64,000 nt of DNA from Parapedobacter soli (GTDB lineage Bacteria; Bacteroidota; Bacteroidia; Sphingobacteriales; Sphingobacteriaceae): positions 1 through 64,000 of the forward strand of contig NZ_JAMXAY010000001.1 of the NCBI RefSeq assembly GCF_025460835.1, written 5' to 3'. Made by a program: the position numbers and the translations under genes. This document shows, piece after piece, positions 1-64,000 of the stretch (the stretch's first letter is position 1; each line of letters opens with the position of its first letter). Below the pieces are notes generated by a model. The model saw only the letters and a list, made by a program, of their open reading frames with translations. It made no database searches and was not told where the DNA came from.

Positions 1-13
1 ATTTATTTAATAA

Positions 14-454
14 TCAAAATGTTATAATTTATCAGCAGACCCTAAAATAATCCGCACGTTTGCCGATTATAGCACGGTGCCGGTCGATCTTGCCGTTTCG
101 CCCGATGGGAACACGATAGCCTATACCTTCAACAACCACATCTATACGCTGTTACTTGCGGAAGGCGCCGAGCACAAGCAGGTCACCGATTCCCGTTTCA
201 ATGAATGGGATACAGGGTGGAGCCCGGACGGGAAATACCTGGTATTGGGCTTCAGCGACCAAGCGGCCACCAACGATTGCAGCGAACTAAGAATCGTGCC
301 CGCCGATCCTTCGTCGCCGGTGCAATTAGTACCGGGTTACAATAACGAGCCCGTTGACGACCTGCAGCCTACGGCGGCAGGAGGAAAAGTAATACACGGG
401 TGCGCCATAGCGGGAATAAAGTGGTTCCCGGACGGATTTACAGATGGGCATTGA
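14..454 (+). pseudogene. Remnant of a PD40/TolB-like beta-propeller protein
   Basis: The reading frame is open from just after a TAA at 11-13 and has no ATG; the first usable start is a GTG at 77. The translation carries PD40-type blade motifs (VSPDGNTIAYT near the front, WSPDGKYLVLG in the middle, and a last WFPDG cut short by a stop). PD40 blades occur in TolB and in many secreted Bacteroidota proteins. About three blades remain where a whole propeller needs six or seven. There is no signal peptide, and the frame ends five residues after the last blade motif. I read it as a decayed or transferred fragment, not a working gene. The stretch from 455 to 639 holds nothing I can identify. Confidence 0.55.
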
Positions 455-639
455 TATGGCCAAGAAACCCTAACGCATATTGGGCTATGACACGATAAGC
501 AGTCAACCAATTATGCTACCTGAGCCGTTCGTTCGTCTGCATTTTCGCTAAATCTGCTTTCACAAAAAATTTGTAAGCAATGATGAGCAGCACCCTCCCT
601 AAGCCCGGTTCCGAAAACCATAAGTAAGTCTGTTGTTTG

Positions 640-1782
640 TCAGTCAAATTTCAACGTAAATTCATTGCGTGAGTCATTCTTCCATGCATTGGGCTGCGAG
701 GTAGGCGAAATAGCAAACAGCGGCGAGAACGTTTTCACCTTGACCGTTTGGCCATCGGGGAAGAATTCCAATAGCCGCAACCAACCATCACCGCCATTAC
801 CGTTACGATGTCCGCCGCCCATGCTCTGGGCGTCAAAGAGCATTTGATGAACCGTTCGACTGGCACTATTTTTATCAGCGCGGTAACCCTCGCCCGGTAC
901 GTGGCCGGCAAGCACCAATTCGATATTGGATGCGGGCTGTACCAGTGTTTTCCATATCTGCTCTCCGCTGTTGGCATTGGGGAGCTTCACTTTCGCCGAT
1001 TTCTGGATCTGGTTAGCTATGTTGTAAGGTTCCCAGTATATCCAAGAGGGCTCGCCAGAGATATAGTGATCTTTCGCGTTTAAATAGCTATGGGTGATTA
1101 GCACCACGCGGTGATCTTTGTATTGTTCCATCGCAACTACCCCCTTTGCCCAGGTAATCACTGTGTCTCTGGGAGCAAATTCGGTAGTTATAAACAAGTA
1201 GTCTCTACCATGCAGCCCCTTCATTTCGAGTGCTGAGTTCTCCAGTGTCGGCCGACCCTGTTCGTTGGTGCTGTTCTGTACGAGGAACTTCTGGATTAGA
1301 TGGTTCCTTTCGGCGGTAAAAAACTCAGCATACCTAGAGGTCCGGTTCCCGTGGCGGTCGATACTGTAGTCGTGGTTTCCAGACGCCGCTATGTAGGGCA
1401 GCTTTCCATCCAATATACCAAATGCCCGGGAGGCAGCTTCCCATTGCTGCTGCGTGGTTTGGTTACCATCGTAGTCGTTGGTGATCTTCTCGTTGTTTTG
1501 CACCAGATCGCCCACGCAAACCACAAGCTTGATGTTGAGTGTGTCGATGTTTTCGTCAATCCATCGCATCATGAGATCCAAAATGGGCTGGTTACGCCCC
1601 CATTTTACGTAATTCTGGATATCGGGTATCATCACCATCGACCAAGAGTCTCTGTGCTCCAGGGCAGGCTTCTGATATTCTTGCTGCGCTATGGCGACGC
1701 TTCCAGAAAATAGTACGAATACAACATAGCTAACTATCTTTTTCACACTTATACACTTATTATCATCAAAGCTAAACATCAT
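640..1782 (-). CDS. Secreted calcineurin-like metallophosphoesterase
   Basis: This is a predicted periplasmic phosphoesterase with a two-metal active site. Its metal-ligand motifs appear in order: PDIQ (Asp54), GDLVQNN (91-97), GNHDY (135-139), THS (His231) and AGHVPGEG (GH at 293-294). This is the D-x-H/GD/GNHD/H/GH pattern of the calcineurin-like fold, with Q in place of the usual H in the first motif. A hydrophobic signal peptide ends near AIAQ (residue 33). The ATG at 1782 overlaps the upstream GDPD stop by 4 nt, suggesting translational coupling. A GTG at 1746 would place the signal peptide exactly at the N terminus and is an equally good start. It is the last gene of a SusC-SusD-GDPD-phosphoesterase unit, which suggests release of phosphate from a phosphodiester or phosphomonoester product. 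The exact substrate cannot be read from the sequence. Confidence 0.85.
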   Translation of the reverse strand: MMFSFDDNKCISVKKIVSYVVFVLFSGSVAIAQQEYQKPALEHRDSWSMVMIPDIQNYVKWGRNQPILDLMMRWIDENIDTLNIKLVVCVGDLVQNNEKITNDYDGNQTTQQQWEAASRAFGILDGKLPYIAASGNHDYSIDRHGNRTSRYAEFFTAERNHLIQKFLVQNSTNEQGRPTLENSALEMKGLHGRDYLFITTEFAPRDTVITWAKGVVAMEQYKDHRVVLITHSYLNAKDHYISGEPSWIYWEPYNIANQIQKSAKVKLPNANSGEQIWKTLVQPASNIELVLAGHVPGEGYRADKNSASRTVHQMLFDAQSMGGGHRNGNGGDGWLRLLEFFPDGQTVKVKTFSPLFAISPTSQPNAWKNDSRNEFTLKFD

Positions 1783-2717
1783 TTTGATACCACGCCCGTT
1801 TCGTCAGATGTCGGTTTGGCCGCTTTGACTTTCACGCCTGACAACATCCTACCTAACTCGACGGGATAATCGGATTCAAGAACCGAGATTCCGGATGCAA
1901 TCACCTTTTTATAGGCCTCTTCCCGCTCCTCAAGAGTTTCCAGTCTGTCATACGTGGGTGCGGCAGATATAAGACTCCGAATGCCGTACTCACGCATAAT
2001 CGCAGACATCTCATCTGTCTTTTCTGATATTTCAACGCCTATACAAGCGAGAATCTGTCTTTTCGGGATACCTAGCGCTAAATATGCGTCAAACGCTTCC
2101 GGTGCTCTATAAGAGACACCAAACATCCGCCTCGGTTCATCGTTAAAATAAAAAGCTGCATCTTCCGGCGAACGCACCAAGCTGAGTACGTAATTGTTGG
2201 CATCATGTTCCCGTATTAAATCCGCGATCATCGGCAAGGGTACGTCCTTTTTATCAAGCATTAATACGGTTTTGCCTCTAGCCCATTCCAGCACCTCCGA
2301 CAAGGTTGGTATTTTGTGTTCCGTAACTTCCCCCTGCTTATTTTTCAAATTCAATTGCTGCAATTCCGCCCAAGTATAATCGATAACGTTACCGGTGCCA
2401 TTGGTCGTCCGATCCAATGTGGCATCATGCATTAGGATGACCACGCTATCTTTTGTCAACCTCGGATCTATCTCAAATACGGCCGGCATGTGTTCCAATA
2501 CATATTCGAATGCCGCAATGGAGTTTTCTGGTAAACCGTTTTCCTGGGTTCCTCTATGCCCCTGCAGGATCGGAGGCGCATCCTCCCGGTAGCTGTAGAA
2601 ATCATACAAGGCCTCCGTATCAGCAAACGAGAGGTAGTTTTTCCCAGTGTCCTCCGTAGTAGTCGCACAGGAGAGAAAGTAAAACGATATGCAAAGCGTC
2701 AATCCGGAATATTTCAT
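1779..2717 (-). CDS. Glycerophosphodiester phosphodiesterase family lipoprotein
   Basis: This GDPD-family enzyme hydrolyses a phosphodiester to an alcohol and a phosphomonoester, classically glycerophosphodiester to glycerol-3-phosphate. Visible family features are GHRG (53-56), the acidic pair E82-x-D84 in FEID, and MHD (96-98) followed by LDRTTNGTG. The N terminus has a lipobox ending at Cys17 (YFLSC), so the protein should be lipid-anchored in the periplasm or at the outer membrane. Length (312 aa) is usual for the family. It lies downstream of susD and overlaps the next phosphoesterase gene by 4 nt. A second, non-lipoprotein GDPD is encoded at about 22 kb in the same region, which points to a phosphodiester as the substrate of the whole region. 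Confidence 0.88.
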   Translation of the reverse strand: MKYSGLTLCISFYFLSCATTTEDTGKNYLSFADTEALYDFYSYREDAPPILQGHRGTQENGLPENSIAAFEYVLEHMPAVFEIDPRLTKDSVVILMHDATLDRTTNGTGNVIDYTWAELQQLNLKNKQGEVTEHKIPTLSEVLEWARGKTVLMLDKKDVPLPMIADLIREHDANNYVLSLVRSPEDAAFYFNDEPRRMFGVSYRAPEAFDAYLALGIPKRQILACIGVEISEKTDEMSAIMREYGIRSLISAAPTYDRLETLEEREEAYKKVIASGISVLESDYPVELGRMLSGVKVKAAKPTSDETGVVSK

Positions 2718-2764
2718 ATCGAAGTTTATTAAGGTAAATAATTAATGTTTACTAATATGTTTAA

Positions 2765-2855
2765 ACTGCTCTTTGATATCGCTGATGGCTTTCTTTGACA
2801 CGTAAGTTTTGCCGGATAAAAGCAACTATCGATATCAATGACATCAAAGAGCAGT
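2765..2855. repeat. 13-bp inverted repeat bounding a 91-bp structured spacer
   Basis: ACTGCTCTTTGAT at 2765-2777 is perfectly inverted at 2843-2855, with 65 bp between the arms. An overlapping secondary pairing exists: TTGATATCG from 2773 with CGATATCAA at 2830-2838. The element fills most of the gap between the susD stop and the GDPD start. It could be an RNA structure that terminates or stabilises the susCD mRNA, or a tiny MITE-like insertion. No flanking target duplication was found by eye. Confidence 0.6.
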
Positions 2856-2862
2856 CGAGTGG

Positions 2863-4653
2863 TTACCAATTCGGGTTCTGTTCCAGATTGGGGTTGACCA
2901 AGATATCGGCATCTGGGATTGGCCACAAATAATCGCGATCAGCGGGAAACTGGCGATTATTCGCTACAACAATATAACCAGCATCGGCCATATAAGCAAG
3001 GTCAGCCATACCATTTTCATCAATTTCAGGGATACCTCCGATGGGATAATTTCCTTCTTTCCAATTCTGTATCAGCTTTCGGAAATCGCTTGAAACGGCA
3101 TTTTCATCACCATTCCATGCAGTAGATCCCGACCATGTGCGATGCAGAAAGTATATGGGACGATTCAAATACTTTTCGGCCACCCGCCACCGGATTAAAT
3201 CATCGAAACGATGGCCCTCGAAGGCAAGCTCTATATAACGTTCGGTCCGGAGTACCGTACGCATAGCAGCTTGAGTACCAAGCACGACTCTCGGATAGGT
3301 AAGCCCTGTCCCTGCGTAAGCCCGCTCACGAACTTTATTTATTGTTGCGTCCAATACTTCCTGCGTACACTGGTCTAATTCAATCATTGCTTCAGCATAC
3401 ATCAATAGCACATCGCCATAACGTAACATGGGATATGTTGTCGGCGCCCCTGCAAACCCATTTTCCATCCACGTGTGGTCAACAAACTTTTTGAAAGTAA
3501 GGCCGTTATAAGTGGAGTGTTCACTACGTGCTTTCGAATCCTGGTTACTGACCAATGCACCATCGGATGCACGGTGCACTGTCAGGCGTAATGGAGATGG
3601 TGAGTACTCAAAACCGAGCCACTCATAGTCCTCCCATTTATATGTCCCGTCAAGCACACTTTTGGTATATGCTGTGGCAAAGGGAACAACAGTCATAGCT
3701 AGACGGGGGTCACGGTTTTCGAAAAAGTCCTTTGGATTATAAAGTGGCGATTCGTCGATAGGTAAACCATCTATACAGGTATAGGCACATACTAGTTCGT
3801 AAGAGGGTGACTTCGCTTGGAACCCACCTGCAGTACGGTTGACATAGTTTTGTGGTTCATCAGCAGCCCAATAATATTGTCTCAGCGTAACGTCACCTCG
3901 AAAGAAGAAGATCCATTCATCCGACCAAGAAGCTGTAAATAAATCTTGATAATTGTCGTGCAACCGATAGACACCCAAATCCATACAAGCTTTTGCCGCC
4001 TGTGCAGCGACCTGATAATCGCCATTGTAAAGCGCTATACGCGCCTTGAATGCAAGGGCTGCACCTTTAGTTGCACGCTGTATACCTGAGTAACTATTCG
4101 GCAGACGCTTTGCTGCTTCCTCAAGACATTCGTAACTATACGCTAAAACATCCGATTTGGGAGAGCGCTCAGCCGTATAAGCTTCATTAAGTGTCATGCC
4201 GACTTTGTCAAGAATCACATCGCCCCAACGAAATGCTAAAAACCCATAGGCGTAACCTAAATAAAAATAGGCCTCCCCCTCGTATCGTGTAATATCGGCG
4301 TCCGATATCCCCATGGCCCGGGCCTTATCCATATTATTAAGAAGCCGTAAGGCACGTGCAATACCTTTATAATAATTTTCCCAAATTGTCGATATTGTCC
4401 CGTTCGTAGCCGTTAATGCACCGGTAAAAAAAGGTACTGTGTTAGTCCGGTTTGTTATATCGTCCCCGGCGATCCGATGCATAATGGGAAAGAAATCAGT
4501 ACGATAAAAGTCGTTCAGCGACATTTCTATTTCCTGTTGTGAGGCGTACCACGTTTCGCTTGAACCTTCCGATAACGGGTTCAAATCAAGGTCGACACAC
4601 GACGAAATCATAAACGCGGATATGAGGCAGGTAATGAATAATATCTTTTTCAT
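2863..4653 (-). CDS. SusD/RagB-family surface nutrient-binding lipoprotein
   Basis: SusD proteins form the lid on SusC outer-membrane transporters and bind the oligomeric nutrient at the cell surface. I chose the start MKKILF, which begins a lipoprotein signal with lipobox ISSC; an upstream ATG at 4680 would overlap susC and precede the signal peptide. At 596 aa it is within the family range. Family landmarks include the N-terminal helical repeats (YLGYAYGFLAFRWGDVILD), the phrase YGDVLLMYAEAMIELDQ, and the C-terminal RYIELAFEGHRFDDLIRW and DYLWPIPDADI motifs. It follows susC by 13 bp and precedes GDPD and phosphoesterase genes. The ligand is therefore probably a phosphodiester-containing compound, though that is inferred from context only. 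Confidence 0.95.
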   Translation of the reverse strand: MKKILFITCLISAFMISSCVDLDLNPLSEGSSETWYASQQEIEMSLNDFYRTDFFPIMHRIAGDDITNRTNTVPFFTGALTATNGTISTIWENYYKGIARALRLLNNMDKARAMGISDADITRYEGEAYFYLGYAYGFLAFRWGDVILDKVGMTLNEAYTAERSPKSDVLAYSYECLEEAAKRLPNSYSGIQRATKGAALAFKARIALYNGDYQVAAQAAKACMDLGVYRLHDNYQDLFTASWSDEWIFFFRGDVTLRQYYWAADEPQNYVNRTAGGFQAKSPSYELVCAYTCIDGLPIDESPLYNPKDFFENRDPRLAMTVVPFATAYTKSVLDGTYKWEDYEWLGFEYSPSPLRLTVHRASDGALVSNQDSKARSEHSTYNGLTFKKFVDHTWMENGFAGAPTTYPMLRYGDVLLMYAEAMIELDQCTQEVLDATINKVRERAYAGTGLTYPRVVLGTQAAMRTVLRTERYIELAFEGHRFDDLIRWRVAEKYLNRPIYFLHRTWSGSTAWNGDENAVSSDFRKLIQNWKEGNYPIGGIPEIDENGMADLAYMADAGYIVVANNRQFPADRDYLWPIPDADILVNPNLEQNPNW

Positions 4654-4666
4654 TTGATTGCTTTTC

Positions 4667-7600
4667 TTAGAATTTAACATTAAGGCCTAAAATGAAAGAT
4701 GTGGATATGAATTCAGATGTAGGCCCCACTTCAGGATCCCATCCTCTGGGATAATTGCTGACAGCAGGCAAGTCATTCATGCTGAGAAAGAGGCGCAGAT
4801 TATTGACTCGTACTTTATTCATCAATTCAGAAGGTAACGTATAGCCCAAAGTAATGTTTTTTACACGGAAATACCCACCATTGAAAAGCCAATAGTCCGA
4901 ACCCACATAGGTATTTGCTGTATTATTATAGGTTAGGCGTGGATACTTGGCCTTGAGGTTCTCTTCCTCAGAATTGTGTTGGCTCCAATAATTGCCTAAT
5001 ATAAGTGAGGGAACTGCTCCCCACTGCTCTTTCAAGGGCTGTATCCAAGACGAGTTAAACAACACCTTTTGTTGTCCTATACCTTGGAATGAAAGGTTGA
5101 AATCAAAGGCTTTCCAACCGAGCGAGATATTACCTCCGTAAAGGTATTCCGGCAACGAGTTACCCAACCGCACTTTGTCGTTGGAATTGATCGTTCCGTT
5201 CCCGTCGACATCGACATATTTAATATCTCCTGCTTTATCATTTGCTGAAAGAGTAGGGTATTTATTTCCAGCGGCATCGTTAAGGTCGGCACTCGTTTGA
5301 AATAAGCCCGCGCTCCGATACATAAACCATTCGTTGTAAAAAGACCCTTCCTCTATGATATAATTACCATTGATAGTACGTCTGTCACCCAAATAGCCCA
5401 TTCTCGAACGGTAATCGGATAAATTTGCAGAAATGCTGTACCAAAAATCACCTATATTGTCAGACCAACCTAGTTCCAAATCCCAGCCCTTCGTGTGCAT
5501 ATCCCCAGCATTTTGAGAAGGTGCCGAAAACCCCGCATACGATGGAAAGCCTAGGGTAAGCAACATATTAGCAGTCTTTTTGTAATAATAATCACCCGTA
5601 ACTCTCAGGCGTCTATTGAGAAAGGACAGGTCAAGGCCTGCACCATATGTAGTGCTCGTCTCCCAAGTAATATTCTCAAATGCATAATGAGTTTGGGCGG
5701 CTCTTTGCGTCGCTGTTACGGTTTGTGTCGATTTATCATACATGTAACTATTGCCGAATACCATGGCCGCCTGATAAGGAAATTCCGAACCGATACGTTC
5801 GTTACCAAGCTGGCCAATAGAACCGCGTATCTTTAAGAAATCCACAACATTATTTTTAAACCAAGATTCTTCCGATACTACCCATCCGGCGGATCCGGAA
5901 TAGAACGTCCCCCACCGGTACTTTTTCGCGAAGCGGGAGGAACCGTCAGAGCGGATATTACCCTGAAGCATGTATTTATTTTTATAAGAATAAATTATAC
6001 GGGAAAATACAGATTCATACGCGTTGTGTCCCGCGGCACTCGAGTTATATTGATAATCTTCAGGGCCAATGTTGAGATAGGGATAAGTATCAAGCAGATA
6101 GTTATTACGTGAGGCTCCCAGATCTTCCCACTTGTATGCGTATCCTTCGTAACCTGCCATTGCATTGAATGAATGGTCACCCCATTTATTTTGATAATTG
6201 CCATAAAGCTGGTACGTAGTACTACTGGTATTATCACGTGCCTCTGAGAGACTGGTCGCCTTATTATGTTCGGCATACGTAGTTGTCCCATTTTCATAAA
6301 AAACCGGAACGGCTCGAACAAAGTTTTTACGTTGAGAATAGGAGAATCTTGGTGCGAAAATAGCGGTCAATTTAAGACCTTTCAGCGGGGCGACATTGAG
6401 CTGTGCTTTCCCCCCAAGTCTATAGGAATGATCATTATGTTGCCCTCCTTCGTTTAGGCCTGCGAGGTGGTTAGACCCATCTTTAACATCAGCATACCGT
6501 CCATCTTCCCAAAAAGCATTGTAATAAGGCGAAATTTGATAAGCCCTGTACATGACATTCAATCCGGTAACTGCTGGGTTTATCGTTTCGGATTTAGAGA
6601 AATCAACATCTATATTAGCATCAAGCCAATCATTTATCTTATAGTCGTTGTTCAAACGACCTGAAAAACGTTCGTATGATCGCTTTGCGTAATAACCGTC
6701 GCCATCTTGGTAAGTAAAATTAAATTTACTTAGCAGTTTCTCCGTACCTCCGGTTACGCCTATTGAATGCTGTTGATGCGCCGTTGATTTCTTCAGCATC
6801 AAATCAACCCAGTCGGTATTGGGGTAGTGCCAGGGGTCTGCGGCATTGTTATCTAGCCAGGAATCGATGGTTTCTAACGAATAGACCGAATAGGGATCTG
6901 AAGAACCCGAGTCATTCCACCTTATTTCGTTGGTTACATTCATCCAGTCGATGACGTTGCCATTCGTAGGCTTTGCCGTAGGCCTGTCAAACGCGTACTC
7001 TGTGTTGTAGTCGAGCGAAAACTGTTGGCCCTTAGCCCGCTTAGTAGTAATCAAGATGACACCTGCCGCGGCGCGCGATCCGTAAATCGATGCTGACGCC
7101 GCATCCTTCAACACGGTCATGGTTTCCACATCGGCGGCAATCACGTCGTTGAGCGATGAAGGAACCCCATCTACAATTACCAACGGATCATTATTTGAAA
7201 GTGTCGTGATACCGCGTATACGTACGGTAGCTGCAGCGCCCGGACCGCCTGCTGAACGTGTTACTTGCACGCCGGCTATTTGACCCTGCATAGCAGTAGA
7301 CAGTTGTTGTACCGAGCGGCTGGCTAAATCGGCTCCCTGTACACTCGAGATTGAGCCGGTAAGGTCGCCCTTGGCCACGGTTCCATAACCTACCACCACA
7401 ACTTCTTCTAAATCACTGATTACTTCCGTTAATGAAACATTGATTATCGAGCGGCCGTCAATACTTGTTTCAAACGTTTCGAAACCCACAGCAGAAAAAG
7501 CAATGCTTTGACCTTTGTCTGTGATTTGGATCCGATACCCACCCCGATCATCGGTTACCGCCACGCGATTAGTCCCCACAATTCGTACCGTTACACCCGC

Positions 7601-8065
7601 CAGTGGAGCCCCATTTGCATCGGTAACGGTACCCGAAAGTACCTGCTCTTGTATGTCCCTCATGTTTGCGGGCTGTTCAAATATGTATTCATTGGTTTCT
7701 TTCTGCTGGAGTGCTATTGTTTTCCCTTTGATATGGTACGTCAATTGCTGTGGCCCCAATAGTTGGTCCAGCACATGCTCCAACGGTTGGTTATCTACAT
7801 CAATCGATACCAACATCGTCGGTTTGACAAACCGATCGTTATACATGATTCGATAGCCAGTTTGCTTTTTGAGTGTGCTCAAAACATTTGCTAGTGGCTG
7901 CTTATCGACCTTCAAAGTGACAGTTTGTGATAGCGAAGCCGCACTCAGATGCAGACACGCCAAAAGCAACAAAAAAGACGTTAATTTCATAATACGCCAT
8001 GCTTGATTGTACATTTCCGCGGGCAGCAAGGACGCAACCCGTTCGAAAAATCCATAATTTATCAT
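4667..8065 (-). CDS. SusC/RagA TonB-dependent transporter with STN signalling domain
   Basis: This is an outer-membrane beta-barrel importer energised by TonB, paired with the SusD that follows. Order of domains: signal peptide (MKLTSFLLLL, beginning at residue 26), STN domain (about 45-115), carboxypeptidase-D-like regulatory domain (about 145-215, VSGTVTDANGAPLAGVTV), TonB-box region EEVVVVGYGT, plug (to about residue 345) and a long barrel. The STN domain marks transporters that signal through a FecR anti-sigma to an ECF sigma factor, and both are encoded immediately upstream. The ATG at 8065 is kept because long N-terminal leaders are common in this class; ATGs at 8014 and 7990 are alternatives. 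Base composition looks lower in G+C than the glucan locus at 31-42 kb. Confidence 0.95.
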   Translation of the reverse strand: MINYGFFERVASLLPAEMYNQAWRIMKLTSFLLLLACLHLSAASLSQTVTLKVDKQPLANVLSTLKKQTGYRIMYNDRFVKPTMLVSIDVDNQPLEHVLDQLLGPQQLTYHIKGKTIALQQKETNEYIFEQPANMRDIQEQVLSGTVTDANGAPLAGVTVRIVGTNRVAVTDDRGGYRIQITDKGQSIAFSAVGFETFETSIDGRSIINVSLTEVISDLEEVVVVGYGTVAKGDLTGSISSVQGADLASRSVQQLSTAMQGQIAGVQVTRSAGGPGAAATVRIRGITTLSNNDPLVIVDGVPSSLNDVIAADVETMTVLKDAASASIYGSRAAAGVILITTKRAKGQQFSLDYNTEYAFDRPTAKPTNGNVIDWMNVTNEIRWNDSGSSDPYSVYSLETIDSWLDNNAADPWHYPNTDWVDLMLKKSTAHQQHSIGVTGGTEKLLSKFNFTYQDGDGYYAKRSYERFSGRLNNDYKINDWLDANIDVDFSKSETINPAVTGLNVMYRAYQISPYYNAFWEDGRYADVKDGSNHLAGLNEGGQHNDHSYRLGGKAQLNVAPLKGLKLTAIFAPRFSYSQRKNFVRAVPVFYENGTTTYAEHNKATSLSEARDNTSSTTYQLYGNYQNKWGDHSFNAMAGYEGYAYKWEDLGASRNNYLLDTYPYLNIGPEDYQYNSSAAGHNAYESVFSRIIYSYKNKYMLQGNIRSDGSSRFAKKYRWGTFYSGSAGWVVSEESWFKNNVVDFLKIRGSIGQLGNERIGSEFPYQAAMVFGNSYMYDKSTQTVTATQRAAQTHYAFENITWETSTTYGAGLDLSFLNRRLRVTGDYYYKKTANMLLTLGFPSYAGFSAPSQNAGDMHTKGWDLELGWSDNIGDFWYSISANLSDYRSRMGYLGDRRTINGNYIIEEGSFYNEWFMYRSAGLFQTSADLNDAAGNKYPTLSANDKAGDIKYVDVDGNGTINSNDKVRLGNSLPEYLYGGNISLGWKAFDFNLSFQGIGQQKVLFNSSWIQPLKEQWGAVPSLILGNYWSQHNSEEENLKAKYPRLTYNNTANTYVGSDYWLFNGGYFRVKNITLGYTLPSELMNKVRVNNLRLFLSMNDLPAVSNYPRGWDPEVGPTSEFISTSFILGLNVKF

Positions 8066-8241
8066 TACGTTTGTATGTTTTTGGATAATGTGAAATAATT
8101 GGTTTATAAGACCCGTTTTACGAATTTAATTTGTCCAAACATGTAGGGGAGTGTTGGCAGCACTTCCCTTTGTTTTTACGGACAAGCGAATGGTACTATA
8201 CTTTTTTCATACACATCTTAATTAAATAGTTATTTACTAAA

Positions 8242-8273
8242 CAAAACTACCTCTTATCTCTCTTAATGGACAA
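8242..8273 (-). promoter_or_regulatory. Candidate promoter of the susC-susD-GDPD unit
   Basis: On the minus strand, TAGTTTTG (8249-8242) matches the Bacteroidota -7 consensus TAnnTTTG, with a TTG 21 bp upstream at 8273-8271, overlapping the fecR stop region. The 197-bp fecR-susC gap also contains a possible 8-bp stem-loop (8146-8168) in the leader. The FecI-type sigma encoded upstream may instead use a different promoter here that I cannot recognise. Confidence 0.35.
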
Positions 8274-9444
8274 TTAGTTGATTACCCATTGCAATCTGTA
8301 CCCGCACAGCAGAAACGTTCAATAACTCCAGCGCAGCGTTTAATGTCAACTCGCGACCCATTTCGCCAGAAAACGTATCTTGCGGGATGTCTCCCTTATA
8401 AACAATTTGTACATCATACCAACGTGCCAATTGGCGCATAACATCTTTGAACGCCGTGCGTCGAAAACAGAAATATCCATCTTTCCATGCGACATAAGGT
8501 TGGACATCTACTTCCATGATTTCTGTATTGGTTGGACGAACAACGCTCTGTTGATTTGGTACAAGGGAACTGACCTTTCCAGACGCGGTATTCTGCACCT
8601 GGACCTGACCTTTAACAAGGGTAGTCTTTATCACCTCCTCGTCTGCATAAGCGGAAATATTGAATTCCGTTCCCAGCACCGTCAATTCCTGCCCCTCTGC
8701 AATTAACTTGAATGGTTGATTGGCTCGTTTAGCAACCGAAAAATACGCCTCTCCGGTAATTTCTACCACCCGTTCTTTTCCCTCGAATACCGACGGATAC
8801 TTTAACGTTGAGGCAGCATTAAGCCAAACCCGTGTCCCGTCTGATAACGTAACCTGGTAGGTACCACCCTTTGGTGTGGTAAGTTCCAGCCACATTGGAC
8901 CTTCTTTTCTATCAACAACGACGAGTGGGGTCCTGTCACTATATGTGATTTCATCACTTCCAATAACAACACCGTCCCGACCTTCATCCAGATCGATCAT
9001 ACGCCCATCAGTCAAGGTAAGTGTAGCACGATTCCCTCCCGGTTGGATATCTTGTATGATTACGGTTTCGATTTGTTGACTATCAGTCTGACCCTGATTA
9101 ACAAACCATATACTTGCTGAAGTAACCAGAAGAACCGCGGCTGCATAAGACATCCAACGGAACATACCTCTCTTCCGACTATCTCTGTTTACATGAACCG
9201 GTTTAATCGATTCCATGATGGTGTCTTCAATCCGCTGCAGCCGCCCCGATACTTCCTCATCATACATTGTACGATAATCCAGATAGCCAGTAAAAAAACT
9301 CTCTTCATCCGAAATACACTCTAGCAACGCCTTGTTGGCTGGATGCTGTTTAGACCAGCCGTTCAAAAGCTTGCGCTCCGCTTCTGTCAAATTACCAGCG
9401 ACGTGTTTACGCAATAGGAGTAGGATGTCGTCAAGTTGTTCCAT
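8263..9444 (-). CDS. FecR-family anti-sigma factor
   Basis: This inner-membrane protein transmits the transporter signal to the ECF sigma factor. A cytoplasmic N-terminal region (1-95) precedes one membrane span at about 97-115 (MSYAAAVLLVTSASIWFV). The periplasmic FecR domain follows (LTLTDGRMIDLDEG; YQVTLSDGTRVWLNAASTL; GEAYFSV; TVLGTEFNISAY), with a DUF4974-like C-terminal end (FRRTAFKDVMRQLARWYDVQIVYKGD). Length of 393 aa is typical. It lies 7 bp after the sigma gene and upstream of an STN-bearing susC, the classic FecI-FecR-SusC order. By analogy it holds the sigma factor until the STN domain reports bound substrate. Confidence 0.95.
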   Translation of the reverse strand: MEQLDDILLLLRKHVAGNLTEAERKLLNGWSKQHPANKALLECISDEESFFTGYLDYRTMYDEEVSGRLQRIEDTIMESIKPVHVNRDSRKRGMFRWMSYAAAVLLVTSASIWFVNQGQTDSQQIETVIIQDIQPGGNRATLTLTDGRMIDLDEGRDGVVIGSDEITYSDRTPLVVVDRKEGPMWLELTTPKGGTYQVTLSDGTRVWLNAASTLKYPSVFEGKERVVEITGEAYFSVAKRANQPFKLIAEGQELTVLGTEFNISAYADEEVIKTTLVKGQVQVQNTASGKVSSLVPNQQSVVRPTNTEIMEVDVQPYVAWKDGYFCFRRTAFKDVMRQLARWYDVQIVYKGDIPQDTFSGEMGRELTLNAALELLNVSAVRVQIAMGNQLIVH

Positions 9445-9451
9445 TTACTTA

Positions 9452-10057
9452 TTAAAGACAAAAAAGGAAGGAAAACCTCAAGAAAAAAATAGAAAAACAT
9501 AGTATCGATGCCCAAGAATGTTCACGAAGCCCCTTTCGAAGGGCTTTTATCGCTGCAGATCGATGAGTAAATACCGAACCAGGCGAAATTTGGAGGGCCT
9601 CACAGATCTCCTCGGTCCCCCTGCCTTCAATAACACTCAACCGAAATACCGCTTCTTGTTTCCGTGTCAAATAGGTTAGCTCACGATAAACAGCTTGGTA
9701 AAATTCGGCTTTGATAATTTTCACCAACGCCTCTGGCTCACTAACGACAACATGCTCTTCCAAGGGGGTATATTTGATGCGCTGTTGTACGGCCCGGGCA
9801 TGATTAAGGCTAGCATTACGAATCAAGACATACAAATAGGCCCGGACACTGTTGATGTTATTGAACTGGCGGCGGGCCTCCCACAATTTCAGGAAACCAT
9901 CGGACACAATCTCATCGGCCGTCTGTGTATCTTTGACAATGCCTTGGGTAACATAAAGCATTTGCCTACTTAGCGATTCGAAAAGCTTTTTGAAAGCCAA
10001 CACATCACCGCGCTGGAATTTTACGACCACTTCATTTAATAATAGCTCCGTACTCAT
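9452..10057 (-). CDS. ECF RNA polymerase sigma factor (FecI-like, Bacteroidota type)
   Basis: This alternative sigma factor probably directs transcription of the adjacent susC operon. Region 2 is visible in FKKLFESLSRQMLYVTQGIVKDTQTADEIVSDGFLKLWE and region 4 in LTYLTRKQEAVFRLSVIEGRGTEEICEALQISPGSVFTHRSAAIKALRKG. The protein ends in an unusual hydrophobic tail (about residues 182-201, SILCFSIFFLRFSFLFCL) after region 4. The tail could be a membrane anchor or just a run-on C terminus. The anti-sigma gene starts 7 bp downstream. No convincing sigma-A promoter was found in the 84-bp gap to the MFS gene upstream. Confidence 0.93.
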   Translation of the reverse strand: MSTELLLNEVVVKFQRGDVLAFKKLFESLSRQMLYVTQGIVKDTQTADEIVSDGFLKLWEARRQFNNINSVRAYLYVLIRNASLNHARAVQQRIKYTPLEEHVVVSEPEALVKIIKAEFYQAVYRELTYLTRKQEAVFRLSVIEGRGTEEICEALQISPGSVFTHRSAAIKALRKGLREHSWASILCFSIFFLRFSFLFCL

Positions 10058-10141
10058 AGCCCAATACTAAAGATGTTATATTAACGATATCAAAAAATCA
10101 CGTTAACTTTAATAATTCTTACATTTCGACACGTGTATTCA

Positions 10142-11431
10142 TTAATTTACTTTCTCTCCTGTGTTTGGCCTCGTCGGTTTTACAACCTTCCACAAAATCC
10201 ACAAGGCTATTGGGTGAAGTAAGGCCATGACGAAAAATATATTTTCGGCTCCGGGCGCATCCAGTGTCTCGCCGACGAAAAAATTAAAAATAACAGCTCC
10301 AGCTGCTCCAAACCCCCCTACAATTCCCTGTACACTAGCCACATTATGCACAGGAAAAGTCTCGGCGATAACCACTCCAACCGTAAAAAGCCAACTTACG
10401 CAAACAAGCGCCACCACACTGAAAATTGCTATCGTAATCGCGGCATGATTTATAAATGGTGTGAAGGCACAAAATGCCGTAAGGAAAGTAATCCAGGTCA
10501 GCATTTTCTTTCTTGCCATCAGGGGGGGTATCCCGTTACGAACGATCTTGTCCGACCACATGGAGGTACCAATTGCACCAAGATCAGCAATAAGAAAGGG
10601 AATCCAGCCGAACATACCCACTTGGACGAGCGATAGCCCCGACTCTTCCTGTAAATAGCCCGGTAGCCAAAAAAGGCAGAAGTACCATACCGGATCACTG
10701 ACAAACCGGATCAAAATGACGCCCCAAAGGCTCCGCCGTGTCCAAAGCTGATTCCAAGAAAATGACACAGCGTCTTTTGAAACAGTACTCTGTAGAGCCT
10801 CATCTAATATTTCCTTAGGCGGGTCTTTATATACAAGCTTCCAGAGCACCGCAATGACGAGACCAACAACCCCCATTACCACAAAGGCCATGTGCCAAGA
10901 ATAATTTATAGCCAGCCATGCCACCAGAGGGGGGGCCAGGATCGCACCAATGGAACCCCCGGCTTGGCAAATACCATTTGCTGTGGCCCTTATTTTCCCC
11001 GGGAACCAAATAGTGACGGCCTTCAATTGAGCAGGGAATATAGTCGGCTCTGATACACCCAATAATCCCCGGAAAAAACCAAATTGGCCCACGGTTTTTG
11101 AAATCCCACCGCCAATACAAGCAATAGACCAAACGATAATACCCCACCACATGGTTAGCTTCGGGCCGAGCCGATCGACTATCCACCCCGTAAAGGGATA
11201 GGATAAGGCATAACATACGGTGAAAATGTTAATGATAATGGCATAACCAGAATCGTCCAGATTGAACTCGGATTTCAACAACGGTTTCAATACAGACACA
11301 ATTTGCCTGTCGATATAATTGCAAACAATAGCCAAGAAGATAATCGACACAATAATCCAACGTCTGAATTCAGGTTGTGTGAATCTATCATTCAAGCTGT
11401 TGCCCGTTGTGGAAAAGAATAACTTTTTCAT
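10142..11431 (-). CDS. MFS transporter, anion:cation symporter (hexuronate/ExuT-like) type
   Basis: A 12-helix major facilitator protein of 429 aa. The N-terminal helix carries NYIDRQIVSVLKPLLKSEFNLDDSGY, characteristic of the ACS subgroup (hexuronate, galactonate and similar organic-acid carriers). It is followed by the cytoplasmic loop motif GWIVDRLGPKLTMWWG, a version of the G-x-L-(a)-D-r-x-G-x-(K/R) MFS signature. It lies 34 bp after an FAD oxidoreductase gene and appears to end the lacI-led unit. A sugar acid or a related oxidised product fits both the subgroup and the oxidoreductase neighbours, but the substrate is inferred. Confidence 0.88.
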   Translation of the reverse strand: MKKLFFSTTGNSLNDRFTQPEFRRWIIVSIIFLAIVCNYIDRQIVSVLKPLLKSEFNLDDSGYAIIINIFTVCYALSYPFTGWIVDRLGPKLTMWWGIIVWSIACIGGGISKTVGQFGFFRGLLGVSEPTIFPAQLKAVTIWFPGKIRATANGICQAGGSIGAILAPPLVAWLAINYSWHMAFVVMGVVGLVIAVLWKLVYKDPPKEILDEALQSTVSKDAVSFSWNQLWTRRSLWGVILIRFVSDPVWYFCLFWLPGYLQEESGLSLVQVGMFGWIPFLIADLGAIGTSMWSDKIVRNGIPPLMARKKMLTWITFLTAFCAFTPFINHAAITIAIFSVVALVCVSWLFTVGVVIAETFPVHNVASVQGIVGGFGAAGAVIFNFFVGETLDAPGAENIFFVMALLHPIALWILWKVVKPTRPNTGEKVN

Positions 11432-11465
11432 CCGTACTCGTTTAGTGGGTAGCTAAAAAATATGA

Positions 11466-12815
11466 CTAATTCGAAAGATTAGCTCCATACGCGATTAATA
11501 TGCTTTGGAGTTTCTCAATATCAACAGCAGCGACGTCAGCTTCCGTCTGCGCACATAATGCAGCTGCGGCACCTGCTGCTTGCCCGAGTCCCATGACAGA
11601 TGCTTGAACGCGGACCGACGCCGATGATATCCCGTCAGCAGAAAATGCCCGCCCCCCAACTAACAAATTGGGGAAACCTGGCGCGATGAGGCATCGATAT
11701 GGGACAAATGCTGCATCTTTCAAAAACTCACACCGTTGGTTGCTTGATCCTGCCGAATGTATATCCACCGGATGGCAGCCCCGTGAAATGGTATCCGGAA
11801 AGTCCTGTGCTGCAATATACTCTTCGCCGGTAAGTGTATGCATCCCCTGAATACGACGTGTCTCCCGGGTACCCGTCTGCGGTGCGGTCATAACGAGAAA
11901 CGCATTTTTAAAAGCCGGCACATGGTCCTTTAGGATATCCAAAAAGGTAAATACGTCCTCGCGAAGCAAACACTCAGTTTGGGTTGCTTGACGATTGTCC
12001 GCCATGTTGGCGTAGGTGCGGGTCATATTCACCAATACCAGCCCATGGTCAAGCACGCCACAGTACCATGGCCCTCCAAAACGGGGTAATTTCGTATGCT
12101 TATCCAGCTCCTCAAGCACTTGCCGCATATTTACATCGTGGTAATTTACCCCCTGCTGGCTATGGCGAAGCATTGGGAGCGAATCGGTATCGACACCTCC
12201 GAGCATGAAAATCAGTGTAGCTGGTTGAAGCTCGGACTTCATGGGCTGCATTGGTACACCCGCTTGGTAAGATAAATCTGCGTCGCCTGTACAATCGATA
12301 AAATATTTTGCAGCAATCGCTTCGGTACCATTCTTGTTGTCTATGATAACATGGGTTAACCGGTTATTGGATTTCCTGCATCCGGTAAGATAAGAATGAA
12401 AATAAAGCGACACTCCCGCTTCCAGTACCATTCGTTGGGCGATGAGCTTGTATTTTTCCGGAGAGAATGTAATATTACCAAGTGGTCTTTCTTCCCTGGC
12501 ACCGCCGACCTCTGTCAACCTTTCAATAAATTCCCAGGGCAAGCCATCGATTACCCTACGGTCATTATAGTTAAACACGCTGATAGGGGCCACAAGACTC
12601 GCTGTGGCCATCCCACCAAGGAATCCGTGTCGCTCGATCAGCGCGGTGCGTGCACCTCCTCGTGCAGCGGCTATGGCTGCGATAAATCCCGAAGGCCCAC
12701 CACCACAAACCACGACATCGTACTCATCGATTACGGGAATTTCTTTCGTTTGGGTTATCCATTCCCCTCGGGAACTATTTTCCTTCTGCTCATTTATTGA
12801 TGATATTTTACTCAT
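11466..12815 (-). CDS. FAD-dependent oxidoreductase (FAD_oxidored family)
   Basis: A flavoprotein of 449 aa with an N-terminal dinucleotide-binding motif GGGPSG (38-43), the ribose-binding Glu61 (ALIER), and the family stretch HGFLGGMATASLV. Further landmarks are FIDCTGDADLSYQAGVP, the RETRRIQGMHTLTG segment and a C-terminal GGRAFSADGIS FAD motif. There is no signal peptide, so it acts in the cytoplasm. It is a paralogue of the oxidoreductase encoded about 1.6 kb upstream: both share FLGG, RETRRI and the C-terminal GR-x-S-A motif. The reaction is unknown; in the context of polyol or sugar catabolism, oxidation of a carbohydrate-derived alcohol is plausible. The 148 bp to the next gene upstream show nothing recognisable. 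Confidence 0.85.
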   Translation of the reverse strand: MSKISSINEQKENSSRGEWITQTKEIPVIDEYDVVVCGGGPSGFIAAIAAARGGARTALIERHGFLGGMATASLVAPISVFNYNDRRVIDGLPWEFIERLTEVGGAREERPLGNITFSPEKYKLIAQRMVLEAGVSLYFHSYLTGCRKSNNRLTHVIIDNKNGTEAIAAKYFIDCTGDADLSYQAGVPMQPMKSELQPATLIFMLGGVDTDSLPMLRHSQQGVNYHDVNMRQVLEELDKHTKLPRFGGPWYCGVLDHGLVLVNMTRTYANMADNRQATQTECLLREDVFTFLDILKDHVPAFKNAFLVMTAPQTGTRETRRIQGMHTLTGEEYIAAQDFPDTISRGCHPVDIHSAGSSNQRCEFLKDAAFVPYRCLIAPGFPNLLVGGRAFSADGISSASVRVQASVMGLGQAAGAAAALCAQTEADVAAVDIEKLQSILIAYGANLSN

Positions 12816-12963
12816 TATGACGTCTTCAATATAATGCTTGATCTAGAACTCTGGTCTTTTCTCTGGCTCAATAATGAGCACTAATTCATTTGTTTTATTT
12901 TTGTTACGTAGAACCTGGGCGATCGATTCGACAGTTTGCTTCTTGCATCGCCTGTGACCTGGA

Positions 12964-13299
12964 TTAACCTTTTAGAGCAATCTGAATATTTAACCGGAAC
13001 AGGGGCTCCCTACCACTGACCTGACAATTGAGGCGTAACCAGTTCCCGAAATGCTTAACACGTATGAAATGCAGCCCTAGGGTGTTAATCGGATCTGATA
13101 CGGTTCCCTCACCAACCCAATTAACACCATCGTGCGAAATTTCCACTGCCGCCGTCAATGTGGGATCGGTACCGGCCAACCTTTCGACTGCGATGAAAAA
13201 AATACATTCAGTTGCCCAACCTGCCTCGTACGGATCAGTTTGGAAATCTTCCTTAAAATCTTTTTTTACTTCCAGATGGGAAGCGTTAAATAGTTTCAT
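12964..13299 (-). CDS. Small protein of unknown function, beta-rich
   Basis: I do not recognise this 111-aa protein. The start MKLFNASHLEVKK is chosen over an upstream in-frame start because the latter would overlap the preceding gene and adds a basic, low-complexity leader. No signal peptide or membrane segment is visible. The sequence alternates hydrophobic residues (TAAVEISHDGVNWVGEGT; LHFIRVKHFGNWLRLNCQVSG), like a small beta-sandwich or carbohydrate-binding module. ISHDGVNWV resembles the S-x-D-G-x-x-W turn found in discoidin-like and lectin-like modules. It starts 25 bp after the 312-aa protein gene and lies between two FAD oxidoreductase genes, so it probably works with them. Confidence 0.6.
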   Translation of the reverse strand: MKLFNASHLEVKKDFKEDFQTDPYEAGWATECIFFIAVERLAGTDPTLTAAVEISHDGVNWVGEGTVSDPINTLGLHFIRVKHFGNWLRLNCQVSGREPLFRLNIQIALKG

Positions 13300-13324
13300 G
13301 GTTATGGTAATTGAGCGTTTACGT

Positions 13325-14263
13325 TTATTCTTGAGATATGACCACGGAATCCACGTAAAGGAACACACGTCTGTTCGTATCTGTTTCCAACCAAATAAGC
13401 GGGTTCATTAATCCGTCAATCCGATGGTACGGCTCTACACAATAAATAGGGTGTCCACCCAAATCAAAAGTCTTGTCCTGACATTGCATTTCAACATATT
13501 CTCGTTTTTCGGTATCAATCAACAGACGTGCATATTGCCAGTTGATTTTACAATCTGTTTCGTTATAACACAATGACTGACGACCATCCGGCACGTCCTT
13601 GAACGCATCATGTCTACCATCCGGATATCGTTTTCCGAACCAGAATGGATCAACACCCTTAATGCACCAATCGCCCTCCGTATCATAAGCCCAGTCTTTA
13701 TCATCCACCGATGAGGGATATGTGAATTGCCATTTCTTTTGCAGTTTTCCATCCACGGCATTTAGGTATCTAACACCGACGTGATATCGGTTGCCACGCT
13801 CTTGCAAATCCCATCCAAAACCGAATGCACGGATAGAACTTTCGTGAAGGCCGGGTAATAGTCCATTCCCATCTACTTTATCCTGTTCAGCCGTGTAAGC
13901 AAACCACATCTCAAACTGAAGGTATTTACGTTTCAAGTGATGAAATGAAAGGCGCTTAATCGCATGCCCCATGGAGCCCGGTGCAGGTGGTGCACCATAT
14001 GGATTAGCGACCGCACGTGTGGAAACCTTTAGGCTGTATTGGCCCGATAGTGCTCCATGAGAGCCGGGATAACGGAAAGTGGCAGTGCTTAACATCACCG
14101 GTGGCCACTGATCTTTTACCATAATACTGGGACTTTCCTCGAAATCGGGAGCTTCGCAAAAATTTGGCATGATTTCCATCCAACCGTTGTAACCGGTATT
14201 GAAAACATCATGAACCAATACTCGTTTCAGTGGTTGAAACAGAGACAAGAATGTCTTATCCAT
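13325..14263 (-). CDS. Unknown protein, possible jelly-roll fold
   Basis: A 312-aa protein whose function I do not recognise. It has no signal peptide or membrane span. It is rich in aromatic residues and predicted strands (KYLQFEMWFAYTAEQDK; GFGWDLQERGNRYHVGVRYLNA; RLLIDTEKREYVEMQCQDKTFDL; RVFLYVDSVVIS). The order resembles concanavalin-like or other jelly-roll sugar-binding proteins, where a final strand reads like a D-x-V-V-I motif. It lies between FAD oxidoreductase genes and before the small 111-aa protein gene. A sugar-binding or substrate-presenting partner of the oxidoreductases is one possibility, but this is a guess. The 136 bp upstream to the next gene are without a visible feature. 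Confidence 0.6.
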   Translation of the reverse strand: MDKTFLSLFQPLKRVLVHDVFNTGYNGWMEIMPNFCEAPDFEESPSIMVKDQWPPVMLSTATFRYPGSHGALSGQYSLKVSTRAVANPYGAPPAPGSMGHAIKRLSFHHLKRKYLQFEMWFAYTAEQDKVDGNGLLPGLHESSIRAFGFGWDLQERGNRYHVGVRYLNAVDGKLQKKWQFTYPSSVDDKDWAYDTEGDWCIKGVDPFWFGKRYPDGRHDAFKDVPDGRQSLCYNETDCKINWQYARLLIDTEKREYVEMQCQDKTFDLGGHPIYCVEPYHRIDGLMNPLIWLETDTNRRVFLYVDSVVISQE

Positions 14264-14399
14264 AATTCTACTGATAATTATTTTTCTATCCTAGGGGTTT
14301 ACACTGTCCATGTCAACCCCTTTCTTACTCAACACTGGGTCGATACAGCCGCTATCACCGGATGTGTACCATTTACCTACAATCGGAGGCATGCTGGCC

Positions 14400-15773
14400 T
14401 TATGTTCTCAGAAATGCGCCTCTGTCCAATAACTCACCCCGCAATTCCCGTGTATCAACCTCAGCAGGTGTAATACCGTGCTTGACGGCTAGATAAGCAG
14501 CTCTGCCCGCAGCTTCCCCCATAGCCATGCATGGCCCCATTACCCGCGAAGAGGCCATTGCCTCATGCGATGCCGATATACATCGGCCGGCCATCAGCAG
14601 GTTATTTATTTTTTCCGGAACCAAGCTCCCGTAGGGGATATCATAACAGTCGCCACTCCACTCTAAGGAGAAACCATTTCCGTCAGGCTGGTGGATATCA
14701 AGCGGGTAGCTTACCACCGCAACCCCATCTTCAAATTGCCGACGAGATAAAATATCCTCTCTCTGGAGCGTATATTTACCAACAATACGGCGGGTCTCCC
14801 GGATACCAATGAATGGTGCTGTTCTGGAGACATAGCAGTTCTCAAAACCGGGGACATAACCGCGGAAATATTTTAATAAATGATCGATTTGCTTACGCGC
14901 TTCAAACTCTGCATTCGTTACACTAGCGGCGTCGGTACCATCCGTTCCAAGCACCCTGGTCATATTTACCCAGATTTCGTCTTCACCCAATCCAGTTACA
15001 ATAACGGTAGTATCAACAGGCAATTCCAATCCATCTCTCTTGGCTTGTCTCATCTGTTCCTGCAGCCCTACGAGAATGAAGTACCTGTTTTCCCGATAAT
15101 ACTCGGCCGGTATAACCGTCGTGTCGTACGTCTCCGGATAGGTGTATACACTATACCTGAGTTTATCGATGTCGACATTTTTCAAGCAAAACTCAAGAGT
15201 TGCAGGTTGCATTAATCCTTTGCTGTTTCCTTTTTCGAATCGAGCACCAGCGCGGAACGCAATATCCCCATCACCACTGCAGTCGATGACTACCTTGGCC
15301 AAGACTGCCGATCTACCACCCTTATTTTCAATGATCACACCTTTAAGATCTGTACCTTCAACAATCGTATCTACACAAAAGGTATTCAATAGTACGCTGA
15401 CATTATTCTCACGCATCACGTTGATGGCTGCCAATTTAGCTTCCTCGGGCTCAATAAACGTAATGCTCATATGAAGCGGGCAGCGTTGGATAGCACTTGC
15501 TCCGCCCATATTCGCTAATCTATCGACAAACTTTGCGGGAAGGCCTTTTATGATTTGATTACCTTTTTGACCATGGAAGTTCAGAATGGGCAAACCTATG
15601 GTGAGGTTGCCTCCTAAGAAACTTTTCCCTTCAATCAAAATGACGGACATCCCACTCTCGGCAGCTGCCTGAGCCGCCATAATACCCGAAGGTCCTCCAC
15701 CCACAACCAATACGTCTACATGATCTAAGACTCTTGTCTTTCTCTCTGGTTCAATAATAAATTCTGAATTCAT
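14400..15773 (-). CDS. FAD-dependent oxidoreductase (FAD_oxidored family), second paralogue
   Basis: A cytoplasmic flavoprotein of 457 aa. It has GGGPSG at 25-30, LIEGKSFLGGN after it, VIDCSGDGDIAFRAGARFE in the middle, RETRRIVGKYTL and a C-terminal AGRCISASHEAMASSRVMG FAD motif. It is homologous along its length to the other oxidoreductase of this cluster but clearly diverged, so the two probably act on different substrates or form a heteromer. It follows the fructokinase-like gene by about 90 bp. The gap has no recognisable promoter, so read-through from the lacI promoter is likely. Confidence 0.85.
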   Translation of the reverse strand: MNSEFIIEPERKTRVLDHVDVLVVGGGPSGIMAAQAAAESGMSVILIEGKSFLGGNLTIGLPILNFHGQKGNQIIKGLPAKFVDRLANMGGASAIQRCPLHMSITFIEPEEAKLAAINVMRENNVSVLLNTFCVDTIVEGTDLKGVIIENKGGRSAVLAKVVIDCSGDGDIAFRAGARFEKGNSKGLMQPATLEFCLKNVDIDKLRYSVYTYPETYDTTVIPAEYYRENRYFILVGLQEQMRQAKRDGLELPVDTTVIVTGLGEDEIWVNMTRVLGTDGTDAASVTNAEFEARKQIDHLLKYFRGYVPGFENCYVSRTAPFIGIRETRRIVGKYTLQREDILSRRQFEDGVAVVSYPLDIHQPDGNGFSLEWSGDCYDIPYGSLVPEKINNLLMAGRCISASHEAMASSRVMGPCMAMGEAAGRAAYLAVKHGITPAEVDTRELRGELLDRGAFLRT

Positions 15774-15862
15774 TTTCTTATTTTTTAGTTATATAATTAA
15801 TTTCTTTTGACCCTATTTTCTCTTTAGTGGCTCTTACGTTATACCTATCGCCCCCCAGACTC

Positions 15863-16777
15863 TTAATCAGGCAGTGATGCACCAGACCATACGATCTGTT
15901 GCATAACACCCAATTCATTAGGCCCGTAAATCGGACATCCACCTTCCAGAGTAGCAACAACAGCACTCAGCAAAATCGCTTGCCGAAGGCTCTGGTCCAC
16001 TGGCTTGCCTGCTAACTTGTGAGCTAAAAAGGCGGCTAAGAATGAATCTCCACAACCTACAGTATCTACTACCTTAACAGAGAGTCCGGGCAATGAAAGA
16101 AATTTCTGCCGGGAATAATACACGGCGCCTTTAACTCCCCGTGTGAGGATAATTTCCGACATTTTTGGGTAGGCTCGAAGCAAACCCGCCAACACATCCT
16201 CGGTTTGTCCACTCAACCCTCGCCAGCCAGCGATATGGTGAAGTTCCTCATCATTAATCTTCAATAGATGGCATTGTTCCATTAAATCCAAAATCAATCC
16301 TTTGTCGAAAAACGGTTGCCGGAGATTGACGTCGAAAACAGCCAATGAGGATAGCGGGAGATACCTAAACAGAGTGTCTCTGGATATTGTATTCCGGGCA
16401 GCCAAACTACCGTATACAAACGCGGCTGCACCTTTAATCGCAGCAGCCACTACAGGATCAAATGAAAGGTAGTCCCAAGCCACATTCTCCAAAATCTCAT
16501 ACGTGACCTGCCCATCGGGCAATGGGTTGACCACAACTTGCGACGTAGGGTAGCCCTGTGTCTTGGTTACGAAGGTGGTATCAACACCTAGTGATTGGAT
16601 GGCTTCCAAAAGGTCTTTGCCTTCTCGGTCACCCCCAACCTGACTGACAATCTGACTATTTACTCCCTTTTTATGCAAATGGTAACAGACATTGAGCGGC
16701 GCACCGCCTACCCGACGTCCATTAATCAGATTATCCCAAAGGACTTCACCAAAACAAACAACACTTTTTTTGTTCAT
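15863..16777 (-). CDS. PfkB-family carbohydrate kinase, probable fructokinase
   Basis: This ribokinase-fold kinase of 304 aa phosphorylates a sugar with ATP. PfkB signature 1 lies in GGAPLNVCYHLHKKGV and signature 2 in VVDTVGCGDSFLAAFLAHKLAG, whose GCGD holds the catalytic Asp. The start FGEVLWDNL is characteristic of fructokinases of this family. It overlaps the mannitol-dehydrogenase-family gene by a single nucleotide (ATG inside the upstream stop). That pairing matches polyol pathways in which mannitol or sorbitol is oxidised to fructose and then phosphorylated to fructose-6-phosphate. Substrate assignment rests on family and context. Confidence 0.85.
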   Translation of the reverse strand: MNKKSVVCFGEVLWDNLINGRRVGGAPLNVCYHLHKKGVNSQIVSQVGGDREGKDLLEAIQSLGVDTTFVTKTQGYPTSQVVVNPLPDGQVTYEILENVAWDYLSFDPVVAAAIKGAAAFVYGSLAARNTISRDTLFRYLPLSSLAVFDVNLRQPFFDKGLILDLMEQCHLLKINDEELHHIAGWRGLSGQTEDVLAGLLRAYPKMSEIILTRGVKGAVYYSRQKFLSLPGLSVKVVDTVGCGDSFLAAFLAHKLAGKPVDQSLRQAILLSAVVATLEGGCPIYGPNELGVMQQIVWSGASLPD

Positions 16778-18267
16778 TACCTATGCTTACCTAAAACTTG
16801 ATCTAGTAAATTTCTCATCTTTCCTTCTTTCAATAATGCGACATTGTCGTTATAGCGACCTATGAATAAGGCATTATCTTCCAAGATGCCGAAAATCGCA
16901 CGGCATTGTAGAAACCGCCGTGCCGATGTCGATTCATCTTCAAAAATGGCCTTCAGTTCATCCCGCTTATTGTCTACTACGCTCTGCATGCCATCCCGCC
17001 GGTTAGCACGGTGGAGATAATACCACCAAGCTGCAACCACCAGGGCAGATATAGCCACGTGCGGGTCATCCCGCTTTAAATTCCTATTCACCACCGGAAG
17101 CAAAAACTTCGGGATCTTATCGGACGAGCCCGAGATGATCCGATCGGTGGAATCATTGATCATCGCGTTTGAAAAGCGTGAGCGGACCGTCTGGAAATAG
17201 GCGGGTAAGTCGACGCCGCCAGCCGGTGGCAACACCGGAATGGCTTCGTGCATCGCATATTGCTCGAATACCGCTGCTATCTGCCGGTCCTCTATAGCCT
17301 CATGTATTTTGGTATAGCCCATCGCGTCTCCCAATAGCCCTACCAATGAGTGGCCCGCATTGAGTATACCCAATTTCATGGCTTCGTAGGGACGCACATC
17401 ATCCACCACCTGAACCCCCACTTCACCCAAAGGGGGGATACCAGCGAGGCCTTTATCTTCTAGCACCCATTGAAAATAATCTTCACTCACCACCAATACC
17501 TCATCGCGAATGCCGAAATCCGCCTCGAAACGGTCTCTGTCTGCAGGCGCCGAAACCGGCGTTATCCGGTCGACCATACTGTTCGGGAAAGACACGCTTT
17601 CAACTACCCAGCGCTTTAACTCAGGGTCATACCTTTCCAGGAAAGCCAGCAGCGCATGCCGCAGCACCTGGCCGTTTTCCTGAATGTTGTCGCACGACAT
17701 CAGCACCAAGCCCCCCGCACCCCGTTCCTTGCGCTCGGCCAATCCCCGCGCCAAGTAACCGAATACTGTGATAGGGGCATTCGCTGGATGCAGGTCCTGC
17801 TGTACGGCGGCGTTAGACCAGATAAACTGATGGCCTTCGAAATCGATATTATACCCACCTTCCGTAATGGTAAAGCTGATGACTTTCGTGTCTGCATTGG
17901 CTATCGCCCGGATGACGGCGACCGGCTCTTCAGGGCCGTATAATACGTTCGTAATGGTATCGATTACCGTAATTTCGTCTTCACCGTCGGCTGGACACAT
18001 CCGCAGGGCATACAGGTGGTCCTGTTCAGCGAATTGTTGTACAAATGCCTGATCGGATGGCATGAGGCAAACGCCCAGGATGGTCCAGTCGGCATATTGC
18101 TGCGGATACCGCTGCCGCAACTGGTACCAAGTATATGCCTGATGTGCCCGGTGGAAAGCGCCGACGCCAATATGGAGGATATGGCTCTTCCCTCCGTCTA
18201 TTGCCGCTTGCGGGAGCTGCACCGATGCCGGTAACCGGTCTAACGTCTTCCTATCCAATTTCGCCAT
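16777..18267 (-). CDS. Mannitol dehydrogenase family protein (polyol 2-dehydrogenase or fructuronate reductase)
   Basis: An NAD(P)-dependent long-chain polyol dehydrogenase, 496 aa. The N-terminal nucleotide-binding segment is HIGVGAFHRAHQAYTWYQL; the family signature TEGGYN follows near residue 138. The C-terminal domain has the MKLGILNAGHSLVGLLGD segment with the catalytic Lys and following NAGH. The family includes mannitol 2-dehydrogenase, D-arabinitol dehydrogenase and fructuronate reductase. The adjacent kinase and ribose-type importer favour a polyol-to-ketose reaction, while the hexuronate-type MFS gene leaves fructuronate reduction open. It lies 2 bp after the permease gene. Confidence 0.9.
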   Translation of the reverse strand: MAKLDRKTLDRLPASVQLPQAAIDGGKSHILHIGVGAFHRAHQAYTWYQLRQRYPQQYADWTILGVCLMPSDQAFVQQFAEQDHLYALRMCPADGEDEITVIDTITNVLYGPEEPVAVIRAIANADTKVISFTITEGGYNIDFEGHQFIWSNAAVQQDLHPANAPITVFGYLARGLAERKERGAGGLVLMSCDNIQENGQVLRHALLAFLERYDPELKRWVVESVSFPNSMVDRITPVSAPADRDRFEADFGIRDEVLVVSEDYFQWVLEDKGLAGIPPLGEVGVQVVDDVRPYEAMKLGILNAGHSLVGLLGDAMGYTKIHEAIEDRQIAAVFEQYAMHEAIPVLPPAGGVDLPAYFQTVRSRFSNAMINDSTDRIISGSSDKIPKFLLPVVNRNLKRDDPHVAISALVVAAWWYYLHRANRRDGMQSVVDNKRDELKAIFEDESTSARRFLQCRAIFGILEDNALFIGRYNDNVALLKEGKMRNLLDQVLGKHR

Positions 18268-18269
18268 AG

Positions 18270-19190
18270 CTATTGTTGTGCCTTTTGAAAAATAACAGCC
18301 AAAATGATAATCACGCCTTTAATCAGCTGCTGCATATAAGAGGTGATATCGAGCAGGTTCATGATGTTGCCGATCATTCCTAGTATTAATACGCCGAGGA
18401 GGGTATTGAACACGGTACCTTTGCCGCCAAACAAACTGGCCCCACCGATGACCACTGCCGCGATGGCATCCAGCTCTAAACCGACCCCGATATTTGGGGT
18501 ACCCACACCGGTACGGCCCACCATCATCAACCCCGCTAATGCGGTAAGGAAACCGGAAATGACATAAACAGAAAATTTGACGCGCTCTACCGATATACCC
18601 GATAAACGTACGGCCTCTTCATTGGAACCAATGGCGATAATCTGCCTGCCATACACATGATATTTGAGGACAATAAACACAATCACAAACACCAGCGCCA
18701 AGAGAATGGCCGATAGCGGTATGCCCAGCACACTACCCGTGCCCAGCTGCAGAATGGCCGACGAATGGGGCCCCACCGTAACGGGCGCTCCTTTAGACAA
18801 TAGGAACCCAAGGCCCCTCACGATGGTCATCAATGCCAGCGTGGCGATAAAGGCGGCAACACCGCGGTAGGCCACCAGGTAACCCGACACGGCACCGATA
18901 ACGACTCCCAATAGTAACGACAGCAGCAGCCCCGCACTGAAATACACTTCATAAGAGAGCAGCGCGAAGGCAACCCCCACACACGCTATAATAGAACCAA
19001 CGGATAAATCGATCCCTCCCGTTAAAATGACCAGGAACATGCCGATGCTGATTAGTCCGATAGGTGCTACCTGGCGCAGTAAGTTGGTCACGTTGGTAAT
19101 GGTCAAGAACGATTCAGAGGTGAAGCTCGAAACCAGAAGCAAGAGCAGAAATATAATCAGCGTATTATTTTTAAGCAGCCTTTCTTTCAT
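18270..19190 (-). CDS. Ribose-type sugar ABC transporter permease
   Basis: An inner-membrane permease (306 aa) with about eight to ten hydrophobic helices and no soluble domain. The RbsC/BPD_transp_2 landmarks are present: GMFLVILTGGIDLSVGSIIA near residue 55, VAFIATLALMTIVRGLGFLLSKG-like text in the middle, and the coupling-loop region GSNEEAVRLSGISVERVKFSVYVISG. It lies between the ATPase gene (11 bp upstream) and the polyol dehydrogenase gene. Import of a monosaccharide or polyol is likely. Complete Rbs-type importers are uncommon in Bacteroidota, so acquisition by transfer is possible. Confidence 0.93.
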   Translation of the reverse strand: MKERLLKNNTLIIFLLLLLVSSFTSESFLTITNVTNLLRQVAPIGLISIGMFLVILTGGIDLSVGSIIACVGVAFALLSYEVYFSAGLLLSLLLGVVIGAVSGYLVAYRGVAAFIATLALMTIVRGLGFLLSKGAPVTVGPHSSAILQLGTGSVLGIPLSAILLALVFVIVFIVLKYHVYGRQIIAIGSNEEAVRLSGISVERVKFSVYVISGFLTALAGLMMVGRTGVGTPNIGVGLELDAIAAVVIGGASLFGGKGTVFNTLLGVLILGMIGNIMNLLDITSYMQQLIKGVIIILAVIFQKAQQ

Positions 19191-19201
19191 TACATATCGA
19201 C

Positions 19202-20680
19202 TTAATTGGCTCCGATGGCCATTCTCAGGATTTTTTCCTCGTTAAACTCAGCCCGGTCGAGTGTCCCTTGAAGCTCTCCGTTTTTCATGACCATGATGCG
19301 GTCTGACATGCCCAGCAGCTCTTCCATATCAGACGACACCATCACGATATACATCCCCTGATTTGCTAACTGCTGGATAATGTGATAGATTTCTGAACGT
19401 GCTCCCACATCCACACCTCGTGTAGGCTCATCGATTAACAGTACGTTTAGGTTTCGATTCAGCCACTTCGCCAACACGACTTTTTGCTGGTTGCCACCAC
19501 TAAGCGTAGATAATGGGCTGTGGATATCGCCCACCTTTATACGGAGCCGGTCTACCAACTCCCGAACGACCTGTTCTTCTTTCCGGTGGTTGATGAACCC
19601 CCACTGATTGGCAACCTGGCCCAAACTGGCCAGGCTGATATTATCGCGTATGCTTAAACTCAGGATGCCCCCATGCTTTTTACGGTCTTCGGGAACCATA
19701 CCCCACCCTCCGCGGATGGCCTCCCGTGGCGAGCGATAACTTACCGACCGCTCCTGCCAACGCAGGATAGCCGGTGGCCGATGGGTAACGCCGAATAGAC
19801 TCTCCAGCACCTCCGTACGCCCCGCACCAACCAGTCCGCCCAAACCCAAGATCTCACCTTTCCTGATGTCAAATGCCATGGGTTGCCGCGAGGTACCGCT
19901 GCGTAATTCTTCAATCCCGATCTTTTCATCATCAGGGAACGCATCGGGCTTCTCCGGGTAGAGCTGCGTCAGCTCCCGTCCCACCATTAAGTTCACCAGT
20001 TTATCTTTATCGGCAGCAGCGGTCTCCAGGGTTGCCACCGTCTTACCGTCTTTCAATACCGTAATGCGGTCGGTCAGCTCCAACAGCTCGTCCAAATGGT
20101 GCGATATATAGATAATGGATACGCCCTGATCCCGGAGCGTATAGAGCAGATTGAACAGCTTCTTCACTTCCTTGGTGCCCAGTACCGCCGACGGTTCATC
20201 CAAGATTAACAGCTTCACATCCTGTGATAGTGCTTTGGCAATCTCTACAATTTGCTGCTGGGCAATAGACAACTGCGCTACACGCCTTTTTACATCGATC
20301 GCAAAGCCGAGCGAATGGATCAACGCCGAGGCATCGCTATCCATTTTCTTCCGGTTGAGCCATCCCGTTTTTTTACCGCTGCCAAACCAGATGTTTTCAG
20401 ACACCGTGAGCTCTGGGATAAGCGAGAATTCCTGATAGATAATGCCGATACCGTGCACCTTTGCAAGGTGGGGGTCGTTGTGCTCAATAACTTCGCCATC
20501 GATGACGATTTGCCCGCTGTCTGCCTTATGGGCCCCCGAGATCACTTTCATCAGGGTAGACTTGCCTGCACCATTCTCGCCGAGAAGCGCGTGGATTTCG
20601 CCGGCACGGACCTCGAGGTTTACCGCTTTAAGCGCTTTGACGCCGCCGAACGACTTACTTATTTCTTTTAAAACCAGCAT
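19202..20680 (-). CDS. Ribose-type sugar ABC transporter ATP-binding protein (duplicated ATPase)
   Basis: This RbsA-like protein has two ABC modules in one chain (492 aa). The first has Walker A GENGAGKST, signature LSIAQQQ and Walker B LLILDEPSAVLG. The second has the degenerate Walker A GLVGAGRTE normal for the family, signature LSGGNQQKVVLAKWL and Walker B VLLIDEPTRGVDVGA. I chose the start MLVLKEISKSFGG, which follows the binding-protein stop directly; a longer in-frame start would overlap that gene by 32 nt and add a non-conserved leader. It energises uptake with the permease encoded downstream. Confidence 0.94.
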   Translation of the reverse strand: MLVLKEISKSFGGVKALKAVNLEVRAGEIHALLGENGAGKSTLMKVISGAHKADSGQIVIDGEVIEHNDPHLAKVHGIGIIYQEFSLIPELTVSENIWFGSGKKTGWLNRKKMDSDASALIHSLGFAIDVKRRVAQLSIAQQQIVEIAKALSQDVKLLILDEPSAVLGTKEVKKLFNLLYTLRDQGVSIIYISHHLDELLELTDRITVLKDGKTVATLETAAADKDKLVNLMVGRELTQLYPEKPDAFPDDEKIGIEELRSGTSRQPMAFDIRKGEILGLGGLVGAGRTEVLESLFGVTHRPPAILRWQERSVSYRSPREAIRGGWGMVPEDRKKHGGILSLSIRDNISLASLGQVANQWGFINHRKEEQVVRELVDRLRIKVGDIHSPLSTLSGGNQQKVVLAKWLNRNLNVLLIDEPTRGVDVGARSEIYHIIQQLANQGMYIVMVSSDMEELLGMSDRIMVMKNGELQGTLDRAEFNEEKILRMAIGAN

Positions 20681-20681
20681 T

Positions 20682-21725
20682 TCAAAACAGTGCTTCGGGG
20701 TCGTAAAATTCATCCACGTTGTTCCCTGAAATCAATACAGAAGGCGTATAATTGGTTTTCTCGATACCCTCTTCATTGTTGAGGTACTTCACGGCAATTT
20801 GCACAACCATCTCTCCCAGTATTTTGGGGCTATTTTGTGCGGTGGCGGCAAACGTTCCGGCTTTGATCAGCTCGTATGCTTCTTTCTGGCCATCAAACCC
20901 CAGCACCGTAATCTGCTGCTCTTTCCCCATCTCGCGGATGGTCTTGAGTGCCCCGATGGCCATGGCATCGTTCTCTGCCAGCAACACATTGACATACGGG
21001 TGCGCAACCAGGATATCCTCCATGGCTTTCAGTCCGCCATTGTTATTCCATTGCCCCCAGCCATGCGCCACGATTGAGAAGTTGGTTTTGGCTTGCTTGT
21101 GCAGCTGGCCATCTGCCAAGCCACGCACAAACCCCAGCCGCTTTTCGCGGCCAACCGGATTCCCCTGGTTGCCGCTGATGATGGCTATCTTCAGCTCGTT
21201 ACTACTATTTTCAGCCAGCCATAGCCCCAGCTTCTCGCCATTCATCGTGTTGTTTGCCACCACCGACGAGATGTAGGTAGCAGCATCATCGATCATCGAA
21301 TCGACGATGAATACACGGACACCTTGTTGGACAGCACGATTAACAACCGGTACGGCCGCCTTGGGATCAAGTGGGTTCAATATCAACACATCGATCCCCT
21401 TCGAAAGCAGGTCCTCGATCGCCGCCACTTGTTTCGCAACATCCTCTTGCCCATCGGCCATGTAATACTGCATCCCATAATGCTGCACGCTCCGCTTCAC
21501 GATAGTTTCCAGCGCCACGTAATAAGGCGCTATCATAGAAGGGCCGCAATAGCCGACCTTGATGCCGGACAAATCCGCGGCCGACACATACCGGAGGTCA
21601 GTCTTGCCCACGCCCTGGTCGTCATTGCCAGGCCGTTCTTTAGGCAAACAGCCAGCCAGCAACACCAATAGCAGTACGCCTAGCAGCGCCGGATTCCGAC
21701 GGATATGGCAAATTACGGTATGCAT
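20682..21725 (-). CDS. Ribose-type sugar-binding lipoprotein of the ABC importer
   Basis: A periplasmic-binding-protein-I fold protein (347 aa). The N terminus has a membrane segment and lipobox LLAGC, unusual because RbsB homologues of Gram-negatives are normally soluble. Family text includes DVLILNPLDPKAAVPVVNRAVQQGVRVFIVDSMI, SGNQGNPVGREKRLGFVRGL, LLAENDAMAIGALKTI and VLGFDGQKEAYELIKAGTFAATAQNSP. A sugar or polyol is the expected ligand. It starts 16 bp after the GDPD gene, so its ligand may be the alcohol released by that enzyme. Confidence 0.92.
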   Translation of the reverse strand: MHTVICHIRRNPALLGVLLLVLLAGCLPKERPGNDDQGVGKTDLRYVSAADLSGIKVGYCGPSMIAPYYVALETIVKRSVQHYGMQYYMADGQEDVAKQVAAIEDLLSKGIDVLILNPLDPKAAVPVVNRAVQQGVRVFIVDSMIDDAATYISSVVANNTMNGEKLGLWLAENSSNELKIAIISGNQGNPVGREKRLGFVRGLADGQLHKQAKTNFSIVAHGWGQWNNNGGLKAMEDILVAHPYVNVLLAENDAMAIGALKTIREMGKEQQITVLGFDGQKEAYELIKAGTFAATAQNSPKILGEMVVQIAVKYLNNEEGIEKTNYTPSVLISGNNVDEFYDPEALF

Positions 21726-21741
21726 AAATGACTCGTATAGG

Positions 21742-22593
21742 TTATTTCAGTGTAATCCACGGCGCATTCGCGCTTACCCATTCCGTAACCGCAACGGGGA
21801 CATCCGAACACAGGTAATCGCTACCTAAAGAAACGCCGAGCAGAAAATCGGCAACGGATCGCCCCGGCCATAGGCTCACCTTAAACCCCTGCTTCTTTGC
21901 TTCCTTTACCATAGCACGGGTGGTACCGTCTATGTTACAGCCTACGCGGTCAATATTGAGTTCTTTTGCTTCATCAAGCACCGCCTGGCTCAACGGTTCT
22001 CCTTTGATAAACAGTAAATCAACCGAGGGGTATGTGGTCTTCAAATAACGGAGCGGACGCTTATCGAACGAGGTGAGCACATAATTCGATGTGGGCGGCA
22101 TAGCGGCGTAGACTTTCTTATAAAGCTCGTCGCAATATCCTTCTAGGATTTGCTCATCATACATCGGGTTGTTGGTCTTCATTTCAAACTCAATGTAAAC
22201 CCACGGTTTATCGCGGAAGAAATCAAGCACCTCATCAAGCGTCGGGATCTCGTTTCCTTTTTTCGTCCGCAGCTGCTTGATCTCCGCCAGCGTCAAATCT
22301 TCGATGGCCTCCTCTTTTCCCACGATCCGTTTGAGGTTTGCATCGTGGAAAATAACCAATTGGCCATCTTTGGTACGCCTCACATCGGTTTCATATCCCC
22401 GCAGCCCCTTGTTGTAGGTTTCTTGAAAAGCACCGATGGTGTTTTCGTCGTACTCATACGCACCGCCGCGGTGCGCGAATAGTTTTACTTCGGCTTGCTG
22501 CGCATAAGCCGTGGTGCCCAGCACTGCAAACAACAAGAGGGCAATTCGAGATTTAATAGTCACTTTCCGGAAATGTTTTATAAAACTCATCAT
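21742..22593 (-). CDS. Periplasmic glycerophosphodiester phosphodiesterase family protein
   Basis: A second GDPD enzyme, 283 aa, with an N-terminal signal peptide ending near AYAQQ. The catalytic pattern is clear: LFAHRGG (HRG, near residue 42), the E-T-D acidic pair in YETDVRRTKDGQLVIFHD, and the FHD histidine followed by ANLKRIVG. The second acidic cluster is YIEFEMKTNN. The protein should hydrolyse a phosphodiester in the periplasm and release an alcohol. Neighbours are a polyol-type dehydrogenase and the importer binding protein. It is only distantly similar to the lipoprotein GDPD encoded at 1.8-2.7 kb, so the two may act in sequence or on different linkages. Confidence 0.9.
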   Translation of the reverse strand: MMSFIKHFRKVTIKSRIALLLFAVLGTTAYAQQAEVKLFAHRGGAYEYDENTIGAFQETYNKGLRGYETDVRRTKDGQLVIFHDANLKRIVGKEEAIEDLTLAEIKQLRTKKGNEIPTLDEVLDFFRDKPWVYIEFEMKTNNPMYDEQILEGYCDELYKKVYAAMPPTSNYVLTSFDKRPLRYLKTTYPSVDLLFIKGEPLSQAVLDEAKELNIDRVGCNIDGTTRAMVKEAKKQGFKVSLWPGRSVADFLLGVSLGSDYLCSDVPVAVTEWVSANAPWITLK

Positions 22594-22595
22594 AC

Positions 22596-23621
22596 TTAAT
22601 TTACATCGATTAATACTTTTAATGTTTTAGCCGGGTTTTCGGCGATAAACTGATAGGCCTCGTTATATGCGTCGAATGGGAATCGTTGCGTTATCAGTGG
22701 GGCGAGCTGCAGGTCGCCAGAAACCAACCATTCAATGGCTTGCACATAGTCTTGATGTTTATACATCATGCTGCCTTGCACTGTCAGCTCATGCTCACCG
22801 ACAAAGCCCATATTCAACCGGGGGTGCTCTTCATAAACGCCTACAATGAGCACCTGTCCGCCTTTTTCTACATGATCCACCAAGTTATGGAGTGCCGGTT
22901 CTACACCTACCGCTTCGATACCAACCTGAAACGGCTCATCCCCCAGAATCCGGGATATACCCTGCTGGAAACTTTCTTCCGACAAGTTGATGGTGTCCAT
23001 TATCCCCAACTTCTCCAGCAACTGCAATCTGAACGGATTGAAATCACTGACGACGACACGCTTCGCACCCCGGATCTTCGCAAACTGCGCGATAAGATTA
23101 CCAATTGGGCCGGCACCAGCCACAACAACAGTTTTTTCACCGATGTTGTGTACCATCGACGTGGCATGCGCCGCCACCGCAGCCGGTTCTAAGAGCGCAA
23201 TCTCGTCGAAGCTGACCGTGCCCGGAATAACGTAAGTACGGTCTTCCGGCAACACAAAGTAATCCTGCGCTACGCCGGGTGCCTGGAAACCTTCCACCTT
23301 GAGGTTCGCACAGACATTATACCGCCCCGCCTTGCACGGTCCGCAAGTACCGCACACCTGCTGTGGCCTTCCTGTCACCCGGTCTCCCACTTTCACGGTG
23401 GTTACTTGGCTGCCCACGGCCACCACTTCGCCACTGTATTCATGCCCCTGGACAACCGGGAGTGGTGTAAAAGGATGTTTGCCATTATATGCATGGATAT
23501 CTGAGCCGCAGATACCAATTCTCCGGACATGGATTAAAACATCCATAGTGCCTAAGCTGTCTGGCACTTGTTCGTCAGAAAACCGAATATTCTTGGGCTC
23601 TGTTAATGTCGCTTGTTTCAT
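22596..23621 (-). CDS. Zinc-dependent medium-chain alcohol/polyol dehydrogenase
   Basis: This MDR-family enzyme (341 aa) oxidises a secondary alcohol with NAD(P). The catalytic zinc site is formed by GICGSDIHAYNG and GHEYSGEVVAVG; the structural zinc site by CGTCGPCKAGRYNVC. The Rossmann motif is VVAGAGPIGNLIAQFAK. It resembles L-iditol/sorbitol, galactitol-phosphate and threonine dehydrogenases. I favour the start MKQATLTEPKNIRF; an ATG five codons earlier is possible. It lies directly after lacI and within a polyol cluster, so a polyol or a released sugar alcohol is the likely substrate. Confidence 0.9.
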   Translation of the reverse strand: MKQATLTEPKNIRFSDEQVPDSLGTMDVLIHVRRIGICGSDIHAYNGKHPFTPLPVVQGHEYSGEVVAVGSQVTTVKVGDRVTGRPQQVCGTCGPCKAGRYNVCANLKVEGFQAPGVAQDYFVLPEDRTYVIPGTVSFDEIALLEPAAVAAHATSMVHNIGEKTVVVAGAGPIGNLIAQFAKIRGAKRVVVSDFNPFRLQLLEKLGIMDTINLSEESFQQGISRILGDEPFQVGIEAVGVEPALHNLVDHVEKGGQVLIVGVYEEHPRLNMGFVGEHELTVQGSMMYKHQDYVQAIEWLVSGDLQLAPLITQRFPFDAYNEAYQFIAENPAKTLKVLIDVN

Positions 23622-23650
23622 ATCTCTGGCAATCATCTGTCTATTAGCAT

Positions 23651-24664
23651 TTATAACGTACGTAGTGATGACCTATTGACCACCAAGTCCGAATCGAATT
23701 TAATGTGATTGCCCCGCAGACGTTGTTCGCCATCCGTCAGGTAATCTACTGCTAAGCTACTCATGGCCTGCAGTGGTTGCCGCACATAGGTGAGTGGGCA
23801 CGAAAACAACTTGTAGGCCTCTGCTTCGTCAAAGCAAACGACAGCGATGTCGTCTGGGACCTTCAGATTGAGCTTAACAATTATTGGAAGTGCCGCCATC
23901 GCTATTTTGTTGGTAAAAAAACAGATCGCATCCAGTTTGTCACGATTTACAGCCGTGGCCACTACCTCCTCTATTTCTTCATTCAACCGTTCCTCAATAA
24001 TTTCGTAACTAAACACCGCGCCAGCCGGCAGACTCGCAGAAGCCGTCTCAACGAAGCCGCGCTTCCGTTCTTGGAGGTGATACAGGTTAGTCGATAAGCC
24101 TACGGCCCCCAATCGTTTATAACCCTGTGAGAGAAAATGGTCGGCAATACTTTTAGAAGATTTGAAATTATCGAGACCGATGGTGGTGATCTTGTCAAAT
24201 TGCGGGAACTCCCGGTCGATAAGAACGAACGGGATTTCAATCTCCTGCAGGTAAGGGATGCAATGCTCTGCACCCTCCGGCACGGCCAAAATCAGGCCGT
24301 CTACCTGACGCCCGATCAACACATTGAGGATATTCTCAAAACGTTTGGGGTCTTCATAAGCGCTCCCAAATATCAAATTATAACCATGCGTGTTGGCCTC
24401 TTCTTCGATATACCTCGCCAAATGCGAATAAAAAAAATTGGATATATCAGCCACGATGAGGCCCATGGTATATGTTTTGCTATTCTTTAGGCTCTTGGCG
24501 ATTTGATTAGGCCGGTAATTTAGCTTTTCCGCCAGATCCCGGATCCGTTTGGCCGTATCCTCATTGATTCGGTCGGTCATCTTCCCATTGAGCACATACG
24601 ACACCAAGGCCACGGAAACCCCTAACTCGGTCGCAATACGCTTCATGGAAACTTTCTTTGACAT
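23651..24664 (-). CDS. LacI-family transcriptional repressor
   Basis: A 337-aa regulator with an N-terminal HTH (VSMKRIATELGVSVALVSYVLNGK), a hinge helix (NYRPNQIAKSLKN) and a C-terminal sugar-binding domain of the periplasmic-binding-protein-I fold (TMGLIVADISNFFYSHLARYIEEEA). It is the first gene of the catabolic operon. The palindrome at 24700-24713 lies between the -33 and -7 elements of its own promoter, so autorepression together with the operon is likely. The inducer is presumably the imported polyol or sugar, by analogy with the family. Confidence 0.94.
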   Translation of the reverse strand: MSKKVSMKRIATELGVSVALVSYVLNGKMTDRINEDTAKRIRDLAEKLNYRPNQIAKSLKNSKTYTMGLIVADISNFFYSHLARYIEEEANTHGYNLIFGSAYEDPKRFENILNVLIGRQVDGLILAVPEGAEHCIPYLQEIEIPFVLIDREFPQFDKITTIGLDNFKSSKSIADHFLSQGYKRLGAVGLSTNLYHLQERKRGFVETASASLPAGAVFSYEIIEERLNEEIEEVVATAVNRDKLDAICFFTNKIAMAALPIIVKLNLKVPDDIAVVCFDEAEAYKLFSCPLTYVRQPLQAMSSLAVDYLTDGEQRLRGNHIKFDSDLVVNRSSLRTL

Positions 24665-24685
24665 CTTCGCTATAATTGATCACTA

Positions 24686-24717
24686 CAAAGAAAGAAATAT
24701 TTAATCGATTAAACAAA
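24686..24717 (-). promoter_or_regulatory. lacI-operon promoter with embedded LacI operator
   Basis: On the minus strand TTTG (24717-24714), 20 bp, then TTTCTTTG (24693-24686), one mismatch from TAnnTTTG. Within the spacer lies the perfect 14-bp palindrome TTTAATCGATTAAA (24700-24713), with the central CG typical of LacI-family operators. The leader to the lacI ATG is about 15 nt. Confidence 0.7.
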
Positions 24718-24914
24718 ATATTTTATTTTTATTCTCTCTTGAACTGACTGCACAAAACAAATAGACTCATCTAAATATAATGTTAACAAACTGTAAATGT
24801 TTTTGTTATACTACATAATACTAATATATAGATAGCTTCTTATAAGAGGCAAGTATATCGAAAACCAACCCATATCACGTTAAATAGCTCAAAAAAGAAC
24901 GCTAAAAGACGAAG

Positions 24915-24933
24915 AATCGTTTAAACGATTAAA
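24915..24933. promoter_or_regulatory. Second LacI-type operator upstream of the SDR gene
   Basis: TTTAAACGATTAAA (24920-24933) differs by one base from the operator at 24700-24713 and overlaps a 16-bp perfect palindrome AATCGTTTAAACGATT (24915-24930). The two operators are 220 bp apart centre to centre. The rest of the 352-bp divergent spacer (24665-25016) is AT-rich with no gene visible, and I could not find a convincing plus-strand promoter. Confidence 0.65.
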
Positions 24934-25016
24934 TTATTGTACTCGTATTAGATGTAAGACACTAGTTGAAGCAGTCCCGCAAAACCGTTACCTTAGTCAC
25001 CATAAATCACTACGAA

Positions 25017-25802
25017 ATGAATCTTTCCCTACATGGCAGGTACGCACTCGTGGGCGGCGGGTCACAAGGAATAGGCCTGGCCATCGCCCAGGAGCTCGCA
25101 TTATTAGGTGCTTCCTGTGTGCTCGTGGCCCGCAACGAAAACCGCCTTCAGCAGGCCGTAAGCCAATTGGACACAGCAGTAAACCAACAGCACAGCTATC
25201 TAGTGGCCGACTACCAAGACACGGAAAGTACCGAAAGGGCAGTGACCACCTTGGTCGAAAAGCAACCCATCCATATCTTAATCAACAACAGCGGCGGGCC
25301 GGCCCCGGGCGATATCACCGATGCCGTTGCCACGCAGTTCATCAAAGCCTTTGAACAGCACCTCGTCGTCAACCAACTGGTTGCCCAGGCGGTACTGCCG
25401 GGGATGAAAATGGCGGCTTACGGCCGCATCATCAATGTGGTTTCCACATCGGTACGGATTCCCATAGCCGGACTGGGTGTAAGCAACACCATACGAGGGG
25501 CCGTAGCCTCGTGGGCCAAAACGTGGTCCAACGAAGTGGCGCAATACGGCATCACCGTAAACAACATCCTGCCGGGGGCCACCGAAACTGCCCGTCTACA
25601 TCATCTCATTGAAAAAAGGGCCGCAGCTGCACGCACGGCCGTAAGTGAAATCATCGACGGCATGACCGGTGAAATCCCGGCCCGGCGGTTTGGCAAACCG
25701 GAAGAGATTGCAGCCGTGGCCGCATTCCTGGCATCGTCCGCCGCCGCGTACGTCACCGGCGCCAGCATCCCTGTGGATGGCGGGAAAATCGGGGCTATTT
25801 AA
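25017..25802 (+). CDS. Atypical short-chain dehydrogenase/reductase
   Basis: A 261-aa SDR-fold protein. I chose MNLSLHGRYALVGG as start; an upstream TTG would add 17 residues with no family match. The nucleotide-binding motif is GGGSQGIG (13-20) instead of TGxxxGIG, and NNSGG (90-94) replaces NNAG. Where the catalytic Y-x3-K should be, the chain reads S156-N-T-I-R160, so both Tyr and Lys are missing; the helix after it (GAVASWAKTW) and the C-terminal SIPVDGG are conserved. This matches a known SDR subgroup without the canonical tetrad. It is divergent from lacI and shares its operators, so it probably belongs to the same regulon. Its reaction is unknown. Confidence 0.85.
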   Translation: MNLSLHGRYALVGGGSQGIGLAIAQELALLGASCVLVARNENRLQQAVSQLDTAVNQQHSYLVADYQDTESTERAVTTLVEKQPIHILINNSGGPAPGDITDAVATQFIKAFEQHLVVNQLVAQAVLPGMKMAAYGRIINVVSTSVRIPIAGLGVSNTIRGAVASWAKTWSNEVAQYGITVNNILPGATETARLHHLIEKRAAAARTAVSEIIDGMTGEIPARRFGKPEEIAAVAAFLASSAAAYVTGASIPVDGGKIGAI

Positions 25803-25807
25803 TCACC

Positions 25808-28075
25808 TCAATACACCACCACCTCGTCGGTAAGCAATAGCGCATTGTGCACATTTGTGGCAACAACACGCACGTACCGTGCCGTCTGCTGGACATCGAA
25901 ATCGATCGAAAAGGTTTTGACCTCACGGAATCCACTGTCCGTAGCTGCTCCGTTGGTCACCGTACCGGCTTCTCTGAAATTTTTGCCGTTGTCGGAAAAA
26001 AGTACCGTCACCTCGCCGGGCAAATAGGCGTTGGCCGCCGGATCGCGCAAGAAGTCAATCGCCACCGAGTTGATTGCCTCCCGGCGCTGGAAATCGATGG
26101 TTATATCAACGTTGTTGACAAAACCCTGCCACTGCCCACCGCCGGTATGCTCGCCTCCCTTTTGGCCATTGAGCAGGGTACTGTCTTTTTGCGCGGGATA
26201 CGATGCATCCCACGCGGTTTGGTACACAATGTTTTTCCCGATTGCCTTATGGATGTCGGCTTTGGCCGTAGCAATGCCCCCCACACGTGCTGAATCTACA
26301 AAATAAGCTGCTTTGATGGTAGCCGGCACGGCCAATTCAATAGGCTTGGTGTACAGCGTAGAGCCCGCCACCGGGTCGCTCCCATCTGTGGTATAGTGGA
26401 TGCCCAACTCGTTTTGCTCCGTCGTCAACGAAACGGTATTGGTCAATGTGTCGGGATTGAAGTCCACATGGATATCAACGGCGTACGACGGCCGGTAATA
26501 ATTGACGTCCAACTGCTGCAATAGCCGGTAATGTGTTTGCAGCCGCTTATTGAAATCATCCCAATCGCGCCCCACGGGGTCGGACCACACCACCTCAGCG
26601 AGCGCGATAGCCCGCGGGAAGGCCATGTACTCCACCTGATCGGTAGTGGGCATGTATTCGGTCCAGATATTCCCTTGCGCACCTAGGATATGCTTCGCCT
26701 TGTCGGCAGCGAGCCCCGCAGGTATGGGATTGTAGCCATAAACTGCCTGCAACGGTATGTAACCCCCGATGGCTTCGGGCTCCGTACGCGGATTGCCTTG
26801 GTAATGATCGAAATAGAGGTGCGAATTGGGCGTCATTATCACATCATGCCCCGCATTGGCCGCTGCTAAGCCACTTTCTACATTCCGCCAACTCATCACA
26901 GTAGCATCTTTCGGCGCCCCGCCATCCAGGATCTCATCCCAGCCGATCAGCCTCCGCCCATTCGCCTGCAAAAAACTATCGATACGTGCTACGGCATAGT
27001 TCTGTAAGCCAGCTATACTGTCCACGCCCAATTGCTCCATGCGGGTCCTGCATTTAGCACATGTGCCCCAAGATGTCGTATCAACCTCGTCGCCACCGAT
27101 ATGGATGTATTTCGACGGGAATACAGCCATCACCTCCGTCAATACGTCCTTGAGGAACGTAAACGTTTTTTCATTTCCGATACAGAAAGCACTATGCTGG
27201 TAAGGCCGCCCCGTGCATGAAAGCTCGGGATAAACAGCCAGCACTTCTTCGGAGTGGCCGGGCATTTCGATTTCGGGAATGATGGTGATGCCCTTCCGCG
27301 CGGCGTAGGCAACCAATTGGCGCGCTTCTGCCTGTGTATAATAACCGCCGCTCGCGTTGGGCTCACCCATGTCGAGGTAACGCCGCCCATTGTGCCACCA
27401 ATCTTTCCAAGCCGGATGGGTACGCCAAGCAGACCGCTGCGTCAATGCCGGATATTTATTGATTTGCAGCCGCCAACCCGCGCCATCCGTAAGGTGCCAA
27501 TGGAATGTATTGAACTTGTAAAGCGCCATCAGGTCGATGAACTTTTCTAAAAAAGACACCGGGTAAAAGTGCCGGGAAACATCAAGGTGCAGACCCCGAT
27601 AGCCAAACCGCGGCTTATCTTCGATAACCATAGCGGGCAATCGCCTCCCATCGGGTTGTGTATAGGCCAGCTGGAGCACCGTCAATATACCGTTGAGCAT
27701 GGCGGGGGCTTGATGGGCCGTGATAACGATGCCCGATGTATCGACCACCAACCGATAGGCATCGTTGGTGAGCCGGTCTTCCGCCCGCGCCTGCACAAGC
27801 CTCACACCTGTTGCGGGTATACGCTTGTGTGACTTGATGCGCTCCACAGCCGTAAATTGGGCGAAGGGATGGTCATACAGCAGCGCAGCTACTTCCATAA
27901 AGGGCTCAAACGCGGCAAATGGCGTTGCGGAGGGGAATATATACCCCCCTTCATGCATCTCGACATGATTAGGTTTCGGGATAAGGGATACTTGATTTTG
28001 GGCGTAGGCAGGCGCCGCCAATAGCAGCGGTAAAACAAGCAATCCCAGTGAATATGGGGATACTTTTCGAGCCAT
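25808..28075 (-). CDS. Secreted GH20 beta-N-acetylhexosaminidase
   Basis: A 755-aa exo-hydrolase releasing terminal GlcNAc or GalNAc. A signal peptide ends at AYAQ. A GH20b N-terminal domain is followed by the (beta/alpha)8 catalytic domain with FRGLHLDVSRHFYPV-like text, HWHLTDGAGWRLQI, and the catalytic pair D329-E330 in HIGGDEVDTTSW. After the barrel come a chitobiase C-terminal-type module (GIHYTTDGSDPVAGSTLYT) and a discoidin/F5-F8-type C-terminal module ending in RYVRVVATNVHNALLL. It is convergent with the SDR gene (5 bp apart) and divergent from the regulator gene, and its function is not obviously part of the glucan locus. Confidence 0.95.
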   Translation of the reverse strand: MARKVSPYSLGLLVLPLLLAAPAYAQNQVSLIPKPNHVEMHEGGYIFPSATPFAAFEPFMEVAALLYDHPFAQFTAVERIKSHKRIPATGVRLVQARAEDRLTNDAYRLVVDTSGIVITAHQAPAMLNGILTVLQLAYTQPDGRRLPAMVIEDKPRFGYRGLHLDVSRHFYPVSFLEKFIDLMALYKFNTFHWHLTDGAGWRLQINKYPALTQRSAWRTHPAWKDWWHNGRRYLDMGEPNASGGYYTQAEARQLVAYAARKGITIIPEIEMPGHSEEVLAVYPELSCTGRPYQHSAFCIGNEKTFTFLKDVLTEVMAVFPSKYIHIGGDEVDTTSWGTCAKCRTRMEQLGVDSIAGLQNYAVARIDSFLQANGRRLIGWDEILDGGAPKDATVMSWRNVESGLAAANAGHDVIMTPNSHLYFDHYQGNPRTEPEAIGGYIPLQAVYGYNPIPAGLAADKAKHILGAQGNIWTEYMPTTDQVEYMAFPRAIALAEVVWSDPVGRDWDDFNKRLQTHYRLLQQLDVNYYRPSYAVDIHVDFNPDTLTNTVSLTTEQNELGIHYTTDGSDPVAGSTLYTKPIELAVPATIKAAYFVDSARVGGIATAKADIHKAIGKNIVYQTAWDASYPAQKDSTLLNGQKGGEHTGGGQWQGFVNNVDITIDFQRREAINSVAIDFLRDPAANAYLPGEVTVLFSDNGKNFREAGTVTNGAATDSGFREVKTFSIDFDVQQTARYVRVVATNVHNALLLTDEVVVY

Positions 28076-28106
28076 GCGAATCTGTTTGTTATATATGTAT
28101 CTGACA

Positions 28107-28152
28107 CAAACTTAGTCAAAACACCCAAATTATCCAATTATCGTTACCTTTG
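28107..28152. promoter_or_regulatory. Overlapping divergent promoters between GH20 and the regulator gene
   Basis: Minus strand: TAAGTTTG (28114-28107), with TTG 20 bp upstream (28137-28135), would drive the GH20 gene. Plus strand: TACCTTTG (28145-28152), 18 bp before the regulator ATG at 28171, has no clear -33 box. The two promoters share the same 45 bp, so transcription in one direction should hinder the other. Confidence 0.6.
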
Positions 28153-28170
28153 CGTTTCGCGCAATTGTCC

Positions 28171-31062
28171 ATGAAAAGAACCTTGCTCATTTGCTGTATT
28201 GTCGCCGCCTTTCTACATGGGTTCGCCCAACATCGGGTGGCTATTCCACAAATCATCAACTATAACAACAATGAGTACCGGGGCGGATTGCAGAATTGGG
28301 ATATCGCTCAGGATTCACAGGGCATCATGTATTTCGGCAATAACGAAGGGCTCCTCACCTTCAATGGCCGGTATTGGCATATTTTCCCACTGCCCAACTC
28401 AACCGTCGTCCGTTCAGTGGCTATCGACAAAAACAACCGCGTATTTGTAGGCGGGCAAGACGAGTTGGGTTACTTTGAAGCCGATTCGATGGGAAGGCTA
28501 CAATACCACTCCATGGTAGGCCTCATCCCCGAAACAGAACATAAATTCGCAGACGTGTGGAACATCGCCATAAGGGGCGATGAAGTATTCTTTAGAACCA
28601 ACAACAAGATTTTCCATTACAAAGACGGCCGCATGACGGTAGATAAGGCCGCTACCGAATGGCAGTTTCTCGGCATGGCCGAGGGGGCGCTATATGCACA
28701 TCTCATGCACCAGGGTATTATGCGGTATGACCAAGGTTTTTGGAAGCCGCTGACCAACCACCCCGACCTCGACGCAACTGTAATAACGGGTATCATGCCT
28801 TATAGCCAAGACACCTTATTGGTTACCACGCTGAAAAACGGCCTTTATTACCTCACCCATAATACGCTTATCCGCAAAGAAACACCGCTGGACGATTCGT
28901 TTATAGCAGACCGCATTTATTGCGGGTTACCGCTCAATGCAGATTGGTTTGTATTTGGCACCACATCGGCCGGCGTGCTTATTATGGACCGTGCAAACAA
29001 GCTGATACAACAATATGTGTATGGTGAGGGGCTTCAGAAAAACAACGTGCGTAAGGTGTTTGTAGACCGTAACCAAAACCTTTGGCTGGCCCTCGATGAT
29101 GGTATTGACTTCATCGCCGTGAATAGCGCCGTGAAATACATCCAACCCGACAAAACCAACCCTACGAGCAGCTACGCCATCCGGCTTTTTAACGAGCATT
29201 TGTATATTGGTACATCCAATGGCCTATACGCGTCGCCCATCGATGGCTCCCAATCAGACCTGAGCCTCTCCAATGCCGATTTTGCTGAAGTGGAAAATAC
29301 TGACGGGCAGGTATGGGGGCTCAATGAGATAAACAACCGGTTGCTGATGGCCCACGAAGACGGCGCGTTTGAGGTTGTGGGCGAAACGGCCCGCAACATT
29401 TACAGCATACCCGGTACCTGGTTGTTCCAACCGCTGTCCCGCGTTTTCCCCTCCGCACACGTCATCGCGGGGACTTACCTCGGCCTGCAACTGCTAACCT
29501 TCGGGGATAACCGCAATTTCCTGGATGCCGGACGGGTGGAAGGCCCCTATGAATCCCTGCGGTTTGCCCACTATGACGAAAGCAATAATAGTGTCTGGGC
29601 ATCACACCCCTACCGGGGCATCTTCAAGTTGCAGCTATCAGAAGACTATACTGCAGTAAGCCAGCAGAAAACCTATACCGAAACGGACGGGCTGCCATCC
29701 ACACTGTACAACTACCTCTTCCTGATCAAAAATAAAATTACCGTAGCCAGTAAAGACGGTATTTATGAATACGATGCCGAAACAGACACATTCATCCCAT
29801 CACCGGTATTTTACGAACGATTCCGCGGTATAGAACTCCAATACCTCAAAGAGGATAATGACGGGAATGTATGGTTTATGAGCCACAAAAAATTGGGGGT
29901 AGCCGATTTTAGCCAACCCAATGGCGACGAACCATTTACCATTACCTATTTCCCGGAACTCAACGGTAAAGTGCTGGGCGGCTATGAAACCATTTATGCA
30001 CTAAACGAGGAGAACATTTTCATCGGGGCCAATAAGGGTGCTATACACCTCAATTACAAACGGCACAAAGCAACGGTGAGCCGACCCGACATCCTACTTA
30101 GCCAGGTGACCGTGACAGCCGGCGACAAGCAGGAGCAGACACTGTATGGCGGGCACCATACAACTGATATCGCATCACCCGTGGTGGGTTATCAATCCAA
30201 TTCATTCCAATTTTCGTTTTCTACCACACTGTATGACCAACAAGACAACGTGGAGTTCACCTATATGCTGGAAGGGTTTGATAAGGGGTGGTCTACGTGG
30301 AGCAACCGCAGTGAAAAGGAGTACACCAACCTACCTCCCGGGCATTACACGTTTAAGGTGAAATCGAGGAATACCAAGGGAAATGAATCGGCTGTTAACG
30401 ATTATCACTTTGTGATAACACCACCTTGGTATGCCAACGCGATAAGTTATACCGTGTATGCCATGCTTATCTGCCTGTTGATTTTCCTCTTGTTTAAATG
30501 GCAGAAACGGAAGCTGCAGCAAAAGCACGAACGCGAACTGTACCTGAACCAACTGGAGCTTGACCAACGTGAAAAAGAGGTGGTAAGACTGAAAAATGAA
30601 AAGCTGGAAGCCGAAATAGATTTCAAAAACAAAGAACTGGCAAACATTACCATGCATTTGGTGCAGCGCGGCGAGGTGCTCGCCAAAATCAAAGAAACCA
30701 TTCTGTCTGTAGTCAAGAAACACGACTTCAACGACAGTACCATCAACTTCAGGCAACTCATCCGCCTGATCCGCAATGCGGAGCGCACCGATGAGGATTG
30801 GGAACAATTCAGCGTACATTTCAACCACGTTAACGAAGGCTTCTTTACTAACCTGAAAGAGCAATACCCCGACCTCACACCCAATGAACTCAAGCTGTGC
30901 GCTTTTCTACGGATGAATTTATCTTCCAAGGAAATTGCGCAGCTGATGAACATCACCATAAAGGCGGTCGAAGTGGGCCGCTACCGGTTGCGCAAGAAGC
31001 TTCGGCTCGACCCCGAGCAGAACCTTTACGAATTTTTGCTGCGTATGGCCACCAAAACCTAA
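28171..31062 (+). CDS. SusR-like one-component membrane regulator (beta-propeller, Y_Y_Y, LuxR-type HTH)
   Basis: A 963-aa sensor-regulator that probably activates the downstream glucan locus. A signal peptide (MKRTLLICCIVAAFLHGFAQ) leads into a periplasmic propeller of repeated two-component-propeller blades (IDKNNRVFVGGQDELGYF; VDRNQNLWLALDDGIDFI; DNDGNVWFMSHKKLG). A Y_Y_Y domain follows (VEFTYMLEGFDKGWSTWSNRSEKEYTNLPPGHYTFKV), then one membrane helix at about 757-777, a charged coiled coil and a C-terminal LuxR-type HTH (about 901-950, LTPNELKLCAFLRMNLSSKEIAQLMNI). No histidine kinase or receiver domain is present, so signalling passes straight from periplasm to DNA as in SusR. Confidence 0.93.
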   Translation: MKRTLLICCIVAAFLHGFAQHRVAIPQIINYNNNEYRGGLQNWDIAQDSQGIMYFGNNEGLLTFNGRYWHIFPLPNSTVVRSVAIDKNNRVFVGGQDELGYFEADSMGRLQYHSMVGLIPETEHKFADVWNIAIRGDEVFFRTNNKIFHYKDGRMTVDKAATEWQFLGMAEGALYAHLMHQGIMRYDQGFWKPLTNHPDLDATVITGIMPYSQDTLLVTTLKNGLYYLTHNTLIRKETPLDDSFIADRIYCGLPLNADWFVFGTTSAGVLIMDRANKLIQQYVYGEGLQKNNVRKVFVDRNQNLWLALDDGIDFIAVNSAVKYIQPDKTNPTSSYAIRLFNEHLYIGTSNGLYASPIDGSQSDLSLSNADFAEVENTDGQVWGLNEINNRLLMAHEDGAFEVVGETARNIYSIPGTWLFQPLSRVFPSAHVIAGTYLGLQLLTFGDNRNFLDAGRVEGPYESLRFAHYDESNNSVWASHPYRGIFKLQLSEDYTAVSQQKTYTETDGLPSTLYNYLFLIKNKITVASKDGIYEYDAETDTFIPSPVFYERFRGIELQYLKEDNDGNVWFMSHKKLGVADFSQPNGDEPFTITYFPELNGKVLGGYETIYALNEENIFIGANKGAIHLNYKRHKATVSRPDILLSQVTVTAGDKQEQTLYGGHHTTDIASPVVGYQSNSFQFSFSTTLYDQQDNVEFTYMLEGFDKGWSTWSNRSEKEYTNLPPGHYTFKVKSRNTKGNESAVNDYHFVITPPWYANAISYTVYAMLICLLIFLLFKWQKRKLQQKHERELYLNQLELDQREKEVVRLKNEKLEAEIDFKNKELANITMHLVQRGEVLAKIKETILSVVKKHDFNDSTINFRQLIRLIRNAERTDEDWEQFSVHFNHVNEGFFTNLKEQYPDLTPNELKLCAFLRMNLSSKEIAQLMNITIKAVEVGRYRLRKKLRLDPEQNLYEFLLRMATKT

Positions 31063-31126
31063 CCTTTACAGGTAGAAATATTCACTATTTTACAATAACT
31101 TAATATTCAACTAATTACAAACCAGC

Positions 31127-31196
31127 TGTAGGGGTATTGTAGCGCTAAAACTACCTGTTTCCGGCTTTTTTTCACCGGCTTGTAGGGGTATTGTAG
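31127..31196 (+). promoter_or_regulatory. Two direct repeats, candidate regulator-binding sites
   Basis: TGTAGGGGTATTGTAG occurs at 31127-31142 and again, identical, at 31181-31196, with starts 54 bp apart (about five helical turns). Each copy is itself TGTAG-N6-TGTAG, giving half-sites 11 bp apart. The second copy ends 34 bp before the putative -7 element of susC, the position expected of an activator site. The adjacent regulator with a LuxR-type HTH is the obvious candidate ligand. Confidence 0.7.
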
Positions 31197-31230
31197 AATA
31201 CCGTTATCTAGGTTTTCCTGTTCCAACAGC

Positions 31231-31238
31231 TAGTTTTG
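31231..31238 (+). promoter_or_regulatory. Putative -7 element of the glucan-locus promoter
   Basis: TAGTTTTG fits TAnnTTTG. No TTG or TTTG is present at the matching -33 position (about 31208-31211 reads CTAG), as expected for an activator-dependent promoter. The leader to the susC ATG is 72 nt. The rest of the 248-bp gap holds only the direct repeats. Confidence 0.5.
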
Positions 31239-31310
31239 TCTCATGCTTCTGCCGCAGGTAGGCAGGATGTATTGAACCAATTTTTTTAACCCTTAATAAT
31301 AGCAATTATT

Positions 31311-34300
31311 ATGAAAGAAGGAGTTTTACATGCATTGATGGTGCTGTGTATGTGCTTTTTACCGTTTGCGCTTGCCGCGCAAACACCCCTCCAAGTAACG
31401 GGTACGGTGACCGCAGCGGCAGACGGTAGGCCCCTGCCGGGCGTAACCGTAACAGTGCAGGGCGCAAGCACAGCAACGGGTACGGACGATTCCGGCCACT
31501 ACTCGATTACCGTGCCCGAAGCGGGCGCCACATTGGTATTCACCCAGCTGGGGATGGTCACACAACAACGGGTGGTGACCGCCGCCGGCATCGTCAGCGT
31601 GTCTATGGAAGAAGACCTGAGCACACTGGAAGAGGTGGTGGTCATTGGCTACGGCACACAGAAAAAAGCCGTGGTGACCGGGGCAATCACGAGCGTACGG
31701 GCAGATGACATCGAAAACCAGGTGGTGGGCCGCATCGAAACCGCACTGCAGGGACGTACATCGGGTGTTACCATCACCAGCAATTCGGGTGCTCCCGGGT
31801 CGGCTGCTACCATACGTGTTCGGGGGGTAACCACCCTGAACAACAACACTCCGCTTTATGTAGTAGACGGCGTAGTTGTTGACGCAGGCGGCATCGACTA
31901 CCTTAACATGTCCGATATCGAATCGATCGACGTGCTGAAAGATGCGGCCTCCGCCGCCATATACGGTACACGTGCCGCCTCGGGCGTTATTCTGGTGACC
32001 ACCAAAAAAGGCCGTTCAGGCGATATGGTAATCAATTACAACGGATACTACGGCACACAAGAACCCGCAAAAAAGCTGAATCTGCTCAATGCGACCGAAT
32101 ATGCGACCGTCCGCAACGAAGCATCGCTAAACGATGGCGGTGCCATCATCTACACAAACCCCGCCTCCTTGGGCGAAGGCACGGATTGGCAAAGTACCGT
32201 ATTCGAAAACAATGCCCCCATTCAAAACCACGAGCTGAGTATCAGCGGTGGGGGTGAGAAATCGACTTTCTATACCTCTTTCGGCTATTATGGCCAGGAC
32301 GGTGTAGTTACTCCCGAGATTTCAAACTACAACCGGTACAACGTACGTATCAATTCAGACCACAAGGTGAACAATTGGCTGCGGTTTGGCGAGAATCTGG
32401 GTTACTCGTTCATCAAAAGCCAGGGGTCTTTGAACCCCAATACCGAGTTTGGCGGGCCGCTGAGCTCAGCCATCAACCTCGACCCACTCACCCCGACGAT
32501 CATCACTGACGAAAGCCTGCTTAACCAACCGCCGTACAGCAACCAACCCGTGGTACGCGATGCGGCGGGCAATCCTTATGGGATATCGCCCAATGTGGCC
32601 CAGGAAATGACCAACCCATTAGCCTACGTAGACACACGGCTGGGAAATTACGGCTGGTCGCACAACATCGTCGGCAATGTCTATGCCGAGATAGAACCCA
32701 TCGAGGGGCTCCGCATACGGTCGACAGTAGGCTCTAAACTCGCCTGGTGGGGCGACGAGAGCTACAACGGCATTTACTACCTCAACGCGGCACAGAACCG
32801 ATCCACCACCAACTTCAACCGGAGCCGCAACCAGGGGTTCAACTGGAATATCGAAAATACCGTATCATATAGCCGGGAAATTGAGGGCCACAACTTTACG
32901 GTATTGCTGGGCCAAGGTGCTTACCTGGAAAACCTCACCAGCGGAATCAATATCAGCTTCAATAACATCGCAGCCAGCAATTTTGATGAGGCAACATTCA
33001 ACCTAAAAGTACCGACGAGCGACAGGCTAGCCGATGCGTACGACGGGATTACACACAACCTTTCGTCGCTGTTCGGCCGGGTCACCTATGATTACAAAGA
33101 GAAGTACCTGTTCACCGGTATCATCCGGCGCGATGGCTCATCCCGCTTCGGTGCCGACCGGAAGTATGGCGTATTCCCCTCGGCATCCGTGGGTTGGGTG
33201 CTGACCAACGAAGAATTCTGGACGCCCACAAACGCCCTGAATAACCTTAAAATCAGGGCATCTTACGGCGTAACCGGGAATGACAACATCGGCAACTTCC
33301 TTTATGTGCCTACCATCGGGATGGGTGGCGGCCGGAATTATATTTTCGGGGTAGACAACATGTATATCGGCGCAAGCCCTAATGCCCCCGCAAACCCTAG
33401 CCTGGGATGGGAAGAAACCAGCCAATTGGATATTGGCTTGGATGCCTCGCTCTTCAGCAACTGGAGCGCGACATTCGACTGGTTCGACAAAAAGACCACC
33501 GGTATCCTACGCCCGGTAGCTATACCGGGATACACCGGCCTGGGAACGCCGACGGCAAACCTTGCCGATCTGAAATCGACCGGTGTTGAGTTTGAACTGG
33601 GCTACCGGAAAAACATCGGCGACCTCAACCTAGGGATAAACGGTAACATCTCGCATACCACCAATACGGTAACCTTTCTTGGCGAAGACATCGCCTTTAT
33701 CGAAGACGGGGCGGGCGGCGTGCAGAATTTCGTACACGGCTTGCAACGTACTACCGTAGGCCATTCCTACAACTCATTTTACGGATACCGGATCGCGGGC
33801 GTATTCCAAAACCAAGCGGAAATCGATGCTTATGTGGGCCCAGAAGGAACCCGCATACAGCCCGGTGCGGTGCCGGGCGACTTTAAATGGGCCGATCTCG
33901 ACGGCGATGGCAGCATCACTTCAGAAGACCGGACATTTTTGGGCACCCCCATCCCAACCCTGACGTATGGCTTGACCATCAATGCAGCCTACAAAAATTT
34001 CGACCTGCTGGTATTTGGCCAGGGCGCAGCAGGCAATAAGATTTTCCAGGGCCTGCGTCGTCTGGACATTACCAACGCAAACTGGCACAATAAAATCCTA
34101 GGCCGATGGGTAGGCGAGGGAAGTACCAACGACCGCCCACGGGTTACACTGGCCGACCCGAACCAGAACTATTCGAAACCATCCGATTTCCACTTGGAAG
34201 ACGGCTCATACCTGCGTATCAAAACGGTCCAACTGGGATATACCCTCCCCACGGCATTGACCGGGAAAATCGGCCTTCGCAAAGTCCGCGCCTATGTAAG

Positions 34301-34439
34301 CAGCAACAACCTGTTTACACTGACCAGCTACACCGGCTACGACCCGGAAGTCGGCGGCGGCTCTGACGTATGGGGGATCGACACCGGGGTATATCCCCAA
34401 GCGCGCTCATTCCTCTTTGGTTTAAATCTTTCGTTGTAA
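31311..34439 (+). CDS. SusC/RagA TonB-dependent glycan transporter
   Basis: An outer-membrane importer of 1042 aa. A signal peptide ends at LAAQ. A carboxypeptidase-D-like domain (VTGTVTAAADGRPLPGVTVTV) precedes the TonB-box region LEEVVVIGYGTQKKAVVTGAI, the plug (IRVRGVTTLNNNTPLYVVDG; IESIDVLKDAASAAIYGTRAASGVILVTTK) and a barrel ending in an aromatic residue followed by a short tail (FLFGLNLSL). No STN domain is present, unlike the other SusC in this window. Control should therefore run through the SusR-like regulator and not an anti-sigma. The susD gene follows after 20 bp. Confidence 0.96.
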   Translation: MKEGVLHALMVLCMCFLPFALAAQTPLQVTGTVTAAADGRPLPGVTVTVQGASTATGTDDSGHYSITVPEAGATLVFTQLGMVTQQRVVTAAGIVSVSMEEDLSTLEEVVVIGYGTQKKAVVTGAITSVRADDIENQVVGRIETALQGRTSGVTITSNSGAPGSAATIRVRGVTTLNNNTPLYVVDGVVVDAGGIDYLNMSDIESIDVLKDAASAAIYGTRAASGVILVTTKKGRSGDMVINYNGYYGTQEPAKKLNLLNATEYATVRNEASLNDGGAIIYTNPASLGEGTDWQSTVFENNAPIQNHELSISGGGEKSTFYTSFGYYGQDGVVTPEISNYNRYNVRINSDHKVNNWLRFGENLGYSFIKSQGSLNPNTEFGGPLSSAINLDPLTPTIITDESLLNQPPYSNQPVVRDAAGNPYGISPNVAQEMTNPLAYVDTRLGNYGWSHNIVGNVYAEIEPIEGLRIRSTVGSKLAWWGDESYNGIYYLNAAQNRSTTNFNRSRNQGFNWNIENTVSYSREIEGHNFTVLLGQGAYLENLTSGINISFNNIAASNFDEATFNLKVPTSDRLADAYDGITHNLSSLFGRVTYDYKEKYLFTGIIRRDGSSRFGADRKYGVFPSASVGWVLTNEEFWTPTNALNNLKIRASYGVTGNDNIGNFLYVPTIGMGGGRNYIFGVDNMYIGASPNAPANPSLGWEETSQLDIGLDASLFSNWSATFDWFDKKTTGILRPVAIPGYTGLGTPTANLADLKSTGVEFELGYRKNIGDLNLGINGNISHTTNTVTFLGEDIAFIEDGAGGVQNFVHGLQRTTVGHSYNSFYGYRIAGVFQNQAEIDAYVGPEGTRIQPGAVPGDFKWADLDGDGSITSEDRTFLGTPIPTLTYGLTINAAYKNFDLLVFGQGAAGNKIFQGLRRLDITNANWHNKILGRWVGEGSTNDRPRVTLADPNQNYSKPSDFHLEDGSYLRIKTVQLGYTLPTALTGKIGLRKVRAYVSSNNLFTLTSYTGYDPEVGGGSDVWGIDTGVYPQARSFLFGLNLSL

Positions 34440-34459
34440 CCCTCAAAATAAGTAAGATC

Positions 34460-35974
34460 ATGAATAAGAATTCTCAATTATATGCAGCTGCTTTAGCAAT
34501 GACACTGCTTCTTGCCAGCTCCTGTTCCAAAGAGTTCCTCTCGCCCGATCCGAAGGGCACGCTCATGGAAGAGACCTATTACAGCAACCCCGATGAGGCG
34601 TTTGCGGGCCTGGTGTCGGTATATGACCCCGTAGGGTGGCAAACCGCCGTTACCTATTTCAATTTCGGCGCCGTAAACGCGGCCTCCGATGACCACGTTG
34701 CCGGTGGCGGCGGCCCCAATGACATGGAGACCTGGCAACGCTGGAGCAACTATACGCTCAACGAGTCCATCGGCCCCCAAGAAGACTATTGGGACCGGAA
34801 TTTCACCGGTGTATCGCGGGCCAATATCTTCATCAAAAAGATCGAAGCCGGCATACCGGGGCTCAGCGAGTCGCTTGCCGCCCGCTACATCGCGGAAGCG
34901 AAATTCCTTAGGGGCTACTACTATTTCGATTTGGTACGGTTGTTCCGCAACATCCCCTTCTATACCGAACCGCTGACAACAGACAACATGCGGGAACAAA
35001 CACAGGTGGCACCTGAAGTAGTATATGCACAAATCGAACAAGACCTGAAAGATGCGATAGCCTCGCTGCCAACTACCGTACCCGGTGCAACGGAAGGTGG
35101 ACGGGCTACCAAGGGGGCGGCCCAAGCGCTGCTCGGCAAGGTTTATATCTACCAGAAAAAGTGGAGCGACGCCGCTACCCAACTGGCCGAGGTGAACGGC
35201 ACACCCGGCGGCACCAGCCAATACGGCTACCACCTGCTGGACGACTTCGATGACCTCTTCCGTCCAGATAATAAATTCCATTCCGAATCGATTTTTGAAA
35301 TTGTGCATTCAGCCGTCGGTGCGCTGGACTGGGGTGCGTGGGGCGTGTTTTATGGCAACGTCGCAACGGTCATGTTCGGCCCGCGCGGCTATAGCGGCCC
35401 GTCTTATTATTCGGGATGGAGCTTCTGCCCCATCACGAAAGAGCTGTATGACTTGATGCACAGCGACCCGCGTTTTAAAGCAACGGTAGCCGACGTGGAT
35501 AGCTTGGAAAAAATCGGTGAGGCACAATACGAAAAAGGATACATGAATACGGGCTGGTTTATCCAGAAATATGCCCCCCTCGCCGAGTTTGCAGCCACCA
35601 ATGGCGTGCGCGAGCTGAACTATCCGCAAAATTACATCGAGATCCGGCTGGCCGACACATACCTCCTCGAGGCCGAAGCCCTCGTGGAAAGTGGCCAGGG
35701 TAGCGGTGCCGGCAGCCGTGCATACCAGCTGCTCAATGCCGTGCGCAACCGGGTAGGCCTCGGCCCCATCGAAGCTACGCTGGACAATATCTTCCTGGAG
35801 CGCCGCAAAGAGCTGGCAACCGAAGGCCATCGCTGGTACGACTTGGTAAGGTCTGGCCGCGCGCCCGCAGCATTGGCCGACCGCGGCTTCGTGGCCGGCA
35901 AGCACGAGGTGCTGCCCATCCCTTACAACGAACTGCTGAACACCCAGTTGGTACAGCACGAAGCGTATAAGTAG
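34460..35974 (+). CDS. SusD/RagB-family glycan-binding lipoprotein
   Basis: The partner of the preceding SusC. I chose the start MNKNSQLYAAALAMTLLLASSC, which opens a lipoprotein signal with lipobox ASSC; an earlier start inside susC would lengthen the protein by 30 residues. Landmarks are EAKFLRGYYYFDLVRLFRNIPF, RATKGAAQALLGKVYIYQKKW, YIEIRLADTYLLEAEALVES and RRKELATEGHRWYDLVR with the closing VLPIPYNEL. Length of 504 aa is usual. A beta-glucan ligand is inferred from the enzymes encoded downstream. Confidence 0.96.
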   Translation: MNKNSQLYAAALAMTLLLASSCSKEFLSPDPKGTLMEETYYSNPDEAFAGLVSVYDPVGWQTAVTYFNFGAVNAASDDHVAGGGGPNDMETWQRWSNYTLNESIGPQEDYWDRNFTGVSRANIFIKKIEAGIPGLSESLAARYIAEAKFLRGYYYFDLVRLFRNIPFYTEPLTTDNMREQTQVAPEVVYAQIEQDLKDAIASLPTTVPGATEGGRATKGAAQALLGKVYIYQKKWSDAATQLAEVNGTPGGTSQYGYHLLDDFDDLFRPDNKFHSESIFEIVHSAVGALDWGAWGVFYGNVATVMFGPRGYSGPSYYSGWSFCPITKELYDLMHSDPRFKATVADVDSLEKIGEAQYEKGYMNTGWFIQKYAPLAEFAATNGVRELNYPQNYIEIRLADTYLLEAEALVESGQGSGAGSRAYQLLNAVRNRVGLGPIEATLDNIFLERRKELATEGHRWYDLVRSGRAPAALADRGFVAGKHEVLPIPYNELLNTQLVQHEAYK

Positions 35975-36014
35975 GATAATGAACAACGGACGATAGACAT
36001 TAATCGAAACAACA

Positions 36015-36914
36015 ATGACAAGGATAATAACTGGGCTCTTGATAGCCACCATTGCCATGTATGGCTGCAAGGAAGAAAGATATAATTTAGGGAATATCCC
36101 TACCCCCGATTTCGAAGTGCAGGCCGGCAATGATGCCAACACGCTGGTATTCGTAAACAAAACCCCCGGTAGCTCCATAGCATACTGGGAAACAAGCACC
36201 GGACAAAAATTCAAAGGCGACAATGTATCTGCACGGTTCACGTTTGAGGGCCAATACGATGTGACCTTGACAGCCGTAACAGCAGGTGGTACCGCTACCG
36301 TAACCAAGCAGGTCTCAATCGCCCAAAGCGACCCGACGGCCTGCAACGCCGACCGCCCGCTGGGGTTCATCGCCGGGTGTACCGAAAAAGTATGGATGCT
36401 CAATCCCGAGGCTGGTGCGTATAAAGTAGGCCCCAGTCCTGACAACGGCGAGTGGTGGCAAAATACGGGCGACGACGTAACCAGCCGCGCCTGCGAGTTC
36501 AACGATGAGTACACATTTGTATTCAATGCCGAAGGGACGTTTAATTACGACAATAAGGGTGACTTCTACGCCGATGGATACCTTGGCGCGGGCTCCAGCG
36601 GCTGCGAACCGAATAGCAACCTCCCCGCAGCCCAACAACCGTGGGCGTCGGGCAACTTTGCGTTCAACGTAGTGGAAAACGGCGGTGTCCGTGGCTTTGG
36701 CCAGCTAACGGTGACCGGCGTAGGCGCACACATCGGCCTTCAAAAAGTCCACAACACCGGTGAAACGACATCAGGACCGACTGCAAACTCAATTACCTAC
36801 GATATCCTGGAAATGACCCAGAACGCAGGTGGGAAAGGATACGACATCTTGAAAGTAGGCGTTGATATTGGTGGTGGAACTTGGTGGACCTTCACCTTGC
36901 GTTCCGCAAATTAA
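36015..36914 (+). CDS. PKD-domain surface lipoprotein, probable glycan-binding protein
   Basis: A 299-aa lipoprotein (lipobox MYGC). An N-terminal PKD-like domain (PDFEVQAGNDANTLVFVNKTPGSSIAYWETSTGQKFKGDNV, with the strand ending VTLTAVTAGGTATVTKQVSI) is followed by an unrecognised C-terminal domain of about 170 residues. That domain is rich in Trp, Gly and Asn, begins VWMLNPEAGAYKVGPSP and ends WWTFTLRSA. Its position directly after susD is that of SusE-type surface glycan-binding proteins, so binding of the glucan is the likely role. Confidence 0.8.
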   Translation: MTRIITGLLIATIAMYGCKEERYNLGNIPTPDFEVQAGNDANTLVFVNKTPGSSIAYWETSTGQKFKGDNVSARFTFEGQYDVTLTAVTAGGTATVTKQVSIAQSDPTACNADRPLGFIAGCTEKVWMLNPEAGAYKVGPSPDNGEWWQNTGDDVTSRACEFNDEYTFVFNAEGTFNYDNKGDFYADGYLGAGSSGCEPNSNLPAAQQPWASGNFAFNVVENGGVRGFGQLTVTGVGAHIGLQKVHNTGETTSGPTANSITYDILEMTQNAGGKGYDILKVGVDIGGGTWWTFTLRSAN

Positions 36915-36976
36915 CTCTATTATGGCCAGCCGACAGCAATGCCGGCTTACCATTTGTCATTTTTTAAATACGTTAC

Positions 36977-37834
36977 ATGAACAATTATCGCATGACCAGC
37001 TTTTTCTTGATCCCATTGCTACTCGTGGCCTGCGGAAAGGAAACGAGAAAGCCGAATATCCCCGAACCCCACCCCCCACAGCAAAAGGAGTATACCTTTG
37101 GTGCGGCAGCCTCATGGGCTGATGAATTTGACTATGAGGGGCTGCCCGACGAAGACAAATGGGGATATGACGTCGGCACCGGAAGCAGCGGCTGGGGCAA
37201 CAACGAGCTCCAGTACTATACGGAAAAGCGGATTGAAAATGCACGTGTAGGCAACGGTGTGCTGACAATCACGGCCATCAAGGAAGGCCACGAAGGGTCA
37301 GCCTATACCTCGGCCCGGTTGGTAAGCCGCGGAAAGGCCGATTTCTTGTATGGCCGCTTCGAGGTACGCGCCAAAGTGCCCCAAGGAGTGGGAACATGGC
37401 CCGCAGCTTGGATGCTGCCTACGGATTGGAAATACGGCGGGTGGCCCGCATCCGGCGAAATAGACGTCCTTGAGCATGTGGGGTACGACCAAGACCGGGT
37501 ACACATCAGTGTGCATACCGAGGCGTACAACCACGTAATAGGCACACAGAAAACGGCCAGCAAAAAAATCGAAAAGGCAACGACCGAATTCCACCTTTAT
37601 CGGGTAGACTGGACACCGGCATATATACGTGGTTATGTAGATGACGTGCAAATCTTCAACTTCCAGAATGAAGGGAGCGGCTACAAAGCCTGGCCTTTCG
37701 ACCAAAAGTTCCATTGGTTACTCAACCTGGCCGTAGGCGGCAATTGGGGTGGCGTAGAGGGTGTCGATGAAGCAGCATTCCCAGCAAGGATGGAAGTAGA
37801 TTACGTACGGGTATATCCGTTGATTGAAAATTGA
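36977..37834 (+). CDS. GH16-family beta-glucanase lipoprotein
   Basis: An endo-beta-glucanase, probably beta-1,3 (laminarinase type). The 285-aa chain has a lipobox ending at Cys19 (LLLVAC) and the GH16 active-site signature E161-I-D163-V-L-E166 in SGEIDVLEHVG; the extra residue between D and the acid/base E is the laminarinase form. Supporting segments are WADEFDYEGLPDEDKW, WGNNELQYYT, GRFEVRAKVPQGVGTWPAAWMLP and the C-terminal FHWLLNLAVGGNWGG. It would be surface- or periplasm-anchored and makes oligosaccharides for the SusCD pair. The next gene follows after 17 bp. Confidence 0.95.
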   Translation: MNNYRMTSFFLIPLLLVACGKETRKPNIPEPHPPQQKEYTFGAAASWADEFDYEGLPDEDKWGYDVGTGSSGWGNNELQYYTEKRIENARVGNGVLTITAIKEGHEGSAYTSARLVSRGKADFLYGRFEVRAKVPQGVGTWPAAWMLPTDWKYGGWPASGEIDVLEHVGYDQDRVHISVHTEAYNHVIGTQKTASKKIEKATTEFHLYRVDWTPAYIRGYVDDVQIFNFQNEGSGYKAWPFDQKFHWLLNLAVGGNWGGVEGVDEAAFPARMEVDYVRVYPLIEN

Positions 37835-37851
37835 AGCTTACTACCACGCAA

Positions 37852-39228
37852 ATGACGACTGCCAAACGGATAATAGGCCTGTTGGGTATCTGCGCAACCC
37901 TTGCTTGCGGCGGCAGCGAACCGCGTGTACCCAACATCCAGCAACCCGAGCCGGACCCACCCAAAGCACGTATTTCGCTATCGTTCGATAACCTCTCGCG
38001 CCTCCGGGCCGACGGGAAGAAAGTGGTGAATACCCAAAACCAAGAAGTGGTATTACGCGCCGTGGGCCTCGGTTACTGGCTGCTACAAGAGGGTTATATG
38101 CTTAATCCGCACGACCAAAGCAAAGCGGCCAACCAGTGGCAGATGAAACGGATTTACTATAACGAAGGACTATCGGAAGCCGATGTTGAACATTTTTATG
38201 CCGAGTGGCGCGACAACTTTATCACCCGAAAAGATGTCGATTATATCGCCTCATTGGGCTTCAATTCGGTTCGGCTGCCCATGCATTACGATCTGTTTCT
38301 CACAAAGGAACAACGGGCGGTAAGACATGAGGTGATCCGCGGACAGATTACGCTTCTCGACTATACCAACACCTTGGCCACATGGTATGATGCGGGCAAC
38401 TTGTTTGAACGCGACGACCTTGACGGATTTACAATCATCGACCAGCTGCTGGAATGGTGCGAAGCAAATAACCTTTACGTGGTGCTTGATCTCCACGCCG
38501 CCCCCGGCGGCCAGGGTACCGATGTGAACATTGCCGATGTGTTTGAGCCCAACCAATTCTGGCTGGGCCAAGATGGCCAAGGGAGATCCATCTACCAGGA
38601 TATTACCGTAAAGTTGTGGGAGCACATTTCAAAGCGGTATATCGACGACGACCGCATTGCGTGGTACGACCTCATCAATGAGCCGAACAATGTGCCGCGG
38701 AACCAGTGGATACGCGATATCCACGATCGAATCGTCAACGCTATCCGTGCCAATGGCGATACCCACCTCATCATGATAGAGGGAAATGGATGGGGTAATA
38801 ATTACAACGGCCTGCTGCCCGGCGACTTTACCAACAGCCAGAACCTGATATATAGTGCCCACCGGTATTGGATATCGGAGGCGGACGACCGGCAGGCCGA
38901 CCCCGACCCTAACCAGATAAACCGCATCCTCAACTTGGTCAACTTCAGAGACCGTGTGAATGTACCGGTTTGGGTAGGGGAGACGGGCGAGAATACAAAC
39001 GACTGGCTCCGCCAGAATATCCGTAAACTGGAAAATGCCGATATCGGATGGTGCCACTGGCCCCTCAAGCGGCACGATACCAACCCCAACGCGGCGCTCA
39101 TGCGCATACACGGCAACTTCCCTACAGATGGTGCCACCGCTATGGATGTGGTGCTGGAAAGTATAAAGTTTGAGAATTGTATCGTGAATACGGGTGCCGT
39201 GGCAGCCGCCGCACCCATACATTATTAA
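37852..39228 (+). CDS. GH5-family glucanase lipoprotein
   Basis: A (beta/alpha)8 glycosidase of 458 aa, with a lipoprotein-like leader (CATLACGG). I prefer the ATG at 37852; a TTG overlapping the GH16 stop would add seven residues. Conserved segments are GYWLLQEGYML, YIASLGFNSVRLPMHYDLF, VLDLHAAPGGQGTD, the acid/base E277 in DLINEPNN and the nucleophile E377 in VWVGETGEN. It is homologous to the GH5 encoded two genes downstream. Within this locus an exo- or endo-acting beta-1,3- or beta-1,6-glucanase is likely; the subfamily cannot be assigned by eye. Confidence 0.9.
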   Translation: MTTAKRIIGLLGICATLACGGSEPRVPNIQQPEPDPPKARISLSFDNLSRLRADGKKVVNTQNQEVVLRAVGLGYWLLQEGYMLNPHDQSKAANQWQMKRIYYNEGLSEADVEHFYAEWRDNFITRKDVDYIASLGFNSVRLPMHYDLFLTKEQRAVRHEVIRGQITLLDYTNTLATWYDAGNLFERDDLDGFTIIDQLLEWCEANNLYVVLDLHAAPGGQGTDVNIADVFEPNQFWLGQDGQGRSIYQDITVKLWEHISKRYIDDDRIAWYDLINEPNNVPRNQWIRDIHDRIVNAIRANGDTHLIMIEGNGWGNNYNGLLPGDFTNSQNLIYSAHRYWISEADDRQADPDPNQINRILNLVNFRDRVNVPVWVGETGENTNDWLRQNIRKLENADIGWCHWPLKRHDTNPNAALMRIHGNFPTDGATAMDVVLESIKFENCIVNTGAVAAAAPIHY

Positions 39229-39234
39229 CTAACG

Positions 39235-40653
39235 ATGATGGTTTCTGAAGCATTGGAAAAGCTCAATATTCTTTTTTTTGCTGCATTGGCATTGTTATCA
39301 ACCGGATGCTCACCATCCCGACCGGAGGTGGAAAACTGGCTTACGAACACACGCAATGGGTCGGTATTGTTCGAAAAGCAACTGCCTATACCCTGGGATG
39401 CCTCCAACGATGTCGCCACCGTCACCATCGAAATAGATAGCAACCAACGCTACCAAACGATCGATGGCTTTGGCTTCACCCTCACCGGGGGCAGCGCCTA
39501 TCATCTTATCCGGATGTCGCCCGACGTACGGGCAGCACTGCTCAAAGAGCTTTTCGATACCGAGGGCACCCACATTGGAGTGAGCTACTTACGCGTAAGC
39601 ATCGGGGCATCAGACCTCAACGTATATCCGTTTTCTTATAATGACCTGCCCCACGGCGAGACCGACCCCGACATGGCGCGGTTTGATCTTGGACCCGACC
39701 GCGATGATGTCATCCCTATATTGAAAGAAATACTAGCCATCTATCCTGAGCTGAAGATTATGGGCTCACCATGGTCGCCCCCCAAATGGATGAAGACCAA
39801 CAACGACACCCGCGGCGGAAGCCTGAGACCCATCTACTACCCGGCATACGCCAAATATTTCGTGCGATATATCGAGGAAATGCAGGCAGAAGGCATCCAC
39901 ATCGATGCGGTGACGGTACAGAACGAACCCCTCCACCCCGGCAACAATCCCAGCCTGCTGATGCTCGCCGACGAAATGGGCGACTTCGTGAAAAACCATT
40001 TAGGGCCCGCATTCGAGCAAGCCGGTATCACAACGAAAATCATCATTTATGACCATAATTGCGACCGCCCGGATTATCCAATCAGTATCCTGGATGACCC
40101 GGAAGCGAAAAAATACATCACCGGATCGGCGTTTCACCTTTATGGCGGCACCATCGACGCGCTCTCCGCAGTCCATGAGCGGCATCCCGACAAGGAGCTA
40201 CACTTTACGGAGCAATGGATAGGTGCCCCGGGCGACCTCTCTACCGACATGCCTTACCACATCAAGCATCTTACCATCGGCGCCACGCGCAACTGGAGCA
40301 GAACGGTATTGGAGTGGAACCTGGCCAACGGCCCCGACCACCAACCCCATACCGACCGCGGCGGCTGCGACCGTTGCCTCGGCGGCATCACCATTGCAGG
40401 CAACAGCGTGACACGTAATCCTGCGTACTACGTGGTAGCCCACGCGGCCAAATTCGTGCGCCCCGGCTCCATACGCATCGCATCCAACGAAGTAGAAGGG
40501 CTACCAAATGTGGCATTCCGAACACCGGCGGGCAATACCGCGCTGATTGTATTGAACGAAGGCAATGTGAGCCAAACATTCAGCGTAAAAAATGGCAAAA
40601 AACAATTTAATGCAACGCTCCAGCAGGGAGCGGTGGCGACTTACATTTTTTAA
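39235..40653 (+). CDS. GH30-family glycosidase lipoprotein, probable beta-1,6-glucanase
   Basis: A retaining glycosidase of 472 aa with lipobox STGC. The (beta/alpha)8 core begins at QTIDGFGFTLTGGSAYHL; SYLRVSIGASDL and GSPWSPPKWMKTN are strongly characteristic of GH30. The acid/base is E231 in VQNEPLHPGNN and the nucleophile E326 in HFTEQW. The C-terminal beta-domain (NPAYYVVAHAAKFVRPGSIRI; NTALIVLNEG) is normal. GH30 members in Bacteroidota glucan loci (GH30_3) cleave beta-1,6-glucan, which fits a beta-1,3/1,6-glucan substrate here; a glucosylceramidase-type activity is the alternative. The gene starts 6 bp after the GH5 gene. Confidence 0.92.
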   Translation: MMVSEALEKLNILFFAALALLSTGCSPSRPEVENWLTNTRNGSVLFEKQLPIPWDASNDVATVTIEIDSNQRYQTIDGFGFTLTGGSAYHLIRMSPDVRAALLKELFDTEGTHIGVSYLRVSIGASDLNVYPFSYNDLPHGETDPDMARFDLGPDRDDVIPILKEILAIYPELKIMGSPWSPPKWMKTNNDTRGGSLRPIYYPAYAKYFVRYIEEMQAEGIHIDAVTVQNEPLHPGNNPSLLMLADEMGDFVKNHLGPAFEQAGITTKIIIYDHNCDRPDYPISILDDPEAKKYITGSAFHLYGGTIDALSAVHERHPDKELHFTEQWIGAPGDLSTDMPYHIKHLTIGATRNWSRTVLEWNLANGPDHQPHTDRGGCDRCLGGITIAGNSVTRNPAYYVVAHAAKFVRPGSIRIASNEVEGLPNVAFRTPAGNTALIVLNEGNVSQTFSVKNGKKQFNATLQQGAVATYIF

Positions 40654-40665
40654 TACCGTATATAC

Positions 40666-42423
40666 ATGCAACAAAAGCTTTTCTTTATACTACCCCTCTT
40701 GGCGGCATTCGCATGGATGGCGTGCGACTCTAACCCCCATCCGAAAAATTTCCTTAAAGCCCAGGGCCACCACATCGTCAACGGACAAGGGGATACCGTC
40801 ATCCTACGCGGCATGGGGCTGGGCGGCTGGATGCTCCAGGAAGGATATATGTTTAAGCTCGGCTTCATCGGGCAGCAATACCGCATCCGCGAGCATATCG
40901 AAGATGTGATCGGCACCGCCGAAACGGACCGGTTCTATGCGGAGTGGCTAGCCAACCACACCCGGCGGATAGACATCGACTCGATGGCAGCATGGGGATT
41001 TAACTCCATCCGGTTGCCGATGCACTACAACCTCTACACCCTGCCGGTGGAAGAAGAACCCGTGGCCGGCGAGCAAACGTGGTTGGATATCGGCTTTACC
41101 ATGACCGACAGCCTGCTTGCATGGTGCAAGGCCAATAGCATGTACCTTATCCTCGACCTCCATGCCGCGCCCGGCGGCCAAGGCAACGACCTCAACATTT
41201 CGGACCGCGACCCGGCAAAACCTTCATTTTGGGAGAGCGAAGAAAACCGTACTAAGACAATCGCCCTCTGGCGCAAGCTGGCCGAACGTTACGCCCATGA
41301 AGAGTGGATAGGGGGGTATGATGTGCTCAATGAAACCAACTGGGGCTTTGAAGACTCCACGGATTTCCGCGGCATCGCCGAAAAAAGCAACGCTCCTCTA
41401 CGCCAATTCCTCATCGATGTAACCCATGCTATCCGCGAGGTGGATACCAACCACATCATCTTCTTGGAGGGCAACGGCTTCGCCAACAACTACAACGGCA
41501 TATTTCCCAAATGGGACAGCAACCTCGTGCTGAGCTTCCACAAATACGGCAACCCAAATGTACAAGAGGCTATCCAGCGTTTTCTAGACCTACGCGAGGA
41601 ACATGATATACCGCTGTGGCTGGGCGAATCAGGCGAAAATTCCAACACTTGGTTTACCGAAGCCATCGAACTGTGCGAAACCAACGGCATCGGTTGGGCA
41701 TGGTGGCAAAACAAAAAAATGGGCATCAACCAACCGTTGGAAATCAAACAGCCTGAAGGTTATGGAAAGCTACTGGACTATTGGGCAGGGGAAGGCGAGA
41801 AGCCTACCACGGCAGATGCGCTGCAAACACTGAATGAATGGCTGGAAAATCTTAAGCTAGAAAACAATATCTTCCACCGCGACGTGGTAGATGCCATGTT
41901 CCGCCAAATATATACACGCGACGCGATTCCCTTTGGCGAAAACCGGATTACAGCGGGCACCATCTTACCGGCAGTCGATTTCGATATGGGCCGGCAGGGG
42001 GCCGCATATTTCGATACCGACACTGCAAGTTACCACTACACACCGGGCATGAACACACAGGGCAACCGCGGCCGCAGCTACCGCAATGATGGAGTGGATA
42101 TACAACCCGACTCGACAGGGCACCATATTTTCCATATTAAAGACGGCGAATGGCTGCAATACACCATAAACGTCATAGACGAAGCAATTACCAGTTTGTC
42201 GCTATGTGTAGCCAGCAAAACGGGAACCGGGCGCATTACGTTGCTTATCGACGGTCAAGTATTATCCGACCCTATCGCAGTGCCCGCCACCGGTGGCAGC
42301 CAGCAATGGGCCTATATACCGATAGACATCCCGGAACTGACAACAGGGAAACATGTATTGCGGGTGCGCGCCGATATTGGAGGTTTCAACTTCAAATCGA
42401 TTGCGTTTGGGAAGCAGTACTAG
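40666..42423 (+). CDS. GH5-family glucanase with C-terminal CBM6
   Basis: A two-domain lipoprotein (585 aa; Cys after AFAWMA). The catalytic domain resembles the GH5 encoded upstream: GMGLGGWMLQEGYMF, AAWGFNSIRLPMHYNLYT, LDLHAAPGGQGND. The acid/base is E223 in VLNETNWG, where the usual N-E-P is N-E-T, and the nucleophile is E321 in WLGESGENSN. A CBM6-like module follows from about residue 430 (VDIQPDSTGHHIFHIKDGEWLQYTINV; LTTGKHVLRVRADIGGFNFKSIAF). CBM6 modules often bind beta-1,3-glucan ends or chains. It is the last gene of the locus; the 46-bp convergent gap to the argE-like gene has no obvious terminator. Confidence 0.92.
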   Translation: MQQKLFFILPLLAAFAWMACDSNPHPKNFLKAQGHHIVNGQGDTVILRGMGLGGWMLQEGYMFKLGFIGQQYRIREHIEDVIGTAETDRFYAEWLANHTRRIDIDSMAAWGFNSIRLPMHYNLYTLPVEEEPVAGEQTWLDIGFTMTDSLLAWCKANSMYLILDLHAAPGGQGNDLNISDRDPAKPSFWESEENRTKTIALWRKLAERYAHEEWIGGYDVLNETNWGFEDSTDFRGIAEKSNAPLRQFLIDVTHAIREVDTNHIIFLEGNGFANNYNGIFPKWDSNLVLSFHKYGNPNVQEAIQRFLDLREEHDIPLWLGESGENSNTWFTEAIELCETNGIGWAWWQNKKMGINQPLEIKQPEGYGKLLDYWAGEGEKPTTADALQTLNEWLENLKLENNIFHRDVVDAMFRQIYTRDAIPFGENRITAGTILPAVDFDMGRQGAAYFDTDTASYHYTPGMNTQGNRGRSYRNDGVDIQPDSTGHHIFHIKDGEWLQYTINVIDEAITSLSLCVASKTGTGRITLLIDGQVLSDPIAVPATGGSQQWAYIPIDIPELTTGKHVLRVRADIGGFNFKSIAFGKQY

Positions 42424-42469
42424 TCGATCCTAAGGAAATCGCCGTTCTTGTCAAACTTCAGGTCCATTT

Positions 42470-43534
42470 TCAGGGCATCACTACCCGGCCGAGTATATCG
42501 ATATACAGCCTGATACCTTCACCTATCTCATCAAGATGGATGAATTCGTCGGCCATGTGGGAACGAGCCGAGTCACCGGGGCCAAGCTTAAGTGACGGGA
42601 TATCCAGCAGTGCCTGGTCGCTCGTGGTGGGAGAGCCGTATGTAGTGCGTCCCAATGCCAATCCAGCTTGCACAACGGGGTGGTCTTTGGGTATGGACGA
42701 TGGCTTGAGCCTCACGGACCTGGGCTTCACTTCGCAGCTTACGTGTTGGCGGATAATATCCAGTACTTCTTCGTTCCTGTAGGCATCGGTAACCCGGATA
42801 TCCACCACAAACTCGCATGTAGCCGGTACCACGTTGTGCTGTGAGCCGGCATGGATGACGGTGACACTCATCTTAATGGCACCAAACTCTTCAGACTCCT
42901 TAGGGAAGCGATAGGTGATAAACCACTCGATATCCTTCAACGCTTTATAAATGGCGTTATCGCCCTCTTCGCGGGCCGCGTGGCCGGCCTTGCCGTGGGC
43001 GGTGCAGTCGAGCACCATCAACCCGCGCTCGGCAACTGCCAGCTGCATCAACGTAGGTTCTCCCACAATCGCGAAATCTAGCGGGCCCAAGTCGGGGATT
43101 ACCAATTCCAAGCCGTTGGTACCCGAAATCTCCTCTTCGGCGGTAGCGGCGATGCAGAAGTTATAACGGAGTCCCTCTTGTGGATAGAAATTCAGGAACG
43201 TCGCTATCAGCGACACAAGGCACCCACCGGCATCGTTGCTGCCAAGGCCATACAGCTTACCATCGGCGATATCGGGCGAAAACGGGTTTCGCGTGTATCC
43301 GGTATTGGGCTTAACCGTGTCATGGTGGGAGTTGAGCAGGATAGTCGGTTTATTAGCATCGAAAAACTTATTAAAGGCCCACACGTTGTTCATCTTCCGG
43401 AACGTGCGTACCCCCCGCTGCTGCAAAAACCGCTCTATCGTATCTGCCGTCTGGTTTTCCTCCTTACTGAACGAGGGGATACGGATGAGATCGCGTAGCA
43501 GGTTGGTACTATCCTGTATTAACTTTTCAATCAT
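42470..43534 (-). CDS. M20-family acyl-amino-acid deacylase (ArgE-like)
   Basis: A zinc hydrolase of 354 aa that removes the acyl group from an N-acylated arginine precursor, probably N-acetyl- or N-succinyl-citrulline or ornithine. Metal motifs are LLNSHHDTVKP (H-x-D), YGLGSNDAGGCLVS (bridging Asp) and ATAEEEISG (catalytic Glu-Glu). The dimerisation domain is seen in GLMVLDCTAHGKAGHAAREEGDNAIYKAL. The start MIEKLIQDS is chosen because longer starts lie deep inside proC; it overlaps the proC stop by 8 nt, so the genes are coupled. It closes the argD-argF'-argB-proC-argE series. Confidence 0.9.
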   Translation of the reverse strand: MIEKLIQDSTNLLRDLIRIPSFSKEENQTADTIERFLQQRGVRTFRKMNNVWAFNKFFDANKPTILLNSHHDTVKPNTGYTRNPFSPDIADGKLYGLGSNDAGGCLVSLIATFLNFYPQEGLRYNFCIAATAEEEISGTNGLELVIPDLGPLDFAIVGEPTLMQLAVAERGLMVLDCTAHGKAGHAAREEGDNAIYKALKDIEWFITYRFPKESEEFGAIKMSVTVIHAGSQHNVVPATCEFVVDIRVTDAYRNEEVLDIIRQHVSCEVKPRSVRLKPSSIPKDHPVVQAGLALGRTTYGSPTTSDQALLDIPSLKLGPGDSARSHMADEFIHLDEIGEGIRLYIDILGRVVMP

Positions 43535-44330
43535 TATAGAGTCCTCCGGCTTTGCGTGCAGAGAGCTTGATCCCTTTGATGAAGGCCGAGCTGAATCCAT
43601 TGTGCTCCATCTCATTCAATCCTGCAATGGTACAACCCTTGGGTGAGGTCACTTTGTCGATCTCCCCTTCAGGGTGGCTATTTGTCTGCAGCAGCAGGTC
43701 TGCTGCGCCTTTGGCCGTCTGTACTGCCATCTTCAATGCGTCGTGTGCATGGAACCCGATCTCTACACCTCCCTGTGACGCTGCCCGGATACCCCTCAGG
43801 AAAAATGCGATGCCGCATGCACACAGTGCTGTTGCCGAAGTCATCAAATCCTCATTGATTGTAACAACGGCACCCACCGTTTCGAAGAGTTTGGTTACAC
43901 GCTCCAGCTGCTCGTCAGACGCATTGTCAGAGGCGATACACGTCATCGATTGGCCGATAGCGATTGCCGTGTTGGGCATTGCACGGATAACCTGGACGTT
44001 ATTGCCCAGCTTATTGCGAACATCTGCGCAGGTAACTCCGGAAATAACCGACACCACCAGCTGCCTCTCGGGCGATATGGCCGGTGCGATTTCTTCGAGC
44101 ACACCTTTTAGCTGCTGTGGCAAAACTGCGAGCACGACCACGTCGGCATCATAGATGGCTAACTTATTGTTATCACTCACGTTGAACCCTTTTGCAGCCT
44201 CTTCGCTCAGCGATTTAAGGTTACGCCTCGTCAATGTGATGTTTTCTGCCGGGCAATAAGCCTTGTTAACCAGTCCCCTGGCCAACGAAAGGCCGATGTT
44301 GCCACTCCCGATAATTGTTATTTTGTTCAT
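43527..44330 (-). CDS. proC: Pyrroline-5-carboxylate reductase
   Basis: Reduces pyrroline-5-carboxylate to proline with NAD(P)H. The 267-aa chain starts with the Rossmann motif ITIIGSGNIGLSLARGLV and has the family core VISGVTCADVRNKLGNNVQVIRAMPNTAIAIGQSMTCI. The C-terminal signature region reads SPKGCTIAGLNEMEHNGFSSAFIKGIKLSARKA, close to the P5CR pattern with SPGGTT changed to SPKGCT. Finding it inside the arginine cluster suggests proline and arginine synthesis from glutamate are co-expressed; use of an ornithine-derived intermediate is possible. Confidence 0.9.
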   Translation of the reverse strand: MNKITIIGSGNIGLSLARGLVNKAYCPAENITLTRRNLKSLSEEAAKGFNVSDNNKLAIYDADVVVLAVLPQQLKGVLEEIAPAISPERQLVVSVISGVTCADVRNKLGNNVQVIRAMPNTAIAIGQSMTCIASDNASDEQLERVTKLFETVGAVVTINEDLMTSATALCACGIAFFLRGIRAASQGGVEIGFHAHDALKMAVQTAKGAADLLLQTNSHPEGEIDKVTSPKGCTIAGLNEMEHNGFSSAFIKGIKLSARKAGGLYND

Positions 44331-44347
44331 TTTATCTATTGTCTATT

Positions 44348-44403
44348 GTCTCACGTCTCTTATCTCACGTCTCTTGTCTCACGTCTCTTGTCTCACGTCT
44401 CTC
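44348..44403. repeat. 14-bp tandem repeat, four copies, between argB and proC
   Basis: The unit GTCTCACGTCTCTT is repeated head to tail four times (44348, 44362, 44376, 44390), with one base change in copy two and one in copy four. A shorter TCTATTGTC duplication adjoins it at 44337-44350. On the transcribed strand it reads AAGAGACGTGAGAC. It fills the whole 77-bp gap up to the argB stop codon. Confidence 0.9.
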
Positions 44404-44407
44404 TTGT

Positions 44408-45202
44408 CTATACCAACCGCGTCCCGAAGCGCTGCTCGTGCAGCAATTGGAGGTTGTCGGCGTTACCGATGTACACCTCACGGACCCCTTTCCCGATGGC
44501 ACCAAAAGCGTTATGCAGCTTGGGTATCATCCCGTCAGCAACCACTCCCTTTGCCACCAGCCCCTCAAATTCCGAAGCCCTTATTTCGGCAATGGCCGAG
44601 GAATTGTCATTCACATCACGAAGTACGCCCGGCTTCTCGAAGCAATACACCAATGAGGTATCATAGTGTGACGACAGCGCAACGGCCAACGCCGACGCAA
44701 TGGTATCCGCATTGGTATTAAGTAACTGCCCCCGCCCGTCGTGGGTAATAGCTGAAAATACCGGAATAAACCCGGCGTTTATCAACGCCGTTATTGTCCC
44801 ATCATCCACGGATGTAGGTAGGATGTCGCCAACAAAGCCATAATCAATCTCCTTGACAGGGCGTTTCACAGCTTTAATGCTATTGCCATCGGCGCCACTC
44901 AAGCCCAATGCATTGCAATCTCGGGCTTGCAATCCGGCGACCACCTGTTTATTGGTTAACCCCGCATAAACCATGGTGACCACACGTAGCATGGCCTCAT
45001 CAGTGATGCGCCGCCCTGCCACCAGTGTAGCTTCTATACCTAGGTCGGCCGCCATCCGCGTAGCAATCTTTCCGCCACCATGCACAAGCACCTTCCGGCC
45101 TCGGAGGGTCGCAAAGCGATCCAGGAAACGGCTCAGACTTTCAGGGTCGTCGATAATATTACCACCAATTTTAATCACCCACAATTTATCCGCCATAGCC
45201 AT
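44408..45202 (-). CDS. argB: Acetylglutamate kinase (or succinylglutamate kinase)
   Basis: Second step of arginine synthesis: phosphorylation of N-acyl-glutamate. The amino-acid kinase fold (264 aa) shows VIKIGGNIIDD, the glycine-rich VLVHGGGKIA, RRITDEAMLRVVTMVYAGLTNK, and LNTNADTIASALAVAL near the nucleotide site. DGMIPKLHNAFGAI is the expected C-terminal helix. It follows the carbamoyltransferase gene by 20 bp. If the carbamoyltransferase is succinyl-specific as predicted here, this kinase should accept N-succinylglutamate. Confidence 0.93.
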   Translation of the reverse strand: MAMADKLWVIKIGGNIIDDPESLSRFLDRFATLRGRKVLVHGGGKIATRMAADLGIEATLVAGRRITDEAMLRVVTMVYAGLTNKQVVAGLQARDCNALGLSGADGNSIKAVKRPVKEIDYGFVGDILPTSVDDGTITALINAGFIPVFSAITHDGRGQLLNTNADTIASALAVALSSHYDTSLVYCFEKPGVLRDVNDNSSAIAEIRASEFEGLVAKGVVADGMIPKLHNAFGAIGKGVREVYIGNADNLQLLHEQRFGTRLV

Positions 45203-45222
45203 TATCAGTTTTATCTCGTCCG

Positions 45223-46185
45223 TTAATTTCCTTCAAGCATACGTTTCAACACGGCTTGTGCTGCCCAGACGCGGTTGCCCGCCTCCTGGATCACCAGCGA
45301 CTGCGGCCCATCCAGTACCTCACTTGCCAGCTCCAGATCACGGCGGACCGGCAGGCAATGCATCACTTTGGCACTATTCGTCACCGCCAACTTTTGATTA
45401 TCCAGCATCCATTCCCCCTGAACCGGCAAAATCTGTCCATAATTATCATAAGATGACCAGTTTTTCACATACACGAAATCTGCTCCTACCAACGCTTCAT
45501 CCAACGAATTTATCGTCGCTGCTCCCTTCGTAAACATCTCGGCCAGCGCATAGCCCTCGGGGTGGGCAATGGTAAAATCCACTATGCCTTCGGCTTGGGC
45601 CCTACACATCCACTCCGAAAACGAATTGGGAACTGCCTGCGGCAGTGCCTTCACATGGGGGGCCCATGCCAGCACGACCTTCGGCTTCTGTGTACGCTGC
45701 CAATGTTCGTGTATGGTAATCAAATCGGCGAAGCTCTGGAGGGGGTGCCGTGTGGCACTTTCCAGGCTGACGACTGGAACACCGCAATGTTTGGTGAACT
45801 TGCGGAACAGGTCTTCGCTGTAATCCTCGTCGCGATCCGCCAACTTCGGGAACGACCGTATCCCCAGCACGTCGCAATACTGCCCCATTACCGCCGCAGC
45901 CTCACGGATATGTTCTACGGTATTTCCATTCATGGCCACGCCGTCGCGCGTTTCGAGCGCCCAACCATCCTTGTCCATGTTCATCACCATCACATCCATC
46001 CCCAACTGCAGGGCCGCCTTTTGGGTGCTTAGGCGGGTGCGTAAACTGGGGTTGAGAAAAACAAGCCCCAACGTCTTGCGCTTACCCAAATGTTCATAGG
46101 CAAACGGTGCCCGTTTCAAGGCCAGCGCCTCTGCGAGCATGTCCGACAGGTCAGGTACGTCTGCTACCGAAAAAAATTGTTTCAT
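45223..46185 (-). CDS. argF': N-succinylornithine (or N-acetylornithine) carbamoyltransferase
   Basis: Transfers a carbamoyl group to an N-acylated ornithine, the Bacteroidota variant of the arginine pathway. The carbamoyl-phosphate motif is SLRTRLST (48-55 region), with HPLQSFADLITIHEHW in the middle and HCLPVRRDLE late; this is the AOTCase/SOTCase type and not ornithine carbamoyltransferase. At position 90, the residue known to set acyl specificity, this protein has Val (GNTVEHIREA). From memory of published mutants, Pro/Ser/Val there favours succinyl and Glu favours acetyl. The length of 320 aa is standard. Confidence 0.9.
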   Translation of the reverse strand: MKQFFSVADVPDLSDMLAEALALKRAPFAYEHLGKRKTLGLVFLNPSLRTRLSTQKAALQLGMDVMVMNMDKDGWALETRDGVAMNGNTVEHIREAAAVMGQYCDVLGIRSFPKLADRDEDYSEDLFRKFTKHCGVPVVSLESATRHPLQSFADLITIHEHWQRTQKPKVVLAWAPHVKALPQAVPNSFSEWMCRAQAEGIVDFTIAHPEGYALAEMFTKGAATINSLDEALVGADFVYVKNWSSYDNYGQILPVQGEWMLDNQKLAVTNSAKVMHCLPVRRDLELASEVLDGPQSLVIQEAGNRVWAAQAVLKRMLEGN

Positions 46186-46242
46186 TCGTCTATTCTAATT
46201 TATCTGTCGATGGCTCCAAAGAGCCGGCATCTTCCGCTTTTT

Positions 46243-47382
46243 TCAATTAAATTCCCTAAGCCGCTCATCCAATGCTTCAAGAAAACGATCTGCGTGACCG
46301 CGTGTCATCCCCAACGCCGGGAGCAGCCTAATCACATTCGGTTTCGCTTCGCCTGTGAAGATACGGTTTTTGACCAACAAATCTTTTTTAACGGTATCCA
46401 GCTCGGCAGGCAACTCGATTCCAATCATAAGCCCCCTGCCGCGTACCTCTTTTATCTGCTCAAATGCACGGAGTTCGCTGATGAGGTAGTTCCCTACGTC
46501 GGCGGCATTCTGCATGAGCTTTTCGACTTCCATCACCTCCAATACCGCCAATGCGGCCGCACAGGCTAGGTGGTTGCCCCCGAAAGTGGTTCCCAGCATA
46601 CCGAACCATGGTCTGATCTCGGGTGAGATTACTATACCACCTATGGGAAAGCCGTTGCCCATCCCTTTGGCCATGCTGTAAATATCGGCGGAAATCCCGG
46701 CATAGTCGTGCGAATAAAACGTTCCCGTCCGGCCATAACCGCACTGCACCGAATCGGCGATAAAAATAGCTCCATACTGGCTTGTCAGTCTGCGGATGCA
46801 TTGCAGGAACTCCACCGATGCCTCCCGGATTCCCCCGACCCCTTGAATACCTTCGATGATGACAGACGACACCTCGTCGCCATACGCCGCAAACGCTGCC
46901 TCCAGCGCTTCCACGTCGTTGAACGGCAGGAACGTAACGTTGTCGGTTTGGTTAACAGGAGCCACTATTTTCGGATTGTCTGTGGCCGCCACAGCCAACG
47001 AGGTACGGCCGTGAAAAGCCCCCTTAAACGCGATAACACGCTTACGGCCGTTATAAAACGACGCCAATTTAAGGGCATTCTCATTGGCTTCGGCACCCGA
47101 GTTGCACAAAAACAGCTGGTAGTCTGTTTTGCCTGAAATACGCCCAAGCAGATCTGCCAGCTGCCGCTGCAGCAAAATCTCGACGGAATTGGAGTAAAAG
47201 CCGATACGATTTAACTGCTCGGAGATGCGCTTCACGTAGTGTTCGTGGGTGTGGCCAATGGAAATAACGGCATGGCCGCCGTACAGGTCGAGGTATTCAT
47301 TGCCATCCGCATCCCAAACGGTGGAACCCTTGGCCCTCACAATGGGGATGGGGTTGATTGGATATACATCAAAAAGGTTCAT
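46243..47382 (-). CDS. argD: Acylornithine aminotransferase, class III PLP enzyme
   Basis: Converts N-acyl-glutamate semialdehyde to N-acyl-ornithine. The 379-aa chain has the fold-type I pattern: LDLYGGHAVISIGHTHEHYV, FLCNSGAEANENALKLA, AFKGAFHGRTSLAVAAT, and the PLP lysine K239 in YSMAKGMGNGFPIGG. The usual DEVQ after the PLP-binding Asp is DSVQCGYGRTG here. It is the first gene of the arginine unit. The rplQ terminator lies upstream, so the unit needs its own promoter; only a weak TAATTTTA (7 of 8 to the -7 consensus) was seen near 47401-47408. argC, argG and argH are not in this window. Confidence 0.93.
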   Translation of the reverse strand: MNLFDVYPINPIPIVRAKGSTVWDADGNEYLDLYGGHAVISIGHTHEHYVKRISEQLNRIGFYSNSVEILLQRQLADLLGRISGKTDYQLFLCNSGAEANENALKLASFYNGRKRVIAFKGAFHGRTSLAVAATDNPKIVAPVNQTDNVTFLPFNDVEALEAAFAAYGDEVSSVIIEGIQGVGGIREASVEFLQCIRRLTSQYGAIFIADSVQCGYGRTGTFYSHDYAGISADIYSMAKGMGNGFPIGGIVISPEIRPWFGMLGTTFGGNHLACAAALAVLEVMEVEKLMQNAADVGNYLISELRAFEQIKEVRGRGLMIGIELPAELDTVKKDLLVKNRIFTGEAKPNVIRLLPALGMTRGHADRFLEALDERLREFN

Positions 47383-47430
47383 ATCTATTCAATAAAAGTG
47401 TAAAATTATCGATTTCCCCGCTATAGCAGC

Positions 47431-47466
47431 ATAAAAAAACCCGTTCTTTTCAACAAAAAACGGGTT
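47431..47466 (-). terminator. Rho-independent terminator of the ribosomal operon
   Basis: Read on the minus strand, AACCCGTT (47466-47459) pairs with AACGGGTT (47445-47438) over a loop of about 13 nt, extended by A-T pairs, and is followed by a run of T (47437-47433). It lies 25 bp after the rplQ stop and before argD. Confidence 0.85.
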
Positions 47467-47490
47467 CAACGTATTTGGCAATAATGCTGC

Positions 47491-48120
47491 CTAGCCTTCT
47501 TTCTCTTTATCTTCCGGTGTTTCGTCCGTTTTGCTCGCTTCGTCTGTCGCATCGGCCGCTTCGGTCGCTGCATCCGGCTCTCCTGCCGACTCAGCTTCCA
47601 CATCAGCGGCAACCTCGGTGTCGGCAGCTTCTGCTGCTACTTCTTCAACCTCGGCCGCTGATTCTTCAGCAGCAGATGGGGTAGCAGCGCCGGCTTTCTT
47701 TTTACCGCCGCGTCGTCGGGTAGACTTGCGTTCTTTAGCTTCACCGTCTTTCTTATAGATCTCATTGTAGTCTACCAACTCGATGAAAGCCATTTCTGCA
47801 TTATCACCCAATCGGTTTTCCAACTTGATGATGCGTGTATAACCGCCCGGACGGGTTGCCACCTTCTCTGAAATCTCACGGAAAAGTATCGTTACTGCTT
47901 CTTTATCTTGCAGGTAGCTGAATACCGTGCGGCGCGAATGCGTCGTATCGTTTTTCGACTTGGTGATCAATGGTTCTACGTATTGGCGCAGTGCTTTCGC
48001 TTTGGCCAATGTTGTGGTAATCCTTTTGTGCTTAATCAGCGAGGTCGCCATGTTAGACAACATCGCCTTGCGATGACTTGCTGTGCGCCCTAAGTGGTTG
48101 AATTTTTTTCCGTGTCTCAT
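47491..48120 (-). CDS. rplQ: 50S ribosomal protein L17 with acidic C-terminal extension
   Basis: The L17 core (about residues 1-125) starts [29 protein letters not shown], which fixes the start; an upstream ATG adds an unrelated basic leader. [25 protein letters not shown] is the conserved C-terminal core. A lysine-rich linker ([16 protein letters not shown]) then leads into about 65 residues made almost only of Ala, Glu, Asp, Ser and Thr. The total of 209 aa compares with about 120-130 for standard L17. It closes the ribosomal operon. Confidence 0.95.
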
Positions 48121-48171
48121 TTTCTTTTTAAAATTTGTGCATACCGTCCTTTTTTTGGAACAAGGGTTAAC

Positions 48172-48246
48172 GGACAAAGGAACAAGGACATCATTTCACC
48201 TTGCGATCCAATAGTCTTTGTTCTTTTAATCTTTGTTCTTTGTTCC
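48172..48246. repeat. AACAAAG-type repeat cluster in the rpoA-rplQ spacer
   Basis: The 167-bp gap carries repeated A/G-rich words: on the minus strand AACAAAG occurs three times within 48215-48244, and GGAACAAGG-like words lie inverted at 48172-48189. GGAACAA (48179-48185) can pair with TTGTTCC (48240-48246). It looks like a non-coding intergenic repeat with weak hairpin potential. The rest of the gap shows nothing else. Confidence 0.6.
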
Positions 48247-48287
48247 TAAATAAGGGGAATTATGCAACAGGTCGCTATTAATTAAAT

Positions 48288-49280
48288 TTACTCTTCGTCG
48301 AGCTTATACTTAGATAAGTTCATTCCGAACGACAAGCCTTTCGATTTGACAAGTTCTTGGATTTCACTCAGAGATTTCTTTCCGAAGTTCCGGAACTTGA
48401 GCATATCGGCCACGTCGTAAGTTACCAATTCGGCCAGTGTGCGGATGTCGGCAGCTTTCAAGCAGTTCAATGCCCGCACAGACAGGTCCAAATCAACAAG
48501 CTCCGTTTTCAGCACTTTACGCATGTGGAGAATTTCTTCATCCACCACTTTAGTCTCTTCCTTGGCTTGCGATTCCAGCAACATATTCTCGTCGGAGAAC
48601 AACATGAAGTGTTGGATCAGTATCTTGGCAGCCTCTTTCAAGGCATCCTCAGGGTGGATAGAACCGTCGGTAGAGATATCCAACAGCAGCTTTTCGTAGT
48701 CTGTTTTCTGCTCTACCCGATAGTTCTCAATCGTGTACTTGACGTTCTTTATCGGGGTAAAGATTGAATCAACAGCAATTATGCCAACCGGCCCGTCAAC
48801 CACCTTGTTTTCCTCTGCATTCACATAGCCTCGGCCTTTACCGATATTAAGTTCGAGTTCCAACGTAACCGAACTCTCCATATTGCAGATCACCAAATCC
48901 GGATTCAATACGGTAAAGTTGTTTGAGAAGCTCGTAATATCACCGGCAGAAACCTGATCCTGTCCGTTGATTACCATGAAGACCTTTTCATTGTCGCCCA
49001 TTTCGCCCGTTTTCTTGACGCGGACTTGCTTAAGGTTCAAAATGATTTCGGTAACGTCCTCCACAACACCCTTAATGGTGGAAAACTCATGCGATACACC
49101 CGAGAAACGAACCGACGTAATTGCATATCCTTCCAGCGAGGACAGTAGAATACGGCGTAAAGCATTACCGATTGTCACACCGAAACCCGGTTCCAATGGG
49201 CGGAATTCAAACGTGCCATCGAAATCTGTCGATTTCTGCATGATAACTTTATCAGGTCTTTGAAATGCTAAAATTGCCAT
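48288..49280 (-). CDS. rpoA: DNA-directed RNA polymerase alpha subunit
   Basis: A 330-aa alpha subunit. The N-terminal assembly domain shows [36 protein letters not shown], and the C-terminal domain [28 protein letters not shown] followed by [15 protein letters not shown]-like helix-hairpin text. It lies between rpsD and rplQ as in other alpha operons. Confidence 0.97.
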
Positions 49281-49366
49281 TTATTTACTCTTAATGATTG
49301 TTTACAAAAAATGCTATACAACAAACGTAGCACCCCTAAACAGGTCGTGCTGCGCTCGTGTGTTAC

Positions 49367-49975
49367 TTATTTGGAGTACAACTCCACAATTAAGTTTTCC
49401 TTGATGTTTTCCGGAATTTCAGTACGATCCGGATAGTTCAGGAATTTTCCAGACAATTCGTTTGCATCCCATTCCAACCAGCTGAACTTGTTGATCTTTC
49501 GCCCTGCAACAGCGTCGGTCACCGCTTCAAGTGATTTGGAACGTTCACGTACTGCTACAACATCACCCGGGCGAAGGCTGTATGAGGGGATATTTACCAC
49601 ATCACCATTTACAGTGATATGCTTGTGCCCAACCAGCTGGCGGGCGGCAGCACGTGTAGGAGCAATGCCTAACCGGTAAACGGTATTATCTAAGCGGGCT
49701 TCCAGCAATTTGAGGAAAATCTCACCGGTAATACCTTGTTTAGAAGAAGCTTTCGCAAACAAGTTAGCAAACTGACGCTCCAACACACCATAGGTATATT
49801 TCGCCTTTTGTTTCTCCAGCAATTGGATAGCGTATTCCGATTGCTTACCTCTACGCCTAGAGGAGCCGTGTTGCCCCGGCGGATAGTTCTTACGTTCTAA
49901 CGCTTTGTCTGGCCCGAAAATAGGTTCCCTGAATTTACGGGCAATTTTTGACTTTGGTCCTGTATACCTTGCCAT
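49367..49975 (-). CDS. rpsD: 30S ribosomal protein S4
   Basis: A 202-aa primary 16S rRNA-binding protein. [20 protein letters not shown] opens the chain, and the S4 RNA-binding domain is [34 protein letters not shown]. The N-terminal zinc cysteines found in some S4 proteins are absent. In many bacteria S4 represses its operon. Confidence 0.97.
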
Positions 49976-50043
49976 ATAATGATTGGTTTTAAAGTATCAT
50001 TCAGCCTCTAGCTGAAGAATCTTAGCTTTAAAAATTTAGTGTA

Positions 50044-50433
50044 TTATACTCTTCTACGTTTGGGGGGGCGGCAGCCGTTGTGGGGCAAAGGTGTGATGTC
50101 CCGGATGGCAGTCACCTCAATTCCGGTGTTTTGCAACGTACGGATCGCAGACTCCCTGCCCGCTCCGGGGCCCTTAACGAAAACCTCCACTTTGCGTAAT
50201 CCCAAATCGTGAGCAACCTTACCACAGTCTGAAGCCGCCTGAGATGCAGCATACGGGGTATTTTTCTTAGACCCCCTAAAGCCCATCTTGCCGGCGCTAG
50301 ACCAAGAAATGGCTTGCCCTTGGTTGTTCGTAAGCGTAATGATGATATTATTGAAAGTCGCGTTGATATGTGCTTGCCCAACCGGCTCAATGGTAACAAC
50401 GCGTTTTTTGCTTACTTTTTTACTTTTAGCCAT
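50044..50433 (-). CDS. rpsK: 30S ribosomal protein S11
   Basis: A 129-aa platform protein. [30 protein letters not shown] and the C-terminal [19 protein letters not shown] are diagnostic. It starts 16 bp after the rpsM stop. Confidence 0.97.
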
Positions 50434-50449
50434 TATATTCGTTCAATTA

Positions 50450-50827
50450 TTATTTTGTAGCCTTTTTCTTGTTTGCAACTGTCTTCCGCTTGCCTTTACG
50501 GGTGCGTGAGTTGTTCTTGGTACGCTGACCGCGAACCGGCAGGTGCTTACGGTGACGCAGTCCACGGTAGCAACCGATATCCATCAGCCGCTTGATATTC
50601 AACTGGACTTCCGAACGGAGCGCGCCTTCTACTTTAATCTCCTCAGTGATGATACCGCGGATAGCGCCCAGCTGCTCATCGTTCCAATCCTGTACCTTCA
50701 CATCATAATCGATACCAGCTTTATCTAAAATATGTTGCGCTGTGGAACGACCGATCCCGTAAATATAGGTGAGGCCTATCTCTCCTCTTTTGTTTTTAGG
50801 TAAATCTATACCTGCAATCCTTGCCAT
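50450..50827 (-). CDS. rpsM: 30S ribosomal protein S13
   Basis: A 125-aa head protein contacting the P-site tRNA and the subunit bridge. [25 protein letters not shown], with the helix-two-turn-helix after it, and [27 protein letters not shown] near the end identify it. Confidence 0.97.
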
Positions 50828-50861
50828 ATAATATGTTAATAATTTACGATTTAGATACCCC

Positions 50862-50978
50862 TTATCCCTGACGTTGCTTGAACTTAGGGTTCTTCTTGTT
50901 GATTACAAAAATTTTACCCTTTCTACGGATAATCTTGCAATCTGCGCTACGCTTCTTTATGGACGCCCTGACTTTCAT
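50862..50978 (-). CDS. rpmJ: 50S ribosomal protein L36, zinc-free type
   Basis: A 38-aa protein starting [21 protein letters not shown] and ending FKQRQG. Of the four zinc ligands of standard L36 (C11, C14, C27, H33), only C14 remains; the others are S11, N27 and F33. It lies between infA and rpsM, the usual position. Confidence 0.93.
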
Positions 50979-51014
50979 GATCTTATGTTATTTTATCAGT
51001 AGGATATTCCCACT

Positions 51015-51233
51015 CTATTTATACCGATATGTTATTCTTCCTTTTGTCAAATCATATGGAGACATCTCCAATTTCACCCGGTCGCCAGGTAAAATCTTAA
51101 TGTAATGCATCCTCATTTTCCCCGAAATATGGGCAATAATTTCATGCCCATTTTCCAATTCCACGCGGAACATGGCGTTGGATAATGCTTCTTTAATGAC
51201 TCCGTCTTGCTCAATCGAGGCTTGTTTAGCCAT
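51015..51233 (-). CDS. infA: Translation initiation factor IF-1
   Basis: A 72-aa OB-fold factor that binds the ribosomal A site during initiation. [57 protein letters not shown] is the near-invariant core. It has its own promoter upstream, in addition to read-through from map. Confidence 0.97.
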
Positions 51234-51279
51234 ATAGTCTTGATTATTATCTAATTATACCCCTGCACAAACAGGGTTG

Positions 51280-51309
51280 CAAAGATAACCAAAAAAAGTT
51301 GAATGTCAA
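51280..51309 (-). promoter_or_regulatory. Internal promoter for infA and the alpha operon
   Basis: On the minus strand TTGACA (51309-51304) with its TTG 19 bp from TATCTTTG (51287-51280), a full match to TTG-N19-TAnnTTTG. The -33 box overlaps the map stop codon. The leader to infA is about 40 nt. Confidence 0.8.
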
Positions 51310-52091
51310 TTCTTTTTCCCCAAAACTTCTTCAATATACGCGAACGACGTCAGCACATCGGGCGACCCCTTTTGGATAGCCACCATATGTTCATAATGTG
51401 CTGATGGTTTACCATCAACGGTGCTCACTGTCCACCCATCGTCCCAAAACTTCACCTGCGCTCGGCCCAGGTTAATCATTGGCTCGATACAGATCACCAG
51501 CCCTTCCTCAAGCTTGCTTCCGGTACCTCGCTTCCCATAGTTGGGGACCTCGGGCTTTTCATGCAACTTGAACCCAACGCCATGCCCTACCAACTCCCTT
51601 ACAATACCGTATCCGTAATGCGTTACGTGATCTTGCACGGCATAAGCTATATCGCCTACGCGCTTGCCCGACACGGCTTGGGCAATGCCCAGATTGAGAG
51701 CCTCAAGGGTTACGCTGAGCAATTTGCTCACCTCCCCAGTCACTTCGCCAACCGCAAACGTGTAGGCTGAGTCGCTGATGTATCCGTTCAAATCCACGCC
51801 GCCATCGACAGAAACGATATCCCCATCGCTAAGCTCGTAATCGCTGGGAATACCGTGTACAACCTGATCGTTTACAGATATGCACAGCGAATTCGGAAAT
51901 CCGTTATAGTTAAGGAATGCCGGGCGTCCACCGTGGTCGTGGATATAATCATGGGCTAGCTTATCTAACGATAAAGTGGTAATACCGGGCCGGATGACCT
52001 TGGCGATTTCACCGAGCAACTGCGAAAGTACGGTAGCCGACTTCCGCAGTTGTTCAATGTCTTCAGCAGATTTATAATATACCTTAGACAT
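51306..52091 (-). CDS. map: Methionine aminopeptidase, type I
   Basis: Removes the initiator methionine from nascent proteins. The 261-aa pita-bread enzyme shows NDQVVHGIPSDYELSDGDIVSVDGGVDLNGYISDSAYTF (metal Asp pair), ELVGHGVGFKLHEKPEVPNYG (metal His) and GLVICIEPMINLG (metal Glu). It starts 6 bp after the secY stop. Confidence 0.96.
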   Translation of the reverse strand: MSKVYYKSAEDIEQLRKSATVLSQLLGEIAKVIRPGITTLSLDKLAHDYIHDHGGRPAFLNYNGFPNSLCISVNDQVVHGIPSDYELSDGDIVSVDGGVDLNGYISDSAYTFAVGEVTGEVSKLLSVTLEALNLGIAQAVSGKRVGDIAYAVQDHVTHYGYGIVRELVGHGVGFKLHEKPEVPNYGKRGTGSKLEEGLVICIEPMINLGRAQVKFWDDGWTVSTVDGKPSAHYEHMVAIQKGSPDVLTSFAYIEEVLGKKN

Positions 52092-52097
52092 GTAAAA

Positions 52098-53435
52098 CTA
52101 GATGACTGACTGCGTCGTGCCGGTATTTATCGCGGAGGCGCGCCCCTGGATCCGACCGGTTTTCATCAATCCGTCATAATGGCGCATCAACAAATGGCTT
52201 TCTATTTGCTGCAGCGTATCCAATACAACCCCAACTAAAATCAGCAACGATGTTCCGCCGTAGAAATGAGCAAATTGATTGTTCACCCCAAACAAGCTAG
52301 CTATTGCTGGAAATATAGCCACAATCGCCAAGAACAGTGACCCCGGGAACGTGATCTTTGAAACTACACCATCGATATAGTAGTTGGTGGCCTGTCCCGG
52401 CTTAATACCTGGGATAAACCCACCGTTTTTCTTCATGTCTTCCGACATCTGCTGCGGGTTAACCATAATCGCCGTGTAGAAGAATGTGAAGGCTATGATT
52501 AAAATGGCGAACACCACGTTGTACGCAACCGATGTATAGTTACTCAGGGATGTTAAAAAGGAAGACTGCAAATCGGGAAAGAACTGCCCAATGCTCATCG
52601 GCACAAACATGATAGCTTGTGCGAAGATAATAGGCATGACACCCGCCGCATTAACCTTTAACGGGATATATTGACGCACCCCTCCGTATTGTTTATTACC
52701 AACAATTTTCTTGGCATACTGAACGGGTATCTTACGCACGCCCTGCACAATGAGAATCGTAAAAATCACTACAAAGAACAAGGCGACAAACTCGAGCAGT
52801 AAAGGAATAGGTCCGCCACCACCGGTACTCATCCGTGAGAACCATTCAGCCGTAAGGCCGCTGGGCAATTGTGCGATGATACCTACCATGATGATCAGCG
52901 AAATACCGTTACCGATACCTTTATCAGTAATCTTCTCACCAAGCCACATCACAAACAGCGTACCCGCCGTCAACACGAATGCCGACAATATAGTAAACAT
53001 TGGGTCGGCAATCATCTTGGCACCCGCATCAATCTGCGTGCGCACGTATGCGATTGATTGCACCAACGTAATAGCCAACGTAAGATAACGGGTAATTTGT
53101 GTCATCTTTTTACGGCCACTTTCACCCTCTTTCTGCAGCTTTTGGAAGTAAGGAACAGCTATACCAAGCAACTGAACAACAATGGAAGCCGAGATGTAAG
53201 GCATTACACCCAACGCGAAGATAGCCGACCTCGAAAACGATCCGCCCGCAAACATATCCAACAATCCCAATAACCCTTCCTTAGCCTCATGTTGAAGCGC
53301 CGCAGGATTAACACCTGGCAATACTATATGACATCCGATACGATAGATCAAGAGAAGTAACAGCGTATTCAGGATACGCGTCCTCAGATCGTCGATCTTC
53401 CAAATATTGGTCAAGGTTGTTATTAGCTTCTTCAT
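52098..53435 (-). CDS. secY: Protein translocase subunit SecY
   Basis: The channel of the Sec translocon: 445 aa, ten membrane helices. NTLLLLLIYRIGCHIVLPGV starts the first helix; FALGVMPYISASIVVQLL is the plug-proximal conserved region, GIGNGISLIIMVGI a strongly conserved signature, and FFYTAIMVNPQQMSEDMKKNGGFIPGIKPG the large cytoplasmic loop. It is coupled to rplO upstream (3 bp). Confidence 0.97.
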   Translation of the reverse strand: MKKLITTLTNIWKIDDLRTRILNTLLLLLIYRIGCHIVLPGVNPAALQHEAKEGLLGLLDMFAGGSFSRSAIFALGVMPYISASIVVQLLGIAVPYFQKLQKEGESGRKKMTQITRYLTLAITLVQSIAYVRTQIDAGAKMIADPMFTILSAFVLTAGTLFVMWLGEKITDKGIGNGISLIIMVGIIAQLPSGLTAEWFSRMSTGGGGPIPLLLEFVALFFVVIFTILIVQGVRKIPVQYAKKIVGNKQYGGVRQYIPLKVNAAGVMPIIFAQAIMFVPMSIGQFFPDLQSSFLTSLSNYTSVAYNVVFAILIIAFTFFYTAIMVNPQQMSEDMKKNGGFIPGIKPGQATNYYIDGVVSKITFPGSLFLAIVAIFPAIASLFGVNNQFAHFYGGTSLLILVGVVLDTLQQIESHLLMRHYDGLMKTGRIQGRASAINTGTTQSVI

Positions 53436-53438
53436 GAA

Positions 53439-53885
53439 TTAAAGTTTTACAACCGAGCCTCCTGCTGCTTCTATTGCTTGTTGTGCCGTAGCTGAAAATG
53501 CATGTGCTTTCACGTCCACCTTTGCGGTCAACTCTCCCCTGCCCAAGATTTTCACCAAATCCTTCTTTGAAACCAGGCCATGCGATGTGAGTGTATCAAA
53601 ATCAATGGCCGACAGCTTAAACTTATCTGCCAGTTCTTGCAATACATCGAGGTTAACACCTACATACTCTACGCGGTTCCGGTTCTTGAATCCGAATTTC
53701 GGCACACGGCGCTGCAATGGCATCTGCCCGCCTTCAAACCCAACCTTTGTGCTGTGGCCCGACCGCGACTGCGCACCCTTGTGGCCGCGCGTTGACGTAC
53801 CGCCACGACCCGAACCCGGGCCGCGCCCCACGCGTTTACGAGTCTTTACTGATCCTGCTGCTGGCTTTAGATTACTTAAGTCCAT
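53439..53885 (-). CDS. rplO: 50S ribosomal protein L15
   Basis: A 148-aa protein starting MDLSNLKPAAGSVKTRKRVGRGPGSGRGGTSTRGHKGAQSRSG, the typical glycine-arginine-rich N terminus, and ending in the conserved VDVKAHAFSATAQQAIEAAGG. Confidence 0.97.
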   Translation of the reverse strand: MDLSNLKPAAGSVKTRKRVGRGPGSGRGGTSTRGHKGAQSRSGHSTKVGFEGGQMPLQRRVPKFGFKNRNRVEYVGVNLDVLQELADKFKLSAIDFDTLTSHGLVSKKDLVKILGRGELTAKVDVKAHAFSATAQQAIEAAGGSVVKL

Positions 53886-53950
53886 TCTTTCAAACTAATA
53901 TTGTGTTGTACCTTCGCTTTCACTATACAGGTACAACGATTAAACGTATG

Positions 53951-54130
53951 TTATACCTGTTCTATTGCCACAAGATGATTCACCTTGCGTATCATTCCAA
54001 CGATCGACGGCGTAGCTTCCACTTCTATGGTGTGGTTGATTTTACGCAACCCCAACGCTTGGATCGTCCGCTTCTGGCGCTCGCTCCGGTCGATGACGCT
54101 CTTAATTTGGGTAATTCTGATCTTTGCCAT
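53951..54130 (-). CDS. rpmD: 50S ribosomal protein L30
   Basis: A 59-aa protein read from the minus strand: it starts MAKIRITQIKSVIDRSERQK, continues RTIQALGLRKINHTIEVEAT and ends HLVAIEQV before TAA. It occupies the usual place between rpsE (4 bp) and rplO. Confidence 0.95.
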   Translation of the reverse strand: MAKIRITQIKSVIDRSERQKRTIQALGLRKINHTIEVEATPSIVGMIRKVNHLVAIEQV

Positions 54131-54134
54131 GTGA

Positions 54135-54653
54135 TTATCCGTTAAATACCTTGTTTAAATCAACCCCGCGCTGCTGAGCTACGGTATATGCATCCCGCAT
54201 TTTCAACAATGCGTCTATCGTTGCCTTAACCACGTTGTGCGGGTTGGATGATCCAAGTGACTTGGCCAATACATCCGTTATCCCGGCACTTTCCAGTACT
54301 GCACGCATTGCTCCACCGGCCAATACGCCGGTACCATGCACTGCTGGCTTAATCAACACATTACCGCCTGAATACTTGCCGTGCTGTTCGTGGGGTACCG
54401 TACCTTTGATGATGGGCACCTTAATCAGGTTCTTTTTCGCATCATCAATCCCTTTTGTAATGGCTTCGGTAACCTCCTTGGCTTTACCAAGACCGTATCC
54501 TACCACACCGTTTTCATCGCCTACAATTACGATGGCCGAAAAACTGAATGTACGGCCACCCTTGGTTACCTTGGCCACCCGCTGGATGCTCACCAAGCGA
54601 TCCTTCAATTCAATTTCGCTTGACTTTACTCTTTTTATATTGCTCAATGACAT
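54135..54653 (-). CDS. rpsE: 30S ribosomal protein S5
   Basis: A 172-aa protein; [34 protein letters not shown] and [26 protein letters not shown] are diagnostic. S5 lines the mRNA entry channel. Confidence 0.97.
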
Positions 54654-54665
54654 GTTCTTGATTAA

Positions 54666-55019
54666 TTAAAAATCCAAACCAGCTTCCCGGGCTCCCTCGG
54701 CTAGCGATTTCACACGGCCATGATATAGATACCCATTACGGTCAAAAACTACTTTATTAATCCCGGCTGCTATTGCTCTTTCAGCAACCAGCTTCCCAAC
54801 CGCTTTGGATTGCTCTATTTTGCTTCCAGGTGAATCGAAATCTTTGCTGTGGGTCGACGCGGACACTAGTGTTGTTCCGGCTTTGTCGTCAATCACTTGA
54901 GCATAGATACCTTTATTACTCCGATATACTGACAAGCGTGGGCGCTCGGCCGATCCTGAAACACGTTTCCTGATCCCTTGTTTTATACGTGCCCTACGCG
55001 ATACTTTATTTCCTGCCAT
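54666..55019 (-). CDS. rplR: 50S ribosomal protein L18
   Basis: A 117-aa 5S rRNA-binding protein: [38 protein letters not shown] and [33 protein letters not shown]. Confidence 0.97.
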
Positions 55020-55027
55020 GACGATTA

Positions 55028-55585
55028 CTATTTTTTAGCTGCCGATTTACCTGCTTTCCTGCGCAGTTGCTCACCGGCGAATTTAATACCTTTTCCTTTA
55101 TATGGCTCCGGTGCACGCAGTGACCGTATCTTGGCTGCAACCTGTCCCAACAACTGCTTGTCGATAGACTCCAGTGTAATGGTTGGGTTCTTTCCCTTTA
55201 CTGCGGTGGTCGAAACCTTAACTTCCTTCGGTAGGATGAATACCACCTGGTGTGAAAATCCGAGGGTCAAATCGAGCGTGCTCCCCTGAGAGCTAGCACG
55301 GTAACCTACACCTACCAACTCTTGGGTGGTGCTGTAACCTTCGGTAACGCCTACGACCATATTGTTCAGCAGTGACCGGTACAAACCATGCAATGCTTTA
55401 TGACGTTTCTGGTCTGTAGGACGCTTCACCAGTAACTGGCCGTCTTCCTGCGAAACCTTGATATCCGAATCCACCTGTTGCGTCAACTCGCCTTTCGGCC
55501 CTTTAACTGTCACCAGGTTCTTGTCAGACACGGTAATCGTCACCCCAGCTGGAATGGCGATCGGTGCTTTTCCTATTCTTGACAT
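55028..55585 (-). CDS. rplF: 50S ribosomal protein L6
   Basis: A 185-aa protein: [18 protein letters not shown] at the start and [29 protein letters not shown] at the end, the region close to the sarcin-ricin loop. Confidence 0.97.
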
Positions 55586-55603
55586 GCTGTGTGTTCCTCT
55601 CGA

Positions 55604-56002
55604 TTAATATACGTAACATAAAACTTCACCACCGACATTCTGGACGCGAGCCTCCTTGTCTGTCATCACACCTTTAGAGGTAGACAAAATGGCGATTCCC
55701 AAGCCGTTCAACACACGTGGCATACTATCCACCCCAGCATACTTCCTCAGTCCGGGCTTACTCACACGTTTCAACGTGCGGATAGCCGATATTTTACTCA
55801 CGGGATGGTACTTCAGTGCGATTTTGATAGTGCCCTGCAAGTTATCATCCTCGAATTTGTAATTGGTAATGTAACCCTTGTCAAAGAGTACTTTCGTAAT
55901 CTCCTTCTTGAGGTTCGATGCAGGAATTTCAACAACCCTGTGGTTGGCCTTGATGGCATTCCTTACTCGGGTAAGGTAATCCGCTATTGGATCTGTATTC
56001 AT
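55604..56002 (-). CDS. rpsH: 30S ribosomal protein S8
   Basis: A 132-aa protein: [33 protein letters not shown] and the C-terminal [32 protein letters not shown]. In E. coli, S8 represses the spc operon by binding its mRNA near rplE. Confidence 0.97.
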
Positions 56003-56077
56003 TGATGTTATTTGTTATGATAACGGTTTCCGGGTGCCTTCCTGCCAACCGGACCTGCTATCGGTTAAAAAAATTCG

Positions 56078-56347
56078 TTACCAGGAAGCCTTCTTTACTC
56101 CCGGGATCTTTCCAGCTAATGCCATTTCGCGGAATGTTACCCGCGAAATGCCGAACTGCCGCATATAGCCCCTGGGTCTACCGGTCAGCTTGCAGCGATT
56201 GTGCAAACGAACAGGCGATGCGTTCTTGGGCAATTTATCAAGCGCGGCATAATCACCGGCTGCCTTCAGCGCGGCACGTTTCTCGGCGTATTTAGCTACC
56301 AACTTGGCACGCTTCAGTTCACGTGCCTTGATTCCTTCTTTAGCCAT
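56078..56347 (-). CDS. rpsN: 30S ribosomal protein S14, zinc-free type
   Basis: An 89-aa protein starting [24 protein letters not shown]; a longer frame inside rplE is not used. It has no CxxC pairs, so it is the zinc-independent form. [30 protein letters not shown] is conserved. It overlaps the rplE end by 8 nt. Confidence 0.95.
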
Positions 56348-56909
56348 TAGTCGTCGTATTTTGATTTTTGAATGGTAATCCAAATTGCTTCAACAACTCC
56401 AATGCTTCAACATCCGTTTTGGCACTGGTTACAAAGGTAATGTCCATACCTTGTATTTTGTTGATCTTATCGATGTCGATTTCGGGGAAAATAATCTGCT
56501 CGGTAATACCCAGCGTATAGTTTCCACGGCCATCGAAGCCCTTATCGCTGATGCCACGGAAATCGCGGATACGCGGAAGCGCCACAGCCACCAAACGGTC
56601 CAGGAATTCGTACATCTTACTGTCACGTAGGGTTACGCGCACACCAATGGGCATCCCTTTACGCAGTTTGAAGTTAGACACGTCTTTCTTCGAGCGGGTC
56701 GCTATAGCCTTTTGGCCGGTAATAAGCGTCATCTCGCCGATGGCGTTGTCGATCAGCTTTTTATCTGCCGTAGCAGCACCTATACCCTGGCTCAGCGCAA
56801 TCTTCTCCAAACGGGGAACCTGCATGATGCTCTTGTATTGGAATTTATCTTTCAGCGCTGTACGGATTTCATCCTTATACTTTGCTTTTAATCTTGGAAT
56901 GTAAGCCAT
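56340..56909 (-). CDS. rplE: 50S ribosomal protein L5
   Basis: A 189-aa 5S rRNA-binding protein: [39 protein letters not shown] and [33 protein letters not shown]. Its ATG overlaps the rplX stop by one base (TAATG). Confidence 0.97.
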
Positions 56910-57259
56910 TAGTCAATCTCCTCCCCTGATTTTTTTGCTATACGTACAATTTTTTTCTTGCCGTTTACTTCCTTCACCTTACGCCCCACCCGGGTTGGTT
57001 TACCTGATTTCGGGTCGATAAGCGCGAGGTTGGAAATATGGATGGCAGCTTCCACTTCAACTATCCCCCCGTTGGGGTTGGCAGCACTTGGCTTGGTATG
57101 TTTCTTCACGATATTTACGCCTTCAACAATTGCCCTGTTTTCAGCTACCAATACCTGCAATACCTTTCCTTGCGACCCTCTGGAGTTGCCGGAGATGACC
57201 TTTACCAAATCCCCTGTGCGGATTTTCAGTTTATGCGTCGATGTCTTTGTCTGTCCCAT
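56909..57259 (-). CDS. rplX: 50S ribosomal protein L24
   Basis: A 116-aa protein with the KOW motif: [47 protein letters not shown]. It initiates large-subunit assembly by binding 23S rRNA. Confidence 0.97.
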
Positions 57260-57261
57260 GA

Positions 57262-57630
57262 TTATAATACCTCCGGTGCTAATGATACAATTTTCATGAA
57301 CTGCTTTTCACGCAATTCCCGTGCTACCGGGCCGAAGATACGCGTTCCCCGCGGCTCATCCTGATTATTCAACAATACGGCAGCATTGTCGTCAAACCGG
57401 ATATAAGATCCATCCTTACGGCGGATTTCCTTCTTTGTGCGGACAACTACTGCTTTGGAAACCGTGCCTTTTTTCACGTTCCCTGATGGCAAAGCACTTT
57501 TCACGGTTACAACAACTTTATCACCGATCGATGCATAACGTTTGCCGGTACCGCCCAACACACGGATCACTAATACTTCTTTAGCTCCGCTGTTGTCGGC
57601 CACATTGAGTCTTGATTCCTGTTGTACCAT
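57262..57630 (-). CDS. rplN: 50S ribosomal protein L14
   Basis: A 122-aa protein: [37 protein letters not shown] and [28 protein letters not shown]; near-universal ribosomal core sequence. Confidence 0.97.
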
Positions 57631-57631
57631 G

Positions 57632-57886
57632 TTACTTAGCCCTCTCTAAAATTTCTACTAATCGCCAATTCTTGGTCTTGCTCAGCGGACGAGTTTCCAT
57701 GATCAACACCGTATCGCCGATACCGCAGGTGTTTTCCTCGTCATGAGCCTTGAATTTGGTAGTCTTCTTTACGAATTTACCATAGATGGGGTGCTTTACT
57801 TTACGCTCAACAGCCACCACGATGGACTTATCCATTTTGTTGCTTACTACCAAGCCGATCCTTGTTTTCCTTAAATTTCTTTCCAT
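57632..57886 (-). CDS. rpsQ: 30S ribosomal protein S17
   Basis: An 84-aa OB-fold protein: [53 protein letters not shown]. Confidence 0.97.
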
Positions 57887-57900
57887 TTTCCAATGTCAAT

Positions 57901-58143
57901 TTATGCCTCAGCGGCTGTTTCGCTAGCGTCGTTGGCCGCTTTTTCGGCCTTCTTGCGTTTCGTCAATTCAGTCATCAACCGCGCAATGGTTTTGCGCGTA
58001 TACTTGATGCGATTGGGATTCTCTATCGCCGAAACAGCGTGTGCAAACTTCAATTTAGTGAGGGCAGCCTTTTCTTCTGCGATTTGGGCTACTAAGTCCT
58101 CTGTTGACAATTCTACGATTTCTGAATTTTTCATGTCTATCAA
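57901..58143 (-). CDS. rpmC: 50S ribosomal protein L29
   Basis: An 80-aa two-helix protein at the exit-tunnel rim. AALTKLKFAHAVSAIENPNRIKYTRKTIARLMTELTKRK is conserved; the C-terminal tail (KAEKAANDASETAAEA) is longer and more Ala/Glu-rich than usual. Confidence 0.95.
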   Translation of the reverse strand: MIDMKNSEIVELSTEDLVAQIAEEKAALTKLKFAHAVSAIENPNRIKYTRKTIARLMTELTKRKKAEKAANDASETAAEA

Positions 58144-58249
58144 TTATAATACTGGATACCTCCATCAGCGAACTCCGCGGTTTGTTCCCCACGGCGGCTT
58201 GCCGGTAACGGCGGCAAAACCAAATGCAGGCAGCGCCAGCAGTTTATGT

Positions 58250-58666
58250 TTATACGTAGTCCCTACGTATCACAAACTTCGTTTGTACGGGCAGCTTCTG
58301 TGCGGCAAGTCGTAGTGCTTCTTTGGCTACCTCCAAAGGCACGCCTTCTGCTTCAAACAACATCCGCCCCGGGCGTACCACGGCCACCCAATATTCGGGT
58401 GCACCTTTACCCTTACCCATCCGCACCTCCGCAGGTTTTTTGGTAACGGGTTTATCAGGGAAAATACGGATCCATACCTGGCCTTCACGTTTCATATAAC
58501 GGGTTACCGCAATACGTGCTGCCTCAATCTGGCGACTGGTGATCCAAGCGGGCTCCATTGATTTGATACCGAATGAGCCAAAGGCCAACTCCGCCCCACG
58601 GGTGGCGTTGCCTTTCATGCGGCCCTTTTGCATCTTCCTGAACTTTGTTCTTTTTGGCTGTAACAT
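58250..58666 (-). CDS. rplP: 50S ribosomal protein L16
   Basis: A 138-aa protein: [53 protein letters not shown] and [22 protein letters not shown]16 shapes the A-site region. The 106-bp gap to rpmC downstream holds a short stem-loop (TTGCCG/CGGCAA, 58199-58217). Confidence 0.97.
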
Positions 58667-58722
58667 GTTCGTATCTTATAATCTCCCGACTCAGCGGGAT
58701 TCTTCTTGTTAACTGTTAATTA

Positions 58723-59538
58723 TTATCTTCCGCTACGATGGCCGCCACCACGGTTGCCACCACCACGTTGTTGACCATGGCCTCCACGGCGGTCACCTCC
58801 GCGGCGCTCACCGCCACCACGACGGTCCCGGTCGCCACCACGGAAATCTCCACTGCCTTCCCCACGTGGCTTCGCTCCCGAAGTCTGGCCTACGTTGGGC
58901 GACAGGTCGCGTTTCCCATACACCTCACCTTTACATATCCACACCTTTACTCCGATTTTACCGTATGTAGTCAGTGCTTCTACCAGTGCATAATCGATGT
59001 CTGCACGGAACGTGTGCAACGGGATTCGGCCTTCTTTATATTGTTCGGTACGGGCCATCTCAGCCCCGCCCAAACGGCCGGAGCACATGATCTTGATACC
59101 TTCAGCCCCCATACGCATGGTAGAGGCTATGGACGTCTTCATGGCACGGCGGAAAGAAATCCGCGCTTCCAGTTGCTTCGCCACACCTTCAGCTACCAAA
59201 TGTGCTTCCAACTCAGGCCGCTTGATCTCGAAGATATTGATCTGTACATCCTTTTTCGTCAACTTTTTCAACTCTTCCTTGATTTTGTCGACTTCCTGTC
59301 CGCCCTTACCAATAACGATACCAGGGCGTGCGGTATGAATGGTAACCGTGATACGCTTCAACGTACGCTCGATAACCACCTTAGCCACACCGCCTTTGGC
59401 GATACGGACCGACAGGTACTTGCGGATTTTCTCATCCTCAACTAATTTATCGGAATAGTTCTTTCCGCCGAACCAATTGGAATCCCAACCTTTGATGATT
59501 CCTAATCTGTTACCTATTGGATTTGCTTTTTGTCCCAT
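58723..59538 (-). CDS. rpsC: 30S ribosomal protein S3 with Arg/Gly-rich C-terminal tail
   Basis: The S3 core has [31 protein letters not shown] at the start, the KH motif [21 protein letters not shown] and [19 protein letters not shown] at the end of the core (about residue 215). A tail of about 40 residues follows, built from repeated RGG, DRRGG and GGGNRGG units. Total length is 271 aa against about 210-235 in most bacteria. Confidence 0.96.
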
Positions 59539-59549
59539 TACTTGATAAA

Positions 59550-59984
59550 TTAGTTTTGTGCAATGTTGTTCTTGCTATCTACCACAAGCGTAACGTGGTT
59601 TGAGCGTTTACGGATACGGTAACCACGACCTTGCGGTGCTGGCCGTAACCTTTTCAATTGCCGACCACCGCCTACGAAGACTTCCTTAACGAACAACTCG
59701 CTTTCTTCCACAGATTTATCTTCATTCTTGGTTTCCCAGTTCTTGATCGCTGAAAGCAGCAGCTTCTCTACGCGGATGGCCGCTTCCTTATTGGTATGTT
59801 TCAGGATATACAGGGCATTTTCTACCTTTTCGCCACGGATCAGATCCACTACCAGCCGCATTTTACGTGGCGACGTAGGGCAATTCAATAATTTGGCAGT
59901 AGAAGCTCCTCCTACCTGAGCCTTTTCCTGCTCTTTGCGCTGTTTGATGATAACAGACTTCTTTAGTTTACGTGTTGCTTCCAT
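59550..59984 (-). CDS. rplV: 50S ribosomal protein L22
   Basis: A 144-aa protein: [52 protein letters not shown] and the C-terminal beta-hairpin [24 protein letters not shown] that reaches the exit tunnel. A Lys/Gln-rich N-terminal extension of about 25 residues is present. Confidence 0.97.
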
Positions 59985-59990
59985 TACCTA

Positions 59991-60257
59991 TTATTTTTTC
60001 TTTTCTGCGTGGCCCCTGAATGTGCGCGTGGGCGCAAACTCACCAAGCTTATGACCAACCATATTCTCCGTCACATATACGGGGATGAATTTATTGCCGT
60101 TGTGTACAGCAAAGGTATGGCCTACAAAATCAGGTGAAATCATTGATCTGCGAGACCAGGTCTTGACCACTGATTTCTTGTTTGTTTCATTCATAGAAAG
60201 AACTTTTCTTTCTAAGTTATGGTCGATATAAGGACCTTTTTTAATTGAACGAGCCAC
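59991..60257 (-). CDS. rpsS: 30S ribosomal protein S19 (GTG start)
   Basis: An 88-aa protein: [39 protein letters not shown] and [22 protein letters not shown]. The start codon is GTG and shares its first base with the rplB stop (TAGTG), indicating translational coupling. Confidence 0.97.
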
Positions 60258-61081
60258 TATTTCTTCCTTTTCTCAATGATGTAACGATTCGATGTTTTCT
60301 TCAAACTGCGGGTCTTGTAGCCTTTGGCCAGCAAGCCCTTGCGTGAGCGGGGATGTCCACCGGATGCACGGCCTTCACCACCACCCATCGGGTGATCCAC
60401 AGGGTTCATGGCTACACCGCGTACGCGTGGCCTGCGGCCCAACCACCTTTTCCGCCCGGCTTTACCCAGTACCTCATTTGCTTTCTCAGCATTGGATACG
60501 GAGCCGATAGTTGCCAGGCAAGTGGCCAATATCATACGTGTTTCGCCCGAAGGCAGTTTGATAATCGCATATTTGCCATCGCGTGCCGAAAGCTGGGCAT
60601 ACGTACCCGCACTACGCGCAATGGTACCACCTTGGCCAGGGTTCAGCTCGATATTGTGGATGATGGAACCCAATGGAATCGACTGCAGCGGTAACGTGTT
60701 GCCGATTTCAGGGGCCACGGAATCGCCGGAAACAATCACCTGCCCCACCTTGAGCCCTTCAGGGGCAATGATGTAACGCTTTTCGCCGTCCACATAATGC
60801 AACAGCGCAATGCGTGCGGTACGATTGGGATCGTATTCTATCGTGGCAACTTTTGCGGGGACATCTTTTTTATCGCGTTTAAAATCTATCAGTCGGTATG
60901 ATTTTTTGTGTCCCCCACCGAGGTAACGCATAGTCATTTTACCGGAGTTGTTTCTCCCGCCCGACTTTTTGATTTTTACAACCAACGACTTCTCAGGTAC
61001 ATTGGTGGTAATATCGGAATAGTCTCCACCTACTCTGAAGCGGGTGCCGGGGGTAACCGGTTTGAATCTTTTAACTGCCAT
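60257..61081 (-). CDS. rplB: 50S ribosomal protein L2
   Basis: A 274-aa peptidyl-transferase-centre protein: [30 protein letters not shown] and [29 protein letters not shown], which carries the conserved His important for peptide bond formation. Confidence 0.98.
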
Positions 61082-61087
61082 CTCTTA

Positions 61088-61378
61088 TTATATCGTACTG
61101 TAAAAGTCAATAGTTTCGCCATCTTTTATCGTGATGATGGCCTTCTTGTATTTCGGGGTCCTCCCGGATACAAACCCTGCCTTGGTATAGCGGTTCTTGG
61201 CCTTACCGGCTACCACAATAGTGTTGACAGCCAAAACGGTTACGCCAAACATCTGCTCCACAGCTTGTTTGATTTGTATCTTGTTTGCCTTAGGGTCTAC
61301 CTTAAATGCATAGCGGTTCAGCTTTTCCGTGAGCAGCGATGCCTTTTCAGTCAATACGGGCTTCTTAATAATTTCCAT
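61088..61378 (-). CDS. rplW: 50S ribosomal protein L23
   Basis: A 96-aa protein. The start MEIIKKPVLTEKASLLTEK avoids overlap with rplD; the ATG four codons upstream would overlap its stop. YAFKVDPKANKIQIKQAVEQMFGV is the conserved core. L23 is the exit-site dock for trigger factor and SRP. Confidence 0.96.
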   Translation of the reverse strand: MEIIKKPVLTEKASLLTEKLNRYAFKVDPKANKIQIKQAVEQMFGVTVLAVNTIVVAGKAKNRYTKAGFVSGRTPKYKKAIITIKDGETIDFYSTI

Positions 61379-61379
61379 G

Positions 61380-62009
61380 TTACTTGGCAAGTGCCTCCTC
61401 CAATGTTTTTACAGCATCCGTTGTCAACAAAAGTTTGCCCGCATTCAATACATCGTATGTATTCAATTCATTGGCGGTAATCACCTTTGCTTTCTTAAGG
61501 TTCCTGCTTGATAAATAAACGTTGTTGTTTTGAACGGGTAGTACCAATAAGGTCTTCTCGTTGGTCAAGTTCAGGCTGTTCACCAAATTCACGTAGTTCT
61601 TGGTTTTGACGCTATCGAAATTGACCTCATCCAATACCACGATGTTATTTTCCTTGGCTTTATAACTCAGCGCCGACTTACGGGCCAACGATTTGAGTTT
61701 CTTGTTCAGTTTGAAACTGTAATCGCGGGGTTGCGGACCGAAGATACGGCCACCGCCATTGAATAAAGGAGATTTGATGCTCCCCGCACGGGCACCACCG
61801 GTACCTTTTTGCTTATGGAGCTTGCGGGTAGAACCGGCAATCTCATTACGTTGCTTGGATTTATGCGTTCCCTGGCGCTGATTTGCCAGGTATTGCTTCA
61901 CATCCAAATAAATCGCGTGGTCATTGGGCTCTACGCCGAATACCGACTCAGGAAGCTGCACCTTGGCACCTGTTTCTTTACCTGATATATTTAAAACGTT
62001 AACTTCCAT
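61380..62009 (-). CDS. rplD: 50S ribosomal protein L4
   Basis: A 209-aa protein: [53 protein letters not shown] is the extended loop reaching the exit tunnel. In some bacteria L4 also represses its operon through the mRNA leader. Confidence 0.97.
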
Positions 62010-62013
62010 CTCC

Positions 62014-62631
62014 TTATTTATCTACGATTACGTAAGAACCTTTGGCCCCGGGGATGGAACCACTTACCACGAGCAGGTTTTGCTCCTCGTAAACCTTCAA
62101 CACTTGCAGGTTCTGCACCTTCACACGGTCGCCGCCGGTACGCCCTGCCATCTTCTTGCCCTTGAACACACGAGACGGCCATGATGCGGCACCAAGCGAA
62201 CCCAACGCACGTTGGCGGTTGTGCTGTCCGTGGGTGGCCCCACCAACACCGCCGAAACCGTGGCGTTTCATTACACCCTGGAAACCTTTTCCTTTTGAAG
62301 TACCGACGACATCAATGTACTCGCCCTCTTCAAAAATGGAAACGGTTACCACCTCGCCGAGCTGTTTCTCATCGGGGAAGGTTTTAAATTCTACCAATTT
62401 ACGCTTGGGCGTCGTTTTCGCTTTGGCGAAATGCCCTTTCAAAGGTGCCGATGTGTTCTTCTCTTTGGCTTCATCAAAAGCGAGTTGAACAGCGGAATAG
62501 CCATCCTTTTCTTCCGTGCGTATCTGCGTTACCACGCACGGGCCAGCTTCGATTACGGTACATGGGATATTCTTCCCGTCCGCATCAAAAATGCTGGTCA
62601 TTCCTACTTTTTTTCCAATAATTCCAGACAT
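62014..62631 (-). CDS. rplC: 50S ribosomal protein L3
   Basis: A 205-aa protein: [36 protein letters not shown] and [29 protein letters not shown], the methylatable-Gln loop near the peptidyl transferase centre. It is the first gene of this operon; rpsJ, which usually precedes it, is absent from the gap upstream. Confidence 0.97.
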
Positions 62632-62657
62632 GTTTTTATTATTCTATTAACGTCCAT

Positions 62658-62675
62658 CGAAGCAGTAGGGCTTCG
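62658..62675 (-). promoter_or_regulatory. Stem-loop in the rplC mRNA leader
   Basis: CGAAGC pairs perfectly with GCTTCG over a 6-nt loop (CCTACT on the transcript), about 27 nt before the rplC start and inside a leader of about 70 nt. It is a candidate site for ribosomal-protein feedback; the structure itself is only 6 bp. Confidence 0.45.
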
Positions 62676-62707
62676 TTCAAGACATACCATCCCCTCAAAA
62701 GGGACGG

Positions 62708-62738
62708 CAAAGATAGGAAACTTACAGTAAGTATCAAA
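62708..62738 (-). promoter_or_regulatory. Main promoter of the S10-spc-alpha operon
   Basis: On the minus strand TTTG (62738-62735), 19 bp, TATCTTTG (62715-62708): an exact match to the Bacteroidota housekeeping consensus, and the same -7 octamer as the infA promoter. Confidence 0.85.
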
Positions 62739-62893
62739 CAGTTAGTAAATTATTTTTTTATTTTCCATATCTGCGCCCTTTTGTCTGCCCGCACCCCCTC
62801 CTATGCTTTGCCTACAGTAGTAATACTTCTCCCCATAGTTTCCCGATGGTCTCCCGTTGAAACGCCGTCTTTAGGCATTTTTGCCGAGGTATG

Positions 62894-62918
62894 GTGGGAT
62901 ATCATAGGGATATCCCAC
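62894..62918. other. Perfect 10-bp inverted repeat in the spacer after the GH88 gene
   Basis: GTGGGATATC (62894-62903) and GATATCCCAC (62909-62918) flank a 5-bp loop, 45 bp after the GH88 stop. There is no T-run on either side, so a classical intrinsic terminator is not supported; it could be a factor-binding site or an mRNA 3-prime stabiliser. The rest of the gap between the ribosomal promoter and the GH88 gene (62739-62962) shows nothing recognisable. Confidence 0.6.
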
Positions 62919-62962
62919 GGGGAACGCATGGATAGGACATAACGCTTGCTGCAGAGATCGGG

Positions 62963-64000
62963 CTATGGGGCGCCCCCAAGCAGGGGCTGCCCTTCTAGCA
63001 ACCTTCTATAACGCATCAGCGCTTCGATATAGTAGTAATCGGCGTAGGTAAGTGGCACATCGATTTCGCTGCCATGTGGTATAGACCCCACACTATGCAG
63101 CAGGATGAAACCGCCATTTGTGCCGATTTCCGCTTTATAGGATGGAGATGAGAGGCTTTGAAGGATTTTTTCCGCTTGGGCCAGATAATCATGGCCTTCA
63201 TCGCCTTTTATTTGGGTGCTGAATTCGATTAATGCCGAAGCCAATATTGATGCCGTCGAGGCATCCCGGTAGGTTTTATATGTTGTCGCATAAGGACTGT
63301 CCTCAGGGAGATCAGGCGCATTAAAATCCCAAAAAGGCACCAGGTCGGCGGGCATATTGGGATGGTCCAGGATAAACGACGCAATCTGCTTCGCGAAATC
63401 AAGGTACGTCTCATCACCCGTTTCGCGATACATCATTACATAGCCATACAATCCCCAGGCTTGCCCGCGTGCCCAGGCCGACTCATCAAACGCACCTTGG
63501 GCTGTTTTTCTACCCACGATACTGCCATCCACTGGATTGTAATCAATCACATGATACGAGCTGTGGTCCGGTCGGTAGTGATTTTTCATCGTCGTGTTGG
63601 CGTGCGTCACGGCGATATCACGGTACTTGGGGTCACCGCTCAGCTTGGATACTTGGGTAAGGAACTCCAAGTTCATCATGTTATCGATGATGACCGGGTA
63701 GGTCCACCCTTCCCACGAGCGTATGGCTTTGACCGTAGGGTTATACCGGCTAATCAATGACTCCGCACCGGTAAGCAATATTTCTTCATACGCGGCTGTA
63801 TCACCGGTAAGCCGGAGTGCATTGCCAAAACTGCAATATAGCATGAAGCCCAGATCGTGGGTCCCTTTGTTATACTTTTCTTTCTCAAGGATAGCCAGCT
63901 TGTCTTTGGCTAACTGTAGCAATTCCTCATCCCCTGAATATTCATATAGGTATAGCAATGAGCCGGGATAGAAGCCCGATGTCCACCATTCTGTATTCGA
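62963..64000 (-). CDS. GH88-family unsaturated glucuronyl hydrolase (partial, runs off the window)
   Basis: The frame remains open to the window end, where NTEWWTSGFYPGSLLYLYEY is read, a typical GH88 motif; the N terminus is missing. An (alpha/alpha)6 enzyme of this family hydrates the 4,5-unsaturated uronic acid left by polysaccharide lyases. Visible catalytic-region features are TYPVIIDNMMNLEFL (catalytic-type Asp) and GAFDESAWARGQAWGLYGYVMMYRETGD. The C terminus has LTYADYYYIEALMRYRRLLEG, as usual. It implies a uronic-acid polysaccharide locus beyond the window edge. Confidence 0.92.
   Translation of the reverse strand, partial: SNTEWWTSGFYPGSLLYLYEYSGDEELLQLAKDKLAILEKEKYNKGTHDLGFMLYCSFGNALRLTGDTAAYEEILLTGAESLISRYNPTVKAIRSWEGWTYPVIIDNMMNLEFLTQVSKLSGDPKYRDIAVTHANTTMKNHYRPDHSSYHVIDYNPVDGSIVGRKTAQGAFDESAWARGQAWGLYGYVMMYRETGDETYLDFAKQIASFILDHPNMPADLVPFWDFNAPDLPEDSPYATTYKTYRDASTASILASALIEFSTQIKGDEGHDYLAQAEKILQSLSSPSYKAEIGTNGGFILLHSVGSIPHGSEIDVPLTYADYYYIEALMRYRRLLEGQPLLGGAP

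Follow-up and report, generated by a model that had tools for sequence, protein, structure and literature searches.

Between the gene of a SusR-like regulator and the susC-led operon downstream of it, the DNA of Parapedobacter soli carries two identical 16-bp boxes; the question raised by this locus is whether the pair is the operator of that regulator, and how it would be read. The window, i.e., the whole stretch of 64,000 nucleotides that was analyzed, contains the following features at the locus, all on the forward strand:

28150-31062, +: SusR-like regulator gene; periplasmic propeller (Reg_prop), Y_Y_Y domain, apparent membrane helix, long coiled coil, C-terminal LuxR-type helix-turn-helix (HTH) (Pfam)
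30874-31029, +: predicted DNA-binding HTH of LuxR/NarL type, residues 909-960 (GerE match; profile matches to EsrB and VraR)
31127-31142, +: box A; half-sites TGTAG at 31127 and 31138; exact, conserved at orthologous loci
31181-31196, +: box B; half-sites TGTAG at 31181 and 31192; sequence of box A, 54 bp downstream
31231-31238, +: -7 promoter element TAGTTTTG (TAnnTTTG), starting 34 bp after box B
31311-34439, +: susC-like TonB-dependent receptor, first gene of the operon (Pfam Plug, CarbopepD_reg_2)
34370-35974, +: susD-like lipoprotein (Pfam SusD_RagB, SusD-like_3); listed start overlaps susC
36015-36914, +: protein of the same operon, no match in the Pfam search
36977-37834, +: GH16 glucanase (Pfam); a homologue directly follows the site in two other genomes
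37831-39228, +: GH5 enzyme (Pfam Cellulase)
39235-40653, +: GH30 enzyme (Pfam Glyco_hydro_30 and 30C)
40666-42423, +: GH5 enzyme with CBM6 (Pfam), last gene of the operon; genes on the opposite strand follow in the ORF list

Regulator, double box and operon

The regulator combines a Reg_prop and Y_Y_Y sensor (39.4 and 56 bits, both above cut-off) with a C-terminal HTH and adjoins susC, susD and glycoside hydrolase genes, all features of SusR-like regulators. A hydrophobic stretch precedes the coiled coil (translation read by eye); Pfam detects neither a kinase nor a receiver domain, and the C-terminal HTH stands in place of a kinase/receiver/AraC module. In the full-length protein the GerE match, at 19.3, stays under the cut-off of 23.5; the HTH is nevertheless of LuxR/NarL type as judged from profiles, since GerE is matched by all 14 aligned C-termini (the window regulator and 13 relatives, with E values up to 1) and EsrB and VraR are among the nearest solved chains in a profile comparison of the C-terminus. 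Structure prediction gave mean pLDDT values of 59.3 and 58.0 in two models, and its HTH part is not trusted.

The substrate of the operon is probably a beta-1,3/1,6-glucan, because the enzyme families of the locus are GH16, GH30 and GH5; the true start of susD probably lies later than the listed one. A GH20 hexosaminidase gene (25808-28075) is divergent from the regulator gene; no exact copy of the box was found in front of it, and it probably lies outside the regulon.

The sequence TGTAGGGGTATTGTAG occurs as an exact 16-mer at 31127-31142 and 31181-31196 on the forward strand, with TGTAG at positions 0 and 11 of each copy, i.e., as a direct repeat with an 11-bp period; both copies lie between the end of the regulator gene (31062) and the start of susC (31311), with 64 bp from gene end to box A. 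The downstream element TAGTTTTG matches the -7 consensus TAnnTTTG (as in PMC7366714), and no TTTG or TTG was found upstream of it at a spacer of 18-22 bp. On these points the first-pass annotation, which had described two identical 16-bp copies with TGTAG 11 bp apart and starts 54 bp apart, followed by a -7 element without a -33 box, is exact to the base. The absence of a -33 box was considered as a sign of activator control and dropped.

Among the best 10 of 13 repeated 16-mers in the window, TGTAGGGGTATTGTAG is the only one that is repeated less than 100 bp apart outside the interval 44341-44402; the other nine of these 10 come from the tandem array in that interval, which consists of 4.4 copies of the 14-bp unit GTCTCTTGTCTCAC. 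The loose motif TGTAG-N6-TGTAG (at most one mismatch) occurs four times in the window vs. 1.91 times expected, a count equaled in 12 of 100 shuffles and not significant by itself; the decision therefore falls to the comparison across genomes. The whole genome contains two exact copies of TGTAGGGGTATTGTAG and five matches with two mismatches. Further targets in the same genome were considered and rejected, since the reversed pattern also gives five matches; in the stretch examined around the four two-mismatch matches outside the locus, neither a paired box nor a -7 element at 34-35 bp was found.

Recurrence and helical phasing of the double box

The strict double-box pattern allows 22-50 bp between the boxes (box starts 38-66 bp apart), with the reversed pattern as control. 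The first-pass annotation had suggested looking for the motif at orthologous loci and had named its absence there as evidence against a regulatory target; the double box was found where the regulator gene meets susC, in 50 of the 301 family genomes, exactly once in each, and the reversed pattern in none. A search of 395 genomes of the phylum returned three matches (the genome itself, G041 of the same family, and G646 of another family) vs. one for the control. On this comparative evidence, the box pair is far beyond chance. The anatomy of the site was examined in 51 distinct sites with flanks, the 50 family sites and that of G646; they are phylogenetically uneven, many of the 51 coming from one genus and not being independent. 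A homologue of the regulator with the same HTH lies in the flank of 49 of the 51 (one 1.6 kb away, one divergent), and the next gene is susC in 49; in G051 and G011 the site precedes a homologue of the GH16 gene of the present operon (translation read by eye).

Of the loci around the 30 best homologues of the regulator, 15 have an exact TGTAG-N6-TGTAG in the 700 bp that follow the regulator gene, and 10 of these have it twice. At the other 15 loci, with TGTA[GA] allowed as first half, a copy was found upstream of the regulator in nine, eight of them on the opposite strand and pointing towards the divergent gene; six of the 30 loci show no copy on either side at this strictness. These arrangements bear on the possibility that the repeat works at the RNA level, terminating the regulator transcript or serving it as a leader element. 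In the present genome it does follow the 3' end of the regulator gene; yet a search of 31050-31330 gave no terminator-like site, both boxes precede the -7 element, and at divergent loci they flank the regulator gene on its opposite side and point to the target gene. An RNA element is thus a very improbable explanation, and the least probable of those considered here.

The distance between box starts takes few values: 54 bp in 24 sites, 53 in 19, 55 in two, 44 in three and 43 in three. Although 38-66 bp were permitted, only 43-44 or 53-55 bp occur, and the strict set contains no intermediates. TGTAG copies are correspondingly placed at -55 to -53, -44 to -42, 0 and +11 relative to box B, other offsets being rare (-33 and -32, in three promoters each); on the reverse strand, there are five copies in total across the 51 promoters. 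On a maximum-likelihood tree of the regulators (quick method, 55 rows), the four-turn class (43-44 bp) and the five-turn class (53-55 bp) are connected by four switches, all forced by well-supported branches, with two labels that feed them being a long branch (L018) and a weaker site (L027). Among the sites compared, the inter-box distance changes only by whole helical turns.

The distance to the promoter is similarly constrained. The distance from box B to the start of an exact TAnnTTTG is 34 bp in 31 of the 51 sites, 35 bp in 14 and 46 bp in one; the -7 element is thus found at 34-35 bp in 45 sites, and the one at 46 bp is a turn further away. The remaining five sites have, in place of an exact TAnnTTTG, TAnnTTT-like elements at about 31-34 bp.

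It may be asked whether box B functions alone, with box A being a remnant or binding something else. The fixed distance to the -7 element is held by box B alone, only one exact copy is present at L018-L020 and L024-L025, and L028 and L029 have one exact or clear box; however, L018-L020 and L024-L025 retain a second, degenerate box (at 43, 44 or 54 bp), and the four class changes have all left the spacing between A and B at whole turns, which an idle box A would hardly explain. A solitary functional box B therefore appears unlikely, and a site composed of both boxes is preferred.

Phasing was also examined by a test that does not presuppose the motif, in which four similar 8-mers were sought at 0, 11, D and D+11 (D from 24 to 100) in 93 susC promoters, each compared with 100 dinucleotide shuffles; L037-L041 and L058-L061 were left out of the promoter scans as duplicate or partial. 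A p value of 0.01 is reached by 45 of the 93 promoters and missed by 48. Of the 57 promoters chosen independently of the motif, 22 are significant, at D values of 33 (five promoters), 42, 43 (two), 44, 53 (seven), 54 (three), 55, 58 and 64; 21 of these 22 spacings are in phase, vs. 31% of the possible D values, and the only one out of phase, 58, belongs to the T-rich promoter L064. The 35 non-significant promoters of this group, 17 of them in phase, include nearly all of a clade with 33% identity that is discussed below. Weak pairs at 29, 30, 42, 51, 56, 60, 61, 65, 70, 89 and 92 bp were not counted, each having a box that scores below 10.

All five cases with D=33 come from one other family (f15), in which the half-sites stand at 0, 11, 33 and 44 in five of five susC promoters, in the form TGATGTATTTT TGATGTATTCA, 11 bp, TGAAGTAGCAT TGATGCACC, or close variants. 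The divergent susC promoter L202 of G122, from another family, has AAACGTAG repeats at 0 and 11 bp, followed by a related repeat at 32 bp, and is a candidate three-turn operator (D=32). At L141, L149 and L164, a fifth, degenerate half-site, e.g., TTGAGGGC, was observed 11 bp before box B; the half-site array may therefore be longer than four in some promoters.

Other loci do not follow this pattern. Several divergent orthologues have one clear box only; the distant LuxR-HTH homologues examined in G101 (five) and G145 (one) have no adjoining susC and show no clear double box. The clade with 33% identity, to which the second SusR-like gene of the present genome belongs (at C91), was not counted as support, since it does not fit the 11-bp repeat: elements of GATGTAG type stand before its susC genes and are repeated 8 bp further on, and at L071, L075 and L077 these elements are 96-97 bp apart, or about nine turns. 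At L062, L065 and L067, three of the eight loci examined in the genus Parapedobacter, the paralogous second SusR-like gene is itself preceded by as many as four direct repeats of CCCTAT type, spaced with an 11-bp period; this array is perhaps an autoregulatory operator of the same layout.

Linkage to the HTH and proposed operator

Within the first 91 genomes, the strict double box is present in 17 of 28 that have an orthologue of the regulator (at least 1000 bits) vs. one of 63 others (p = 2.9e-10). The lone exception, G009, encodes a 7TMR-DISM sensor joined to a coiled coil and an HTH 59% identical to that of the window protein, and this fusion gene stands directly before a double box (spacing 44) that is followed by susC; read from these genes, the sensor has changed while HTH and site stayed, a natural sensor swap. 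Both the G009 protein (L133, G009:C12) and that of L104 combine 7TMR-DISM with the same coiled coil and LuxR-type HTH, and their genes adjoin a double box and susC. In G060 and G027, a strict site precedes susC (G060:C5 and G027:C85), but the best regulator homologue lies on a different contig, the contigs being pieces of drafts, and no regulator homologue was found within 4.2 kb upstream of the site. The association across genomes, the sensor swap and these unlinked sites connect the site with this regulator's HTH, in agreement with the first-pass annotation, which had taken the boxes for its probable target.

The connection between boxes and SusR-like protein has been drawn from sequence, and several other regulators sense glycans in the phylum (PMC3878776); it could be argued that another regulator of the locus binds the boxes and that the SusR-like neighbor is a bystander. 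Such a second regulator would need to share the same pattern: the site tracks the HTH through the 91 genomes, and it persists where another sensor half has been substituted, as well as at the unlinked susC loci of two genomes. This explanation is accordingly rated as quite improbable.

Recurrence, spacing, distance to the -7 element and co-occurrence with the HTH together argue for the preferred reading, namely that the boxes are the operator of the SusR-like activator encoded just upstream, formed by four direct half-sites on one DNA face, and that it activates the susC operon; a probability of about 0.88 is assigned to it, and we infer binding, stoichiometry, activation and inducer. The tandem orientation, the four half-sites, their position on one face and the fixed promoter distance follow from the sequences. 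Each box contains two direct half-sites TGTAGKG 11 bp apart, approximately one helical turn, which would allow four LuxR-type HTH domains to line up in tandem along a single DNA face. Tethered to the inner membrane, each coiled-coil dimer would contribute two HTH domains; probably two such dimers, or else a dimer of dimers, would occupy the two tandem half-site pairs on the same face, five turns apart here, four in some relatives and three in another family. With its distance of 34-35 bp from the -7 element, box B would place the regulator beside an RNA polymerase that lacks a good -33 element, and contact between the two is possible. Sensing of a beta-glucan oligosaccharide by the periplasmic propeller would then lead to activation of the susC-susD-GH16-GH5-GH30-GH5 operon.

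Relation to known regulators

PhoB binds tandem half-sites one helical turn apart (11-bp period) in head-to-tail orientation; it has an OmpR-type winged helix and its sites are adjacent. The present regulator differs in its LuxR-type HTH and in half-site pairs that are several turns apart. Hybrid two-component regulators (HTCS) carry kinase, receiver and AraC-type domains, none of which Pfam detects in the regulator described here. The HTCS regulators of Bacteroidota resemble it in having a sensor beside susCD and predicted direct-repeat targets, with HTCS sites about 21 bp apart in the account given by PMC3878776.

The closest parallel is found in SusR-like proteins of Bacteroides. SusR is the regulator of the first polysaccharide-utilization locus, and in B. 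thetaiotaomicron it responds to maltose/starch, whereas the GH16, GH30 and GH5 enzymes of the present locus point to beta-glucans. According to PMC3878776, SusR of B. thetaiotaomicron is a periplasmic sugar sensor with a C-terminal HTH that activates a susC-containing operon, as the present regulator would. The DNA targets of such regulators had been called poorly known in the first-pass annotation, a statement that has to be corrected: in the same account, motifs of SusR, SusR2, SusR3 and SusR4 were already predicted for Bacteroides in 2013 as two-box direct repeats on one side of the DNA, with box centers 67 or 77 bp apart, equivalent to six or seven turns, and SusR3 (BT3309) adjoins predicted glycosyl hydrolases (PMC3878776). 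The mechanism of SusR is called undefined in PMC6874557; in the open-licence PubMed Central literature, as far as its accessible text extends, no measured binding site of a SusR-like regulator was found, only the predicted ones of Bacteroides.

The site follows the same principle as the Bacteroides motifs in their published description: a direct repeat of two boxes with a long spacer, on one DNA face, before targets of SusR-like regulators. Set against that description, the present site shows a clear 11-bp inner repeat, of which the passages compared on the Bacteroides motifs make no mention, and shorter spacings of three, four and five turns: in contrast to 67 or 77 bp, the boxes are 54 bp apart here, 43-44 or 53-55 bp in the family, and 33 bp in another family. 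A generalization is favored, with considerable reserve: SusR-like activators may use a quantized operator of two tandem half-site pairs at whole-turn separations (three, four and five here; six and seven predicted in Bacteroides), on which four HTH domains of a membrane-anchored oligomer would align on one face at a fixed distance from the polymerase, and the HTH-operator module would be separable from the sensor, as in the 7TM fusion.

With its half-sites, phase and polymerase distance precisely specified, the operator makes binding, stoichiometry and spacing directly testable, and its grammar can be used to trace SusR regulons together with their unlinked targets; the HTH-operator module could be used for glycan-responsive expression in environmental Bacteroidota.
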